A stretch of DNA of 48,147 nucleotides. Source: a virus. Shown here piece after piece: positions 1-48,147 of this stretch. The position numbers and the translations under genes were made by a program. The DNA lies in the IMG/VR virus record IMGVR_UViG_3300047471_000431, positions 1-48,147 of that record. The stretch is one strand, 5' to 3'. Below the pieces are notes generated by a model. It was not told where the DNA came from. It did no database searches and saw only the letters and a list, made by a program, of their open reading frames with translations. The stretch's first letter is position 1, and each line of letters starts with the position of its first letter.

Positions 1-683
1 GTTGTGCAATCACTAGCCGTTGCATATCGAAGGTTCACAGCACTGGCAGTTGTATTCTCATTTGTTATGGCATATGAGCAAATGCGAATTGTCTGATTCG
101 CTGTCGCCGCGACAGCCTCCACATCAGCGGTGGATGCCCCCGCATAATATGTCAAATCACAAGTAGAGATAATAAGACGAGCACGAGGATCTATTTGCAA
201 ATCTGTTGCTGTGCCCGCATCCGCAATCGGTCCCGGCAATGTCGCATTGTAGGTAATTCCAGGACGAATTAAGCCAGATGTAGCTGCGGTATACCCGTGG
301 TATGTGACGTCAATAACCGCAGTAGACGGTGAAATTGTCAACTCAACCCGGAATATGTGATATGTTCCAGTCGTCGTGATTGTATCGCCAGCTGCTACAG
401 ACGTGCTTGTGATAGCAGAGTATGCTGTAGTATCCGCGCCCTGCGAAACGACCATGTTCACACCGCTTGCTTTGACATTATCCTTAGCTGTCATGTAAGT
501 AAACGTATGTGTCGTCGCGCCGGTAGATGATACATCAATATCGATAGTGCACGAACCCGTGCAGCGCGTATTATAGAAAAACGAGCCATCCGATATCAGT
601 GTCGGCACCTTGACTTGCGCGAAAGCGGTGATAGACAGACAAACTGCCAATATAGCCGCTATTAAGAAATTTCTAACTCTCAT
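1..683 (-). CDS. Secreted or virion-surface protein, 3' part outside window
   Basis: The frame is open from an ATG at 683 to the window edge, so at least 227 residues are present and the C-terminus is missing. The first 22 residues form a clear signal peptide: basic start, hydrophobic core, then AFA-Q cleavage site. The mature part is rich in Ser, Thr and Ala with few charges and two short Cys pairs (RCTGSC near the start, and single Cys residues later), as in beta-rich surface proteins. An AAAGGGAG ribosome site precedes the ATG. It ends the visible late operon, after a peptidoglycan enzyme. Secretion by the host Sec pathway is inferred; the function is unknown. A tail or fibre role is possible from its place. 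Confidence 0.75.
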   Translation of the reverse strand, partial: MRVRNFLIAAILAVCLSITAFAQVKVPTLISDGSFFYNTRCTGSCTIDIDVSSTGATTHTFTYMTAKDNVKASGVNMVVSQGADTTAYSAITSTSVAAGDTITTTGTYHIFRVELTISPSTAVIDVTYHGYTAATSGLIRPGITYNATLPGPIADAGTATDLQIDPRARLIISTCDLTYYAGASTADVEAVAATANQTIRICSYAITNENTTASAVNLRYATASDCT

Positions 684-697
684 TTTGAGTCTCCCTT

Positions 698-1063
698 TTA
701 GATGACAACTTCAAGCCGCCGATCTGAACTACCTGCAACGAATTGTCGAATTGCCTTATTCTGCACAATACAACCCTCACTAGCGTTTCCAGGATCAGCA
801 ATCGAATCCCCGTGTATACGGAATAGCGATCGGTCACACATATCATTGGAGGCATCCGGCGTCAAATTCATGCATACCGGTCCCTTAGTTTCGTGCTTGT
901 AAGCCGGACCGATCGTGTAAAATCCGCGAGGTAGAGGACCTTCACCTTTTATACACTGAGCCGTGGGATTATTTTTATATAAACCCTTGCCAGCATATCC
1001 GTGACCTGTAACAGTTCTGTCCGCTGATATTAAAATTCCAGTCGATTGTGAGTATGTCCACAT
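698..1063 (-). CDS. DUF2778/Tlde1-like peptidoglycan L,D-transpeptidase-fold protein, candidate endolysin
   Basis: The 121-residue protein carries the signature of the DUF2778 (Tlde1) family: an N-terminal WTYSQSTG strand, the GYAGKGLYKNNP segment, a GPLPRGFY turn, then His84 (HGDS) and Cys98 (ASEGCIV), which correspond to the catalytic His and Cys of YkuD-type L,D-transpeptidases. Family members act on tetrapeptide stems of peptidoglycan; in bacteria they are secreted toxins. There is no signal peptide, so a holin would be needed for it to reach the wall. Its place at the end of the late operon, near a small membrane protein (3101-3433), fits a lysis enzyme. No good ribosome site precedes the ATG. 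The enzyme class is well supported; the lysis role is inferred. Confidence 0.75.
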   Translation of the reverse strand: MWTYSQSTGILISADRTVTGHGYAGKGLYKNNPTAQCIKGEGPLPRGFYTIGPAYKHETKGPVCMNLTPDASNDMCDRSLFRIHGDSIADPGNASEGCIVQNKAIRQFVAGSSDRRLEVVI

Positions 1064-1148
1064 AATTTAGTACAAAACGGGCATGACTAACTTACCACAT
1101 AGCTACGGTGCCGGTGTAACTCATTCTATGGTATATAGTTACACGTAT

Positions 1149-3095
1149 CTAAAATATACCTCCGCCGACCACTCTAAGAAGCCCCGCCCCACTCTGTTGC
1201 ATTGTTGCTTCAATACGACCACGAAAACCTGCTGATGTCCCATTACCGTTGTCCGCTTTTATCATCATACGGTACGTCCCGCCATCCAAGTATAAGTTCA
1301 CAGAATTAGCTATGATGTCCTCAAAAGCGTTGGTTCCTGTAGCATTCACATTCTTCGTCAGAACTGGATTAAAACTTCCTCTTGTCCATGCCTTTGCATC
1401 ATCGCTATATGCAAATCCTATCCCATCAGTATCGGTGAATACGCCAGTAGGACACCCACCATACCATGCGATGTATTTACCGGTTGTAGTATCGTAGGTA
1501 AAACCGGGTTGAAAAACGGAGCCAACGTCCCACGAACCCGCTGCGCCTTTCGCAATTACTGGGTTACCGGCGTATGGAGTCCATGTCAAACCTCGGTCTG
1601 TAGATTCAGCTTCGCCAATCTGATTTACATTGCTGCCATCGGCCCCCTCAAAAATCATCACCATCAGATTTGAAGACCGCCGCACAACAATAGCTCCATC
1701 AGACCTGCCAGAATTCCAGGAACCACCAGCGCCCTCGCAGACAACACAAGCACCACCATTCTGTACCTGCCAATTACCTGCAGTTGTGCAGGTAACAATA
1801 GATGATGAGTTACATTTGGCGTAATAGATTCGTCTAGTACCGGGAGAATTATTTCCACCGTGGAACCACGCCTTCCAGACATTATCGTCCGGATCGAACA
1901 TAAGTGTACTGACTGAGGTCTCAGCAGAAACCGCAGCTTTAAATGTTGTCGTTTGCCCGGCAGTTAGACCACTAACGATATTATTAACGTTAAAAACAGC
2001 ACTAGACGAGACATCCTGTTGACCGTTAAAATTCCATGTTGTACCGTCTGGCGATGTCGCATATATAGATGGCGTGTCATATTGGAATGTCCCACCTTGA
2101 TTGCCGACATCGAGAGCTTTCGCCCCAGTATCATTTTCTATAAATCCGATATAATTACCCGCGCCCAACTTCAAAATAGCCCCCGGACCTATCTGGTCGG
2201 AAACTCCGGCATTGGCCCCTCCAGACCATCCAAGGTTTTGCATAAATGGCTCAGGTGTAGTCTTAGTTAGCTGTCCAGATAGAGTTGTGACACCAGTTGT
2301 GCCGATGTTTGGACCACGCGTTTTAATACCGGCTGGATCGGTCGATGAATAAACCGCTCCCGTAACTCGTCCCCAATTGCCATTGCCGGAAAGGTCGGTA
2401 ACGAGAGTTGCTCCATCGTCCTTCGCGCCGAATTCGTACCACGCCTGCAAGCCGCTGATGGAGTACGGCGTCACGGCATCGTTATAGAGATCAGTAACGT
2501 TCTGCGCCGTCAATGCGACATTATAGAGCAGCAATCGTCTTTCAAGACCATTCAGGAAATTCACAGGTGCGCCAGTTCCACCCTTCGCCCCTATCTGGGC
2601 GGGGACGGCATTCAAGATAGTAGATCCCACCAAATTATCAGCGACTGTTGTTTTAGATACCGAAGCCCCATCCACATACATCGTGACGCCGGATGCCAGC
2701 CCGTTACCGTTATAAGTCATCACCACGTGATGGTAAGTATTCAATGTCAGCTGATCTGCCGCCGACTGAACAACAACGTGAGCCGTGGTCGCATTCTGAA
2801 TTGTGAACTGTAGTTTAGGAAATGACGATCCGGTTGCAACGAAAAAGATCCAGCCTCGATTATTTGCCGTAGCGTCTGACTTGCCCATCATGCAAGCACC
2901 GGCATTTGTCTTCATACTAATCCAAACAGCGGCACTCCACGCCTGTGTATACTCCCAGTTGCCGAGCGTTGTGTTCAAATCGATCCGCTGAGATGAGGCT
3001 GACGTGAAGTCACGCGAGGCAAATGCGGAGTTGGTGGCTAGTACAAACAGTACCGATGCTAGGAACAGTGAGCGTTTTATGAATAGATTTCTCAT
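1149..3095 (-). CDS. Secreted LamG plus glycosidase-like beta-propeller protein, possible depolymerase or receptor-binding protein
   Basis: This 648-residue protein starts with a signal peptide (about residues 1-26, ending AFAS). Residues about 35-215 form a LamG/concanavalin-like lectin domain (VVMTYNGNG, VSKTTV, PAQIGAKG, LLLYNVALTAQNVTDLYNDA). From about 290 to the end come repeated blade-like units of a five-bladed propeller of the GH43/GH130 kind (KAWFHGGNN, RRIYYAKC, GFAYSDDAKAWTRG). Such proteins bind or cut surface polysaccharides. No catalytic residues can be assigned from sequence alone. It lies 5 nt downstream of the 110-residue membrane protein in the tail-fibre end of the late operon. 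A signal peptide is odd for a virion protein, which enters the particle in the cytoplasm, so a secreted enzyme is an alternative. Confidence 0.7.
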   Translation of the reverse strand: MRNLFIKRSLFLASVLFVLATNSAFASRDFTSASSQRIDLNTTLGNWEYTQAWSAAVWISMKTNAGACMMGKSDATANNRGWIFFVATGSSFPKLQFTIQNATTAHVVVQSAADQLTLNTYHHVVMTYNGNGLASGVTMYVDGASVSKTTVADNLVGSTILNAVPAQIGAKGGTGAPVNFLNGLERRLLLYNVALTAQNVTDLYNDAVTPYSISGLQAWYEFGAKDDGATLVTDLSGNGNWGRVTGAVYSSTDPAGIKTRGPNIGTTGVTTLSGQLTKTTPEPFMQNLGWSGGANAGVSDQIGPGAILKLGAGNYIGFIENDTGAKALDVGNQGGTFQYDTPSIYATSPDGTTWNFNGQQDVSSSAVFNVNNIVSGLTAGQTTTFKAAVSAETSVSTLMFDPDDNVWKAWFHGGNNSPGTRRIYYAKCNSSSIVTCTTAGNWQVQNGGACVVCEGAGGSWNSGRSDGAIVVRRSSNLMVMIFEGADGSNVNQIGEAESTDRGLTWTPYAGNPVIAKGAAGSWDVGSVFQPGFTYDTTTGKYIAWYGGCPTGVFTDTDGIGFAYSDDAKAWTRGSFNPVLTKNVNATGTNAFEDIIANSVNLYLDGGTYRMMIKADNGNGTSAGFRGRIEATMQQSGAGLLRVVGGGIF

Positions 3096-3100
3096 ATATT

Positions 3101-3433
3101 TTAAATTTTCTGTTTGTTTCCATTTCTGTATGTCAATAGAAGTAAAATACCCTGCAACATGGTCAACGTTACTCCGATGCCAATGCCGATGCCTGTAAAT
3201 CTATCCATTGAAGATTTCAATGCTTCAAACTGTTTCACTTCCGCATCCTGGCGTATTGTATTGTCCGAGACTTCTTTATCTAGACGGTCAAGTCTCGCTT
3301 CGAGAAGCGCATTAGTAGTCTCCTGAGATTGTTTCACCGGAAGTGTATAGACACCTTGGCCGACAAGAGCGGTGCTGCAAAGTAAGAATATGAAAAACAC
3401 TATCTGTAGCATTATCTGTAACCTGCGCATCAT
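3101..3433 (-). CDS. Small two-TM protein with central coiled coil, holin/XhlA-like
   Basis: The 110-residue product has a hydrophobic N-terminal segment (about residues 8-24), a charged helical middle with heptad character (about 33-78), and a second hydrophobic segment (about 81-101) followed by a basic tail. This layout resembles XhlA-type lysis accessory proteins, although those normally have one C-terminal TM. The N-terminal segment could instead be a signal peptide. It sits just before a secreted protein and a DUF2778 enzyme, so a holin-like role is reasonable but unproved. Confidence 0.65.
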   Translation of the reverse strand: MMRRLQIMLQIVFFIFLLCSTALVGQGVYTLPVKQSQETTNALLEARLDRLDKEVSDNTIRQDAEVKQFEALKSSMDRFTGIGIGIGVTLTMLQGILLLLTYRNGNKQKI

Positions 3434-3520
3434 CTTCGATGAACCTCTAGCTAAGCCTTTCTACAACAAGCACAGACTATTGTAGAGGATGGTCACCTAA
3501 GCCATTTTGTGCCCCAGTTC

Positions 3521-6500
3521 TTATGCGCCGTTCGACAGCATGTTAGTAATACCGGTTACCTGCATAGTTGGGTTTTCCGGGCTGAGATCCATGGATATAC
3601 GTAATACACGTACCGTCTGCCCACTATAAACTACTGAATAGGTAGGTGATCCGGTATGATTGAACTTTCGCGCTCTCCAATGAGTGACACCTAGCACTGT
3701 ATTAACATCAATCAAGTCATACATGTTCGATCCGAATACAAGAACGCCGGAAGCGTAATGCTGGTATACACGATCGGCACCGATTGCCGTGTTATAAAGT
3801 GCCACATTCGCCATGTTCCCAGCAAAGTGAGAAGTTCCGCCGACAGACATACCCAGTTCCAAATTGACTGCATTATCTGCTAGTGTTGAAGTGCTCGTAA
3901 CATCGGAAACATCTACCCCATTGAGATAGACATGCACATCTGTACCGTTTTTGGTGCAGCAGATATGCGACCACTGATTAATCTGGACAGCTACCGTAGA
4001 AAATGCCAGCACAGCTGCCCCGGATTTTACAAAAGAAATAATTCCACTGGACCCGATCTGCACTCCGTAGGCATTTGCTCCCTTGTCGATAATATACGGA
4101 GAAGTACTCAAATCGGTCGGGTATACCCAAACTTCGCAGGTGCATACATCCCCGAGATCGATAAGAGAACTGTCCAATACAAGAGCATTACTTGTCGAAC
4201 CATTGAATAAAGTTGAGGTATTCGAATCTTCCAACAACGGACCAGTCTGCCCATTCGTACAGAAAAGAAAACTTCCACTGTAATTATTGCCACTGGAATC
4301 GAGCATCGTAGATGTCACATCATTCATGCGATACAATACGGATGGAATATCCCGCAGCACTTGCAGTGCGTAGATCAAGTCTCTATTCACACAAGACAAT
4401 GGAAATTTAACTGACGGGAATTGGACAGCTGGCCCCATCAATTCTGAGTATCGATACGTCATTGATGTAGATACACCGGCCAAATCATCTCCAATCAATC
4501 TTTCATTAAGCACGAGAGGAATGTAGTCTTTAACAACAGCCGTGCCCAGAGTACCGCGAAGATCAGTCGGGGCTAACGGGGATACGAGATATGCATTCTT
4601 GAGCGGACTAAACAGCCGGTTAATCTGAATAGCCGACATGAATTGCTGATTTGACGGCACCATCAAACTGTCCCTGAGAATGTCGTACTTATCAGTTACC
4701 TGGAAATCTGCAGACTGTGTCGAGCTTGCACTGGTATAGATGTAAGGCGCGTAAAGATTGCTTCTAGTACTGTACACAGATAGCAAAAACGATACTTGGA
4801 ATTCAAGCAGCAAATCTTGCTGTGTCATTGTTGCTTCAGTTAAAACAAAACCAGCTCTAAGTGGAGTGCTGACGGCTGATACTGTATTGGCCTCAGCTTT
4901 CAAGGCTTCGGATACCCAAAGATTGACCTTCAAACTTGCCGCAGCAAACCCGAAGAACTGAGTCATGAATTGATACAGGACAGTAACTGGATTTTCCAGA
5001 AAAATAGGCTCTGTACCGTTATTGTAATGTACTAGAATGCGAGCAGCCGACAAGGCTGTCGGGTAAATAGCCATTTCATCTATCGTGCCGTTGAAAAAAT
5101 CCGCAGTTGTAGAGATCGTACGGCCCATGTTCAACGCGGATGCTGTACCGGCAATTGTTCTATTTAAGATGACAGTTGTAGAATCGGCACCGTTGATATA
5201 GATATGAATTGCAGAGCCGTTCTTAGTAACCGCGATATGCGTCCAGACTCCATTTGTTAACGATGACAGATTCTGTGCAATAAGCCCCACACTCTCCTTG
5301 GAGAGCATAACTAGAATTGTGCCGAGAGTATTCTGCAGTGTAACGAGATAACCATTCGCACCCTTCGAAAATATAGTGTGTGTTGTCCCGGCTGATGTAT
5401 TAGGTTTTACCCAGCATTCTAATGTGAATACGTCTCCTGGATCGAGCAATGCATTGTCTGGAACTGTAATATATTGAGTGCTGCCGTTTAGCAGAACAGC
5501 CTTGTTTGGATCACCCAATAAAGGACCGGTTTGCTGCTTAGTTGGTGCTCCGACATACGTGCCGGTTTGCGCATTAGCTGTGTTATCAGCTGCAGTTGTT
5601 GCCGCAGAAGCATCATTAAGACGCCAGTAAGCACTTGGCGAGTCGGCCATGACTTCAAGATCATATCGGGTATTGCCGGATGTCATGCCACGCGCAACGA
5701 CTGCAATCTCCTGTAACTGTGCACGGTCGGGATCTCGCTGATCGAAATCGAAATCTATGACGGTCATTAGGACTCCGCCATATGTTGCAGTTGTTACGGT
5801 ATATGCGGTCCAGTAGTCTGTAGGCTGTTCTAAAACTTCGTACCGATAGACAGCATCGACAGACATGCATACATGCTGGGCGACGACATAACGATATTTA
5901 GCTGAACCGATCGCCGGGTCGATTAGAAATGCCGGAGAAATGCCAGGAATACCGATCCCCGAACTCATATCACCAACAATGATCGGCACAAGCTGATTTA
6001 AATAACGGCATGGAGAGCCGTCCAGCTCTGTTGGAAGATTCGGAAATAATGCAGCTGTGAATGTTTTCCCGGCAGAGTTGCCATATCCATAAGTGGATAA
6101 TGGATTTGCAAATACAGACCACACATTCGATTGTGTCTGGACTTCCCCAGTCAGAATATTGTGTGCGGTGATTTCACATTGCAGTTCACTCATTGTCCAG
6201 GATGAGATAGATCCGGTGAACAGCGTTGTGAATGAAGCCTCCCCATAGTCTGGATCACCAATCTTGATTACAACAGTCTTGCCCTCTGGATTGCCTTGGT
6301 ATGTTGTCAGAGCCGTTGAAATCTCTCCGTTGCGGTCCATCAAAGTAACAACAGCGTCTGTCTTGGAAAACGACCCTGTTAGATGGTCAACAGAGCGCTC
6401 AAGTCCACTGATGCCAAGTAATAGATCCGTATAATCATGCGAGGCTGTACGCAATCTCTGGTACGAATAATACCCGGTAAAGTCTACTCCGTCCGTGGCG

Positions 6501-6538
6501 AGTACGCCCCATGTGATGGCAACTGTGATGACGTTCAT
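3521..6538 (-). CDS. Large distal tail protein with two LamG domains
   Basis: The 1005-residue protein has an N-terminal tail-type region (about 1-290), a first LamG domain near 300-500 (DAPS-like SPSAYWRLND start, GVWTHIAVTKNGSAIHIYING core, ending YPTALSAARILVHYNNG), a middle region, and a second LamG domain near 730-925 (VLYRMNDVTS start, WSHICCTKNGTDVHVYLNG, ending YNTAIGADRVYQHYASG). The last 80 residues (DLIDVNTVLGVTHWRARKFN) look like tail hub sequence. LamG domains in phage tails bind host surface glycans. It overlaps the next upstream gene by one base (start of 3521-6538 at the stop of 6538-7440), so the two are translationally linked. Identity as a tail tip or receptor-binding protein follows from position and domains. 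Confidence 0.75.
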   Translation of the reverse strand: MNVITVAITWGVLATDGVDFTGYYSYQRLRTASHDYTDLLLGISGLERSVDHLTGSFSKTDAVVTLMDRNGEISTALTTYQGNPEGKTVVIKIGDPDYGEASFTTLFTGSISSWTMSELQCEITAHNILTGEVQTQSNVWSVFANPLSTYGYGNSAGKTFTAALFPNLPTELDGSPCRYLNQLVPIIVGDMSSGIGIPGISPAFLIDPAIGSAKYRYVVAQHVCMSVDAVYRYEVLEQPTDYWTAYTVTTATYGGVLMTVIDFDFDQRDPDRAQLQEIAVVARGMTSGNTRYDLEVMADSPSAYWRLNDASAATTAADNTANAQTGTYVGAPTKQQTGPLLGDPNKAVLLNGSTQYITVPDNALLDPGDVFTLECWVKPNTSAGTTHTIFSKGANGYLVTLQNTLGTILVMLSKESVGLIAQNLSSLTNGVWTHIAVTKNGSAIHIYINGADSTTVILNRTIAGTASALNMGRTISTTADFFNGTIDEMAIYPTALSAARILVHYNNGTEPIFLENPVTVLYQFMTQFFGFAAASLKVNLWVSEALKAEANTVSAVSTPLRAGFVLTEATMTQQDLLLEFQVSFLLSVYSTRSNLYAPYIYTSASSTQSADFQVTDKYDILRDSLMVPSNQQFMSAIQINRLFSPLKNAYLVSPLAPTDLRGTLGTAVVKDYIPLVLNERLIGDDLAGVSTSMTYRYSELMGPAVQFPSVKFPLSCVNRDLIYALQVLRDIPSVLYRMNDVTSTMLDSSGNNYSGSFLFCTNGQTGPLLEDSNTSTLFNGSTSNALVLDSSLIDLGDVCTCEVWVYPTDLSTSPYIIDKGANAYGVQIGSSGIISFVKSGAAVLAFSTVAVQINQWSHICCTKNGTDVHVYLNGVDVSDVTSTSTLADNAVNLELGMSVGGTSHFAGNMANVALYNTAIGADRVYQHYASGVLVFGSNMYDLIDVNTVLGVTHWRARKFNHTGSPTYSVVYSGQTVRVLRISMDLSPENPTMQVTGITNMLSNGA

Positions 6539-7440
6539 TATAGTAAAGTAATAACCCTGTCCGTGAACTGATGAATCTCATAGTAGATATCATCTACTGG
6601 AGATGTTAAACTACTGTCAGGCTGCATATTCACTGTGATCTTTCCTGAACCATTTGTAATCGTTGCGGTAGTGATCAAGATAGTTCCTGATGAAGCCACC
6701 GTAGCCTGCTGCAGCGCGAGATCAATCGAACTTGCGATCGTTCCAGCTTTGTTCACAGCCGATACAAAATAGTGCAATTGACGAACTTGGTATTCTGTAC
6801 CATTGTTCGCCATTACTGTGAACATGACATAACAACTAAAACTAGCTGCCGATGGCAAATCTACATCAAATAATGCAGTACTAACGTTATCCGAAACGCC
6901 GAGCTTCGATGCCCGGATAATCTGACTTTGCGCAAATGGCTGCACTGTAGAGCTGCTCGCTCCACGTACTGGAGTCCATATTTGATACGGCGCTACCTTA
7001 CCCGCCCCAGTACCTGCCCCAGAATATATATTTCCAGATATTCCAGCCTGATCTGAACCTGACGCGTCTGCCGGACGTAAAGCTCCCGGCATGCGATAGG
7101 TTATCGTAATGGTATAGACTACAGCTCCGACACCGTTATTGAAGATTCTCGAATGAATTACTCCTGTTGCCCCCTCGTCCTCATATGGATGATCAAAAAT
7201 TTCACTGTCCATAACAGGACCGATAACCGTACCGAGCGGCGGAATAATCTTATGTAGTACACGCTTTGTTCCAGTCCTTGCGCTGTCTTTGTACACATCA
7301 AAGATTCCAAGTCCGGCAGAAATCTTGATCGATACAATATCTACAACATTAGCCGCACTAGCTAGTGTTATGTCATAGTCGAATGATGTACCAGCGGGGA
7401 TACTGCTGACTACAAATGTTTCAGTTTGATAGACACTCAT
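6538..7440 (-). CDS. Tail-associated structural protein, unknown
   Basis: The 300-residue product is low in charge and rich in Thr, Ser, Val and Ile, with a predicted all-beta pattern (for example VYTITITYRMPG). No catalytic motif, TM segment or signal peptide is seen. It is packed between the F5/8-like distal tail protein and the LamG tail protein with one-base overlaps at both ends, which implies coupled translation and a shared tail-tip assembly. I do not recognise the family. Confidence 0.65.
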   Translation of the reverse strand: MSVYQTETFVVSSIPAGTSFDYDITLASAANVVDIVSIKISAGLGIFDVYKDSARTGTKRVLHKIIPPLGTVIGPVMDSEIFDHPYEDEGATGVIHSRIFNNGVGAVVYTITITYRMPGALRPADASGSDQAGISGNIYSGAGTGAGKVAPYQIWTPVRGASSSTVQPFAQSQIIRASKLGVSDNVSTALFDVDLPSAASFSCYVMFTVMANNGTEYQVRQLHYFVSAVNKAGTIASSIDLALQQATVASSGTILITTATITNGSGKITVNMQPDSSLTSPVDDIYYEIHQFTDRVITLL

Positions 7441-8198
7441 TAGCTAGAACTTTGACCTCGACTATCTTCCAGAAAAGTTAGTGTTGCTGAACTGTATAAA
7501 TCTACCTGACGATCGAGCTGATTCTGGAAACGCCCGAAGTAGCCGTCTGTTCCAGTGGACGCCGGTAGTATAAAAATGCCATAAACATTACGTTTGTTCT
7601 GGATATACAAGTTGCGCAGCACCGTAAATTCTGCATTACTGAGCGGCCCAAATGGCAACATCAGTTTTGTTTGTCTATACATCGACTCGATATGTTGAAT
7701 ACCGAACACAGATGTCTGCTCCAGGTTCACAAAATCGTCTTCCTGATGCCAGCCGTAGCGAAACTGGTAAGTAGACGTAGTAAATGGCCCGATCATTAGA
7801 TAGCCCACTTCGATATTCGAAGAGTTACCGGTATCCGAGAACAGTACTTTCCAATAACGCCATGTTTGCGTGGCAAACAAAACGAATGCATCAAATTGCC
7901 TCCATGTCATGGTTGTCGTAAACTGGCTACCATTCGGATTTGCGGATGATCCACCGTTAACGGTAATTACCGCAGCCGCAGTCAAGTTGTGATTGATAAT
8001 CGCCACACCGGTAATAGCCTTTGCCGATCCAAGATCGATCTGATAGTCACCAGTCTTAGCCCCAAATTTATGCGTCAATGAAATAGGTGTTGTTTTCACA
8101 TTTGCCGCAGGAAAAGCGCTGTTCGTCGAAGATGCCGCTAGTGTCGATGCGGGAATAGTATTGTCAACTTCACTCAAATATGCCCAATGTAACGCCAT
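7440..8198 (-). CDS. Distal tail protein with discoidin-like (F5/8 type C) fold
   Basis: Residues about 20-140 look like an F5/8 type C galactose-binding fold: a DLGSAKAITGVAIINHNLT strand pair, then WRYWKVLFSDTGNSSNIEVGYLMIG. This domain is often found in phage tail proteins immediately downstream of the tape-measure gene, and here it follows that gene by one nucleotide. The remainder (FGPLSNAEFTVLRNLYIQN onwards) resembles the body of distal-tail adaptor proteins. The role as tail-tip adaptor is inferred from order and fold. Confidence 0.7.
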   Translation of the reverse strand: MALHWAYLSEVDNTIPASTLAASSTNSAFPAANVKTTPISLTHKFGAKTGDYQIDLGSAKAITGVAIINHNLTAAAVITVNGGSSANPNGSQFTTTMTWRQFDAFVLFATQTWRYWKVLFSDTGNSSNIEVGYLMIGPFTTSTYQFRYGWHQEDDFVNLEQTSVFGIQHIESMYRQTKLMLPFGPLSNAEFTVLRNLYIQNKRNVYGIFILPASTGTDGYFGRFQNQLDRQVDLYSSATLTFLEDSRGQSSS

Positions 8199-8199
8199 C

Positions 8200-11100
8200 C
8201 TAGACTCCTAATACAGAACGTGCCCTTGTGCGACTCCTGGTCGCGTCTGTTTTCCACATACGCTCTAGAGCCGGGAAGATCTGCTCGCGTACCGATTTTT
8301 CTACACTAGGGCCATCCATCGCATTAATCGAGAAGTGCACGTGAACATCACCAGCACTAGTATTGCCGCCGCGATTCCGGCTTGCTGGAATAACCTCTTC
8401 ACCCCGGTGAAGGTAAGCATACCCATCACGCGGAATATATGAACTACCGGATGCGAACGCTCCCAATCCAAGCCATACATTGTTTGGGTTGGTATTCACT
8501 GGAGGATTATTCGTTCCTGGAGGATTTTGTACTGTTACAGTGCTGCCGCTAGCTGTATTAGTATTGTCTTCCGTTGTCGTAATCGTCGGCTGAATAGTTG
8601 TACCACCCGGTGTTGTAGACGTTCCAGCAGGCAGTCCTCCGCCGACAGGAACCCCGCCGATGATCAAAGTACCTGGAGGTAGAATCAATCCAGTACCTTT
8701 ATCGATCGTATCGACCGGCGCACCATAAGGATTTCCATTTCCACCGGAAGCTGTATCCGCAGCACTACCCGCTTCAGCGATAGCTAAAGCCAACTTGTGG
8801 AAAATATCAGCACTCTTTGCTGCGATGCCTGTCAACAATTCAAGCTGAGTACGCTGATCTTCCAGCGCGAGACCCTCTTTCATGAGCTGATCAATAGTGG
8901 CATTAATCTTGTCGATATCGCTCTGTTGAGCGACACCGAGAATGTTCATGTATGCCATGGTCTGCTGAGCGAGAGCATCCAAAGTAGAAATTTGATTCTG
9001 CTCCGTCGTGATCGTATTTCTCAGTGTAGCAATCTGGATTGTCTGTGTAGTGATCTGCTCTTCTAATGCAGCCTTCTGTGCTGTAATCTGCGCCGTAGCA
9101 TCCGTCTTAGCCTTATCAAGATCGGCTGTAGCCTGCGCTACATCACCGACAGACTGTGCAAGCTGCTGCTGCAGTGTTTGTAACAAGGTTACACGGCTCG
9201 CGGCATCCTGTTGTGCAAACTGATTCTTGAGTGCATCGAGACTTCTCTGTGCATAAACAGCCTGGACCGAACCCTTTGTTGCATTGATAATAATCTGGAA
9301 TTGATCTTCAGCAACCTGACGCGATAAATCCTGAATTTGCGTGGCAAGATCCGCCTGCTTGCGTACAGCATCGTCATAAGCCTTCTGCGTTTCACTGATG
9401 GCATTTGTATACTGGTTTGTCCAGTAAACGTTATCCCCAAGCTGCTTTTGCGCAGCAGAAACCGATGCCGTCAAACTGATAATGGATGAATTTGCACCGT
9501 CGATAACAGTCTGTGCAGCCTGGATCTTTGAATTGAGAAGATCCAATTTCTGTTGATAAGCGTCTGCTAACTGTTGTTGGAGATCCGCCAATTTGTTTTC
9601 TACGTCAGCCTGAGTAGCGATAGCTGTCTGTAATTTAGCTGCCGCATCCGCCGCATCCTGCTGAGCCTGCTGCAGAGCGGCAAATTGTGCAATAAGAGGC
9701 GGTACGGTTATACCTACGGCAATCAGTGCGGCATTCATATTTGTAATATCGGTACCGAGTACCTCAAGAATACGGCTGCTCGCTACACCAGTATCGCTCA
9801 TCATCTGCAAAGCCTGTTCCATGGCATCCACACCGGTAGGAGCGCCGGTAACTTTATCGATGATCTGCATCGCAGCCGCGAGATCATCGGCTTGCTTCTT
9901 GAGAGCCGCTACGGCAGCTTCCTGTTCAGTGGCTGTAGCAATACCCTTATCCATATCCGACAGGATCTGGTTGAGCAACGGGCGCATATTCTGGTACATC
10001 TGATTTACGACAATGGCATTGTCTCTTCCCTTTGCAGCAAAGGTATCCGCCGCAGTCTGGAACTTCGACCACAAATCTTCTACCGCAGTTTTGGCGTCTG
10101 TCGCACCCTGCATAGTCTGCTTACCGGAAGCGAGCAGGGCATTGTTCTCGTCAACAATAGATGCTAAAGCTTGTGCAAATGGATTCTGAAAACTCTGAAC
10201 GAACTCATTAGCAACCAAGTGAGTCTTGCTAATAAGAACTGTAACAATAGCGGACACAGCGGCAACGGCGGCTGCGATAGCGGCAGCTTCTGGATGCCCG
10301 GCCTGTAATAATCCAAGCGCCGCACCTGCAGCTCCCCCAGTTATAGCACCGCCAATACCTCCAATTTTACCACCGATACCAGCTCCAGCCATCGCTAGTG
10401 CTCCGGTGAACTTACCCATCTTATTGAACAACCCATCGGGTCCATTAAAGAAGGTGTCCATCCAATCGGTGAGAGGCTTAACAATAGCTTTCATCAACCC
10501 ATCCTTGATCTGCTTCGTGAACGCATCAATAACAGGTTTGAACATGTCTGTTGCAAATGTTGCGAAGTCTCTCCATGTAATTTTACCCTTCGCCAGAAAC
10601 TGCTCAAACAGACGATCGAATGCGTGGCTAAATTCACGCTCATATGCAGCCGCGCTAGCCTTCGCCAATTCATCTCCCTGCTTCTTGATCTTCTCCATAT
10701 CTGCCGGACTGATCATTGGATTCTCGCCAGGAAGATTGCGCCCTGGATGTGTAGGATCGTTATTATTCACTTCATTAAGAATTTCAATTGGACTCAATCC
10801 GCCACTATTCACATTATTCATAGCAGCCTGATTGCTCCGTATGGAAGCGATAGCTACAAGTTCTGCATAATAGCTCTTAGCAGTATCTGTACCGACATCT
10901 AGCACGTGATTAATCTCGCGCTGAAACTGGAGATAGTCGTTCTCGTGCTTTAATAATTCAATCAAAGCGGAACTGGATTCCTCGACCATCTGCTTGCCCT
11001 TACGCGCATCTTCGATATACGCCAGAAGTGCCGCATCTTGGAGATTTAGAGCATGTCCGAGTGCAAGTTCGAGATCAATCTGCTTTTTAATTTCATTCCC

Positions 11101-12873
11101 GTGAACAAGCATAATTGCTTGGAAAGATGTACCAGATGCAAGCAGATTCTTAATAGCGTCATCCCATGATTTATCTTTTGCAGTTACATTATTCACTTCA
11201 TCCATGTGCTTTTGAACTAAAGCATTATATTTAGCCTGCTCTGCACCAGCAATTTTGATAAGTTCGGTATGTGCCTGCGTAGCGGCAGCTGTTGCACGCA
11301 CAGCTTTCTCATGCTCACGGTAATCAGCTGCGGCAGCTAGCACATCCTTCCGCAACTGATCAACGGTCGTACGGTAAATCTCAATGTGATATCCGAGATT
11401 GTTGAAATTCTCTGCAGCTTTCTTGAGATTCTGCATTTCCTCATCATGCGCAGTTGCTTGGTCCGCCTGAGCCTGCTTAACAGTGTCGTAAGTATCCTTT
11501 AGATCTCTCAAGAGAACGGCAACAGCTAAAATTGCAGCTCCCCAAGCCGCTATAGATATATTTAGCGCATCTACTGCTGCGGCAGCGGACATAACCCACT
11601 TCGTAAGCCCGAAGCCTATAATAACCGTTAATGCCAATCCTAACGTTTTCAGTTCTGAACTGTAAGTTATCGTGCCTTGTGCAAGATCGGCAAATGCTTT
11701 TGCAGTACTTAGTAAGGCCGGTGTTACAGCGTTAGAAAGTTCAATTTCAACCGCGTTCAATCGATCTCTGACTATTTTTAGCTGGCCTGCTGCATCTTCA
11801 GCTTTCTTAGCAACACCGTCTTGAAGTGCGTGTCCGGTACCGTCCATTGCATCTGTGCTGGCTTTCAGCGCACGCGTGGCTAGATCTGTCACATTGCCCA
11901 AGCGTGTCATAACATCTTCGACACGCACACCCTTGAGACCAAGTGCGTCCATGATGGCAATCGTATCTGCACCGGCTTTCTTCTGCTCCGCAAGACCTGC
12001 AGTAAACGAAAGTACAGCTTTGGTCGGATTGTCCTTCCAAGCATCTGTAAATTCTTTTGCAGTTAAACCTGATACTTGAGCGAACAAAGCCAGATGATGA
12101 TTGCTGCCGTTAATAGCTTCACCGATATCCGTAACTACTTTGATCATGCTGGATGAAGACTTCTCAGCACGCAGCCCGGCAGACGCCATAGCCGTAGCCA
12201 TAGCCAATGTCTGGCTTGCTGACATATTAGCCATTGCCGCCACGCCGGACAATGCCAGAGAGAAGTGCAAGACTTCTTCAGTTGTTGTCGGGAATTCTTT
12301 ACTACCGAGAGTGAACACCGCATTCGCAAGAGTTTTGATCTGGTCTTGAGGTATATGCAGGTTGTCTGCAAGACGCACGAACGCCGTTGTCGCCTCATCA
12401 CCGGATAGTTTCGATACGGTACCGATACCGGCAATAGACTCCGTGAACTGCATCAAATTGCTCTTAGAGATACCTAACTGTCCACCAACTTCTGCAATTC
12501 TCGCGAGATCTGCTGCAGCTACGGGTAGTTTTGTGGATAGATCAATAAGACTCTGAGCCATGCGCTCAAACTCGGCATTTGTGCCGGAGACCTTGGTTTG
12601 AATACCAACCATGGCATCCTGGAACTGAATACCAGTGTTGATAACATCCTGGATACCGGAAATGATACGCGTGAATATAAATGCTGCCACAAAGCCGGTA
12701 ACTGCCGACTGCATTTTCTTCATGGTAGCTTCGAGACGATCAAAGGCTGTAGTAGCCTGCTGAGAAGACTTTGATGCAACTGGTCCGATTTGGGCGAGCG
12801 CAGAACCGTAGGCATTGACAGCCGTAATGGCTCCTTGTGCGTTCGTCGTGATGTTGAAAATAATATTCGGCAT
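8200..12873 (-). CDS. Tail tape-measure protein (TP901 type)
   Basis: At 1557 residues this is the largest gene. Residues about 40-340 match the TP901-family core (DAMVGIQTKVSG, LARIAEVGGQLGISKSNL, then MASAGLRAEKS). Hydrophobic segments lie near 405-455 and in a Gly/Ala-rich stretch near 825-885. Long coiled coils rich in Gln and Ala follow (about 1070-1400). The C-terminus has the typical FASGSSYIPRDGYAYLHRGE motif seen in tape-measure proteins. It sets tail length: at about 0.15 nm per residue the tail would be near 230 nm, which is an estimate. It lies 3 nt after the frameshifted chaperone, the usual order. Confidence 0.95.
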   Translation of the reverse strand: MPNIIFNITTNAQGAITAVNAYGSALAQIGPVASKSSQQATTAFDRLEATMKKMQSAVTGFVAAFIFTRIISGIQDVINTGIQFQDAMVGIQTKVSGTNAEFERMAQSLIDLSTKLPVAAADLARIAEVGGQLGISKSNLMQFTESIAGIGTVSKLSGDEATTAFVRLADNLHIPQDQIKTLANAVFTLGSKEFPTTTEEVLHFSLALSGVAAMANMSASQTLAMATAMASAGLRAEKSSSSMIKVVTDIGEAINGSNHHLALFAQVSGLTAKEFTDAWKDNPTKAVLSFTAGLAEQKKAGADTIAIMDALGLKGVRVEDVMTRLGNVTDLATRALKASTDAMDGTGHALQDGVAKKAEDAAGQLKIVRDRLNAVEIELSNAVTPALLSTAKAFADLAQGTITYSSELKTLGLALTVIIGFGLTKWVMSAAAAVDALNISIAAWGAAILAVAVLLRDLKDTYDTVKQAQADQATAHDEEMQNLKKAAENFNNLGYHIEIYRTTVDQLRKDVLAAAADYREHEKAVRATAAATQAHTELIKIAGAEQAKYNALVQKHMDEVNNVTAKDKSWDDAIKNLLASGTSFQAIMLVHGNEIKKQIDLELALGHALNLQDAALLAYIEDARKGKQMVEESSSALIELLKHENDYLQFQREINHVLDVGTDTAKSYYAELVAIASIRSNQAAMNNVNSGGLSPIEILNEVNNNDPTHPGRNLPGENPMISPADMEKIKKQGDELAKASAAAYEREFSHAFDRLFEQFLAKGKITWRDFATFATDMFKPVIDAFTKQIKDGLMKAIVKPLTDWMDTFFNGPDGLFNKMGKFTGALAMAGAGIGGKIGGIGGAITGGAAGAALGLLQAGHPEAAAIAAAVAAVSAIVTVLISKTHLVANEFVQSFQNPFAQALASIVDENNALLASGKQTMQGATDAKTAVEDLWSKFQTAADTFAAKGRDNAIVVNQMYQNMRPLLNQILSDMDKGIATATEQEAAVAALKKQADDLAAAMQIIDKVTGAPTGVDAMEQALQMMSDTGVASSRILEVLGTDITNMNAALIAVGITVPPLIAQFAALQQAQQDAADAAAKLQTAIATQADVENKLADLQQQLADAYQQKLDLLNSKIQAAQTVIDGANSSIISLTASVSAAQKQLGDNVYWTNQYTNAISETQKAYDDAVRKQADLATQIQDLSRQVAEDQFQIIINATKGSVQAVYAQRSLDALKNQFAQQDAASRVTLLQTLQQQLAQSVGDVAQATADLDKAKTDATAQITAQKAALEEQITTQTIQIATLRNTITTEQNQISTLDALAQQTMAYMNILGVAQQSDIDKINATIDQLMKEGLALEDQRTQLELLTGIAAKSADIFHKLALAIAEAGSAADTASGGNGNPYGAPVDTIDKGTGLILPPGTLIIGGVPVGGGLPAGTSTTPGGTTIQPTITTTEDNTNTASGSTVTVQNPPGTNNPPVNTNPNNVWLGLGAFASGSSYIPRDGYAYLHRGEEVIPASRNRGGNTSAGDVHVHFSINAMDGPSVEKSVREQIFPALERMWKTDATRSRTRARSVLGV

Positions 12874-12876
12874 CGT

Positions 12877-14183
12877 TTACTCGGACGGTTGTTCTAGAAA
12901 ATGAAATTCAGGACCTCGATTCTTATTGGACTCTGCCTCAGCAGCCCTTGCATGAGCCTCTTCACGACGTTCATCGTTCTGCCTGTTTAGCTCCGCTTTG
13001 GAAGCAATAAGTTCTGTAACCGTAATAGGGTCCAGCTCTGACTCTACCAGCAGGCCAAGGTCTGCAGAGTTTACTAGTCTAAATAGTCTATCTACAGCAG
13101 GATAGACATTCTCTCTATTGGCGAAGATATCTTCGTTATGCGCATACACATTGTGCGGGCATACTGTTCCACCTTCTATACCATCCACCCCATAGGGCAA
13201 GCTTTCACAAGCTGCCGGACTTCTGCGCAGCCAAGGACAGTGATGCTTATTTGGAGTATTGCTGCGAATAGCATCCTGGGATTCTTTATCCCCCAGTAAT
13301 CTAAAAAGTTCTACGAACGATTCCTCACGCGGACAACTCTCAATTTCATTCGCGTCATTCCACGTCCGTAGAGCTTCAATAGCGCTATCCGCAGCTATAC
13401 GTTTTTTTCCACAAGGTCCGTAAAGATCTTGTCAACCAGCCAGATTTTGTGCCACAACGGAACGCTATCGATCCAGGCAGTTTTATTATCCGATCGGCAT
13501 TCGATACCACTCACGAGAGCGCCGGATATCGATTGGACTGTCGCATCGTAAAGCTTTTCCAGCGTGTTGTAGTTTTCAGCTACCGTCCAGAGATTCTTTT
13601 TCTGAAGATAGCGGTTACGCTTGGATGCCTTATATTCGCGATACTGGGCCTCTGTAGGCTGCACGTAAGAATGAACCATCTCAATGTCCGCAATTGTATC
13701 GGTGATCTCGTCATAGATCGGCTGATGCGTTACAACGGCATTCAGGACAGTCGCATCGACATTGATATCAAATTCGGTGCTGTCTTCAGCTTCAATAGGC
13801 TCGCTGCGCAGACCCCCAAATGTGTGTTCGACAACACTCGGCTTGAGATTCGGATTGTTATCAAAGAACCGGCGCTGCTGATCCGGTGTGCCGGTCGCAT
13901 TGGACATTCTTACGAAATGATCATTGAAAAGAGATGCATAGACAGAGTTATCGGCATTCTCGATCTCCAAGTCACGTTTCGTGCGCCGGTAACCCGCAAC
14001 AATCTTACTCAGTACATCCTTCAGCTCTTCAGGCTTGTAAGGAGACATGAATACATAGACAGTCGGACTCTTTGCACCTTGCTTCAATTCAAGCGGATAT
14101 GCTGTAACTGCGGCAAGATCGAGAAGTGGTTTCTTATTTTTCCAGGTAATGGATTGGACAGTGGTCGGGGAGACAGTAGACAT
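12877..14183 (-). CDS. Tail assembly chaperone, long product made by -1 frameshift (G-GT type)
   Basis: The zero frame runs from ATG 14183 to a TAG at 13397-13395. The heptamer A AAA AAC lies at 13407-13401, four codons from that stop and in the correct phase. A -1 slip continues with CGT at 13401-13399 and stays open to the stop at 12879-12877, giving about 435 residues. The stretch 13200-12877 has no good start of its own (only TTG), so it is the C-terminal T part, not a separate gene. It contains several Cys residues (CPREE, HHCPW, CPHN) and a charged helical end. Long and short products are made in a set ratio to load the tape measure in lambda-like phages. Frame and order strongly support this reading. 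Confidence 0.85.
13395..14183 (-). CDS. Tail assembly chaperone, short zero-frame product (G type)
   Basis: The 262-residue product is soluble and mixed helical, with no TM or signal. It follows the tail-tube gene and precedes the tape measure, the invariant place of tail chaperones. Its last codons GTG GAA AAA AAC GTA TAG contain the slippery site that yields the longer fusion. The protein is longer than lambda gpG (about 140 residues), as in many environmental siphophages. Sequence alone does not give a named family; the call rests on position plus the frameshift site. Confidence 0.8.
   Translation of the reverse strand: MSTVSPTTVQSITWKNKKPLLDLAAVTAYPLELKQGAKSPTVYVFMSPYKPEELKDVLSKIVAGYRRTKRDLEIENADNSVYASLFNDHFVRMSNATGTPDQQRRFFDNNPNLKPSVVEHTFGGLRSEPIEAEDSTEFDINVDATVLNAVVTHQPIYDEITDTIADIEMVHSYVQPTEAQYREYKASKRNRYLQKKNLWTVAENYNTLEKLYDATVQSISGALVSGIECRSDNKTAWIDSVPLWHKIWLVDKIFTDLVEKNV
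13401..13407 (-). promoter_or_regulatory. Programmed -1 frameshift site A AAA AAC
   Basis: On the minus strand the seven bases AAAAAAC are in the X XXY YYZ phase relative to the upstream gene. The zero frame stops 4 nt downstream (TAG), and the -1 frame is open for 174 codons. A weak downstream AGCGCT palindrome is present, but no clear stimulator structure is seen. Confidence 0.85.
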
Positions 14184-14265
14184 GAGTTACTCCAAGTGGC
14201 CCTAGCTGGGCGAGTTGAATTTGCCGGATTTTTAAGGAATCCGGCAAAACCTTTGCAAACCAGAG

Positions 14266-14706
14266 TTATATGATACGACGAGTTAGCTGACCGGCTACGG
14301 TAAATGTAACCTGAGCTTCCAAGTTTGCACCGTGAGCGCCCTGAAGAATCTTATAGCTCGACAGAACAGCTGCACCGCTGAATCGCGGATTGGTTGCACT
14401 GACTGAACTGCTAGCATCCGCGCCAACTTCAATACCAAACGGTGTATGAGCTGCACCGAAACCGCTGCTACCGAGAAGACCGGAAATCGTCGCATCGACC
14501 TTGGCTGAAGCAAAATCCTGCAGGAATGTAGCCTGCACAGACCAGCTTTCCAGCCCAGAGATCATCTTCAGAACATTATCGCCGTGTGTATCGTTCGGAA
14601 GAGTTGCAACCGTTGTATCGAGAGTAATGTCACGTGCATGGTCAGAAAGGTTCACACCACCAATACCGATGAACCCGTTCTTCCAGCAACCGAAGCCGTT
14701 GGCCAT
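14266..14706 (-). CDS. Major tail (tube) protein
   Basis: The 146-residue protein has the compact beta-rich composition of tail-tube subunits. It starts MANGFGCWKNGFIGIGGVN, has a DHARDITLD strand typical of the long hairpin region, and ends in a regular strand pattern (ANLEAQVTFTVAGQLTRR). It lies directly before the tail chaperone, as tube genes do. An AGGAG site is 12 nt before the ATG. It would polymerise into the tail tube around the tape measure. The size is slightly small for the family. Confidence 0.8.
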   Translation of the reverse strand: MANGFGCWKNGFIGIGGVNLSDHARDITLDTTVATLPNDTHGDNVLKMISGLESWSVQATFLQDFASAKVDATISGLLGSSGFGAAHTPFGIEVGADASSSVSATNPRFSGAAVLSSYKILQGAHGANLEAQVTFTVAGQLTRRII

Positions 14707-14790
14707 AAAATTTTTCTACTCCTAATCGTTACAACAGGGAGGCGTGCTGCGTGCCTGCGCCGCAATGATGCGGTAAAAAGGCAAGTATGC

Positions 14791-14796
14791 AGTATA
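14791..14796 (-). promoter_or_regulatory. Candidate late promoter (-10 TATACT) for the tail block
   Basis: The 109-nt gap before the tail-tube gene contains TATACT on the minus strand at 14796-14791 but no good -35. A short hairpin (CCGCA-TCAT-TGCGG) follows in the leader. An extra promoter for the abundant tube protein is plausible. Confidence 0.4.
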
Positions 14797-14815
14797 GTCA
14801 CGGGCTGGAAGAAGA

Positions 14816-15217
14816 TTATTTGGCCAAGTCTATAAGCCAGATACGGTAGGTCTTAATTGCACCTTTGTACCAGCGTAGTAGCTGCTCATGAAACAGTTTC
14901 GATGCCGGATAGTATCGGAAAGTCTCAAGAGTACTTCTGTCAAGCCATTCTTGCCAACGATGCTGAAAAGCAATTCCTGCGGTAATAAGATCCTCGTGCA
15001 GTTGTTTTTTATTCTTCGTGATGTAAAACTTATCGAGAACGGCAGATATATCCTTAGAGAGCAGGAGTCCAGCCTCGTATAAAACTATATGTCCAGATGG
15101 GATATTCCAGTCACCGGCCTCGAAACATTCCATCATGTCTACGGTAAAGTCTCTAAGATGCCTGATTACTAGGTATAACACGTTAGGATCTAATCGCTTG
15201 AGCTTGGAACTCTGCAT
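14816..15217 (-). CDS. Unknown protein in the neck/tail-completion cluster
   Basis: I place the start at ATG 15217, which follows AGGAAG and gives 133 residues; longer starts would run far into the previous gene. The two genes overlap by 35 nt in different frames. The protein is helical and charged (WQEWLDRSTLETFRYYPASKLF) with no TM or known motif. It lies between tail terminator and tail tube, so it probably helps tail completion. Family not recognised. Confidence 0.65.
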   Translation of the reverse strand: MQSSKLKRLDPNVLYLVIRHLRDFTVDMMECFEAGDWNIPSGHIVLYEAGLLLSKDISAVLDKFYITKNKKQLHEDLITAGIAFQHRWQEWLDRSTLETFRYYPASKLFHEQLLRWYKGAIKTYRIWLIDLAK

Positions 15218-15584
15218 AGAAAGTTTTACTTCCTGTCTCACCGCGCTGCATGACTGCTGGGCCGTTAATCTTGAAGATATCTGTATATTCCACGCCATTT
15301 ATTGTGGTATCCCCAAGCCCGTCTAATAGATCAATAATACTTAGTATATTCATCAATGCAGTCTGCGCCGATGTATGTCTGGATAAAATTTGGAATCTGG
15401 AAGTGTCGAATTTGATACCGCCAGGATTAGCCTGTTTCCCGTGTGTTCTAGTGCTGCGTCTATCATATTCAATGATAGCAATTTGATTAATCGGTTGCGC
15501 AGCTAGCTCATAGATAGTAATCGGAGTTACACCTTGCCCTATTAAATAGGTATATATGTCTGCTCCAATGTTAGGCGCTCCCAC
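15183..15584 (-). CDS. Tail terminator / minor capsid-like protein
   Basis: The 133-residue product begins at GTG 15584 with a strong AGGAG site 9 nt upstream. Its opening (GADIYTYLIGQGV) and the strand-turn INQIAIIEYDRR, followed by FQILSRHTSAQTALMNILSIIDLLDG, match the pattern of the tail terminator or Minor_capsid_3 family (a YL..G helix, an IAIYEY strand, then a helix with an alternating Ala pattern). Tail terminators cap the tube and dock it to the head. The start overlaps the end of the Cys-rich gene by 14 nt. Confidence 0.65.
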   Translation of the reverse strand: MGAPNIGADIYTYLIGQGVTPITIYELAAQPINQIAIIEYDRRSTRTHGKQANPGGIKFDTSRFQILSRHTSAQTALMNILSIIDLLDGLGDTTINGVEYTDIFKINGPAVMQRGETGSKTFYAEFQAQAIRS

Positions 15585-15723
15585 TATCGTCGTCTCCTAG
15601 GAAAGTCTTCACAGATAGCCATCTTACGCCCGCGTCACATACACAGCAGGATTCACATCCCCAACATCGGACGCAGATATACTCAGATTCATGGAAATCA
15701 CAATCCAGACAAGTCGATACCAC
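15571..15723 (-). CDS. 50-residue cysteine-rich zinc-ribbon-like protein
   Basis: A GTG directly after the stop of the gp10-like gene (TAA then GTG) opens a 50-codon frame ending at TAA 15573-15571. It contains eight Cys: CLDC, then CVRCWGCESCCVC, with an intervening His. Spacing of CxxC pairs fits one or two zinc sites. The next gene starts inside it with its own ribosome site. Translation probably depends on coupling to the upstream stop. The gene is small, but the Cys pattern and tight packing make chance unlikely. Function unknown; a connector-assembly factor is a guess. Confidence 0.6.
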   Translation of the reverse strand: MVSTCLDCDFHESEYICVRCWGCESCCVCDAGVRWLSVKTFLGDDDSGSA

Positions 15724-16146
15724 TTACCTATATGTCCTTTCAATGTCATCTACTAATTCCTGCAGGGTTTCTGAAGCACCTTCCGGTAAATCTTCTGCAA
15801 TATCCAGCATGTGAGCTTCTACAAACTTCGGACCCGATCCCGGCAATGTATATTTGCGATCCCGTAAATCGTCATGCACATAAGCCGCGTAGTCCACAAA
15901 TCCGCCAGCCGGTGTCTCTCCACCGTAGATGACAGCATACCCCTCTTGTACGGCTTCCACGCGCCCTGTAGAGCGCAAAGCCCCGGTATCCTTCGGGCAC
16001 GTTGGATAACTGCCATACAGCGAATCGTAGAGAACTTTATTTGCGATGATCTTTGAAGACTGTTTCGCTGCAATAGGAATCCCATTAACCAGTGCCTTGA
16101 TACCAGCTACAATGCTATCAATATTGTGGGTAATTTTGACTGCCAT
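15724..16146 (-). CDS. HK97 gp10-like neck/tail-completion protein
   Basis: The 140-residue product has the hallmark order of the HK97-gp10 family: an N-terminal helix, CPKDTGALRSTGRVE, a GYAVIYGGE strand, DYAAYVHDD, then PKFVEAHMLD and an acidic helix. These proteins join the head connector to the tail. Its ATG shares the A of the upstream TAA (TAATG), so it is coupled to the gene at 16146-16505. Confidence 0.8.
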   Translation of the reverse strand: MAVKITHNIDSIVAGIKALVNGIPIAAKQSSKIIANKVLYDSLYGSYPTCPKDTGALRSTGRVEAVQEGYAVIYGGETPAGGFVDYAAYVHDDLRDRKYTLPGSGPKFVEAHMLDIAEDLPEGASETLQELVDDIERTYR

Positions 16147-16505
16147 TAGAGTATCGCTTTGTATAGAGTCGTGCCACTGCTGCGCAGTTCAGAGGAACTA
16201 TCGACATGCAAAATACGAAATGCGCCGGATACCGCTTCTGGATTGGTCACCACACTGGTACCTAAGTAGAGATAACCACCTATTGCAAATGCAGTTTGCG
16301 TGGAATACACTATAGAATGACCGAGATCCTCATCCCCGCGCATATTCTGGAACTTAACTACCTTACTCTCGAAACGCACTCCGTTATTCGTTGCTGGGTC
16401 CAATACAACCGGAGCTGCGAAGACGGGATCTCCATAGACACCGTACGATCCTGTAGGTGCCCAGTATGTCGCCACGGCATTCATGGCTGCAGTAAACAAC
16501 GACAT
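16146..16505 (-). CDS. Head-tail joining (head-closure-like) protein
   Basis: The 119-residue protein is beta-rich, with FESKVVKFQNMRGDEDLGHSI in the middle and a C-terminal strand pair (GAFRILHVDSSSELRSSGT), in line with head-closure or stopper proteins. It sits between the connector-type and gp10-like genes. No direct family match is visible; the call rests mostly on order and size. Confidence 0.6.
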   Translation of the reverse strand: MSLFTAAMNAVATYWAPTGSYGVYGDPVFAAPVVLDPATNNGVRFESKVVKFQNMRGDEDLGHSIVYSTQTAFAIGGYLYLGTSVVTNPEAVSGAFRILHVDSSSELRSSGTTLYKAIL

Positions 16506-16515
16506 TTAGCTCCTC

Positions 16516-16938
16516 TTAATCCTTAGTAAGATGTCGCGTAAAATTCTTACTATCTTCACGCGGAGCGGCACGGAAAGTCCCGCGAGGTATGCCAAGATTA
16601 GCTAGAAAGCTACTGCGATCGAGAACAAGAACTTGCTGCCCGTATACCGTTAGATTCAAACCTTTTCCCCACGCTGTTGTAACAGAATATGGGAAACTGT
16701 GCTGTTCACCGTCCCCGACCTTGGATCGGATAGCAACCGGATCTCGAATGTCGGCAAAGTGAGCGGCTAGCCAGCGTTCTATCTCGAACAACTCAGCATC
16801 ACTTAATGGTGGATTTGCAGCACTTGCCGGGATAACATTGGTTAGAATATTAGCCACATTGATAAACGCACCTAGAGTGGTATCATCAAGAGCTGTAGAG
16901 AAAATTGCGCGGAGATCGGTTACAGTTATACGTGCCAT
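16516..16938 (-). CDS. Head-tail connector protein
   Basis: With the start at ATG 16938 (MARITVTDLRAIF) the protein has 140 residues. A TTG further upstream has no better ribosome site. The pattern of an N-terminal helix, then LSDAELFEIERWLAAHFADI, is typical of connector (gp6/gp15-like) proteins, which are helical bundles under the portal. The C-terminal part (VLVLDRSSFLANLGIPRGTF) is extended. The neighbours are all neck proteins. Confidence 0.65.
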   Translation of the reverse strand: MARITVTDLRAIFSTALDDTTLGAFINVANILTNVIPASAANPPLSDAELFEIERWLAAHFADIRDPVAIRSKVGDGEQHSFPYSVTTAWGKGLNLTVYGQQVLVLDRSSFLANLGIPRGTFRAAPREDSKNFTRHLTKD

Positions 16939-16987
16939 GAGTGACAGTATGAATCCACGCCACTCACGGCACAATTTGGTGGGAGTT

Positions 16988-17515
16988 TTAGCTGCTAATT
17001 GTAACTATTCCACCACCTTCGCCGCTGCGATCCAATTTCGGTGTAGCAGCTTGCGCAACAAGAACTGTCCTGCGAGTTTCGATTGCAGTAATAACATCCT
17101 CGCGTGGGGCCGCAGCTTCGCATTCGAGATTAAAAATGCGATCCAGCTCTTCGGTAGTCTTGATACCAGATATGTATTCCAGAGCTTTTTTCTTGCTCAG
17201 CTTATCGATATCGAACTTGATATCCTTTTTCTGGGTATTTTCGGCTATCGTTACAGGTGGCATACTAGGAAGCTTTTCAGTTTTCACGGCGGTACTTGTC
17301 GGTGGATCGCTGATGGTTGCTTGTCCAACAATTGTCTTCGTGACACTTGCAGGATCTGGCGAACCGTCACCACGAACGACTACCATCCGCCACTTGTTTG
17401 CAGCTAGTTCGGAGGGTAGTGGAACAAAATCATACGGCGCTCTGTGTAATTTCATTACACCTTCAGCATCTGGCCGGGAAATCGCTCCTGAGAGGAGCCG
17501 ATAAATTATTGCCAT
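16988..17515 (-). CDS. Unknown virion-region protein
   Basis: The 175-residue product starts at ATG 17515 after AAGGAA. The middle (about 55-95) is rich in Pro, Thr and Lys and likely disordered. The C-terminal half has a small helical motif (DIDKLSKKKALEYISGI, then TTEELDRIFNLE) like a short peptide-binding or assembly domain. It is the first gene driven by the minus promoter at 17551-17559. A head-associated role is inferred only from place. Confidence 0.6.
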   Translation of the reverse strand: MAIIYRLLSGAISRPDAEGVMKLHRAPYDFVPLPSELAANKWRMVVVRGDGSPDPASVTKTIVGQATISDPPTSTAVKTEKLPSMPPVTIAENTQKKDIKFDIDKLSKKKALEYISGIKTTEELDRIFNLECEAAAPREDVITAIETRRTVLVAQAATPKLDRSGEGGGIVTISS

Positions 17516-17531
17516 GGGATTCCTTTTTTAT

Positions 17532-17560
17532 TTGACATACAGAACAGCTGAGTATAGCAT
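17532..17560. promoter_or_regulatory. Overlapping divergent promoters
   Basis: On the plus strand TTGACA (17532-17537) lies 17 nt before TAGCAT (17555-17560), facing the gene at 17587. On the minus strand TGC-TATACT (17559-17551) is an extended -10 facing the connector operon. The two -10 elements share bases, so RNA polymerase can use only one at a time. Confidence 0.65.
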
Positions 17561-17586
17561 ATCTTTCGAAGGAGACAGGAACCTAA

Positions 17587-17901
17587 ATGATGTATTCGAA
17601 AGGACCGTACAGAGTAACCGGTTTGGATACTCCAGGCATGAAAGTTATAAATAGCGCTACCGGTGAAATTGTTGCTGCGGCGAGCACATACGCTCTCGGA
17701 GAAGATACAGGTACCGGTAATGCCATTATCCTCTCCAAAGCACCGCAGATGTTCGAGTTGATCGAGCAGTTGTACAGATTCATGCAACGTAATGGCATTG
17801 CAGGCTATGAGGGTAGTCAGCTTGCCATTCTCCGGTTTATGATTGCCCAAGCAGGCGACATTATTGAAGTCGCGAATCGTGAATATCAGGAGAATACATA
17901 A
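17587..17901 (+). CDS. Small unknown gene inverted within the late block
   Basis: The 104-residue protein is the only plus-strand gene inside the structural operon. It has its own promoter and AAGGAGA ribosome site and is closed by a terminator hairpin. The first half is beta-like (YRVTGLDTPGMKVINSATG); the second half has GNAIILSKAPQMFELIEQL, reminiscent of the NA.LI..AP.LLEAL motif of many small phage proteins, then a helix. Function unknown. An independent cassette (moron-like) is a fair guess. Confidence 0.75.
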   Translation: MMYSKGPYRVTGLDTPGMKVINSATGEIVAAASTYALGEDTGTGNAIILSKAPQMFELIEQLYRFMQRNGIAGYEGSQLAILRFMIAQAGDIIEVANREYQENT

Positions 17902-17902
17902 C

Positions 17903-17931
17903 AAAAAAGGGGAGGCATTTAGCCTCCCCTT
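17903..17931 (-). terminator. Terminator after the major capsid gene
   Basis: A 10-bp perfect stem (AAGGGGAGGC with GCCTCCCCTT) and a 5-nt loop are followed on the minus strand by six T. This ends transcription from the capsid gene. On the plus strand it follows the gene at 17587-17901 by a few bases but lacks a T run, so it would act weakly there. Confidence 0.85.
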
Positions 17932-17951
17932 AATCTTTACAACTCAGCTAT

Positions 17952-18998
17952 TTAGCTGATTCCGGTCACTGTGCAGATACCCGATCCGGCAGCTGCGTCA
18001 GACTTAACTCGCGGTGCAAGCGCTGCCATCACCTTGAAGTGAAGCATAAGACCGCCCTTTGTTTCCCACTCGACAACCGTCAGGTCCTGACCGATAGCCA
18101 AATCTACCACGTCACGGCGCATGGTAACCATGACACCAGTTCCAGAAGTCAGACGATCACCAGGACGTACATCTTCGATACCCTGGATACGACGGAGACG
18201 ATCGAAAATCTGATCACCAGAACCGTCCGTCAGGAAATTACGAAGTTTGTTGTACTGCGCTGTCGGAGCGTAAAGAACATACTGACCACCGAAGTAGCGA
18301 GCACCTTCCAGGACACCGATAACGTTGATGACGTCAGTCTGCGGGTTAGTTGCAGTTCCCCATGACGACCCAGCCTGAGTATTGATGCTCGGATGCGTTG
18401 TGTAGCCGTACAGGTTATTCGATGTCACGTTACCGGCACCGGTCTGTACTGAACCGCCAGGAGCAGTACCAAGAGCACCTACTGTGCTATTCATTCCATT
18501 GAACAGAACTTCTTCCATCTGCTCTGTAACCTTCTGAGCAGCCGTCTCGATCTGAGTACGATCGATAGGAGCACCGATACTATTCGGACCGCGTGAAGCT
18601 TCCAAGCGACGAATATTGATACTGAAATCCTTGTGGAAGATCGGGACCGGAACACTCACAAGAGTGAATGTCACACTATCCTTTTCACCTTCGGTTACGC
18701 CGGAGAAGTCCACGTTCGCAGCCGTCATATCACCCAGCTGTTCATACTGCGAAAGAACCACACCAAGTCCACCGAGGTTGAATGACAGCCCACGGCTAAC
18801 AAGGTCGCTGATACCGATGAGACGCTGACGAGCAACGCCCACAAGGGTCTCGTCCAACTGTTGCCATTCTTCCTTACGGAGTACATCGTTGGTACGAAGA
18901 GCGCCGATGGCATTGAGTCCGTTGGTAGCGAGGAATCTCGCCGGACTGCCGCCACTGCGCAAAAAGTCTGCTGCGTGTTGAATAAGTGCCTTGTCCAT
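17952..18998 (-). CDS. Major capsid protein (HK97 fold, encapsulin-like subgroup)
   Basis: The 348-residue protein has an N-terminal arm, then the spine-helix and P-domain pattern of HK97-fold capsids. The segment SINIRRLEASRGPNSIGAP, then a helix (QIETAAQKVTEQMEEVLFNG), resembles the encapsulin/linocin-like group. A long E-loop-like region is absent. It follows the decoration gene by 5 nt and ends before a strong terminator, which fits high, self-contained expression. No delta domain is present; scaffolding appears to come from the upstream fused protease. Confidence 0.9.
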   Translation of the reverse strand: MDKALIQHAADFLRSGGSPARFLATNGLNAIGALRTNDVLRKEEWQQLDETLVGVARQRLIGISDLVSRGLSFNLGGLGVVLSQYEQLGDMTAANVDFSGVTEGEKDSVTFTLVSVPVPIFHKDFSINIRRLEASRGPNSIGAPIDRTQIETAAQKVTEQMEEVLFNGMNSTVGALGTAPGGSVQTGAGNVTSNNLYGYTTHPSINTQAGSSWGTATNPQTDVINVIGVLEGARYFGGQYVLYAPTAQYNKLRNFLTDGSGDQIFDRLRRIQGIEDVRPGDRLTSGTGVMVTMRRDVVDLAIGQDLTVVEWETKGGLMLHFKVMAALAPRVKSDAAAGSGICTVTGIS

Positions 18999-19003
18999 AA
19001 TTC

Positions 19004-19438
19004 TTAGATAACCCTCGCTCTGAATCGAATTCCGGCTGTGGTCGTACCGGCTACTGTTGCGTTTGCAGCTTCATCAGCCTGCGCCACGTAGTAGTTGGTG
19101 CTAGTCTGCGCTGTTAGCGTACCGTCACCAGCAGACATCAGGAACGCGCCACGTGAAACGTTCTGACCGGATGCCAGGAATGCCCAAACGATCGTACCCT
19201 GCGGGCAGTCCGCGTAAACCACACGATCACCAGATGCGTAAGCCGTTGAGACTCCGCCTCCCTGAAAGTCCGTCTCAAGTGCAAACAGCCGAGCCGCCGC
19301 ACCACCTGACGTTGCGTGCTTCTGGACGCGTCCTGTTGAAGAGTTGAATTCAAGCAAGTGTCCTGGACTCAGGATAGCGTTACCCTTATCCTCTCGGACT
19401 ACAAATGCTTCGCCGCGAAGAATGACTGTGTTCGGCAT
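19004..19438 (-). CDS. Capsid decoration protein-like
   Basis: The 144-residue product is nearly all beta: VVREDKGNAILSPGHLLEF, then RLFALETDFQGGG, ASGDRVVYADCPQGT, and repeated short strands. This is the pattern of DUF2190-like or head-fibre decoration proteins, and it lies between protease and capsid as is common. It would bind the outside of the mature capsid. Confidence 0.65.
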   Translation of the reverse strand: MPNTVILRGEAFVVREDKGNAILSPGHLLEFNSSTGRVQKHATSGGAAARLFALETDFQGGGVSTAYASGDRVVYADCPQGTIVWAFLASGQNVSRGAFLMSAGDGTLTAQTSTNYYVAQADEAANATVAGTTTAGIRFRARVI

Positions 19439-19440
19439 GA

Positions 19441-21609
19441 TTAGTTAGTACCTCTCTGTGCGTTCTTGCTGGTCTGAACTGCAAAGTCCACACCCTTAAC
19501 TCCGGGCTTTGCCAAGAGAATAGTCGGAGCAATTGCAATCTCTTCAGCATTTTCAATGCGTGCGCCAGCGGCGACACGGAAAGGCGAAGTGGTATTCGGT
19601 ACCAACATTGCCAAGGTCTTATCGAGCGATGCTTCGCTGAAAGCTGCAAGCTCTTCCTGCGTGAAAGTGTTACCGTTCACAGCCAGGATCTGTGTGATCT
19701 TGTTTGCACGAGTCGCCTTCTGCGCATTCGTCACACTCTTAACTGATGCAAGCTCTTCCTCGGACAGACCGAGAGTGGCCATCATCACTTCTTTTGTAAT
19801 AGTTGGCGCAACCGGGGCTACGACTGCTGCAACATTCTGCACTGGGGCCGTTACCGGAGCTGCAACTGCAGGATCTGCTACCACAGCCAAGTCGAGCAAT
19901 TCGAGATCTGCATCGGCCATAGCCGTCAGTTGAACACGGTGAGCTTCGGTGAACTTGTTCTTGTTCGAAGCGATCAGCCCGTCAACCTTAATTTTCTTCT
20001 GCTCTGGAGTCATGTTGTTAAGAACCTCTTTCGAATCGTCAGACTTAATTATTCCTAAAGTCTGCAGAATTTCTTTGATCTTCACCGTCAGCGACTTTGC
20101 GCAAGGTGCACAAGTACCAGTTCCTGACTGCTCGATTTCATGATTATCGGGTATGGTCACGCCTGTGCCATCATTTGTTGCAACTATTTTCTTAGCTGCA
20201 TTCGCTGCCATTGCCATATCACCCTCACCGGCATCGTCGATATCAGGCGCGTCATAGCGAGCGTCACAGTTATCATTACTTGCTGCCATCTGCATATCAA
20301 ATGGATCAATATCCAGAATTGCTGCCCAGATAGCTAGCCACTGTCGCGGAACAAAATCAATCTTACCGGCAACAATCTGAGACATAGTAGCGGCATCGAT
20401 ATCGGCTGCCTGCGCGAGATCTGCGATTGTTTCATCAGAGCCGGTTTCGTTGGCGTAGCACTCTAAAGCACCCTGAAGGACTGCTGCGAGCTGTGAGCCA
20501 TTTACCTTGATACCAACAGCCTGATTATTTTTTGTATCCATTTGAAATTCAGACTTGAGAAGTGCACGCGCTTCATTTTGAGCCGATGTAATTGCACTTG
20601 CCGGGATACTTGCCTGAGATCCTCTACCGCTAATAACTGCGAGTAGGGCACCCTTATTCAATTTTCCAGTGCCAGGATTAACTACAGGGAAAAAAATAAG
20701 ATCGCGGAGAGTCGTAGCACTAGCTTCCCCAAGAAGAGTTTTGGAAGCAATCCACTTCTTCATACCATCAGAGGCATCATTGATTGAACTGGGAACACTG
20801 TCCGAAGAGTTAGTTGACTTGATGTATGCACGCGCATAAGCACCAAAGCTCTTATCTACAGCTCCCCATGATGACGTTTCGGTACCACTAAAAGAAGGGT
20901 GACGTGCCTTGGATGCAACATTGTAAGTAACAGCGGCTGTAGCCATAGTGTTCAAATTTACAGCATAGTCATCCGTTTGTTGATTTATTCTCGGAGCACC
21001 GCAGCCATCTTTCCAGCTACATGCCCCTTCATCGTTCGGGAGAAGAGCTAAATGATCCGGCTTAAGTTGGACTTGCACACCGGTATACTTCTCTTCTGCA
21101 CCGGTACGAGGATTGATAAATACACCCTTCGTATTGTCTACAAAAGTGTAATAGCCGGTAGAAACTTCAAGAGGTTGCCCGGCTTGAAGTAGCTGTACGA
21201 CCTTACTCCCGCCAGGAACAGTCTCAGCTTTAACTAAATCAATCCACAACTCGCCCGATATACCGCGAATATCCTCACGCGCCTGTACATTGAACAAGAA
21301 ACCGACCACAGAACTTTCCATGACTGTAGGACTGCCAGCCGTAACAGGTTCGTTATTGGCATCCATCGGATGAGTAACAGGTAATGGACGCCCATTCCAA
21401 ATATCGGCATAAGGGCTAACTAACTCTTCGTAAGATACATACTCGCCATTGTGCACACCTTCGACTATCGGTGTGACAGGTGCGACTAGATAATCTTTTC
21501 CATCCAATTTCTCTGTACGTATGAGATCTTGTCGTCCTTCAAGTACGGAAAAGTTAGAATTGCGGAGTTGTGCTTTTTTGCTTGTCACTTTTTCGCTTGT
21601 CACAGCCAT
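19441..21609 (-). CDS. Prohead protease fused to an HTH-containing middle and a scaffold-like C-terminus
   Basis: Residues 1-205 form a DUF2213-type protease: His80 (PVTHP), Ser150 (EVSTGYY) and a conserved PDHLALLPNDEGACSWKDGC block. Residues about 280-355 hold the LFFPVVNP-type segment with GALLAVISGRG seen in many such phage proteins. Residues about 372-440 look like an XRE-type helix-turn-helix (TIADLAQAADIDAATMSQIVAG). The rest (about 500-680) is helical and charged, as in scaffolds. The protease would cleave its own scaffold part during head maturation. The ATG at 21609 lacks a clear ribosome site. Length (722) is at the long end for fused protease-scaffolds. Confidence 0.85.
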   Translation of the reverse strand: MAVTSEKVTSKKAQLRNSNFSVLEGRQDLIRTEKLDGKDYLVAPVTPIVEGVHNGEYVSYEELVSPYADIWNGRPLPVTHPMDANNEPVTAGSPTVMESSVVGFLFNVQAREDIRGISGELWIDLVKAETVPGGSKVVQLLQAGQPLEVSTGYYTFVDNTKGVFINPRTGAEEKYTGVQVQLKPDHLALLPNDEGACSWKDGCGAPRINQQTDDYAVNLNTMATAAVTYNVASKARHPSFSGTETSSWGAVDKSFGAYARAYIKSTNSSDSVPSSINDASDGMKKWIASKTLLGEASATTLRDLIFFPVVNPGTGKLNKGALLAVISGRGSQASIPASAITSAQNEARALLKSEFQMDTKNNQAVGIKVNGSQLAAVLQGALECYANETGSDETIADLAQAADIDAATMSQIVAGKIDFVPRQWLAIWAAILDIDPFDMQMAASNDNCDARYDAPDIDDAGEGDMAMAANAAKKIVATNDGTGVTIPDNHEIEQSGTGTCAPCAKSLTVKIKEILQTLGIIKSDDSKEVLNNMTPEQKKIKVDGLIASNKNKFTEAHRVQLTAMADADLELLDLAVVADPAVAAPVTAPVQNVAAVVAPVAPTITKEVMMATLGLSEEELASVKSVTNAQKATRANKITQILAVNGNTFTQEELAAFSEASLDKTLAMLVPNTTSPFRVAAGARIENAEEIAIAPTILLAKPGVKGVDFAVQTSKNAQRGTN

Positions 21610-21626
21610 AGACGATAGAGTAATAT
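21597..21626 (+). promoter_or_regulatory. Candidate rightward promoter at the divergence point
   Basis: TTGTCA (21597-21602) is 18 nt from TAATAT (21621-21626), partly inside the start of the minus-strand protease gene. It faces the small membrane gene and the methyltransferase. The match is moderate. Confidence 0.4.
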
Positions 21627-21673
21627 CACGCCATGTATCTGTTCAGGAGAAGTGTGAATAACAAAATTAGTTT

Positions 21674-21781
21674 ATGCATGAAATAATCATAAAGATACTT
21701 TACGGAATACTAATTGGCTGCGGCGTGGGGATTCCGTTGTTTTTTGTCTGGTTTGTTTTTTGTGAGAGAACGTGTGACTGA
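21674..21781 (+). CDS. 35-residue membrane microprotein
   Basis: From ATG 21674 a 35-codon frame encodes one hydrophobic segment (KILYGILIGCGVGIPLFFVW) then FVFCERTCD. It ends with TGA at 21779-21781, overlapping the probable GTG start (21774) of the methyltransferase. No ribosome site is close; an AGGAGAAG about 24 nt upstream could serve a tiny leader frame overlapping this ATG. Real coding is possible but unproved. Confidence 0.4.
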   Translation: MHEIIIKILYGILIGCGVGIPLFFVWFVFCERTCD

Positions 21782-22433
21782 TCTCGAAGAGAAACAATTC
21801 TTACAAGCGTTACGGGCTAGAATCGTAGCAGCAGCGGATCAATCAACATACGATCATCGCCCGTTTATGATCCCGGAAGTTGTGCAGAAATTCCCGCACA
21901 TGTCAGACGAAGAACAGTTGCAATATTCGCGGTTCAAATTGGCAGTTGCACGTATACTGCAGCCGTATACGATCTATGAAGTTGGAGTTGGCTGGGGTGT
22001 ATCGGCGCAGGCATTCCTTGAAGGATATCCGGACACTAAATTCTTCGGAATAGATAACATGGCTATGGGAGTTGACCCGAATAGGGCGGTTTTATATAAT
22101 CCCTTATTACCGTGCCGGGTTGTGGACTCTGCCGATCTGGATGAATTTGTACATCCAGACGGTCCAATCGATCTCTTGCACATCGACGGCGGGCATGCAC
22201 TAGAGCATAAAGCCGATGACATGGTCCGGGCATTTAAATCAAAACCTGAATGGATTCTGATTGATGACTGTCACGACGTCATGGTAGCTGCTGGCGTCTT
22301 TGCCGGGATCTACCGCGCCGGTCGTAACGCATTATCTATGATGTACTTCGAGAATTCACACACTGGAAATCTTTTGATCCACGCCAAGCGTAGAGAACCT
22401 GAATTTCGTGGCCTGGAATGTAAACGAGTTTGA
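21774..22433 (+). CDS. Class I SAM-dependent methyltransferase (Methyltransf_24-like)
   Basis: From GTG 21774 the protein has 219 residues. Motif I is IYEVGVGWGVSAQAFLEG, the acidic end of strand 2 is FFGIDNMAMG, and LLHIDGGHALEHKADDMVRA is the diagnostic motif of the Methyltransf_24 group (often O-methyltransferases acting on sugars). WILIDDCHDVMVAAGVF follows as a later strand. The Asp-rich HIDGGH motif could bind metal. The start is uncertain; longer starts overlap the membrane microprotein fully. Its substrate is unknown; modification of a surface glycan or phage DNA sugar is speculative. Confidence 0.75.
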   Translation: MTDLEEKQFLQALRARIVAAADQSTYDHRPFMIPEVVQKFPHMSDEEQLQYSRFKLAVARILQPYTIYEVGVGWGVSAQAFLEGYPDTKFFGIDNMAMGVDPNRAVLYNPLLPCRVVDSADLDEFVHPDGPIDLLHIDGGHALEHKADDMVRAFKSKPEWILIDDCHDVMVAAGVFAGIYRAGRNALSMMYFENSHTGNLLIHAKRREPEFRGLECKRV

Positions 22434-22437
22434 AACA

Positions 22438-23010
22438 ATGCATATCAGTTATTCGGCAATGGATCGCTTCCTACAGTCTCGCTGCGGGCAGCCGTGGGAT
22501 AAAGTATACTCAGAAATACGCAAACGAGATCTCTTCACATTCTGGCGTAGAATGTACCCGCACGATCACCTGCCTGTAGCCGAGAAAACCTATACAGGTG
22601 CCGATGGACATATCTACGGGTGCGGATGGCAAGGAGTCCATCGTATCGGCGGGGCTAACTGGACACGATACAGCTTTTATGTCGATCAAGCTGGCATCCT
22701 GCGTAGCCGGGCTAAATTGCGATTGGAATATAAACGGGAACAATCGGCCAAAAGAACGGCCAAATCTGTCGATAGAATACCGGCTAGCGGAAACTGCACA
22801 TACGTTAAAGAAAATGGAATCTGGTACTTGGAAACGAAATCCGTTCTTACTTACACCTATAGACATCCGGCCATAGATCCGGTCACGGGTGAAAAAAACT
22901 CCAAGCTGGACACTGTCGATAAGATAATCGTTAGGAAAAAACAACTCAATAAAAAGGAATTGAAACAGTTATGTCAGATGCAATTGACTGTCTCGACACG
23001 AACGAGATAG
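22438..23010 (+). CDS. Unknown protein with CGQPWDKVYSEIR motif
   Basis: From ATG 22438 the product has 190 residues (a GTG at 22408 would overlap the previous gene). SRCGQPWDKVYSEIRKR near the N-terminus resembles a motif seen in uncharacterised phage and bacterial proteins. The middle (YGCGWQGVHRIGG) and the basic C-terminus suggest nucleic acid contact, but no fold can be named. The C-terminal end overlaps the next gene by 40 nt. Confidence 0.65.
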   Translation: MHISYSAMDRFLQSRCGQPWDKVYSEIRKRDLFTFWRRMYPHDHLPVAEKTYTGADGHIYGCGWQGVHRIGGANWTRYSFYVDQAGILRSRAKLRLEYKREQSAKRTAKSVDRIPASGNCTYVKENGIWYLETKSVLTYTYRHPAIDPVTGEKNSKLDTVDKIIVRKKQLNKKELKQLCQMQLTVSTRTR

Positions 23011-23159
23011 TATGCCCATACTGCGGCTATGAATTTTCCGAATCATGGACATACTTTGAGTCCTCTGGTAATGAAGAAAAAATACAATGTCCAGAATGCG
23101 ATCAAAAATTTACTTGTTCGCCAGACTACACTGTGACATACTACTCTCGTAAGTTATAA
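22971..23159 (+). CDS. Small zinc-ribbon protein
   Basis: The 62-residue protein has two CxxC knuckles, CPYCGYEF and CPECDQKFTC, separated by about 22 residues, which fits a single zinc ribbon. The C-terminus is Tyr-rich. The start lies inside the previous gene with AAGGA about 13 nt upstream. It may bind nucleic acid or a partner protein. The RNA gene at 23162 begins 3 nt after its stop. Confidence 0.7.
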   Translation: MSDAIDCLDTNEIVCPYCGYEFSESWTYFESSGNEEKIQCPECDQKFTCSPDYTVTYYSRKL

Positions 23160-23161
23160 AC

Positions 23162-23239
23162 GGGCGTGAGAATGGCTTCGACGGCAAGTAAGCCCTACAA
23201 GGAACTTGTCGGACGCGGGATCGATACCCGCCACGTCCA
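23162..23239 (+). ncRNA. Mini-tmRNA: tmRNA tRNA-like domain without mRNA-like domain
   Basis: Both ends of a tmRNA are here within 78 nt. GGGCGTG (23162-23168) pairs with CACGTCC (23232-23238), including a G3-U70 wobble, the alanine identity pair. GGCTTCGACGG is the conserved tmRNA D-loop-like segment. GGCAAGT (183-189) pairs with ACTTGTC (204-210) as helix P2, closed by a 14-nt loop. GGAC, then the T arm GCGGG-ATCGATA-CCCGC follows, ending with A73. The usual 250-nt region with the tag frame and pseudoknots is missing. CCA is not encoded; CTTT follows as in the tRNA array. Structure is seen; alanine charging is inferred. A decayed tmRNA is the alternative. Confidence 0.7.
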
Positions 23240-23244
23240 CTTTT

Positions 23245-23488
23245 ATGATTGTCAAAGTCTATATGAGATCAGCAGATGATTGGAGTTACGAAGAATGGAT
23301 GGCAGCACAAACTCAAGAAGATCTTAATGAGGAAGATGAGCCAGGAACCTGCTTTTAAAGGCATCTTAAATCACTTTATCTGCTTTTGAAAGCACTAACG
23401 CTAATGGGCGAAACCTCATGACCACCTCACTCGTTGTTATGAGGCTGGTAGGCAGCGTGTACTTACCGGACCGGCTCAGGTAGGAAAT
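23245..23488 (+). pseudogene. Decayed partial duplicate of the two following genes
   Basis: An 18-nt block at 23245 (starting ATGATTGTCAAAGTC) is identical to the start of the gene at 23489. Near 23441, GGCTGGTAGGCAGCGTGTACT matches 23622 with one change. Near 23466, GACCGGCTCA matches the end of the 67-residue gene near 24045. The order is the same, so this looks like a collapsed copy of both genes. A short frame of 37 codons (23245-23358) remains, rich in acidic residues. The region also holds three hairpins, the best CCTCATGAC/GTTATGAGG (23414-23444). No other gene is seen here. Confidence 0.5.
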
Positions 23489-23878
23489 ATGATTGTCAAA
23501 GTCTATCGTAATCTCAAACACGGACGGTCGGCAGCCCCGCTGTATTCAGTATTATACAAAGGAAAAGTGATTGCCAGGAAACACAGAGTCCTACTCCGTG
23601 ATGCGCATTTCATTGTCAATGAAGCTGGTAGGCGGCGTGTACTCGAAAGCGGACATAAAAATGTGCATGCTTTTGTCGTCGGAACCTTAACAAATGAACA
23701 TGGATGTTTCGGTATAGATGCCGATGGAAATGATTTTAGAATGCGCGTAACTTACGACCCGCGAAAAGGCCCGCACTTCGTTACAGCAACGGCTCCGGTA
23801 GGAAGAATTGTAAAAAGTGCTCTCGGCGTACTGCTGAATGAGCGTGGTATCAGCGCCTGCTATCTGGAAACTGCTTGA
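23489..23878 (+). CDS. Unknown basic protein
   Basis: The 129-residue product starts at ATG 23489 after TAGGAAAT. It is beta-rich and basic, with LYSVLYKGKVIARKHRVLL and GRRRVLESGHKNVHAFVVG. No catalytic motif or TM is seen. A partial copy lies directly upstream. The following gene starts at the TTG inside its TGA (TTGA), so the two are coupled. Confidence 0.65.
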   Translation: MIVKVYRNLKHGRSAAPLYSVLYKGKVIARKHRVLLRDAHFIVNEAGRRRVLESGHKNVHAFVVGTLTNEHGCFGIDADGNDFRMRVTYDPRKGPHFVTATAPVGRIVKSALGVLLNERGISACYLETA

Positions 23879-24078
23879 AATATATAAATCTGACAGTACG
23901 CGATAATCTTCCAGAATCTAGCGTAGATGTCTACGATACAGATACAAAAGAGCTATTACGCAGATATCCTTTACATCTTATCCATTCTGGGTACTGGCAC
24001 GCTACACAGAACGACCTTGCTCGACTCGCCTCGGTACGTATACCAGACCGGCTCAACGAATGCAAACTCTGGTGCTGA
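23875..24078 (+). CDS. Small unknown protein coupled to the previous gene
   Basis: The 67-residue product begins with TTG 23875 overlapping the previous stop by four bases. It has a beta-like first half (INLTVRDNLPESSVDVYDTDT) and ends with two Cys. No ribosome site is clear, so it would depend on termination-reinitiation. Function unknown. Confidence 0.5.
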   Translation: MKYINLTVRDNLPESSVDVYDTDTKELLRRYPLHLIHSGYWHATQNDLARLASVRIPDRLNECKLWC

Positions 24079-24088
24079 AAATTTCTTG

Positions 24089-24116
24089 TTGACTTTGCCG
24101 GACGTTGTGGTATAGT
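24089..24116 (+). promoter_or_regulatory. Strong promoter of the tRNA/RNA cluster
   Basis: TTGACT (24089-24094), 16-nt spacer, TATAGT (24111-24116): five of six matches in each box. Transcription would start near 24123, just before the first hairpin of the structured RNA. Confidence 0.75.
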
Positions 24117-24125
24117 TCTTATCAA

Positions 24126-24233
24126 TGCAGCAAACAAGCTGCAGAAACTTAAGCGTAAAAACGTCGCTATCAATGGCGTATTGGGTAAGGGCGGCACCGG
24201 CATATTTCCGGCCCGCCCGAACCGCTTAAGTTT
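24126..24233 (+). ncRNA. Three-way-junction structured RNA at the head of the tRNA array
   Basis: A hairpin TGCAGC-AAACAA-GCTGCA (24126-24143) is followed at once by an 11-bp perfect stem (AAACTTAAGCG at 24145-24155 with CGCTTAAGTTT at 24223-24233). Inside it sit CGCTA-TCAA-TGGCG (24165-24178) and a GC-rich arm, GGGCGG/CCGCCC with inner CCGG/CCGG (24189-24218). It lies within 10 nt of a strong promoter start. No known RNA family is recognised. A 41-codon frame follows (24248-24373), of doubtful reality. Confidence 0.6.
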
Positions 24234-24413
24234 GAAAAAGAGACGATATGAAGAACACATCTACAATTCGAACAGCAAGACTTCAGTCGTCACAGCTCCA
24301 TTCCTATCCACAGCACCCGCTGTTGCCTTGCTCGCAAAGCTGGCTGAGTTTACCTCAGTCCTTTAGCCTGTAAGGCTAGCCTGCAAATCGGGCATAATCC
24401 AATTTTAAAACAC

Positions 24414-24487
24414 GCTCCTGTAGTCCAATCGGAAGAGGCGTCTCACTCAAAACGAGAATGTTGGTGGTTCGAATCCACTCAGGAGTA
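24414..24487 (+). tRNA. tRNA with anticodon CAA, class I body
   Basis: Acceptor GCTCCTG/CAGGAGT, D arm GTCC..GGC, anticodon loop CTCAAAA (anticodon CAA), 5-nt variable loop, T arm GGTGG-TTCGAAT-CCACT, A73. CAA would read the Leu codon UUG, but Leu tRNAs have a long variable arm and this one does not. Pair 31-39 is A-C. The loop resembles a Met tRNA loop (CTCATAA) with one change. Which amino acid it carries is open. Confidence 0.8.
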
Positions 24488-24499
24488 TTTGATAGTCAT

Positions 24500-24572
24500 C
24501 TCTCTGTAGCTAATGAGGTCATAGCGCTCGTCTGAAGAACGAGAGAATTCGGCTCGATACCGAACGGAGAGA
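24500..24572 (+). tRNA. tRNA-Phe(GAA)
   Basis: Acceptor CTCTCTG/CGGAGAG, D stem GCTA/TAGC, anticodon stem CTCGT/ACGAG with loop CTGAAGA, T arm TTCGG-CTCGATA-CCGAA (C at the usual T54), A73, followed by CTTT. Confidence 0.85.
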
Positions 24573-24576
24573 CTTT

Positions 24577-24662
24577 GCGGTAGTAGTCGTGTACGGCGCA
24601 CGGGCAGACTGTAAATCTGTCGTCCCTTGAGTTCCCAGTCGGTTCGATTCCGACCTGCCGCA
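24577..24662 (+). tRNA. tRNA-Tyr(GTA)
   Basis: Acceptor GCGGTAG/CTGCCGC, loop CTGTAAA, long variable arm as expected for bacterial Tyr, T arm GTCGG-TTCGATT-CCGAC, A73 then CTTT. Confidence 0.92.
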
Positions 24663-24666
24663 CTTT

Positions 24667-24750
24667 GGAGAGTCTAACGATCGGCGTGTGTAGCAGTCTT
24701 GAAAACTGTAGTGCAGCAATGCATCGGGGGTTCGAGTCCCCCACTCTCCT
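24667..24750 (+). tRNA. tRNA-Ser(TGA)
   Basis: Acceptor GGAGAGT/ACTCTCC, loop CTTGAAA, long variable arm, T arm GGGGG-TTCGAGT-CCCCC. The discriminator base is T, unusual for Ser (normally G). Confidence 0.9.
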
Positions 24751-24755
24751 CTTTC

Positions 24756-24837
24756 GCTCTCATGCTGGAACAGGCATACAGCTATCGCTGAGAACGGTAG
24801 GTCGAAAGACGTAAGGGTTCAATTCCCTTTGAGAGCA
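24756..24837 (+). tRNA. tRNA-Leu(GAG)
   Basis: Acceptor GCTCTCA/TGAGAGC, anticodon stem TATCG/CGGTA with loop CTGAGAA, variable arm GTC-GAAA-GAC, T arm AAGGG-TTCAATT-CCCTT, A73. Confidence 0.9.
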
Positions 24838-24841
24838 CTAC

Positions 24842-24925
24842 GCCCGCATGGCGGTAATGGCTGTACGCACTGGTCTTAGAAGCCAGCAGATTAAATTCTT
24901 GGGGGTTCGAGTCCCTCTGCGGGTA
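24842..24925 (+). tRNA. tRNA-Leu(TAG)
   Basis: Acceptor GCCCGCA/TGCGGGT, anticodon stem CTGGT/GCCAG with loop CTTAGAA, long variable arm, T loop TTCGAGT, A73 then CTTT. Confidence 0.9.
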
Positions 24926-24929
24926 CTTT

Positions 24930-24972
24930 GGAATAGTTGCTTTGACACGTGACATGGATGTATTCTATTCCG
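24930..24972 (+). pseudogene. tRNA remnant: acceptor stem only
   Basis: In exact array register after A-CTTT, GGAATAG (24930-24936) pairs with CTATTCC (24965-24971), followed by G in the discriminator place. Only 28 nt lie between the halves instead of about 60, so D, anticodon and T arms are gone. The interior contains TTGACA (24942-24947) and, 16 nt on, TCTATT, a possible promoter for the HNH gene that starts at 24974. Confidence 0.5.
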
Positions 24973-24973
24973 C

Positions 24974-25417
24974 GTGAAGTATAGATATACAGATGAGCAA
25001 CTACGTAGTGCTGTAGCAAAGCATACCTCCATAAGCAGCGTCATGGCTGCATTAGGCATACGATGGGCCGGAGGGAGCCATTGTAATATCCGTCGTCGCA
25101 TCGAAAGAGCGCAGATCGACACAAGTCATTTCTCCGGGCAAGGACACCGAAGGGGAAAGGCCGCTCTCAATCGCAGACACTGGTCCGACATACTAATCGA
25201 CAGATCAGGTATAGGATATAGACGGGAACAAACAGACAGGCTACGTCGTGCTCTACTGGAATCCGGAAGAATCTATGAATGCGAACTGTGCACGAATGCG
25301 GGTGATTGGAACGGTAGAACACTAGTTCTTGAGATCGATCACAGAGACCGCAATTGGTTGGATGATCGAGCCGAGAATCTTAGATTTCTCTGTCCCAACT
25401 GTCACAGTCAGGTTTAG
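24974..25417 (+). CDS. HNH homing endonuclease in the tRNA array
   Basis: The 147-residue protein starts at GTG 24974 (KYRYTDEQLRSAV). The N-terminal half holds the YTDEQL and ALGIRWAGGSHCNIRRRIER DNA-binding motif typical of phage HNH proteins. The C-terminal half holds the HNH: CELC, LEIDHRD, DRAENLRFLCPNCHS, with two zinc CxxC pairs and the catalytic D-H plus N and H. It ends right after CHSQ, a few residues shorter than relatives. No ribosome site precedes it and the start abuts a tRNA remnant, so transcription and translation may begin at nearly the same base. Such enzymes cut related genomes and spread their own gene. Confidence 0.9.
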   Translation: MKYRYTDEQLRSAVAKHTSISSVMAALGIRWAGGSHCNIRRRIERAQIDTSHFSGQGHRRGKAALNRRHWSDILIDRSGIGYRREQTDRLRRALLESGRIYECELCTNAGDWNGRTLVLEIDHRDRNWLDDRAENLRFLCPNCHSQV

Positions 25418-25426
25418 GCTACTTTT

Positions 25427-25645
25427 ATGAATGACTTTCTCCGTGTCGAGATCTTCTCTCTGGATGAGGCATATCTGGTTCTGATGCGCCCAGGTACTGG
25501 AGAGTTAGGTGGGGCCGAAGAGATCAGCCGGATGAAAGTCCCATACGAGACTATGAAAGATATGGTGACTCAGGACTGGATAAGAGAGTCGTTGTATGAT
25601 AACGTAGTTTTCGCGGAGAACGGTATCTTCTCCTGTAAGTTTTGA
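25427..25645 (+). CDS. Small unknown acidic protein
   Basis: The 72-residue product begins at ATG 25427, 9 nt after the HNH stop. It is acidic, alpha/beta-like (FLRVEIFSLDEAYLVLMRPG, then ETMKDMVTQDWIRESLYDN), with no known motif. Its TGA overlaps the first two bases of the tRNA-Cys gene. Confidence 0.55.
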   Translation: MNDFLRVEIFSLDEAYLVLMRPGTGELGGAEEISRMKVPYETMKDMVTQDWIRESLYDNVVFAENGIFSCKF

Positions 25646-25715
25646 GCGCTTGGTCGAATGGTAAGGCGGATGTCTGCAAAACATCCTTGTGTGGGTTCGA
25701 TTCCCTCAGCGCTCT
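25644..25715 (+). tRNA. tRNA-Cys(GCA)
   Basis: Acceptor GAGCGCT/AGCGCTC, anticodon stem ATGT/ACAT with loop CTGCAAA, T73, the Cys identity base. The T stem GTGGG/CCCTC has one mismatch. Followed by CTTA. Confidence 0.88.
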
Positions 25716-25725
25716 CTTAGATTTT

Positions 25726-25877
25726 CTCGCCATCGCATGAGTACATGGTACCGACGTATGTTGGGGACTGAGGCTGCTAGCGCTGGGCGGTCCTGGCGGG
25801 GAAGGTAATGCAGGCTCATCCCCCGGTTTAGAGACCGGTCCAGAAGCCCTCCAAAGGGGTCCGGCTTGCAGGAATAT
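25726..25877 (+). other. Structured non-coding spacer between tRNA-Cys and tRNA-Gln
   Basis: The 152-nt stretch has no tRNA and no convincing gene but is rich in pairing: CTCGCCA (25726-25732) with TGGCGGG (25794-25800), GGACTG/CGGTCC inside it, CCGGT-TTAGAG-ACCGG, and AAGCC-CTCC-AAA-GGGG-TCC-GGCTT. It is read through from the array promoter. A processed RNA or degraded tRNAs are both possible. Confidence 0.4.
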
Positions 25878-25949
25878 AGGCGTGTAGTTCAGCGGCAGAA
25901 CGGTTGCCTTTGAAGCAACTAGTCATCGGTTCGAGTCCGATCGCGCCTT
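25878..25949 (+). tRNA. tRNA-Gln(TTG)
   Basis: Acceptor AGGCGTG/CGCGCCT, D stem GTTC/GAAC, anticodon stem GTTGC/GCAAC with loop CTTTGAA, T arm ATCGG-TTCGAGT-CCGAT, T73, then CTTT. Confidence 0.88.
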
Positions 25950-25953
25950 CTTT

Positions 25954-26042
25954 ACGGACGTGGCTGAGTGGTCGAAAGCTCCGGATTCCAAACCCGGATG
26001 ACTGTAATAGTCGCATCGTGTGTCCGAATCACACCGTCCGTG
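25954..26042 (+). tRNA. tRNA with anticodon CCA (Trp) on a class II, Ser-like body
   Basis: Acceptor ACGGACG/CGTCCGT, Ser/Leu-type D arm (GGCTGAGTGGTCGAAAGC), anticodon stem CCGG/CCGG with loop TTCCAAA (anticodon CCA), A31-C39 mismatch, and a 20-nt variable region with GACT-GTAAT-AGTC. T arm GTGTG-TCCGAAT-CACAC, G73. Trp tRNAs have a short variable loop. SerRS reads the long arm and not the anticodon, so this tRNA could carry Ser to UGG; that is inference. Confidence 0.8.
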
Positions 26043-26047
26043 CTTAT

Positions 26048-26120
26048 GCCGAGGTAGCCTTAATGGTAGAGGTGGCGCACTGTGAATGCGTCTGTCAGAG
26101 TTCGAATCTCTGTCTCGGTA
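26048..26120 (+). tRNA. tRNA-His(GTG)
   Basis: Acceptor GCCGAGG/TCTCGGT, D stem GCCT/AGGT, anticodon stem GCGCA/TGCGT with loop CTGTGAA, T arm CAGAG-TTCGAAT-CTCTG, A73. The base at -1 is T, not G as in normal bacterial His tRNAs, and would face A73. Confidence 0.88.
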
Positions 26121-26124
26121 CTTC

Positions 26125-26212
26125 GGAAGAGTGTCCGGAATTTGGTCAACGGACCTGACTGCTAATCAGGCGACGAGTAATCGTCATGGAGGTTCGAGTC
26201 CTCTCTCTTCCG
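26125..26212 (+). tRNA. tRNA-Ser(GCT)
   Basis: Acceptor GGAAGAG/CTCTTCC, anticodon stem CCTGA/TCAGG with loop CTGCTAA, variable arm GACGA-GTAA-TCGTC, T loop TTCGAGT, G73 as expected. Confidence 0.92.
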
Positions 26213-26220
26213 CTTTTAAT

Positions 26221-26305
26221 GCCCTTGTGGTGGAATTTGGTAGACGCGGTCGGCTTAAACCCGGCTATCCTTCGGGATATCACGGTTCGAATCCGTGCAG
26301 GGGCA
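26221..26305 (+). tRNA. tRNA-Leu(TAA)
   Basis: Acceptor GCCCTTG/CAGGGGC, Leu-type D arm, anticodon stem GTCGG/CCGGC with loop CTTAAAC, variable arm ATCC-TTC-GGGAT, T arm CACGG-TTCGAAT-CCGTG, A73. Confidence 0.92.
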
Positions 26306-26310
26306 CTCAT

Positions 26311-26386
26311 CGTGACGTATAGAAGTCTGGTTTTTCTAACCGGTCCTGGAAACCGGCAAGCGCAGGTTCGAATCCTGCCGTCACGA
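26311..26386 (+). tRNA. tRNA-Pro(TGG) with C33
   Basis: Acceptor CGTGACG/CGTCACG, D stem TAGA/TCTA, anticodon stem CCGGT/ACCGG with loop CCTGGAA, T arm GCAGG-TTCGAAT-CCTGC, A73. Position 33 is C where almost all tRNAs have T. Confidence 0.82.
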
Positions 26387-26391
26387 CTTAT

Positions 26392-26467
26392 AGCGTAGTG
26401 CGGAAGTCTGGTCATCCTTCCTGCTTCGGAAGCAGGCAATTCGTGGGTTCAAATCCCACCTACGCTA
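26392..26467 (+). tRNA. tRNA-Pro(CGG)
   Basis: Acceptor AGCGTAG/CTACGCT, anticodon stem CCTGC/GCAGG with loop TTCGGAA, T arm GTGGG-TTCAAAT-CCCAC, A73. Its D arm resembles that of the neighbouring Pro tRNA (GAAGTCTGG), suggesting duplication. Confidence 0.9.
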
Positions 26468-26471
26468 CTAT

Positions 26472-26544
26472 GGGGGCATAGCAAAGTCTGGCAATGCATC
26501 CGGCTCTGACCCGGACATCGGAGGTTCAAATCCTTCTGCCCCTT
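26472..26544 (+). tRNA. tRNA-Gln(CTG)
   Basis: Acceptor GGGGGCA/TGCCCCT, anticodon stem TCCGG/CCGGA with loop CTCTGAC, T arm GGAGG-TTCAAAT-CCTTC, T73, then CTTA. Last tRNA of the array. Confidence 0.9.
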
Positions 26545-26570
26545 CTTACACTAACTGCCTACGATAATTT

Positions 26571-26810
26571 TCACTTCGTACGACCTCCAGAGTCTTTCGC
26601 ATCCATATTCTTTTCGATATTCTGCATCAAATCGCGAAGTTCCTGAAATTTACGTTTAATCACGCGTACTTCCATGTAATTTTTAGGCGCACAAAGGCAA
26701 TCTTTTTGGCGCAGCACACGCGCCTGAGCGGTTGAAAGATCCTTAAATAGAATCTTGTAAGCCTTATCGGCGGATTCTTCCAGTGATTTCAAATCGTGAA
26801 TATCCAACAT
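26571..26810 (-). CDS. Small unknown coiled-coil-like protein, probably leaderless
   Basis: The 79-residue product is helical and charged with two Cys (CLCAP). No ribosome site precedes ATG 26810. Instead TTGACA (26848-26843) and TGC-TAGCCT lie upstream with the -10 ending 6 nt before the ATG, so the mRNA would start at or near the start codon. It converges on the tRNA array. Function unknown. Confidence 0.55.
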   Translation of the reverse strand: MLDIHDLKSLEESADKAYKILFKDLSTAQARVLRQKDCLCAPKNYMEVRVIKRKFQELRDLMQNIEKNMDAKDSGGRTK

Positions 26811-26859
26811 GCGGAGAGGCTAGCATGAAACTAGCGTAAATGTCAATGGGGGCAGCGAA

Positions 26860-26882
26860 GAGTGATGCCGTAGGCATCACTC
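26860..26882. repeat. Perfect 10-bp hairpin GAGTGATGCC-GTA-GGCATCACTC
   Basis: A strong stem with a 3-nt loop, lacking a T run on either strand, so it is not a standard terminator. It may be an operator or RNA-processing site between the array and the early region. Confidence 0.6.
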
Positions 26883-27349
26883 GGAGCGGGGGCAATACAT
26901 ATATATTACATGTAGATAGTACCTCCCCTACTCGCAGGTCCCAAGTACGTGCGACAGGCAGACATAAACAAACTATCCGGCTCTTGAATTGAATTTACTT
27001 CCCACTGCGAGTTGATGAGAAGTGCTTGCCTCGATACCGCAAGTTTCGATGGACTGGCGGCACAAGAGTAGGGCCTCGTTGTCCCATACTCCTTTTCAAG
27101 TATCACATCTGGCAGCTTACAAACACGCCAGAGTTGCGTAAATAGTTATACTAGCGAAATATCGATATTGTTGTTCTTTGCCAGCGTTTCATTTTGCTCC
27201 ATATATTTCGTTAATGGTGCTCGACGTTCACAGGCAGCAACGTCGATTTCGGGTACATTGCCCGCAATAAATTTTGTATTCGTGATTGCACTTCATTTGT
27301 GGATACGCTGAGGATTCTAACACGCCAGCCGGACTCTCAAAATTTTTAT
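26883..27349. other. Non-coding control region between tRNA array and early genes
   Basis: No convincing gene is seen in these 467 bases; a minus frame at 26906-27106 (66 codons, GTG start) has no ribosome site. The region holds a 12-bp perfect palindrome AATATCGATATT near 27161, an inverted repeat CGACGTT-N10-AACGTCG near 27220-27243, and an AT-rich TACATATATATTACATGTA near 26897. These fit repressor operators or part of an origin. Confidence 0.4.
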
Positions 27350-27378
27350 TTGACATCTACCTTGCATTTGAGTATTCT
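27350..27378 (+). promoter_or_regulatory. Early rightward promoter
   Basis: TTGACA (27350-27355), 17 nt, TATTCT (27373-27378). Start would be near 27385, leaving a short leader with GAGGT before the ATG at 27397. It probably drives the early operon. Confidence 0.75.
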
Positions 27379-27396
27379 CTTTCGCGAGGTATTCAA

Positions 27397-27750
27397 ATGA
27401 ATCAGAATGCGACAATAAAACACGACGAGATAGATATGGCGGGAAAAGCCGCTACGATTCCGGCTGGAGTGGACGCTCGGCTGAGGAAGTTAGTAAACGA
27501 CTGGGCACTGTGGTGTCTAAAACCCGCTACAAAACCTACACAGGCTCAGTTGGATATTATTACGTTATCTGCGTATAGCGGCGGAATAACGGCTCTTATG
27601 GATATGCGCCTCATCGCGATGATGCATTTCGAGCTGTGCAAGACCAGCCAGGAATACCGCAAGATCTGCGATGTTATGCTGGATGAAGTTCTTGGCGGGC
27701 CACAGGACTGTCTGGACACGTTACTGGCTGATATGCTGCAGGGGCGTTAA
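27397..27750 (+). CDS. Unknown early protein
   Basis: The 117-residue product starts at ATG 27397, set by the promoter and a GAGGT site; earlier in-frame starts lie upstream of the promoter. It is helical (VDARLRKLVNDWALWCL, then LMDMRLIAMMHFELCKT) with no TM or known motif. First gene of the early operon; such genes often act against host functions, which is not shown here. Confidence 0.7.
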   Translation: MNQNATIKHDEIDMAGKAATIPAGVDARLRKLVNDWALWCLKPATKPTQAQLDIITLSAYSGGITALMDMRLIAMMHFELCKTSQEYRKICDVMLDEVLGGPQDCLDTLLADMLQGR

Positions 27751-27751
27751 G

Positions 27752-28150
27752 ATGAACCAGAAACTCAACATTCGCAATTTCAAACGTCTCCGGAATTATA
27801 TCGCCAAACACGTCACGCCGGGAGAAGTCTACATGGACTGGTATTTTGCCGTTAAAACGCGAAATATATTTGAAGAATTCTCTGTCGGTTGTGACACTCC
27901 GGGTTGTATTTACGGGCACTGCGCTGCACATTTCAAGAACAACAAAAGCGGCAGGTATACAGCACAGTCTATCGTAAATTTCTGTAATAAATTTCTCGGA
28001 ATAGACCCCCTGTATGCAAGAAGACTTATGTGCATAGCCTGCTGGCCCGAGGAGTTACAGAATGATTACAGGTTCGGTATGGCTATCGAAAAGAAAAATG
28101 CCGTGCTGGAGCGGCTGGATCGTGTGATTGAGCGCGGAGATCTATATTAG
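27752..28150 (+). CDS. Unknown early protein
   Basis: The 132-residue product begins at ATG 27752 with AGGGG upstream, 1 nt after the previous stop. It has several Cys and His in CDTPGCIYGHCAAHF, a possible metal site, and a basic N-terminus. The pattern NFKRLRNYIAKHV... is seen in uncharacterised phage proteins. Function unknown. Confidence 0.7.
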   Translation: MNQKLNIRNFKRLRNYIAKHVTPGEVYMDWYFAVKTRNIFEEFSVGCDTPGCIYGHCAAHFKNNKSGRYTAQSIVNFCNKFLGIDPLYARRLMCIACWPEELQNDYRFGMAIEKKNAVLERLDRVIERGDLY

Positions 28151-28151
28151 C

Positions 28152-28763
28152 ATGCCGAAGAAACGTAGTGCGCCGAAGAAACGTCGAATCAAGACTGCAA
28201 TTTGCGTTGATCCGATGGGATGTGGCTGGCATACTCCGGAAGAAGAGATTGAATCACACATCAAGTATGCCAGTTCTGCATTGGATGCGACTCTCGATTG
28301 GTATCAGATACATTGTATCGGTCCAAGCTATATAAAGCCTGGAACCGAGTTGGTAATTTTCGATTTTGGCGGGATGTCTTGCGGTAACTATCTTATGGCT
28401 TGCAATTCTCGCGAGCTGATTAAATGGGCTTTAGATCATCCTGATGCACTCGTTTTGGTAGCATCCGGGTTTACCTACAGCAACGGTGTCCAATGTGAAA
28501 TGGAGGCATTAGGATTCGCCAAGCTGCCAAACGTTATCGATGCCGGGTGTATTTCGGACGAGATTATTCCTGAATGGTTCAAGACTGGAAAGTCCGGACC
28601 GGCGTCTGTGCCAGAGGCAGTTTGCATGCGCTGCGAGCATCTTATCAGCAATCCTCTATACGGCGCTGGAGAGGCACACATCTGTTCGAAGTGTCTGAAT
28701 CTCGTTTGCGGTGCGTGTTGGGAAGAAAAGAAATCTATTTGCGGCGATTGCGCAAAGTGGTAA
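28152..28763 (+). CDS. Unknown protein with C-terminal zinc-finger cluster
   Basis: The 203-residue product starts at ATG 28152 with GGAGAT upstream. After a basic N-terminal tail (KKRSAPKKRRIK), the middle is a mixed alpha/beta domain (LVIFDFGGMSCGNYLM, then HPDALVLVASGFT). The last 45 residues hold CMRC, CSKC, CGAC and CGDC pairs, enough for two zinc ions in a RING- or FYVE-like cross-brace. Protein or nucleic acid binding is likely; no enzyme motif is seen. Confidence 0.7.
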   Translation: MPKKRSAPKKRRIKTAICVDPMGCGWHTPEEEIESHIKYASSALDATLDWYQIHCIGPSYIKPGTELVIFDFGGMSCGNYLMACNSRELIKWALDHPDALVLVASGFTYSNGVQCEMEALGFAKLPNVIDAGCISDEIIPEWFKTGKSGPASVPEAVCMRCEHLISNPLYGAGEAHICSKCLNLVCGACWEEKKSICGDCAKW

Positions 28764-28764
28764 A

Positions 28765-28793
28765 TTGACATTTGTACCCAGTGCTGGTATAAT
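28765..28793 (+). promoter_or_regulatory. Perfect consensus sigma70 promoter
   Basis: TTGACA (28765-28770), exactly 17 nt, TATAAT (28788-28793), 2 nt after the previous gene. It is followed by CGGAGG and ATG 28810. One of the strongest promoters in the window. Confidence 0.92.
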
Positions 28794-28809
28794 GCTTTTC
28801 GGAGGCACA

Positions 28810-29064
28810 ATGACACGACTGACAAAACAGGTTTCGAGATTCACCGATGCAATGGTCCGCGATCGCGGTAGATTGCGGAATATTGTTGTTACTCTTTTTC
28901 CGAACGACACGCTAGGATTGCGTCTGGCCAAGACCCGCAAGACAGAAATTGTTACCCTGGAGTCGATTTACAGTCTTGCTGTGAAACAGCGCGTAGCCTT
29001 GGAACGGGCCGAGAAGCGCAAAGCTCGCACTGAGAAATTGAAACTTCGAGGGAGACAGCGGTGA
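28810..29064 (+). CDS. Small basic protein under a consensus promoter
   Basis: The 84-residue product is very basic, especially the last 30 residues (ALERAEKRKARTEKLKLRG). Start is set by CGGAGG 8 nt upstream of ATG 28810. The strong promoter implies high early expression. It could bind nucleic acid or target a host complex; no family is recognised. Confidence 0.75.
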   Translation: MTRLTKQVSRFTDAMVRDRGRLRNIVVTLFPNDTLGLRLAKTRKTEIVTLESIYSLAVKQRVALERAEKRKARTEKLKLRGRQR

Positions 29065-29219
29065 TCTATCCGGAATTAGCATTGCAATGGTTTTGGCTGC
29101 GTCAGCTTTGTACAATTTGCAGTGGAAATGAGAGACGCGAACGCCGCTCAAACGGGAAGTACTACGGTTCCAGATGCAAGTGGTATTTGCTTAGAGACGG
29201 GTGGCATTACATTGTATAG
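29061..29219 (+). CDS. 52-residue protein with Cys motif
   Basis: A GTG at 29061 overlaps the previous stop (GTGA) and opens 52 codons. The product has CTICSGNERRERRSNGKYY and ends WYLLRDGWHYIV: a basic, aromatic-rich small protein with three Cys. It ends at TAG inside the possible start of the methyltransferase. Coding is supported by tight overlaps on both sides. Confidence 0.5.
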   Translation: MIYPELALQWFWLRQLCTICSGNERRERRSNGKYYGSRCKWYLLRDGWHYIV

Positions 29220-29775
29220 TATTTTGGATTCGCTTTACCGGCAAAGCGAACAGATGATGCTGTCGAGTCCTGTAACGCTCAGTGACACAAAATTCTTTTT
29301 ACCGAATTCCAAGTTCGGTGCATTTATGTCAGCTCAGTTTGATGGCAGACTGATTTATGATGTTGGGGCTGGAGTCGGGCATGTCGCGAAAGAGCTTACG
29401 GAACGCGGTCTGAAAGTTATCGCGATTGATATCATCAGACGGCAGGACACAGAATTCAATGTAGAAATGGTGCCTGGATCGGCGTGCGGTTACCGTCGCG
29501 GTTCGGTTGTCATGCTATGCCGTCCGTGTCACGGGTCTTTTATAGAGATGGTGTTTCGGCAAGCTGTTATGTGTAAAGCTGGGACACTAGTCTATGTCGG
29601 CAAGCAATCCAATGTTGCTGGAGATCTCGGCGGGTGGCGTTACCGTGGAAAGAATCCTGCTCGTATTCAGTTTAAGAAAATGCTGTCGAATGCCGGAAAA
29701 GATGGTGAGCATGTATGGGTTGCAAATTTACCCCTATTTGGTCAGACGCCGGTAGCCGCGCCGGGTAATGTCTAA
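29212..29775 (+). CDS. Class I SAM-dependent methyltransferase-like protein
   Basis: Motif I is plain: LIYDVGAGVGHVAKELTERG followed by VIAIDI as the acidic strand-2 end. The rest is short for the family and lacks a clear catalytic motif. I place the start at TTG 29212, which overlaps the stop of the 52-residue gene and follows GGGTGG; ATG 29254 and a GTG at 29122 are alternatives. A target is not evident. Its 3' end overlaps the convergent HNH gene by 42 nt. Confidence 0.6.
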   Translation: MYSILDSLYRQSEQMMLSSPVTLSDTKFFLPNSKFGAFMSAQFDGRLIYDVGAGVGHVAKELTERGLKVIAIDIIRRQDTEFNVEMVPGSACGYRRGSVVMLCRPCHGSFIEMVFRQAVMCKAGTLVYVGKQSNVAGDLGGWRYRGKNPARIQFKKMLSNAGKDGEHVWVANLPLFGQTPVAAPGNV

Positions 29776-30216
29776 CTTGAGCCTGTTATCATCTTTGAAC
29801 TTGGAGCGCTCGCGATAGATTTTGCGGATCTTGAATAGTTCTTCGGTAGCTTGTTGCGGATTGCGTTTATAGCCATCCTTGGTGATTTCGATCCAGCGAT
29901 GGCAGCGGCTGCAAACTGACCACAAGTCACTAGGAACCATTCCAGACAGGTTCTCCAGGGTATACGCTCCGTGATGTACCTGCATTATAGCCTGACCGTC
30001 TCGTCTGGCACAGGCGTAACACTCCGGATCTTGTGCCAGTTTCTGCTCTCGAATAGATTTCCACAGCGGTGACCGCAAATACGCCGGATAATCCTTGAAA
30101 CCCAGTTCGATCAAAATCTGATTTCTTTCAGCATAGGCATCCATATTTTGTCCTGGTTTTACCTTATTTCGGAACCTGCTGGTAAATCTACGTTTACGAC
30201 GTCTTCGACGAACCAT
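29734..30216 (-). CDS. HNH-type nuclease, convergent orientation
   Basis: The 160-residue product has a strongly basic N-terminus (RRRRRKRRF), then YPAYLRSPLWKSIREQKL, CYAC, QVHHGAYTLENL and CSRCHRW: a zinc-bound HNH with paired His. It is the only minus gene in the early block and overlaps the methyltransferase tail. Opposite orientation and overlap suggest a later insertion. Nicking or homing activity is inferred from family. Confidence 0.75.
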   Translation of the reverse strand: MVRRRRRKRRFTSRFRNKVKPGQNMDAYAERNQILIELGFKDYPAYLRSPLWKSIREQKLAQDPECYACARRDGQAIMQVHHGAYTLENLSGMVPSDLWSVCSRCHRWIEITKDGYKRNPQQATEELFKIRKIYRERSKFKDDNRLKLDITRRGYRRLTK

Positions 30217-30264
30217 TGCATTATTCTGCTACCATGCCGTGGCATACCCTCATAATCCAGATCT

Positions 30265-30513
30265 ATGAAGTCACGAAATATTGGACCGGTCGGTGGAAAG
30301 GTAGCTGTTAATGGCCCGGCAAGCTCTACAGGCTCGATTAAAGAGTCTGGGCTGTCTCCTATGAGTACGCATCCTGTTAACGCGGTGCCTGTTATCCAGC
30401 CGCTGCCTATTGATGTGAAGACGCCTCCAGGTGTCGGCATTGGCAAGAAACCGCATGACCGTCCGTCAGATCCGATGGTTCCCGGCCCGCCAGTAAGCAC
30501 GATTGGGAACTAA
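30265..30513 (+). CDS. Pro/Gly-rich small protein
   Basis: The 82-residue frame is rich in Pro, Gly, Val and Ser and likely disordered. No ribosome site is clear before ATG 30265. A 113-codon frame on the other strand overlaps it, so coding strand is uncertain; the plus frame fits the direction of its neighbours. Function unknown. Confidence 0.4.
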   Translation: MKSRNIGPVGGKVAVNGPASSTGSIKESGLSPMSTHPVNAVPVIQPLPIDVKTPPGVGIGKKPHDRPSDPMVPGPPVSTIGN

Positions 30514-30525
30514 TCATAAATTCTT

Positions 30526-30566
30526 ATAAGCACACGGTAAACCTGTGATACTATCCGTGTGCTTAT
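30526..30566. repeat. 12-bp inverted repeat around a promoter and start codon
   Basis: ATAAGCACACGG (30526-30537) and CCGTGTGCTTAT (30555-30566) are perfect inverted copies separated by 17 nt that include TACTAT (30549-30554), a -10 box. The right arm runs into ATG 30565. It could be a repressor operator or a start-codon hairpin. Confidence 0.7.
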
Positions 30567-30921
30567 GTCTATTCAAGCAATTCTTCGCCACAATTTATCC
30601 GGTACTTGGGAGCTTCTAACCAACGATCCTGCGCAGGATGTTCTTGCGGACGCGCCTACCGAAGACGAGGCTTATGTCCTTGCGGCTGAGCTGGATTTGG
30701 AGATAGTTAAACCGGCTCCGGTGTTGTCCGGAAAAGCTACAAATGCCTGCAAGACTGTCGGTTCTCTACCTTTGAATACTCTCTTTCGTATCGACAATAT
30801 GTGGTATAGAAATATCAAAATGGGAAAGGTCTGCACTGTTACCGTAGTCGGTCAGAAGCGTGAAATAGAAATGTCCGGTAATATGGCAATCAGTGCTGTG
30901 AGCGTAATGAATCTAGTATGA
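30565..30921 (+). CDS. Unknown protein under an inverted-repeat control site
   Basis: The 118-residue product starts at ATG 30565, 10 nt after a TACTAT -10 box, so its leader is only a few bases and no ribosome site exists. The first half is acidic (AQDVLADAPTEDEAYVLAAEL); the second half is beta-like (FRIDNMWYRNIKMGKVCTVTV). The stop overlaps the start of the XRE regulator (ATGA). Function unknown; it may be co-regulated with that repressor. Confidence 0.65.
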   Translation: MSIQAILRHNLSGTWELLTNDPAQDVLADAPTEDEAYVLAAELDLEIVKPAPVLSGKATNACKTVGSLPLNTLFRIDNMWYRNIKMGKVCTVTVVGQKREIEMSGNMAISAVSVMNLV

Positions 30922-31397
30922 CAAAAGGTGTAAAGACTCCGTTGGAGATCCGTGCTGCGAAAATGAAAGCCAGGATGTTGCGCAAATCCGAACCTGAAGG
31001 TATTCCGGTATACTGGGCGGATAAAGATGTACGACAGGCTAGATTGCGTGTATTGTGCGAGTATATGGGGCTTACCCATACCGAGTTTGCTTCAAAACTT
31101 GGCGTCTCTTTATCATTTCTTGACAAAGTTATTCATGGTAAGCGCCCGTGTCCTATGCCGATGTTAAAGCTTGCTGAAGTTATCTATCGCGCATTCATCC
31201 AGCAGATGAAGCGTGATCGTGCCAAAGAGGCTCTGGAAGTGGTGAAGCTGGAATTACCGGATATCGCGACAATTGATCAGGCTATACGCATAGCTATTTT
31301 CAAATTGCATGCGCGTGGGAAGTCTCAAGAAGAGATAGCAGCGGAATTGGCTATCAGTCCAGATAAAGTAGAGGCTTGTATTACAGCTTTGCACTAG
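30918..31397 (+). CDS. XRE-family DNA-binding regulator with second C-terminal HTH
   Basis: The 159-residue protein has a basic N-terminal tail, then an HTH_3 domain (about 50-90: LTHTEFASKLGVSLSFLDKV). The C-terminal 35 residues hold a second HTH-like motif (KSQEEIAAELAISPDKVEA). It is coupled by ATGA to the gene behind the inverted-repeat promoter, so autoregulation through that repeat is a fair guess. A repressor role is inferred. Confidence 0.75.
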   Translation: MTKGVKTPLEIRAAKMKARMLRKSEPEGIPVYWADKDVRQARLRVLCEYMGLTHTEFASKLGVSLSFLDKVIHGKRPCPMPMLKLAEVIYRAFIQQMKRDRAKEALEVVKLELPDIATIDQAIRIAIFKLHARGKSQEEIAAELAISPDKVEACITALH

Positions 31398-31427
31398 TGG
31401 CTTGGGAGTATAATAAGAGCCTTCTTA

Positions 31428-31985
31428 ATGCCTGAAAATGACACCGGCCCGCAGATCTCCGATGATGAATTTCTAGCGGCTGTTTCTCCGCGAGATCTCC
31501 ACGGGCGTATCAACTTGCGTATCGAGAAATCACTCCAGCACGAGATTGAGAATATTGCCGAGGATAGTCGATATCCACTCAACTCTTCGTCTGAAGTTGT
31601 ACGCTATTGCTGTCTCTACGGTCTGGAGAGATTACGCGAATGGAAGCCTGGACCGACACTTCTAGGTAACATCAAAGCCGCAAATGCTCTAATGGCGCGA
31701 GATAAGATTCAATGTGAAACTGTAGATCTACTTGCACGTTTGGATGAGCGCATCGACTGGTACATCACGAATAATTATTTCGACGAGGCCATTGACTTAG
31801 TGGCCAGAGTTCGTGCATACTTCGACAGCTCCGAAGACTTCTGGGCGTCGAGAATACGTTCTGAGATTGATGCGAAGTTCTCCGGATGGTTGGATCAGAT
31901 AGATGCAAGGAGAGCTATAAATGACAAGGAAGGCCCCGACAATGAAATCCACGCAGATGATATCGAAGTTGACCCTTTTGCATAG
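31428..31985 (+). CDS. Ribbon-helix-helix-like DNA-binding protein
   Basis: The 185-residue product has GRINLRIEKSLQHEIENIA and a helix (SSEVVRYCCLYGLERLREW) about 25-75, as in RHH proteins. The remainder is helical and acidic at the end (DDIEVDPFA). TATAAT at 31408-31413 lies 14 nt before ATG 31428, with a weak -35. The next gene starts inside it with a strong ribosome site. Confidence 0.65.
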   Translation: MPENDTGPQISDDEFLAAVSPRDLHGRINLRIEKSLQHEIENIAEDSRYPLNSSSEVVRYCCLYGLERLREWKPGPTLLGNIKAANALMARDKIQCETVDLLARLDERIDWYITNNYFDEAIDLVARVRAYFDSSEDFWASRIRSEIDAKFSGWLDQIDARRAINDKEGPDNEIHADDIEVDPFA

Positions 31986-32529
31986 ACCAGGATTCTTTGG
32001 TCGCCGGAAACCAGAAATCATAGCAGACTTGAATCGCGAGCACGGTGAAAATAACTGGACGCTAGTCTGGCACGATGGAATTGGTGATCCTGAAGATCCT
32101 AACGCGGTTCTAGTAGAATTTTTCGCTGCGTGCCTGCTGTTCTATGAACAGAGCTACATTCAATATTTTCGCGAGCATCCCGAGGAATTAGATTTTATTT
32201 GCTCGTTTGGTGAAGTTATCGACAATGCTATGTCGAATATCGAGTCCGGTTGCAATTATGCGCAGCAGGAAACGGCAGCGACTCACATTCAGGATATCGC
32301 AATTCGCAATGTTCTCGAACTAAATGGTCGGTGGTTCGAAGGTCCGCAGGATAGGATCTTAGTAGTTCGCAGTCGTGATAGCGAAGGCTACCGATTCAGT
32401 CCTGGTGTTATTCCTTATCATGATAAGGAGCACATCACAATGCCGTCAAAATGCCCGAAATGGGCTGCACGGTTCTCGCTAGAAGACTTCTGGCAGTCGA
32501 ACAAGTATATTGCGGTGATTAATGCCTGA
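31921..32529 (+). CDS. Unknown protein
   Basis: The 202-residue product starts at ATG 31921 after AGGAGAG, 65 nt before the end of the upstream gene. The protein has a basic start, an aromatic-rich helical middle (AVLVEFFAACLLFYEQSYIQYF) that is not hydrophobic enough for a TM, and a C-terminal WAARFSLEDFW. No motif is recognised. Confidence 0.65.
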   Translation: MTRKAPTMKSTQMISKLTLLHRPGFFGRRKPEIIADLNREHGENNWTLVWHDGIGDPEDPNAVLVEFFAACLLFYEQSYIQYFREHPEELDFICSFGEVIDNAMSNIESGCNYAQQETAATHIQDIAIRNVLELNGRWFEGPQDRILVVRSRDSEGYRFSPGVIPYHDKEHITMPSKCPKWAARFSLEDFWQSNKYIAVINA

Positions 32530-32716
32530 TAGTAGAAACGAATTGATACAGGCTGCAAAAGAGCTTACGAATCCTATGACTAATCAGGATGCACTAGCAA
32601 CGGGTGTTGCATTGCTTGGATTATCAATTAATAATGCAGCACACCATATCGCAGTCGCTATAAAAGAAGCGGCAATTATTCTCGGGAATTCGATTGAACA
32701 TCAGGTAAGACGTTAA
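32522..32716 (+). CDS. Small helical protein
   Basis: The 64-residue product overlaps the previous stop by 8 nt. It is amphipathic and Ala-rich (DALATGVALLGLSINNAAHH), with Asn/His at the end. Its TAA is directly followed by the TTG start of the helicase, so it may couple helicase translation. Function unknown. Confidence 0.55.
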   Translation: MPDSRNELIQAAKELTNPMTNQDALATGVALLGLSINNAAHHIAVAIKEAAIILGNSIEHQVRR

Positions 32717-34432
32717 TTGCTATATACTCCTCCTCCACCGGACTTTGGCGCACCGGCTAGATTTTCGAGCTGGCGTGACGGTCAAGATTCATTATTTTGG
32801 GATGTACTGGACTGCGATAAGCGTTTCAGTATTCATAACGCGCCCGTAGGTTGCGGTAAAAGTCTGGCCTATATGACGGCTGCGCTTGCAACTGGCGGGC
32901 GTGTGATTGTATTGACCGAGTCCAAAGGTCTCCAGGATCAGATTGTCAAAGATTTCGGCGGTGTAGGTTTGTTCGATATGCGCGGTCTCAGCAACTATAC
33001 ATGTCGCGCACTAGCGAAGGGCGGTCATCTTGAAGCGCTCTGGAGTAAGTTCTGGGGAGAACCTTCCTGCAAGACAGGGCCGTGTATGGCTGGGGTGCGC
33101 TGCGATTTGAAAGATAGTGGGTGCGATTACTTCGATACGGTTAGAGCTGCCCGCAAAGCACAATTGGTAAGCACGAATTACGCCTACTGGATAGCTATCA
33201 ATAAATACAGCGATGGACTTGGTGCGTTTAATTGGCTCATACTTGATGAGTGTCATGCTGCGGATAGCCAGCTGTCTTCGGCACTCTCTGTGGAGTTTAC
33301 CGCAAAAGATATCAAGGAGCTTAAATCCAAGCCTCCGAAGCCGACAGAGCCTCTCCAGAGCTGGCGTATGTGGGCGCGTGTGCAGCTCGATCGTGTACGC
33401 GGCAAGATAGAGTTTTTCTCTAAAGGTGCCCAATTAGGTACTGTAGCCGAAGGTGCTGCGATGTTTGTTACGGACACCGATATTCCAGATGCTTCAGAAT
33501 TGAAAACGTGGAAGGATCTAGAAGGTAAATGTTCAACGCTGTCCGAGGCGTCTAATGATTGGGTTATCCAGCAGGAAGAGCATTCCGATACGGTTCGTAT
33601 TGCGCCGGTATGGGTACGTCAATATGCCGAATCGCATCTATTTCTGGGTATTAAGCGTGTCGTGATGATGAGTGCGACAGTGCGCCCGAAGATCAAGGAT
33701 CTTCTGGATATACAGGATGAAAATGCAGAATTCTATGAGTATCCATCGACGTTTCCACCGGAGCGGCGACCGATCATCTGGGTACCTACGGTAGCATTGC
33801 GGCACGGTTCCGAACCGAATGACCTTCGTACATGGTGTGTACGTATCGATCAATTGCTACAGCGTAGACTGGATCGCAAAGGAATTATTCATACTGTCTC
33901 ATATGAAAGGCAGCGTTATCTAATCGAGAATTCCAGGTTCAGTCATTTAATGATGGCAAATACGCCCGGAAACACGAGAGCTGTGGTACAATCTTTCCGC
34001 GATGCATCAGCTCCGGCTATTCTTGTTAGCCCTTCCGTTGGCACTGGTTTCGATTTTCCTTTTGATTTGGCTCGTTACCAGATTATTGGGAAGGTTCCTT
34101 TCCGTGATGCGAGGGGAGAAATTCTCAAAGTTCAGTCGCAAGAAGACCCTCATTACCTGAGTTATCTTACTGCACAGGACTTGATACAGATGTATGGCAG
34201 GCCGAATCGAGATCCAAAAGATTTCTCGGAGACTATTATAGTCGATGACAATATCGAATGGTTCTTGAGGCAATATGCCGGTTGCTCGTACGACAAGCCT
34301 AAAGGGAAGTTTAGGCTTGAGCATTTCAGAAGTGGGCAGGACTGTTTCTTTCCAGAGTACTTTCTGGAAGCATTCGAACGTGTGGATGGAGTCCCGGACC
34401 CACCAGCATTGGAGGCGGTAGCACACGCATGA
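32717..34432 (+). CDS. DinG/XPD-like superfamily 2 DNA helicase
   Basis: The 571-residue protein starts at TTG 32717 with AGGT upstream. Walker A is NAPVGCGKSL (about 41-50) and the DEAH-type box is LILDECHA (177-181). Between them lie Cys at about 96, 118, 123, 129 and 136, the layout of the [4Fe-4S] domain of XPD/DinG helicases. ILVSPSVGTGFDFPFD and LIQMYGRPNRDP are helicase motifs V and VI. It would unwind DNA 5' to 3' in replication or recombination. The start overlaps nothing; the 3' end overlaps the next gene by 4 nt. Confidence 0.85.
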   Translation: MLYTPPPPDFGAPARFSSWRDGQDSLFWDVLDCDKRFSIHNAPVGCGKSLAYMTAALATGGRVIVLTESKGLQDQIVKDFGGVGLFDMRGLSNYTCRALAKGGHLEALWSKFWGEPSCKTGPCMAGVRCDLKDSGCDYFDTVRAARKAQLVSTNYAYWIAINKYSDGLGAFNWLILDECHAADSQLSSALSVEFTAKDIKELKSKPPKPTEPLQSWRMWARVQLDRVRGKIEFFSKGAQLGTVAEGAAMFVTDTDIPDASELKTWKDLEGKCSTLSEASNDWVIQQEEHSDTVRIAPVWVRQYAESHLFLGIKRVVMMSATVRPKIKDLLDIQDENAEFYEYPSTFPPERRPIIWVPTVALRHGSEPNDLRTWCVRIDQLLQRRLDRKGIIHTVSYERQRYLIENSRFSHLMMANTPGNTRAVVQSFRDASAPAILVSPSVGTGFDFPFDLARYQIIGKVPFRDARGEILKVQSQEDPHYLSYLTAQDLIQMYGRPNRDPKDFSETIIVDDNIEWFLRQYAGCSYDKPKGKFRLEHFRSGQDCFFPEYFLEAFERVDGVPDPPALEAVAHA

Positions 34433-34713
34433 TAGATCCGTTAGTATGTTCTCAGTGCGCCACCGAGTATCCGCGACCGTCCAGTTTATCTACTTCGACA
34501 TTTGCACAATGTCCGTTTGTTTGTGAAAATTGTCGTTGCAAACGCTGTTCGGTTGTGTTAAATATAGAGTGCGCTTGCGGGATAGTGCACGGAAAACGTA
34601 GCACGATAGATTCCGCGCTCTGCGAAAGTTGTGAAGGTAAGATTGCAGAGTTAATCGAGGAAGAGCCGATATATGGCTTTCAAATTTCAACAATTACACA
34701 AGGAGTAAATTAA
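34429..34713 (+). CDS. Cys-rich zinc protein
   Basis: The 94-residue product contains CSQC, CPFVCENCRCKRC, CACG and CESC, at least ten Cys, enough for two or more zinc ions. It starts at ATGA over the helicase stop. The C-terminal tail is acidic. Function unknown; partner of the helicase is possible. Confidence 0.65.
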   Translation: MIDPLVCSQCATEYPRPSSLSTSTFAQCPFVCENCRCKRCSVVLNIECACGIVHGKRSTIDSALCESCEGKIAELIEEEPIYGFQISTITQGVN

Positions 34714-34720
34714 CCAGACC

Positions 34721-35704
34721 ATGTCAAAAGTTCAACCATCAGCAAGACCTGGAGCACGTCGTCCAGGCGCACCAGCTCCCGCAGCCGCAGCCGCTGCCGG
34801 AAGCTCTTTTAAGCAGTCTCCTGAAGAGATTGCCGCATTGCGAGCACTCCCCGAGTCGGGAGACGGTGTCGAATTCGACCTCGATCCTTCGCAAGCGTCT
34901 GCTGGCTTTCTCAACGATGAGACGGTTCAGATTCTCGCAGCAAAGTTCGTGACGCGCAACTGGAAGCGTAAGGACGGTACAATCCCGGAAGGTTCAACAC
35001 CGGATATCGCTCTTGAAGTTTCCTATCGCCGTGCCGGTGACGGTCCCGATGATCGTCCGTTCCGTGAACAGTACAAGTATGGTAATTATGCCTACCATCT
35101 GCCGTCAGTGGATGGTAACAAGGTGAGTGTGCGGGCTTCTGCTCTCAAGCCGGGTCAGAATCCTCCGCAGCCGCGCAAGACCGATCCTGGTGTTCTGTTC
35201 CTGAGTTCCATCAAGAATGCCGGTGGTTCCAATATCATCGCAGCTTTCCGTAAGGATGGCGCGAAAGCTCTTGCCGGTCTCACGGTTCAGGTTCGTCGTC
35301 AACGTGTTGAGGGGATGAGCGAGAAGGCGAAGGATGTCCTTCTTGTTGATTTTATTAGCGGTGTGGCGACTCCGGCCCCTAGTGCTCCTGCACCAGCGGC
35401 AGCCCCGTCACCGGCAGTTCCAACAGCCGCAGCACCTGTAACGGTAGCGGCTCCGGCAGCAGCAACTCCAGCCGTATCTGGTGTGAATGCTCTTGCTGAG
35501 GAAGCGTTGCTGGACATTCTCAGTGCAGCTACGAACGGCACAATTTCGCGTTCGCAGATTGCAACAACGCTGATCCGTATCGAGAAGTGGAAAGCCCACG
35601 CCGATCGCGGTGCAATTCTCAAGGCGCTTCGAGACGATGCGTTCTTCGGTAGTCAGGATGGCGTTCTCTGGACGCTCGCTGGCAACGATGTAACGAAGCT
35701 GTAA
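34721..35704 (+). CDS. Replication-region protein with Ala/Pro linkers, possible ssDNA-binding protein
   Basis: The 327-residue product has an Ala/Pro-rich N-terminal tail (1-30), a folded domain (about 45-215) containing NWKRKDGTIPEGSTPDIALEV and FREQYKYGNYAYHLPSVDG, an Ala/Pro linker (about 217-255), and a C-terminal winged-helix-like domain (SRSQIATTLIRIEKWKAHADRG). Beta-rich domain, flexible linkers and place next to helicase suit an ssDNA-binding protein, but no OB motif can be proved. The ribosome site AGGAG is 15 nt from the ATG, longer than usual. Confidence 0.6.
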   Translation: MSKVQPSARPGARRPGAPAPAAAAAAGSSFKQSPEEIAALRALPESGDGVEFDLDPSQASAGFLNDETVQILAAKFVTRNWKRKDGTIPEGSTPDIALEVSYRRAGDGPDDRPFREQYKYGNYAYHLPSVDGNKVSVRASALKPGQNPPQPRKTDPGVLFLSSIKNAGGSNIIAAFRKDGAKALAGLTVQVRRQRVEGMSEKAKDVLLVDFISGVATPAPSAPAPAAAPSPAVPTAAAPVTVAAPAAATPAVSGVNALAEEALLDILSAATNGTISRSQIATTLIRIEKWKAHADRGAILKALRDDAFFGSQDGVLWTLAGNDVTKL

Positions 35705-35796
35705 TTCGTTTCATTTCTGTATTCTGTTCGATAACGGCAGGGTTTGTTACATCAAGCTCTGCCGTTAATTTTTGGGATTTATATACTTTATTCTCT

Positions 35797-35824
35797 TGAC
35801 TAGTGCGAGGGAGTAAAGTACTAT
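35797..35824 (+). promoter_or_regulatory. Candidate promoter
   Basis: TTGACT (near 35796-35801) and, 17 nt on, TACTAT (near 35819-35824). An ATG lies 7 nt after the -10 (35832), the spacing expected of a leaderless start; GGAGG plus ATG 35847 is a second option. Confidence 0.6.
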
Positions 35825-35846
35825 TGTGGTCATGGAGGCGACGAAA

Positions 35847-36071
35847 ATGACAGAAACAAAGTACGCGATTCGAGGCTACTGCGGCGATACGGACGGTGGG
35901 TATGATGACGAGTCCTGCGCCGACACGTTGAAGGAAGCGAAACAACGCGCACGAAACATGATGAGCGAAGAACACATGCGCGTTGTGGAGTCCACGGTAC
36001 CTGTGATCTACGTGGAAGTGGTCAACATGGAAATCGGTGAAGTCGTGGCCGACTTCGGGACGCGAATCTAA
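35847..36071 (+). CDS. Small acidic unknown protein
   Basis: From ATG 35847 with GGAGG at 8 nt the product has 74 residues; in-frame ATG 35832 would add five. It is acidic with alternating strand-helix pattern (YAIRGYCGDTDGGYDDES, VPVIYVEVVNMEIGE). The stop overlaps the next start (TAATG). Function unknown. Confidence 0.65.
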   Translation: MTETKYAIRGYCGDTDGGYDDESCADTLKEAKQRARNMMSEEHMRVVESTVPVIYVEVVNMEIGEVVADFGTRI

Positions 36072-36325
36072 TGGGATTCGAGGAAACAATGGAAGAGTCT
36101 AGTAGCCAAACCAGTCCGAAGCATATCCTGTACGCATTTATTCGTATATCTGCGTGCGGCTGTGCGACTGCAATGTGTGTTGATTTCCACGATCAAAATA
36201 CGCTACAGACTGTTTTAGAGTATGCTCGCGAAGGTTCTGTGCGACGAGTTCCGATCGAGGAAGCCAGAAAAGTAGTCGGTCCTTGCAGGTGCGACGACCC
36301 ATACAATGCTACCGTGAAAGACTAG
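36071..36325 (+). CDS. Small unknown protein with Cys pairs
   Basis: The 84-residue product shares a base with the preceding stop. It holds CGCATAMC and CRC, a possible metal site, and an alpha/beta pattern. The gene is the last before a terminator. Confidence 0.55.
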   Translation: MGFEETMEESSSQTSPKHILYAFIRISACGCATAMCVDFHDQNTLQTVLEYAREGSVRRVPIEEARKVVGPCRCDDPYNATVKD

Positions 36326-36386
36326 AAAACACCACACTACAGTTGATAGGGTGCCGTGGGTGACTGCTATTCACCCGAGCACTTAG

Positions 36387-36419
36387 AAAGGGCCGAACCT
36401 TAATGGGTTCGGCCCTTTT
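36387..36419 (+). terminator. Intrinsic terminator
   Basis: A 12-bp stem AAGGGCCGAACC/GGTTCGGCCCTT with a 6-nt loop, flanked by AAA before and TTT after, closes the operon ending at 36325. Another hairpin (GGGTGA-N7-TCACCC, near 36358-36376) lies just upstream. Confidence 0.85.
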
Positions 36420-36426
36420 GCTGGTG

Positions 36427-36443
36427 AGTGTAAATTATACACT
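36427..36443. repeat. Short inverted repeat AGTGTA-N5-TACACT
   Basis: A 6-bp perfect inverted repeat between the terminator and a weak promoter (TTGACG at 36504, TGC-TAAGCC 18 nt on) before the exonuclease gene. Possible operator. Confidence 0.4.
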
Positions 36444-36548
36444 GAGCCTGCCTGTCATAATGCACTTTTCAATACAATATGACCTAAACCTGTGTTAATA
36501 TCCTTGACGCCGCATATGAAATTGTGCTAAGCCGAGAGGATTGGGTCG

Positions 36549-37316
36549 TTGGAGATTACTGAAGAAGTTGTACAGATTGAATCGAACTGGTTCTCGTCGG
36601 AGCGCGATGTCACACGTACAGACGGTATCCATCTTTCGCACGTCATAGACTACATCGAATATACCAGGAAACAGCGGGATTCCTTTGGTGGAAAGATTTC
36701 TCAGATCGGTAACAACTACGCCGTTGCTGGGTTTTCCTGGGAACGTGTGCTCTCCAATATAGCTGAAAGTAATCCAATCGAGCTGTGGGATTGGATGTTT
36801 GGACGGGCACTCACTGAGCCTGTCAATCCTTTGATTATCCGTCCCGGTGAGCAGTGTCTTGATGCCGGAGAATGTCCACGCTGTAACGGTACAGGTTACA
36901 CTCCAAATGAAAACGGTGAGGCTTTTATTCACCCAGATGGCGCAAAACCGGACTGTCTCGGATGCGGTGGATGCGGTCGAGTCTTAGTCTACATGACTCC
37001 GGACGGCTACCACATTGATGATCTAGTCCTGGAAGAATGGAAGCATACTTCAAAGAGTGCCAGAAATCCCATCGACGGTCCGAAGTTCAGCCGGTGGTTA
37101 AATTTTCAAATTCCTGTCTATCTTAAAGCATTAGGGCTTGACACGTGCAGACTTTGCGTGTATTTTAGTCGTGGTGATTACACAACCGGCCAGCCTATTT
37201 TCAAGAAATTTACGCTAACTTACACGCATCAAGAGATTGATGAAGTATGGGAGATGATTGCGCGTGAGGCATGCGAAATGGTTAGGCTTGGGTTGGTTGA
37301 TAAGAAAGGACATTAA
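36549..37316 (+). CDS. PD-(D/E)XK exonuclease, Cas4/RecB-like, with zinc insertion
   Basis: From TTG 36549, with AGAGGA upstream, the product has 255 residues. Residues 109-142 hold CPRC and CLGCGGCG, a zinc knuckle. YHIDDLVLEEWKHT (154-167) provides the D, E and K of the PD-(D/E)XK core, followed by NFQIPVYLKALGL (Q and Y of motif QxxxY). Such nucleases resect DNA ends for recombination. The ATG-type start of the next gene overlaps the stop by one base. The placing near a Sak4-like ATPase supports a recombination pair. Confidence 0.75.
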   Translation: MEITEEVVQIESNWFSSERDVTRTDGIHLSHVIDYIEYTRKQRDSFGGKISQIGNNYAVAGFSWERVLSNIAESNPIELWDWMFGRALTEPVNPLIIRPGEQCLDAGECPRCNGTGYTPNENGEAFIHPDGAKPDCLGCGGCGRVLVYMTPDGYHIDDLVLEEWKHTSKSARNPIDGPKFSRWLNFQIPVYLKALGLDTCRLCVYFSRGDYTTGQPIFKKFTLTYTHQEIDEVWEMIAREACEMVRLGLVDKKGH

Positions 37317-37780
37317 TGGCTGATTACATTCCGAATGACGAAGCTGCTGCGATTGCAGAGAATCTGATCGAAAAATTCCATCCGAGATTGATCGGATTGA
37401 AGATTGCGCACCTGTTGCGTATCATGCCGGTCCCGAAAAAGAGCAAGACGCCGAAACCGCAGCGTGTTGGGAAGAAGGTTGTCCTGGCAAAAGCGTCCAA
37501 GGTCTCGTCTAAGACAGCGGCTCTTGCGGCAGAGGATTTCAAGTTTGTTATCGAGTACGGTTCGCTGTACTGGGATAAGATGGAAGACAAGGACAAGATA
37601 GCTCTTGTCGATCACGAACTATGTCATTGCGGTAACGACGCAGACGGTACTTACACTCTCCCGCACACTCTTGAAGAGTTCAAGGAGATCATTGACCGTT
37701 ACGGATTCTGGAAAGATGACATCAAACAGTTTGCTGAAGCGATTGAAGGTGTCTACCACAAAGTTCGGGTGACGGCATAA
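37316..37780 (+). CDS. Putative phage metallopeptidase
   Basis: The 154-residue protein contains His100-Glu101-x-x-His104 in ALVDHELCHCG, the zinc-binding HExxH of the phage metallopeptidase group. A basic Lys/Pro/Ala linker (about 40-70) precedes it. A third ligand is probably further downstream. Substrate unknown; family members sit in phage replication or anti-host regions. Confidence 0.75.
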   Translation: MADYIPNDEAAAIAENLIEKFHPRLIGLKIAHLLRIMPVPKKSKTPKPQRVGKKVVLAKASKVSSKTAALAAEDFKFVIEYGSLYWDKMEDKDKIALVDHELCHCGNDADGTYTLPHTLEEFKEIIDRYGFWKDDIKQFAEAIEGVYHKVRVTA

Positions 37781-38094
37781 TGCTGGATCGTTTTATGGCA
37801 TTTGTCCTATTGGTTATTGTATTTATTGCAATAAGACATGTTGTGAATATTATTGTTGCGACGTGGGTTGCGGAGAAAGCCAAGAAGGCCCCTGTCAAGA
37901 TCCGGCAGGTTTCTATATTAACTACCGGGCCTGATCAAAAGGATAGAATTACAGACTACATGGATGTAGTAGCCTATGCGCACACTCCGGATGATATGTT
38001 CACTCTATTGCATAATGATGGAGTTATGACAATGATACCCTTTCGTGAAATACGGTCCATTGAAAGTCGAGTTGAAGGAGAACAAAAGTCTTGA
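37780..38094 (+). CDS. Single-TM membrane protein
   Basis: The 104-residue product has a TM segment at about 5-29 (FMAFVLLVIVFIAIRHVVN) followed by a basic stretch and a small cytoplasmic alpha/beta domain. It shares one base with the previous stop. Function unknown. Confidence 0.65.
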   Translation: MLDRFMAFVLLVIVFIAIRHVVNIIVATWVAEKAKKAPVKIRQVSILTTGPDQKDRITDYMDVVAYAHTPDDMFTLLHNDGVMTMIPFREIRSIESRVEGEQKS

Positions 38095-38951
38095 ATACCG
38101 CAGAGTTATCCGCAGCCGGGTTTGCTCCAATCCGGCGCAGCAACAAACGATTGGTTGCTAATATTCAGAGTATTCGTAAATCAGTTGGCAAGACACGGCT
38201 GGCTTTGACGGCCAAGAAACCGCTCGGCTATATCTCCGTTGAAATTGGCGGCGAGGAAGGCGTAGCTGACGACTTCATCAAGGATGGCATGGACGAGAAT
38301 CCTGAAATTCAGATTGTCCGTATTCGTATGGACGATCCGGTATATCCGGACCCAGCTGCATACGGCACTGACGAGCGTGGCATCAAACAGTATGATGAAG
38401 CAATGGCGCTCGCAATGCAGAATGCTGCCGCTCCTGCGATGGATGCGTTCTATGCAGCTTATTATTTCTCTATCAAGAATATGCGTACGACCGTTGTTGA
38501 TACCGGCACCGATCTCTACGCACTTGCCCGGATGGCAGACTTCGGACGGCTGGAGAAGATTCCGCAACTGGCTTATACACAAGTCAAGCGTGCATTTGCA
38601 AAGATGCTTGATGATGCCTACAGTCAGCCTGGAAACTGTCTCTGGCTGCATCACATGAAAGATCGCGGCGAGACCGTTGAAGAGAAGGGCAAGAAGAAAT
38701 GGCAAGCCAGCGGCGTGTATGACATGGATGGGTGCAGTGTTGTCACGGACAAAGTTCAAGCTGTTATTGAGCTGTGGCGTGATGATCTTACCGAAGTCAA
38801 TACTAACGGTCTCATGGTTGATTTTCATGCCACGATCGTAGATAGTCGGCATTCATCAATGGCTATGGGCCAGAAGTTCAAGAATGACGATATAACATTC
38901 GCGGATATAGCTATGACTATCGCGGGTGGTAATCGATCGGATTGGGAGTAA
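38091..38951 (+). CDS. RecA/Sak4-like ATPase with weak Walker A
   Basis: The 286-residue protein starts at TTG 38091 set by AAGGAG 10 nt upstream. SVGKTRLALTAKKPLGYISV stands at the P-loop place: GKT is kept but the first Gly of GxxxxGK is lost (IRKSVGKT). MRTTVVDTGTDLYALARM is the Walker B strand, and NCLWLHHMKDRGE the sensor strand. Sak4-type annealing ATPases act with an exonuclease and SSB in recombination. Reduced ATP binding is possible. Confidence 0.75.
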   Translation: MNTAELSAAGFAPIRRSNKRLVANIQSIRKSVGKTRLALTAKKPLGYISVEIGGEEGVADDFIKDGMDENPEIQIVRIRMDDPVYPDPAAYGTDERGIKQYDEAMALAMQNAAAPAMDAFYAAYYFSIKNMRTTVVDTGTDLYALARMADFGRLEKIPQLAYTQVKRAFAKMLDDAYSQPGNCLWLHHMKDRGETVEEKGKKKWQASGVYDMDGCSVVTDKVQAVIELWRDDLTEVNTNGLMVDFHATIVDSRHSSMAMGQKFKNDDITFADIAMTIAGGNRSDWE

Positions 38952-38953
38952 GT

Positions 38954-39274
38954 ATGGATGATCGGAGTAATCAGACTACCGTGTTCATGTCAAATGAGAC
39001 GCTAGGCCGGTATCTGCAGCAGCTGCGCGAGAATCTATGTATGACGCGGCGTGAAGTGGCGTCCAGGTATGGGACATCCACGCGGTTAATTGCCGCGCTG
39101 GAGACGGCCAAATCGCGTACATCTAGAAAAGAGCGCCGGACGTTCAAAGGCGTATATATTGAATTTCTAGGCTATGTGCGCAGGATTCGCAGAAACGATT
39201 ACGTGCACCGGGATTTCAATCTTCGTGGTGCTCAAGAGAGGTTACTTGAATTTTACAACGCAGGGAGACTTTAA
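38954..39274 (+). CDS. Small HTH protein
   Basis: From ATG 38954 (GGGAG 5 nt before it) the product has 106 residues. LGRYLQQLRENLCMTRREVASRYGTSTRLIAALE (about 18-51, described in two parts) forms an XRE-like helix-turn-helix. The remainder is basic. A transcription regulator of the block is likely. Confidence 0.65.
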   Translation: MDDRSNQTTVFMSNETLGRYLQQLRENLCMTRREVASRYGTSTRLIAALETAKSRTSRKERRTFKGVYIEFLGYVRRIRRNDYVHRDFNLRGAQERLLEFYNAGRL

Positions 39275-39628
39275 ATGACTACGCGATATCGCGGCCAGAA
39301 GATCACAGCGCGTCAAAAGTTTAAGATTGGCGATCGTGTCAAGAATACTATTAGCAACGAGTATTTTACGGTACTCGGGTTCTATCGCGGCAGTGTGTTT
39401 TCGGTAAAGGTGAGACGGGAAACATCCGGTGTCGTATCGCGGGCATCTAGCATACTTCTGGACCGTGCTGTACAGCCGGAATTGGAAGCTTATATCGATA
39501 TCGATTGGGACGGTATTACTAGCGCTACCCGGCCCGCTAAATTGAATTGGTTTAGGCGTACCGCTGAGTATGTCCGTAATAGGTTTATGACGCTTCTGGA
39601 TTATATCGGTCGATCACCCGTTTCCTAA
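39275..39628 (+). CDS. Small basic protein
   Basis: The 117-residue product starts with a strong GGGAGA site. The first half has a KOW/SH3-like strand pattern (KFKIGDRVKNTISNEYF, then VLGFYRGSVFSV). The C-terminus is basic and helical. It ends at the start of the metallophosphoesterase. Function unknown. Confidence 0.6.
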   Translation: MTTRYRGQKITARQKFKIGDRVKNTISNEYFTVLGFYRGSVFSVKVRRETSGVVSRASSILLDRAVQPELEAYIDIDWDGITSATRPAKLNWFRRTAEYVRNRFMTLLDYIGRSPVS

Positions 39629-40281
39629 TGCTGAAATTTGTTGCAGTCTCAGATACGCACGGGCATCAGCCGGTTTTACCCAGCGGGGATGTTCTTATCC
39701 ACGCCGGAGACGGCTGCATATCCGCAGGTACTGAAACTGAGTTTCACGATTTCTTGACGTGGTTCGGCTCTCAGCCGCATCCGAATAAGATTTTTGTTCC
39801 CGGCAATCACGACCGGTGGGTATATGACTATTTAGGGCATGCCAAACAAGCTTGTGATAGGCATAGCATTGATATGCTGATTGATGAGCATACACGAATC
39901 GGCGGTGTAAAGATTTTTGGCAGTCCATGGACATCGCTATACGGCAAGACTGCCGGTTTTATGTATCCGCGTGCAGATGACGACTGTGTCTGGCAGGCAA
40001 TACATGGTGAGGCTGTAAAACATCAACCTGATATTTTGGTGACACATACTCCACCGGCTTGCATCCTGGATAGTTTCAAAGGACTACCTGTTGGATCTCC
40101 AGGATGTTTGAAACTTGTTACTGCACTGGTTCCGAAATATCATATTTTCGGTCACGTTCACGAAAATAACGGCATTCGGATACGGAAGTTCAAACGCGGC
40201 ATAACATATTTTGTGAATGTCGCGCATTGCGATAATAAGAGAGATCCTGGGACTGCGCCGATTTACACTTTCTTTCTGTAG
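39628..40281 (+). CDS. Calcineurin-like metallophosphoesterase
   Basis: The 217-residue protein shows all five motifs: Asp9-x-His11 (SDTHGH), GD near 28, GNHD (59-62), THTPP, and GHVH near the end, binding two metal ions. The family hydrolyses phosphodiesters of nucleotides, DNA or proteins. Phage members may act as nucleases or 3'-phosphatases; the substrate here is not known. It lies next to an ERCC4-type nuclease in a DNA metabolism block. Confidence 0.9.
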   Translation: MLKFVAVSDTHGHQPVLPSGDVLIHAGDGCISAGTETEFHDFLTWFGSQPHPNKIFVPGNHDRWVYDYLGHAKQACDRHSIDMLIDEHTRIGGVKIFGSPWTSLYGKTAGFMYPRADDDCVWQAIHGEAVKHQPDILVTHTPPACILDSFKGLPVGSPGCLKLVTALVPKYHIFGHVHENNGIRIRKFKRGITYFVNVAHCDNKRDPGTAPIYTFFL

Positions 40282-40292
40282 GAGTTGTCTGA

Positions 40293-41153
40293 TTGCACTT
40301 GTATATAGATCCGAGGGCGGGGTCCGATAAGCTTCTGCAAGAGTTCGAAGGTGAATGCGAGTCCATGATGCTAGATGCCGGGGATGTAGCCTTCTGGGGC
40401 AACGGTCCTGACGACGAGCCGTGGTTCATCGGTATTGAATACAAACAAGTCAGCGATCTTGTCGATTGTATCAAGAGCGGTAGATTCGCCGGTACGCAGC
40501 TGCCGGAAATGGTAAAACTATACAATGTATGTATTTTGCTCGTGGAAGGGCCTGCAGTGCCTGATTTCGGAAGACCTATCGCTGATTCATTCCGGCTGTG
40601 GAGACCGTTCGGCGGCGGGCGCGGTGTACAGTATGGTATCTCTTATCAGGCTTATGACAACTTCCAGACATCGGTAGCTATGACTGCGTTTTTGGCTGGG
40701 AAGCTGTTTATCGTAAAGCATTCCAGGGAGAAAAACGAGACCAAGCAGATTATCAAGGATCTATTTAAGCTCTATCAGAAGCCGTTCCACGAGCACACAA
40801 CGCTAAGTACGATAGACTTAACTAAGGCTATGCGTGCACACAATCAGTTGAGTCTCCTGCGTGTCGAGCCTGATGACCTGGATTATCCCAAGTTGGTGCT
40901 GCAGAAATCTCTATTCCAGATTAAGGGAATTGGATGGGAATTAGCTGGTGTTTTAGCGGAGAAGTTTGGTACTATCGAGGTCGCATTGCAGATTTCGCAA
41001 CGTGCGTGGGAAGAACTGGACCGTATCGGAAAGGGTCTAGCCAAGCGCGTTTTTACAACCCTTCACGGGTATGAAGATCCAAATTACAAACGTAAGAAAG
41101 GAAAATCTAATGAAGCTAAATCTGACGTACCAACTGGGGCCGAGAGCGGCTAG
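40293..41153 (+). CDS. ERCC4/XPF-type nuclease with HhH domain
   Basis: From TTG 40293, with AGGAG 8 nt upstream, the product has 286 residues. FIGIEYKQVSDLVDCIKSGR holds Glu49, Lys51 and Asp55 of the ERKxxxD nuclease motif with Arg changed to Tyr. Near 210-250, LFQIKGIGWELAGVLAEKFG is a helix-hairpin-helix. The C-terminus is basic. XPF nucleases cut branched DNA; a role in resolving recombination or replication forks is likely. The start of the next gene lies 44 nt inside the end. Confidence 0.8.
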   Translation: MHLYIDPRAGSDKLLQEFEGECESMMLDAGDVAFWGNGPDDEPWFIGIEYKQVSDLVDCIKSGRFAGTQLPEMVKLYNVCILLVEGPAVPDFGRPIADSFRLWRPFGGGRGVQYGISYQAYDNFQTSVAMTAFLAGKLFIVKHSREKNETKQIIKDLFKLYQKPFHEHTTLSTIDLTKAMRAHNQLSLLRVEPDDLDYPKLVLQKSLFQIKGIGWELAGVLAEKFGTIEVALQISQRAWEELDRIGKGLAKRVFTTLHGYEDPNYKRKKGKSNEAKSDVPTGAESG

Positions 41154-41790
41154 ATTCGCATTATGGACACTTGTGGTCGAGCTAGGTGTTATTTTTCTAG
41201 CATACATTCTTCTATCCATTCCCGCACCACCGCTTGAATCTGATACAAAAGTCATGCAGCGGCATATTGCCTATCTGGAGAATCGGCAGGAGACGCTGGA
41301 TCTCGCCATCGAATTCGGATTTGATCCGGTTATTGTCGATGTTACTCGTGAGCTGGCGCACAATACATTCCGTGACGAGTATGCCAAGCGCAAGAAACTC
41401 ACATGGCGCTTTATCAAGACAGAGCATGAGTTGACTTACATGATCCTCAGTTTGATTCAAACGGAGTCCCATGGCGATCCTAGGGCAATTAATGTGCCCA
41501 ATGGCCCGTCGTCCGGTATCGGTCTGACTCAACTTATCCTGTCTACAGCCCGGCTGTATGACCGCAGTGTGAATCAGCAGGAATTACAAACAATTCCGGT
41601 GCACTTGAAAATTGCTGTGCATTACTTTGTGGATCTTCTGGAGAAGTACAACGGAAATTATACGCTGGCGGTGCTGGCCTGGAATCGCGGTCCTGGAACT
41701 GTGGATCGGGTGATTGCTCTCGGCAATTCACCGGAAAATGGATATGCGAGAGCTGTGTTCGAGCAGGCTGCAGTGAGAAATTCGAAATGA
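41110..41790 (+). CDS. Membrane-anchored lytic transglycosylase (SLT domain)
   Basis: From ATG 41110 (AAAGGA upstream) the product has 226 residues. Residues about 15-37 form an N-terminal TM or signal anchor. The SLT domain shows MILSLIQTESHGDPRAI with catalytic Glu119, GIGLTQ, and AVLAWNRGPGTVDRV. It cleaves the glycan backbone of peptidoglycan. It is followed by two membrane proteins, which together look like a lysis group, although it lies in the early-strand block. An entry or signal-anchor-release endolysin role is possible. Confidence 0.85.
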   Translation: MKLNLTYQLGPRAARFALWTLVVELGVIFLAYILLSIPAPPLESDTKVMQRHIAYLENRQETLDLAIEFGFDPVIVDVTRELAHNTFRDEYAKRKKLTWRFIKTEHELTYMILSLIQTESHGDPRAINVPNGPSSGIGLTQLILSTARLYDRSVNQQELQTIPVHLKIAVHYFVDLLEKYNGNYTLAVLAWNRGPGTVDRVIALGNSPENGYARAVFEQAAVRNSK

Positions 41791-42146
41791 GTCCCAAAGT
41801 ATTTATTGCGGCATTAATTTCTGGCGTGTTTGTATCCTGTATTGCAGTCATGGCGTTCACAGTAGTGGCTGTTCATACCGATGCACAAAACGCTTTTGAA
41901 ATGGAAGTGCAGGCACAGCACGACGTTATACGTCTGCATAGTTTGGAGCGATCGTTACGCATCGAAGATAGGAAGGGGCATATTGTGAGAAAATTTGTTC
42001 AAGTAGCTGTGGCTGTCGGGGCGGGTGGATTTAAATATATTTACGCTGTAACAGATGACGGCGTCATCATGAAATATGACAGTATCGGCCCCGGTGGCGA
42101 GTTTGGGTGGGTTGAGCTGCCAAAAGCGCCTGACAAAATAGGTTAA
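41787..42146 (+). CDS. Single-TM protein next to transglycosylase
   Basis: The 119-residue product overlaps the previous stop (ATGA). A TM segment spans about 5-28, followed by a helix (AFEMEVQAQHDVIRLHSLERS) and a beta-like C-terminal domain (FKYIYAVTDDGVIMKYDSIG). It may be an inner-membrane spanin-like or accessory lysis protein; evidence is positional. Confidence 0.6.
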   Translation: MSPKVFIAALISGVFVSCIAVMAFTVVAVHTDAQNAFEMEVQAQHDVIRLHSLERSLRIEDRKGHIVRKFVQVAVAVGAGGFKYIYAVTDDGVIMKYDSIGPGGEFGWVELPKAPDKIG

Positions 42147-42151
42147 ATAAC

Positions 42152-42322
42152 ATGTGGTGGAAACTTACTATTTTGTTCACAGCTAATCTGTTTGCATATA
42201 CATTGCTGTATGTTACGTACGCGTGGGCAGCTAAGACTATGCCGTCTCGTATAGTCTGGACTGCCGCTGTACTAGCTGGAACGCTACTAGGATCTACGGT
42301 CGGTGAGCGGCTATTCAAATAA
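42152..42322 (+). CDS. 56-residue two-TM protein, candidate holin
   Basis: ATG 42152 opens 56 codons encoding two hydrophobic segments (about 4-26 and 35-50) joined by a short turn, with a basic end (GERLFK). This is the class II holin layout. It directly follows a transglycosylase and a TM protein. A weak AGG site precedes it. The size is near the minimum for holins. Confidence 0.65.
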   Translation: MWWKLTILFTANLFAYTLLYVTYAWAAKTMPSRIVWTAAVLAGTLLGSTVGERLFK

Positions 42323-42325
42323 TTG

Positions 42326-42354
42326 TTGACTCCACCATACAGCAGTGGTAAGAT
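42326..42354 (+). promoter_or_regulatory. Promoter for secreted-protein gene
   Basis: TTGACT (42326-42331), 17 nt, TAAGAT (42349-42354), directly after the holin-like gene. The leader of about 145 nt to the GTG at 42506 has several weak hairpins and no clear gene. Confidence 0.6.
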
Positions 42355-42505
42355 TCAATCTCGGTACGATTGATTTAGGTCAGTCGTAGCTGGCGTGCTT
42401 CGATCTGGGGGGATGATTTTTGTCGCCCCGTTCGAGGCCGCCCCATGTCGAGGCTTACATTTACAAAAAAGGAGCATTTGAAAAACTGTGAGGTAATATA
42501 AAAAA

Positions 42506-43177
42506 GTGTTGAAACTCAAATTGATTCTCTTATTGCTGTTCGTCAATTCCACCTGCTTCGCGCAGGTAACCCCGCCTCTGGAATCTCTTCCGGAGACACA
42601 CTCCGAATGTGTTCTTCCTCTTATCGACCCCCTATTCACGTACAATGTTGATAGTCTGGTTGACCAGACGGTTATGGTTTCTTTGTCTGACGGGTACACC
42701 GCAGCCTATTACGTGCCAGCCGGGTCCTATGTGCGGTCATTTGTGCCAAACACGGACGGTTTGTTCTCCTGGGTTTTGATACGCGGAACAGATAGACTCT
42801 CAGCCTATACCACATTGGAGCGTAATAACAACCTGCTCGTAACATGTAGTAATCCGAATATGCTGAAGCATACATTCGGAGGTACAGGATGGACCGGTGT
42901 AGCTATTGTAAATACCAACTCGGATAGGTTGGGTTTCGATTCTCCATCTTCTATACGTGTGAGTCTACTCGCTGAAGGCCACCAAATTGGCCGGACACTG
43001 GTAGTGCATCCTGGTACGCAAAGCATTGTTTGGTTGGCGCAGTTCTTGCCGGACGATTTTGACATGAACGAGTTTCACACATTTACTCTTGTGACGGACG
43101 TGCCCGGTGCTGGAATATTCCTAGTCAGCTATCGAGATCCGGTTCATCCGGCAAACGTTCTAGTCACAGAGTACTAA
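42506..43177 (+). CDS. Secreted protein, unknown
   Basis: The 223-residue product starts at GTG 42506 with GAGGT upstream. Residues 1-20 are a signal peptide (LLLLFVNSTCFAQ). The mature part is beta-rich with repeated short strands (GYTAAYYVPAGSYVRSF, GTGWTGVAIVNTNSDRLG) and few Cys. No enzyme motif is seen. It has its own promoter, unlike its neighbours. A host-surface or superinfection function is a guess. Confidence 0.7.
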   Translation: MLKLKLILLLLFVNSTCFAQVTPPLESLPETHSECVLPLIDPLFTYNVDSLVDQTVMVSLSDGYTAAYYVPAGSYVRSFVPNTDGLFSWVLIRGTDRLSAYTTLERNNNLLVTCSNPNMLKHTFGGTGWTGVAIVNTNSDRLGFDSPSSIRVSLLAEGHQIGRTLVVHPGTQSIVWLAQFLPDDFDMNEFHTFTLVTDVPGAGIFLVSYRDPVHPANVLVTEY

Positions 43178-43211
43178 AGAGCTTAAAAAATAGTCCTGCA
43201 TGTGGAAAATT

Positions 43212-43290
43212 TAGGGCCGCACTTGTGTTATTCTGCCTCCTCACTTTTCGGTGAGGATTAACAGATACCCCATGACAATTTGCGGCCCTA
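43212..43290 (+). promoter_or_regulatory. Structured leader around the RNR start codon
   Basis: TAGGGCCGCA (43212-43221) and TGCGGCCCTA (43281-43290) are a perfect 10-bp inverted pair enclosing the ATG at 43272. Inside lies a second hairpin, CCTCAC-TTTTCG-GTGAGG. Formation would place the ribosome site and start in a closed loop. No known cobalamin riboswitch consensus is seen. Confidence 0.55.
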
Positions 43291-44975
43291 CAGTCCCCTT
43301 CTGTGAAGAAGTTCATTCCCAGAAATATCGATCGGAAGGTGAATCTTTCCGTGAAGCAATCAATCGCGTAGCCTCTGCACTCCAAGATGATGATGAACAT
43401 TTCCACAAGATCCAGGAGATCATGCTGGATATGCGATTTATGCCCGGTGGCCGTATTCAAACGGCTATGGGCAGCACGAAGAACGTCACGCCATACTCCT
43501 GTTTTGTAATTCCCATCGAAGATAGTTTTGTAGACGGCTCCAATTCCATCATGAATGCTGCAACCAATGCGGCGACAACGATGCGAATGGGGGGAGGCGT
43601 GGGTTATGATTTCAGTTCTCTACGGCCTCGTGGCAGTCTTATTAAGAAACTCCAGTCGCTCTCTAGCGGTCCAATCAGTTTTATGCATATCTATGATGCG
43701 GTTTGCCGGGCAACGGCGTCCAGCGGGCATCGTAGGGGTGCTCAAATGTCTGTCTTGAGAGTAGACCACCCCGACATTGAAGAGTTCATTCACGCAAAGA
43801 ACAACCAGGATAAGCTAACGGGTTTCAATACCTCGATTGCTATCACGGACGAGTTCATGGCTGCGGTAATCAGCGGGAAGAAGTTCGCGCTGCGGTTTGG
43901 CGGGGAAGTCTACCGGTTTGTGGATGCGTTCGAGCTGTGGGAAAACATCATGCGATCAACATGGGACTGGGCTGAGCCTGGAGTCCTGTTTATCGATCAG
44001 ATCAACCGCATGAATAATCTATGGTATATCGAAAATCTGGTCGCCTGTAACCCTTGCTCCGAACAGCCCTTGCCTCCATTCGGGGCGTGTTTGCTTGGCA
44101 GCTTCAATCTCGTGAAGTACCTCGTTAAAGACAAGATGGATGGGCGCTGGAAGTTCGATTATGCCAGATTCGGGCGCGATATCTCTCCGATTGTCCGCAT
44201 GATGGATAATGTTGTCGATCGCGCAATTTATCCTATGGACGCGCAGTATCGTGAAGCGATATCTAAGCGTCGAATGGGTCTCGGAATTACCGGACTTGCG
44301 AATGCTGGTGAAGCTCTAGGGTATACGTATGGCAGTGCGGAATTCGTGCAGTTCGAGAACACAGTACTTCAAGAGTTGACGGAGTGTGCATACCGAGCGA
44401 GTGTTAATCGAGCGATCGAAAAGGGACCATTCCCGCTATTTGATAAAGAGAAGTACTGCGCTGGGAATTTTATCAAGTCTCTGAGTATAGAAACTCGGGC
44501 TGCGATATATGAACACGGTATTCGCAACAGTCACTTGACAAGCATTGCACCTACCGGTACGATCAGCTTCTGCGCGGACAATGTGTCGTCCGGGATTGAG
44601 CCTGTCTTTGCCTATGAGTTCGATCGCAGCGTGATTGAGTTCGGCGGAGTGCGTACAGAGAAGATCCAGGACTATGGCGTGAAGTTTCTCGGTGTGCACG
44701 GCAAGCGCTCTATGGATATCACGGCAGCGGAGCACATCAACGTTCTGGCTACGGCGCAGCGCTGGTCGGACAGTTCCGTGAGTAAGACCGTGAATATGAC
44801 CGGTGCTATGCCGTGGGAAGATTTCAAAGGAATCTACCTGGAGGCCTGGAAGCGCGGGGCTAAAGGTTGCGCGACGTTCAATTCGGACGGCAAACGGGCT
44901 GGGATGCTGGTTGCGAAAGAAGATCAGGCTGTGTCCTGCACGATCGGCCCGGACGGTAAGAAAGATTGCGGATAG
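43272..44975 (+). CDS. Class II (adenosylcobalamin-dependent) ribonucleotide reductase
   Basis: From ATG 43272 the product has 567 residues; a GTG at 43251 is the longer option. NPCSEQPLPPFGACLLGSF is the active-site loop with radical Cys and Glu; YSCFVIP carries one Cys of the reducing pair; APTGTISF and NSHLTSIAPTG are phosphate-binding; VSKTVNMTG fits the late barrel. The C-terminal SCTIGPDGKKDC provides the swinging Cys pair. No ATP cone and no small subunit gene are seen, in line with class II. It makes dNTPs for phage replication and needs host B12. An HNH gene starts directly after the stop. Confidence 0.9.
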   Translation: MTICGPTVPFCEEVHSQKYRSEGESFREAINRVASALQDDDEHFHKIQEIMLDMRFMPGGRIQTAMGSTKNVTPYSCFVIPIEDSFVDGSNSIMNAATNAATTMRMGGGVGYDFSSLRPRGSLIKKLQSLSSGPISFMHIYDAVCRATASSGHRRGAQMSVLRVDHPDIEEFIHAKNNQDKLTGFNTSIAITDEFMAAVISGKKFALRFGGEVYRFVDAFELWENIMRSTWDWAEPGVLFIDQINRMNNLWYIENLVACNPCSEQPLPPFGACLLGSFNLVKYLVKDKMDGRWKFDYARFGRDISPIVRMMDNVVDRAIYPMDAQYREAISKRRMGLGITGLANAGEALGYTYGSAEFVQFENTVLQELTECAYRASVNRAIEKGPFPLFDKEKYCAGNFIKSLSIETRAAIYEHGIRNSHLTSIAPTGTISFCADNVSSGIEPVFAYEFDRSVIEFGGVRTEKIQDYGVKFLGVHGKRSMDITAAEHINVLATAQRWSDSSVSKTVNMTGAMPWEDFKGIYLEAWKRGAKGCATFNSDGKRAGMLVAKEDQAVSCTIGPDGKKDCG

Positions 44976-45812
44976 ATGCCAGCTAAATATACTCCTGTTC
45001 CGGGAGAGATATACGGTTCTTGGACTGTAATCAGTGATGCAGGGGTAGGTCGAGATAGGTCTACTCTTGTTAAATGTGTTTGTGCATGCTCCCCAGCCAC
45101 TGAGCTTACACGAAAATATATCGATGTGCGTACTACGCAATCTTGCCGTCGCTGTAGTAATAAGTCTAGGTTAGCGATCCATAAACCTGTTCCAGGGCAG
45201 CAAATACAGAAATGGACAATTACCGGAATTGCTGGCCGAGACAAACGTAGACGTTTGTTAGTTCGATGCTTCTGTAGCTGCAACCCAACTATGGAATGCG
45301 TTCGAGACTACAGTAGATTGCTGCGTTCATCATCTGGATGTAGGAAGTGCTCTGCTGGCGATCCAGCATTGCGGACAAACCGGACAAAAGTCATTACTGC
45401 ATGGGTGAGTAGAGGACGAGGACGACCGAGAGGTAGTTATAAAGTAACATTGGAAACAAACTCAGAAAAGTTGGGGTTGCGTAGAGCGTATCATGCCTAC
45501 CAGTCTGGAGCGTATAGGCGCTATATTCAGTGGGATCTTTCGATGCGAGATTGCTCTGCCTTGTTTAAGGCAGATTGTCACTATTGCGGGATACCTCCTG
45601 CGCCGGTAGGAAAAGGTAAATGTGTATATATCCGCAATGGTATAGATCGCGTGGACAATGATAAAGGTTACATATCAGGTAACGTGGTGTCATGTTGTTC
45701 GGTATGTAATATCGCTAAGCGTATACGTACTCAGGAGGAGTTTGAAGCCTGGATTATCCGAGCTGCCGCGCACATTTCCTCCCGTCAAAAACCTCTTGCG
45801 GCTAGCGCCTGA
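44976..45812 (+). CDS. HNH homing endonuclease with two zinc repeats
   Basis: The 278-residue product begins at the base after the RNR stop. Two related repeats (about 10-62 and 70-130) each contain W(T)VI, a basic strand and C.C...C..C sets, probable zinc-based DNA-binding modules. The C-terminal part has CHYCG, NGIDRVDNDKGY and CSVCN: HNH with zinc pairs. The basic linker (GRGRPRGSYK) is an AT-hook-like DNA contact. Insertion right behind RNR is a usual site for homing genes in phages. Confidence 0.8.
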   Translation: MPAKYTPVPGEIYGSWTVISDAGVGRDRSTLVKCVCACSPATELTRKYIDVRTTQSCRRCSNKSRLAIHKPVPGQQIQKWTITGIAGRDKRRRLLVRCFCSCNPTMECVRDYSRLLRSSSGCRKCSAGDPALRTNRTKVITAWVSRGRGRPRGSYKVTLETNSEKLGLRRAYHAYQSGAYRRYIQWDLSMRDCSALFKADCHYCGIPPAPVGKGKCVYIRNGIDRVDNDKGYISGNVVSCCSVCNIAKRIRTQEEFEAWIIRAAAHISSRQKPLAASA

Positions 45813-45824
45813 CTGGTGTATACT
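45796..45824 (+). promoter_or_regulatory. Promoter giving a leaderless transcript
   Basis: TTGCGG (45796-45801), 17 nt, TATACT (45819-45824). The ATG at 45833 is 8 nt after the -10, where transcription would start. Confidence 0.6.
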
Positions 45825-45832
45825 GCACGGTC

Positions 45833-46246
45833 ATGACACGACTCCAGGCTCTAGATAAGCAGTTAGAAGATCTGCAAGAGAAGCGTGCAAAGGCTCTTCG
45901 CACATTCCGGCTGCGATGTAAACATCTCCACATTATCGAAGAAGAATATAAGCCGTGTGATGCCGGGAGATCTGATCCTCCATACCGTATATGTGCAGAC
46001 TGTGGGGCGATTGAGCGCGGCTGGTACTGCGGATACCACGTTCTAACTACGGCAGACGACACTACTGCTAAGATCCCAGCACGTAAAATTGTGCAAACGA
46101 TCAAAGCTGGGCAGCGGCACACGATTCCTGTGATGAGGAATCACTGGCCAATCTACTATGTCGGACAGAGCCATGCCAATTTTGTAGGCGGAGGCGTAAA
46201 AAGTTACGAGTCACTGATTGCAATTCCACCGGTAAAGAAGCCCTAG
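45833..46246 (+). CDS. Small protein with coiled coil and zinc ribbon
   Basis: The 137-residue protein has an N-terminal coiled coil (LQALDKQLEDLQEKRAKAL), then CKH, CD, CADCGAIERGWYCGYH: a zinc ribbon. The remainder is basic. It is probably leaderless: no ribosome site, -10 box 8 nt before the ATG. Function unknown. Confidence 0.65.
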   Translation: MTRLQALDKQLEDLQEKRAKALRTFRLRCKHLHIIEEEYKPCDAGRSDPPYRICADCGAIERGWYCGYHVLTTADDTTAKIPARKIVQTIKAGQRHTIPVMRNHWPIYYVGQSHANFVGGGVKSYESLIAIPPVKKP

Positions 46247-46260
46247 ATCTGCTGCCGCAA

Positions 46261-46290
46261 ATTGATCACCCGTTTGAGGGTCTGAGTCAC
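46261..46290 (+). repeat. Left copy of duplicated polymerase 5' segment
   Basis: Thirty bases encode IDHPFEGLSH in a frame that then stops (TAA at 46297-46299). The same ten residues are encoded again at 46747-46776 with six base changes, all synonymous. This copy is the stranded original 5' end of the polymerase gene. Confidence 0.8.
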
Positions 46291-46300
46291 ACTACATAAG

Positions 46301-46750
46301 ATGCCATATAAGAATAAGGCTGTTAAGGCGGCATATGCCAAACTATGGTACCAGAACAATAAGGATAGGTCTAGGAACTCTAAACGTGTGTGGCGTAAGA
46401 TGCGCGGAGAGCATTTTCTCCATTCCGAGCGCAAACATAATAAAGAACGTGCACGTAAAATTAGATTACTAGCATTACAGCGTTACGGTAATCTCTGCAA
46501 GTGTTGTGGAGAAACAATCACAGAATTCCTAACTTTTGATCATATCAATGCTGACGGGGCCGCTGAGCGCCGTGCTATAGGAAGAGTTCAGCTTATGTGG
46601 AAATTGGCGTACGGCCCATTGCGCAGTGATATTCAAATATTATGTGCTAACTGTAATTCATCATTAGGTTTCTATGGGTTCTGCCCGCATAACCCTACCG
46701 TACACAGGCCGATTATCAGAAACGGGAGACCATGCAAGAACGCCACATAG
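46301..46750 (+). CDS. HNH endonuclease inserted at the 5' end of the polymerase gene
   Basis: The 149-residue product has a Lys/Arg-rich helical N-terminus (KAAYAKLWYQNNKDRSRN), then CKCCGE, LTFDHINADGAAERRAIG and CANCNSSLGFYGFC: a zinc HNH. The start at ATG 46301 has no ribosome site. Its last 19 bases overlap the polymerase start ATG 46732 (with GGGAGA upstream). It sits between the two copies of the polymerase segment, as expected for a homing gene that landed in the polymerase 5' end. Confidence 0.85.
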   Translation: MPYKNKAVKAAYAKLWYQNNKDRSRNSKRVWRKMRGEHFLHSERKHNKERARKIRLLALQRYGNLCKCCGETITEFLTFDHINADGAAERRAIGRVQLMWKLAYGPLRSDIQILCANCNSSLGFYGFCPHNPTVHRPIIRNGRPCKNAT

Positions 46751-48147
46751 ATCACCCTTTTGAAGGATTAAGTCACCTGTTGGTGCCGCCCGACGGGCCG
46801 GAAGATTCTCCGGTACTTCTCATTGGCGAGTCTCCAGGTCACGAGGAAGACGAGACCGGTATACCTTTCTCTGGCAAGTCTGGGCGCGAACTGAACGAAT
46901 ACTATCTCCCGCGTGCGCAGCTACGACGCCGGGAAGTTCGCATCACCAATCTCATTCCTGTCCATCCGTACACGAATCGCAACCCTACCAAGGAAGAGAT
47001 TGCCTTTTTCGAACACATCCTGCTTGAGGATATTGCGAAGACGAAGCCACGCATTATTGTGCCGATGGGCGCTTTCGCCGCTAAGTACTTCCTGGGTCCT
47101 GTTGACATGGGTACTGTCCACGGACTGCCGTTTAAGAGCAAAACGTTCGACTGTACAATTCTTCCAAGCTTTCACCCAGCTGCGGGACTCTATAGCACGG
47201 ATACGCAGCCGCAGATTGTTTATGACTTCGAGCAAGTCAGTCTCGCGATTCAAGGCAAGCTACCTGACCGGCAATTGGATCTATATCCTGACCCGGCATA
47301 TATCGAGCTGACAACTTATAAAGAAGTGCGGCAGTCACTGGACGGTTCCGGTGCTCTATTGATGGGACTGGACACAGAAGGCTACAAAGGAACACCGTGG
47401 GGGCTGTCTTACAGCATTTCAGAGGGTGTGGCTTACGTTATTCGAGCTGCCAGCAAAGAAGCTCTACAGGCGTTCGCGGACTGGATTCGAGAACATCCGG
47501 AATGTCTGATTATCCTGCACAATGCATTGCACGATCTTCCAATTCTCCGGGAGATGGGTGTCCATGTAAAAAACTTCGAAGATACGATGGTCTATGCCTA
47601 CGCGTTGTGTGTCGAGCCGCAAGGTCTGAAGGATCTCTCGTTTCGGCATTGTGGGATGAAAATGAAATCCTATGAGGATGTCACTGGCCCGGCAATGCGC
47701 AAACTTACTGCGGAGTACTTGATTAAAGTAGCGTCCGGCGATTGGGGACTCGATCCGCAGGTTCCGGAGCGCGAATCGGATCAGGTTGTACGTTACAGAC
47801 AGCCGCAGGCACTGCATAAGCGTGCTTTGCGTGTCGTTAATGATACTTTCGGTTTCTATACCGGCACAATTATCGGTCCTCGGAACGGCGGCTCTGCAAA
47901 ACTGGATGAAATAGGCGTGCGTGTCGGCAAAGTAGACCACGAGACTGTTGTCCGGTTAGGTCTGCGCACGGAGACTGTCGTACGCGGTAAGAAGCCTAAT
48001 AAAGTAACTGGACTAGTCAGGGAGAAAATTGTCGCAACACAGACTGAGAATGCTTGGCACGCCGAAGTTCCTATTACAGTCATGCAAACTCTGGATCAGT
48101 TCTGGGGTGAATTTATCTGGGAATTACAGCCTCCAATTGCACCGGAT
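46732..48147 (+). CDS. UDG-exonuclease-DNA polymerase fusion, 3' end outside window
   Basis: From ATG 46732 at least 472 residues are visible. Residues about 20-190 form a family-4 uracil-DNA glycosylase-like domain: LIGESPGHEEDETG, FSGKSGRELN, TNLIPVHPYTNRNPT and ILPSFHPAAGL. From about 200 a 3'-5' exonuclease follows: LMGLDTEG (first DxE), LHNALHDLPIL (second Asp), FEDTMVYAYALC. The family A polymerase core should lie beyond the edge. It is the replicative polymerase. The UDG part could remove or only sense uracil. The first ten or so residues come from the HNH-linked segment. Confidence 0.9.
   Translation, partial: MQERHIDHPFEGLSHLLVPPDGPEDSPVLLIGESPGHEEDETGIPFSGKSGRELNEYYLPRAQLRRREVRITNLIPVHPYTNRNPTKEEIAFFEHILLEDIAKTKPRIIVPMGAFAAKYFLGPVDMGTVHGLPFKSKTFDCTILPSFHPAAGLYSTDTQPQIVYDFEQVSLAIQGKLPDRQLDLYPDPAYIELTTYKEVRQSLDGSGALLMGLDTEGYKGTPWGLSYSISEGVAYVIRAASKEALQAFADWIREHPECLIILHNALHDLPILREMGVHVKNFEDTMVYAYALCVEPQGLKDLSFRHCGMKMKSYEDVTGPAMRKLTAEYLIKVASGDWGLDPQVPERESDQVVRYRQPQALHKRALRVVNDTFGFYTGTIIGPRNGGSAKLDEIGVRVGKVDHETVVRLGLRTETVVRGKKPNKVTGLVREKIVATQTENAWHAEVPITVMQTLDQFWGEFIWELQPPIAPD

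Follow-up and report, generated by a model that had tools for sequence, protein, structure and literature searches.

A silently recoded polymerase segment beside a phage HNH endonuclease gene and its counterparts at other nuclease loci

Near the right end of the viral DNA analysed here, a stretch of 48,147 nucleotides that we call the window, an HNH endonuclease gene stands between two copies of a short polymerase segment. This layout raises the question of how a nuclease gene can lie in the 5' part of a polymerase gene and leave the residues of the polymerase unchanged, and why the two copies differ in their codons. An earlier note on this DNA had read the locus as a natural form of cleave-and-rescue, in which a recoded copy restores the polymerase that the nuclease gene disrupts.

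The interrupted polymerase gene in the window

The left copy, ATTGATCACCCGTTTGAGGGTCTGAGTCAC (46261-46290, + strand), and the right copy, ATAGATCACCCTTTTGAAGGATTAAGTCAC (46747-46776, +), are identical at 24/30 nucleotides and 10/10 amino acids. As the earlier note had stated, both encode IDHPFEGLSH and the six differences among the 30 bases are all silent (6/6). Random change at six positions would be entirely silent with a probability of 3e-5, and chance cannot explain this pair of copies. The next best 30-mer match to the right copy within the 48 kb window reaches 17/30, and when both strands of the window were scanned over their full length, this pair was the sole amino-acid direct repeat with a spacing of 200-2000 nt. 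Repeat finding extended the repeat to 33 nt, and the right-hand limit of homology is identical in the two copies (...AGTCAC). The GC content is 37% in the right copy and 62% in the next 60 bases of the polymerase gene.

The two copies differ in their context, again in agreement with the earlier note, which had reported a stop two codons after the left copy and a polymerase start inside the HNH gene. The left copy, which is directly followed by ACT ACA TAA, forms the end of an open frame (46087-46299, +) that is a cut-off older 5' part of the polymerase. The left junction, ACTACATAAG (46291-46300, +), thus consists of two codons, the TAA of the vestige and a single base before the ATG of the HNH ORF (46301-46750, +; 149 aa); similar stop/start junctions are found in L007 and L282. 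No ATG, GTG or TTG start was found upstream in the left frame, so that in its present state the vestige cannot be expressed as a gene from any of the usual start codons. In the ORF list, the polymerase starts with an ATG at 46732, within the HNH ORF, and the new start codon and five-codon leader, MQERH (46732-46746, +), precede the right copy; the same overlap occurs in L282, L166 and L048. One of the six changes, ATT to ATA at base 46749, also creates the TAG stop codon of the HNH gene (46748-46750), so that there may be a separate reason for this change. The remainder of the polymerase gene (46777-48147, +) runs off the contig. The left copy is a severed piece of the old 5' end of the polymerase gene, and the right copy, together with the new ATG in the HNH 3' end, restores a polymerase with a UDG domain and a PolA-type exonuclease. 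The right edge of the insertion probably lies between 46776 and 46777, and the uninterrupted, joined site would read ...GGTCTGAGTCAC directly followed by CTGTTGGTGCCG.

The assignment of both genes is based on profile and protein matches. The 149-aa ORF matched the HNH endonucleases of PHROG with an E-value of 6.7e-7 and, in tblastn, annotated phage HNH proteins with E-values down to 7e-15. In an alignment with the latter, C66, C69, H81, N117 and C118 were among the invariant columns, and the protein has the zinc-binding cysteines and the DH motif of an HNH nuclease domain. A Pfam search of this ORF and a search of solved structures with the HNH profile gave no match. The interrupted gene matched Pfam UDG (1.2e-26), followed by DNA_pol_A_exo1 (1e-6), and PHROG DNA polymerase (3e-22), and encodes a uracil-DNA-glycosylase domain and then a PolA-type 3'-5' exonuclease. 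The closest polymerases in IMG/VR are only 34-46% identical. A search of IMG/VR for relatives of the window phage coding for DHPFEGLSH gave no match, and no HNH-less relative of this phage was found there.

Among these IMG/VR polymerases, the nearest HNH-bearing one to that of the window is encoded by L007. There, an HNH gene with a similar N-terminus (MPYKN) sits at another place in the same type of gene and simply splits it into two expressed parts; the left junction reads TAATG, and the ATG of the downstream part lies within the HNH gene. As L007 carries no rescue copy, such a copy is not obligatory. The UDG-polymerase of L007 (5926-9003), split with overlapping stops and starts and free of duplication, is a candidate genes-in-pieces polymerase. 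The window gene, by comparison, does not consist of two expressed parts: its polymerase is whole from 46732, and the left piece is without a usual start.

The window contains further genes of this kind. The stop of a ribonucleotide reductase gene is immediately followed by a second HNH/EndoVII-like ORF (44976-45812, +; junction TAGATG), whose start context is shared with the HNH gene at 46301. Its flanks showed no recoded repeat. Another HNH gene, recognised by Pfam (24974-25417, +), lies within a cluster of 15 tRNA genes (24414-26545), and an ORF at 29734-30216 (-) appears HNH-like by eye (HH and CxxC motifs).

The same layout at other nuclease loci

A second silent repeat (ILNCDA) was found around an insertion in the PolA gene of L011, a locus that we identified through its HNH gene. 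Therefore, HNH and EndoVII loci were gathered from IMG/VR and GTDB, and the translated DNA before each nuclease gene was compared with that after it, using flanks swapped between loci as null. In the first locus set, null pairs scored at most 50, compared to 76-78 for L032, L039 and L048 and 58 for the window. With search intervals tied to the nuclease ends, 12/238 unique loci scored at least 41, compared to 0.27% of 4739 swapped pairs; one of the 12, L078, was rejected for its low complexity. L282 was missed by this narrow interval and found in a separate comparison, and L011, whose repeat is short and reaches only P = 0.014 on score, was included for its anatomy. About 12 other HNH/EndoVII loci of phages and archaea share the layout in unrelated target genes, and the combination of nuclease, disrupted target and recoded copy is supported as a class.

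The loci fall into two forms. In the N-terminal form, the right copy belongs to the intact gene and the left copy is cut off; it comprises the window, L048, L027/L026 (target DNA methyltransferase), L049, L011, L166, L282 (target DNA polymerase, with an EndoVII-type nuclease) and L265. In the C-terminal form, the left copy belongs to the intact gene and the old end is displaced; it comprises L032 (target ATPase), L039, L311 (target methyltransferase), the archaeal L319 and L284, and in L032 and L319 this old end now forms the tail of the HNH ORF. Most of these target names derive from sequence motifs only. The copies of the recurrent cases are 6-21 codons long and 54-80% identical in nucleotides. 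The insertion, the duplication, the silent differences and their recurrence can thus be read from the DNA itself, and the anatomy that the earlier note had described is real and recurs.

Other flank repeats were rejected: whole-gene tandem paralogues in L015, repetitive or tandem HNH genes in L310 and L230, a partial and a whole Dam methylase in L243, tRNA-adjacent or non-coding repeats in L317 and L314, and paralogues in L107 and others. In L243, the HNH genes between the truncated and the whole Dam-type methylase (2244-4444) may represent a whole-gene version of the same idea. No recoded flanks were found in twelve isolate phages with EndoVII genes. In L265, the EndoVII-type nuclease gene (2833-3261) is in frame with the vestige, and its translation from the interrupted gene's own start is possible. 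In L011, the polymerase frame meets a TAG after the recoded ILNCDAKGL copy (1957-1990), owing to a frameshift, decay or an assembly error.

Relatives without the nuclease and the polarity of the copies

The earlier note had predicted that relatives lacking the HNH gene would carry the left-type sequence. This is the case for one well-sampled polymerase, and for the window phage no such relative was found. The L282 polymerase has 80 matches at 71-100% identity. In L361 and L362, which are the same element in two assemblies, the vestige reads AAGCACTGGGTAATGGATTATGAAACATTATCTAAT and the rescue copy AAACACTGGGTTATGGACTACGAGACCCTTCAAAAT. Of the nuclease-free relatives, 76/77 resemble the vestige more than the rescue copy, the remaining one lies at equal distance from both, and 0/77 resembles the rescue copy more; the six closest differ by 1-3 nt from the vestige and by 10-12 nt from the rescue copy. 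The displaced piece of L361 therefore matches the relatives without the ORF, and the carried piece does not. When the rescue copy of L361 is divided into three bins of 12 bases, its divergence from L364 is 17, 25 and 50%, and the rest of the gene diverges by 4-9%. The high divergence is limited to the 36 duplicated bases and drops from the next base, exactly at the insertion point; since it is confined to the duplicated stretch, the tract of L361 is not a long conversion tract. The alignments thus establish the polarity (vestige as native sequence) and the exact tract length, decisively for L361 only. By analogy with L361, the left copy of the window is presumably the native sequence as well.

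At the other loci, comparison with empty sites was limited by the available relatives. Those of the L319 genome are too distant, and the target gene is absent from relatives of L311. The vestige of L265 reads PSHYGQ, as in phage CRP-9, and the Roseobacter phages are too diverged for an empty-site comparison at base level; the same holds for L284 and the cyanophages and pelagiphages. Synechococcus phage S-SRM01 has an EndoVII gene (L444, 881-1340) that is 75% identical in DNA to that of L284 and follows a gene ending in RKRWNC, similar to the L284 target (RKWNCE), apparently without a displaced copy.

L363 carries no nuclease gene. Just before its polymerase gene lie the putative last nuclease codons (MLEKAINYLKMYE, followed by a stop), and the N-terminus of the polymerase is rescue-like, unlike those of its relatives. 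The match of 13 residues is weak on its own (E = 5.9) and rests on its position. L363 seems to be a scar left after loss of the nuclease gene, in which the recoded copy was kept.

Origin of the silent differences

In 13 cases, both copies have the same degenerate amino acid at 128 positions, and the codon is identical at 36/128. Independent draws would give 54 identical codons with the codon usage of the locus (P = 0.0004), 50 with the product of locus and nuclease usage (P = 0.004) and 45 with uniform usage (P = 0.04), and in pairs of polymerase orthologues the ratio of observed to expected codon sameness is 1.08. The list of cases was compiled by hand, and L317 was left out as a tRNA-adjacent or non-coding repeat. 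These numbers suggest that codon sameness was avoided and not merely lost over time, and foreign codon usage could explain part of the effect. The window by itself does not inform this comparison, with 5/10 codons identical and 3.8 expected. If recognition by the enzyme spans the insertion point, a rescue copy with native codons would recreate the original site, and hence some degree of recoding is expected.

The differences could also be ordinary divergence: the HNH gene and the right copy may have come together from a diverged phage that kept the same residues in other codons, as the earlier note had considered. Six differences that are all silent are what two functional alleles would show, the right copy fits the codon usage of HNH genes slightly better than that of the phage, and the same anatomy in fungal mitochondria has been interpreted as a foreign gene end acquired horizontally (PMC3630166). 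However, the divergent tract of L361 covers exactly the duplicated bases and resembles none of the 77 relatives (71-96% identity), which weakens this explanation for L361; in the window, too, both copies share the exact right-hand end of the homology, and codon sameness is lower than for independent sequences. We regard divergence of this kind as an unlikely substitute for selected recoding, and an origin from a diverged phage and a rescue function can both be true.

Two further explanations fit the data poorly. Target duplications of a few bases are frequent at insertions, and a plain direct duplication followed by drift would leave the vestige free to change, the silent pattern being luck. 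Yet the copies span 6-21 codons, the low probability of six silent changes given above applies to exactly this case, and in L361 it is the functional gene that changed and the vestige that stayed conserved, so that we disfavour drift as highly improbable. Phage polymerase genes are common hosts of introns, and the HNH gene could be the ORF of a self-splicing intron or an intein, with the left copy as exon end; in Salmonella phage PC79-13 (L355, 1214-1978), an EndoVII-type ORF between two annotated DNA-polymerase pieces may belong to a group I intron. In the window, however, a search of 45800-47100 gave no Rfam intron match even with E-values of up to 5 allowed, the HNH gene is bounded by in-frame stops, and a spliced product would contain the same ten residues twice, which makes an intron or intein the least probable of these origins, with hardly any weight left to it.

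A model for the cassette and its relation to known systems

We consider it quite likely that the HNH gene of the window is a mobile homing-endonuclease cassette which carries a new start and a recoded rescue of the polymerase 5' end. Such a cassette would have entered the polymerase gene in its 5' coding part and brought, at the cassette's own 3' end, the new start and a recoded copy of the approximately 30 bases left of the insertion point; the polymerase residues would remain unchanged and the left vestige would retain the original DNA sequence. Upon co-infection with a phage lacking the cassette, the HNH endonuclease would cut or nick the unrecoded, uninterrupted sequence, and the cassette would be copied during repair, with homology arms provided on the left by the vestige and the DNA upstream of it and on the right by the polymerase gene past the recoded copy. 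Recoding would leave the enzyme no site in the rescued gene, prevent looping-out between the two repeats and keep repair from ending early on the second copy. Cleavage, its block by recoding, immunity, homing and the window's own polarity are predictions of this model.

The closest known kind of element in anatomy are mobile endonuclease ORFs of fungal mitochondria that bring a replacement C-terminus, described for Glomus atp6, atp9, cox2 and nad3, with Allomyces atp6 cited there (PMC3630166). In these, too, an endonuclease ORF in a conserved gene brings a restoring coding piece, and the displaced native piece matches the relatives; the atp6 copies are 91% similar in protein and 63.5% in DNA, and the authors inferred transfer from a foreign species (PMC3630166). 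Likewise, in the window, L361 and others, a piece carried by the ORF replaces the native piece, which stays displaced. The fungal ORFs replace C-termini, as do L032, L039, L311, L319 and L284, whereas the window and seven others replace N-termini, with the new start overlapping the nuclease stop; HNH/EndoVII enzymes, phage and prokaryotic hosts and pieces of 6-21 codons are features of the present loci. Among phages, the closest precedent is mobE of phage Aeh1, which encodes a free-standing HNH homing nuclease and is inserted into nrdA, a gene of DNA metabolism, in a genes-in-pieces arrangement; in T4, a stop/start overlap of mobE suggests translational coupling (PMC2988022). Unlike in the window, the Aeh1 protein is made as two polypeptides and no recoded copy is described (PMC2988022), a simpler outcome that L007 represents. 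Our search of the phage literature, which covered few subscription journals, found no description of recoded flanks of nuclease genes.

In function, the layout is analogous to engineered home-and-rescue drives, of which HomeR is the nearest design. HomeR places 22 or 27 recoded codons at the insertion site in the polymerase-subunit gene PolG2 (PMC7968924). Here as there, the element would sit at the cut site in an essential gene, where the recoded stretch restores the protein and, in HomeR, prevents gene conversion between rescue and endogenous gene (PMC7968924); in the window, the recoded copy at the target keeps 10/10 amino acids despite six silent changes, and elsewhere it covers 6-21 codons. 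HomeR is engineered, Cas9-based, C-terminal and works in the fly, whereas cutting, homing and an essential target are predicted for the present loci. In ClvR, a nuclease is tightly linked to a recoded, cleavage-resistant version of an essential target (PMC7951863). The genomic position of its endogenous target is free, a complete gene serves as rescue, and the element spreads through the death of non-carriers and not by homing (PMC7951863). Since the window element is inserted within its own target, which argues for homing rather than spread of the ClvR type, the term cleave-and-rescue used in the earlier note is better replaced by home-and-rescue.

More generally, and with confidence evenly divided for and against, we propose that natural home-and-rescue drives are widespread in phages, as HNH/EndoVII cassettes with short recoded N- or C-terminal target pieces. 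Recoding would be selected for nuclease immunity and repeat stability, and the elements would pass through a cycle of insertion, spread and nuclease loss, with a recoded (resistant) allele as its remnant; L363 points to such a cycle. In the search for homing nucleases and the places where they probably cut, short silent direct repeats on either side of a nuclease gene may serve as a signature, and such cassettes may account for puzzling additional starts and displaced ends of genes in annotated phages. If true, evolution already uses the recoded-rescue logic devised by gene-drive engineers, and these loci would provide natural data on sufficient recoding, element decay and resistant alleles. 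A selfish nuclease could then occupy an essential gene without an intron, an intein or splitting of the protein.
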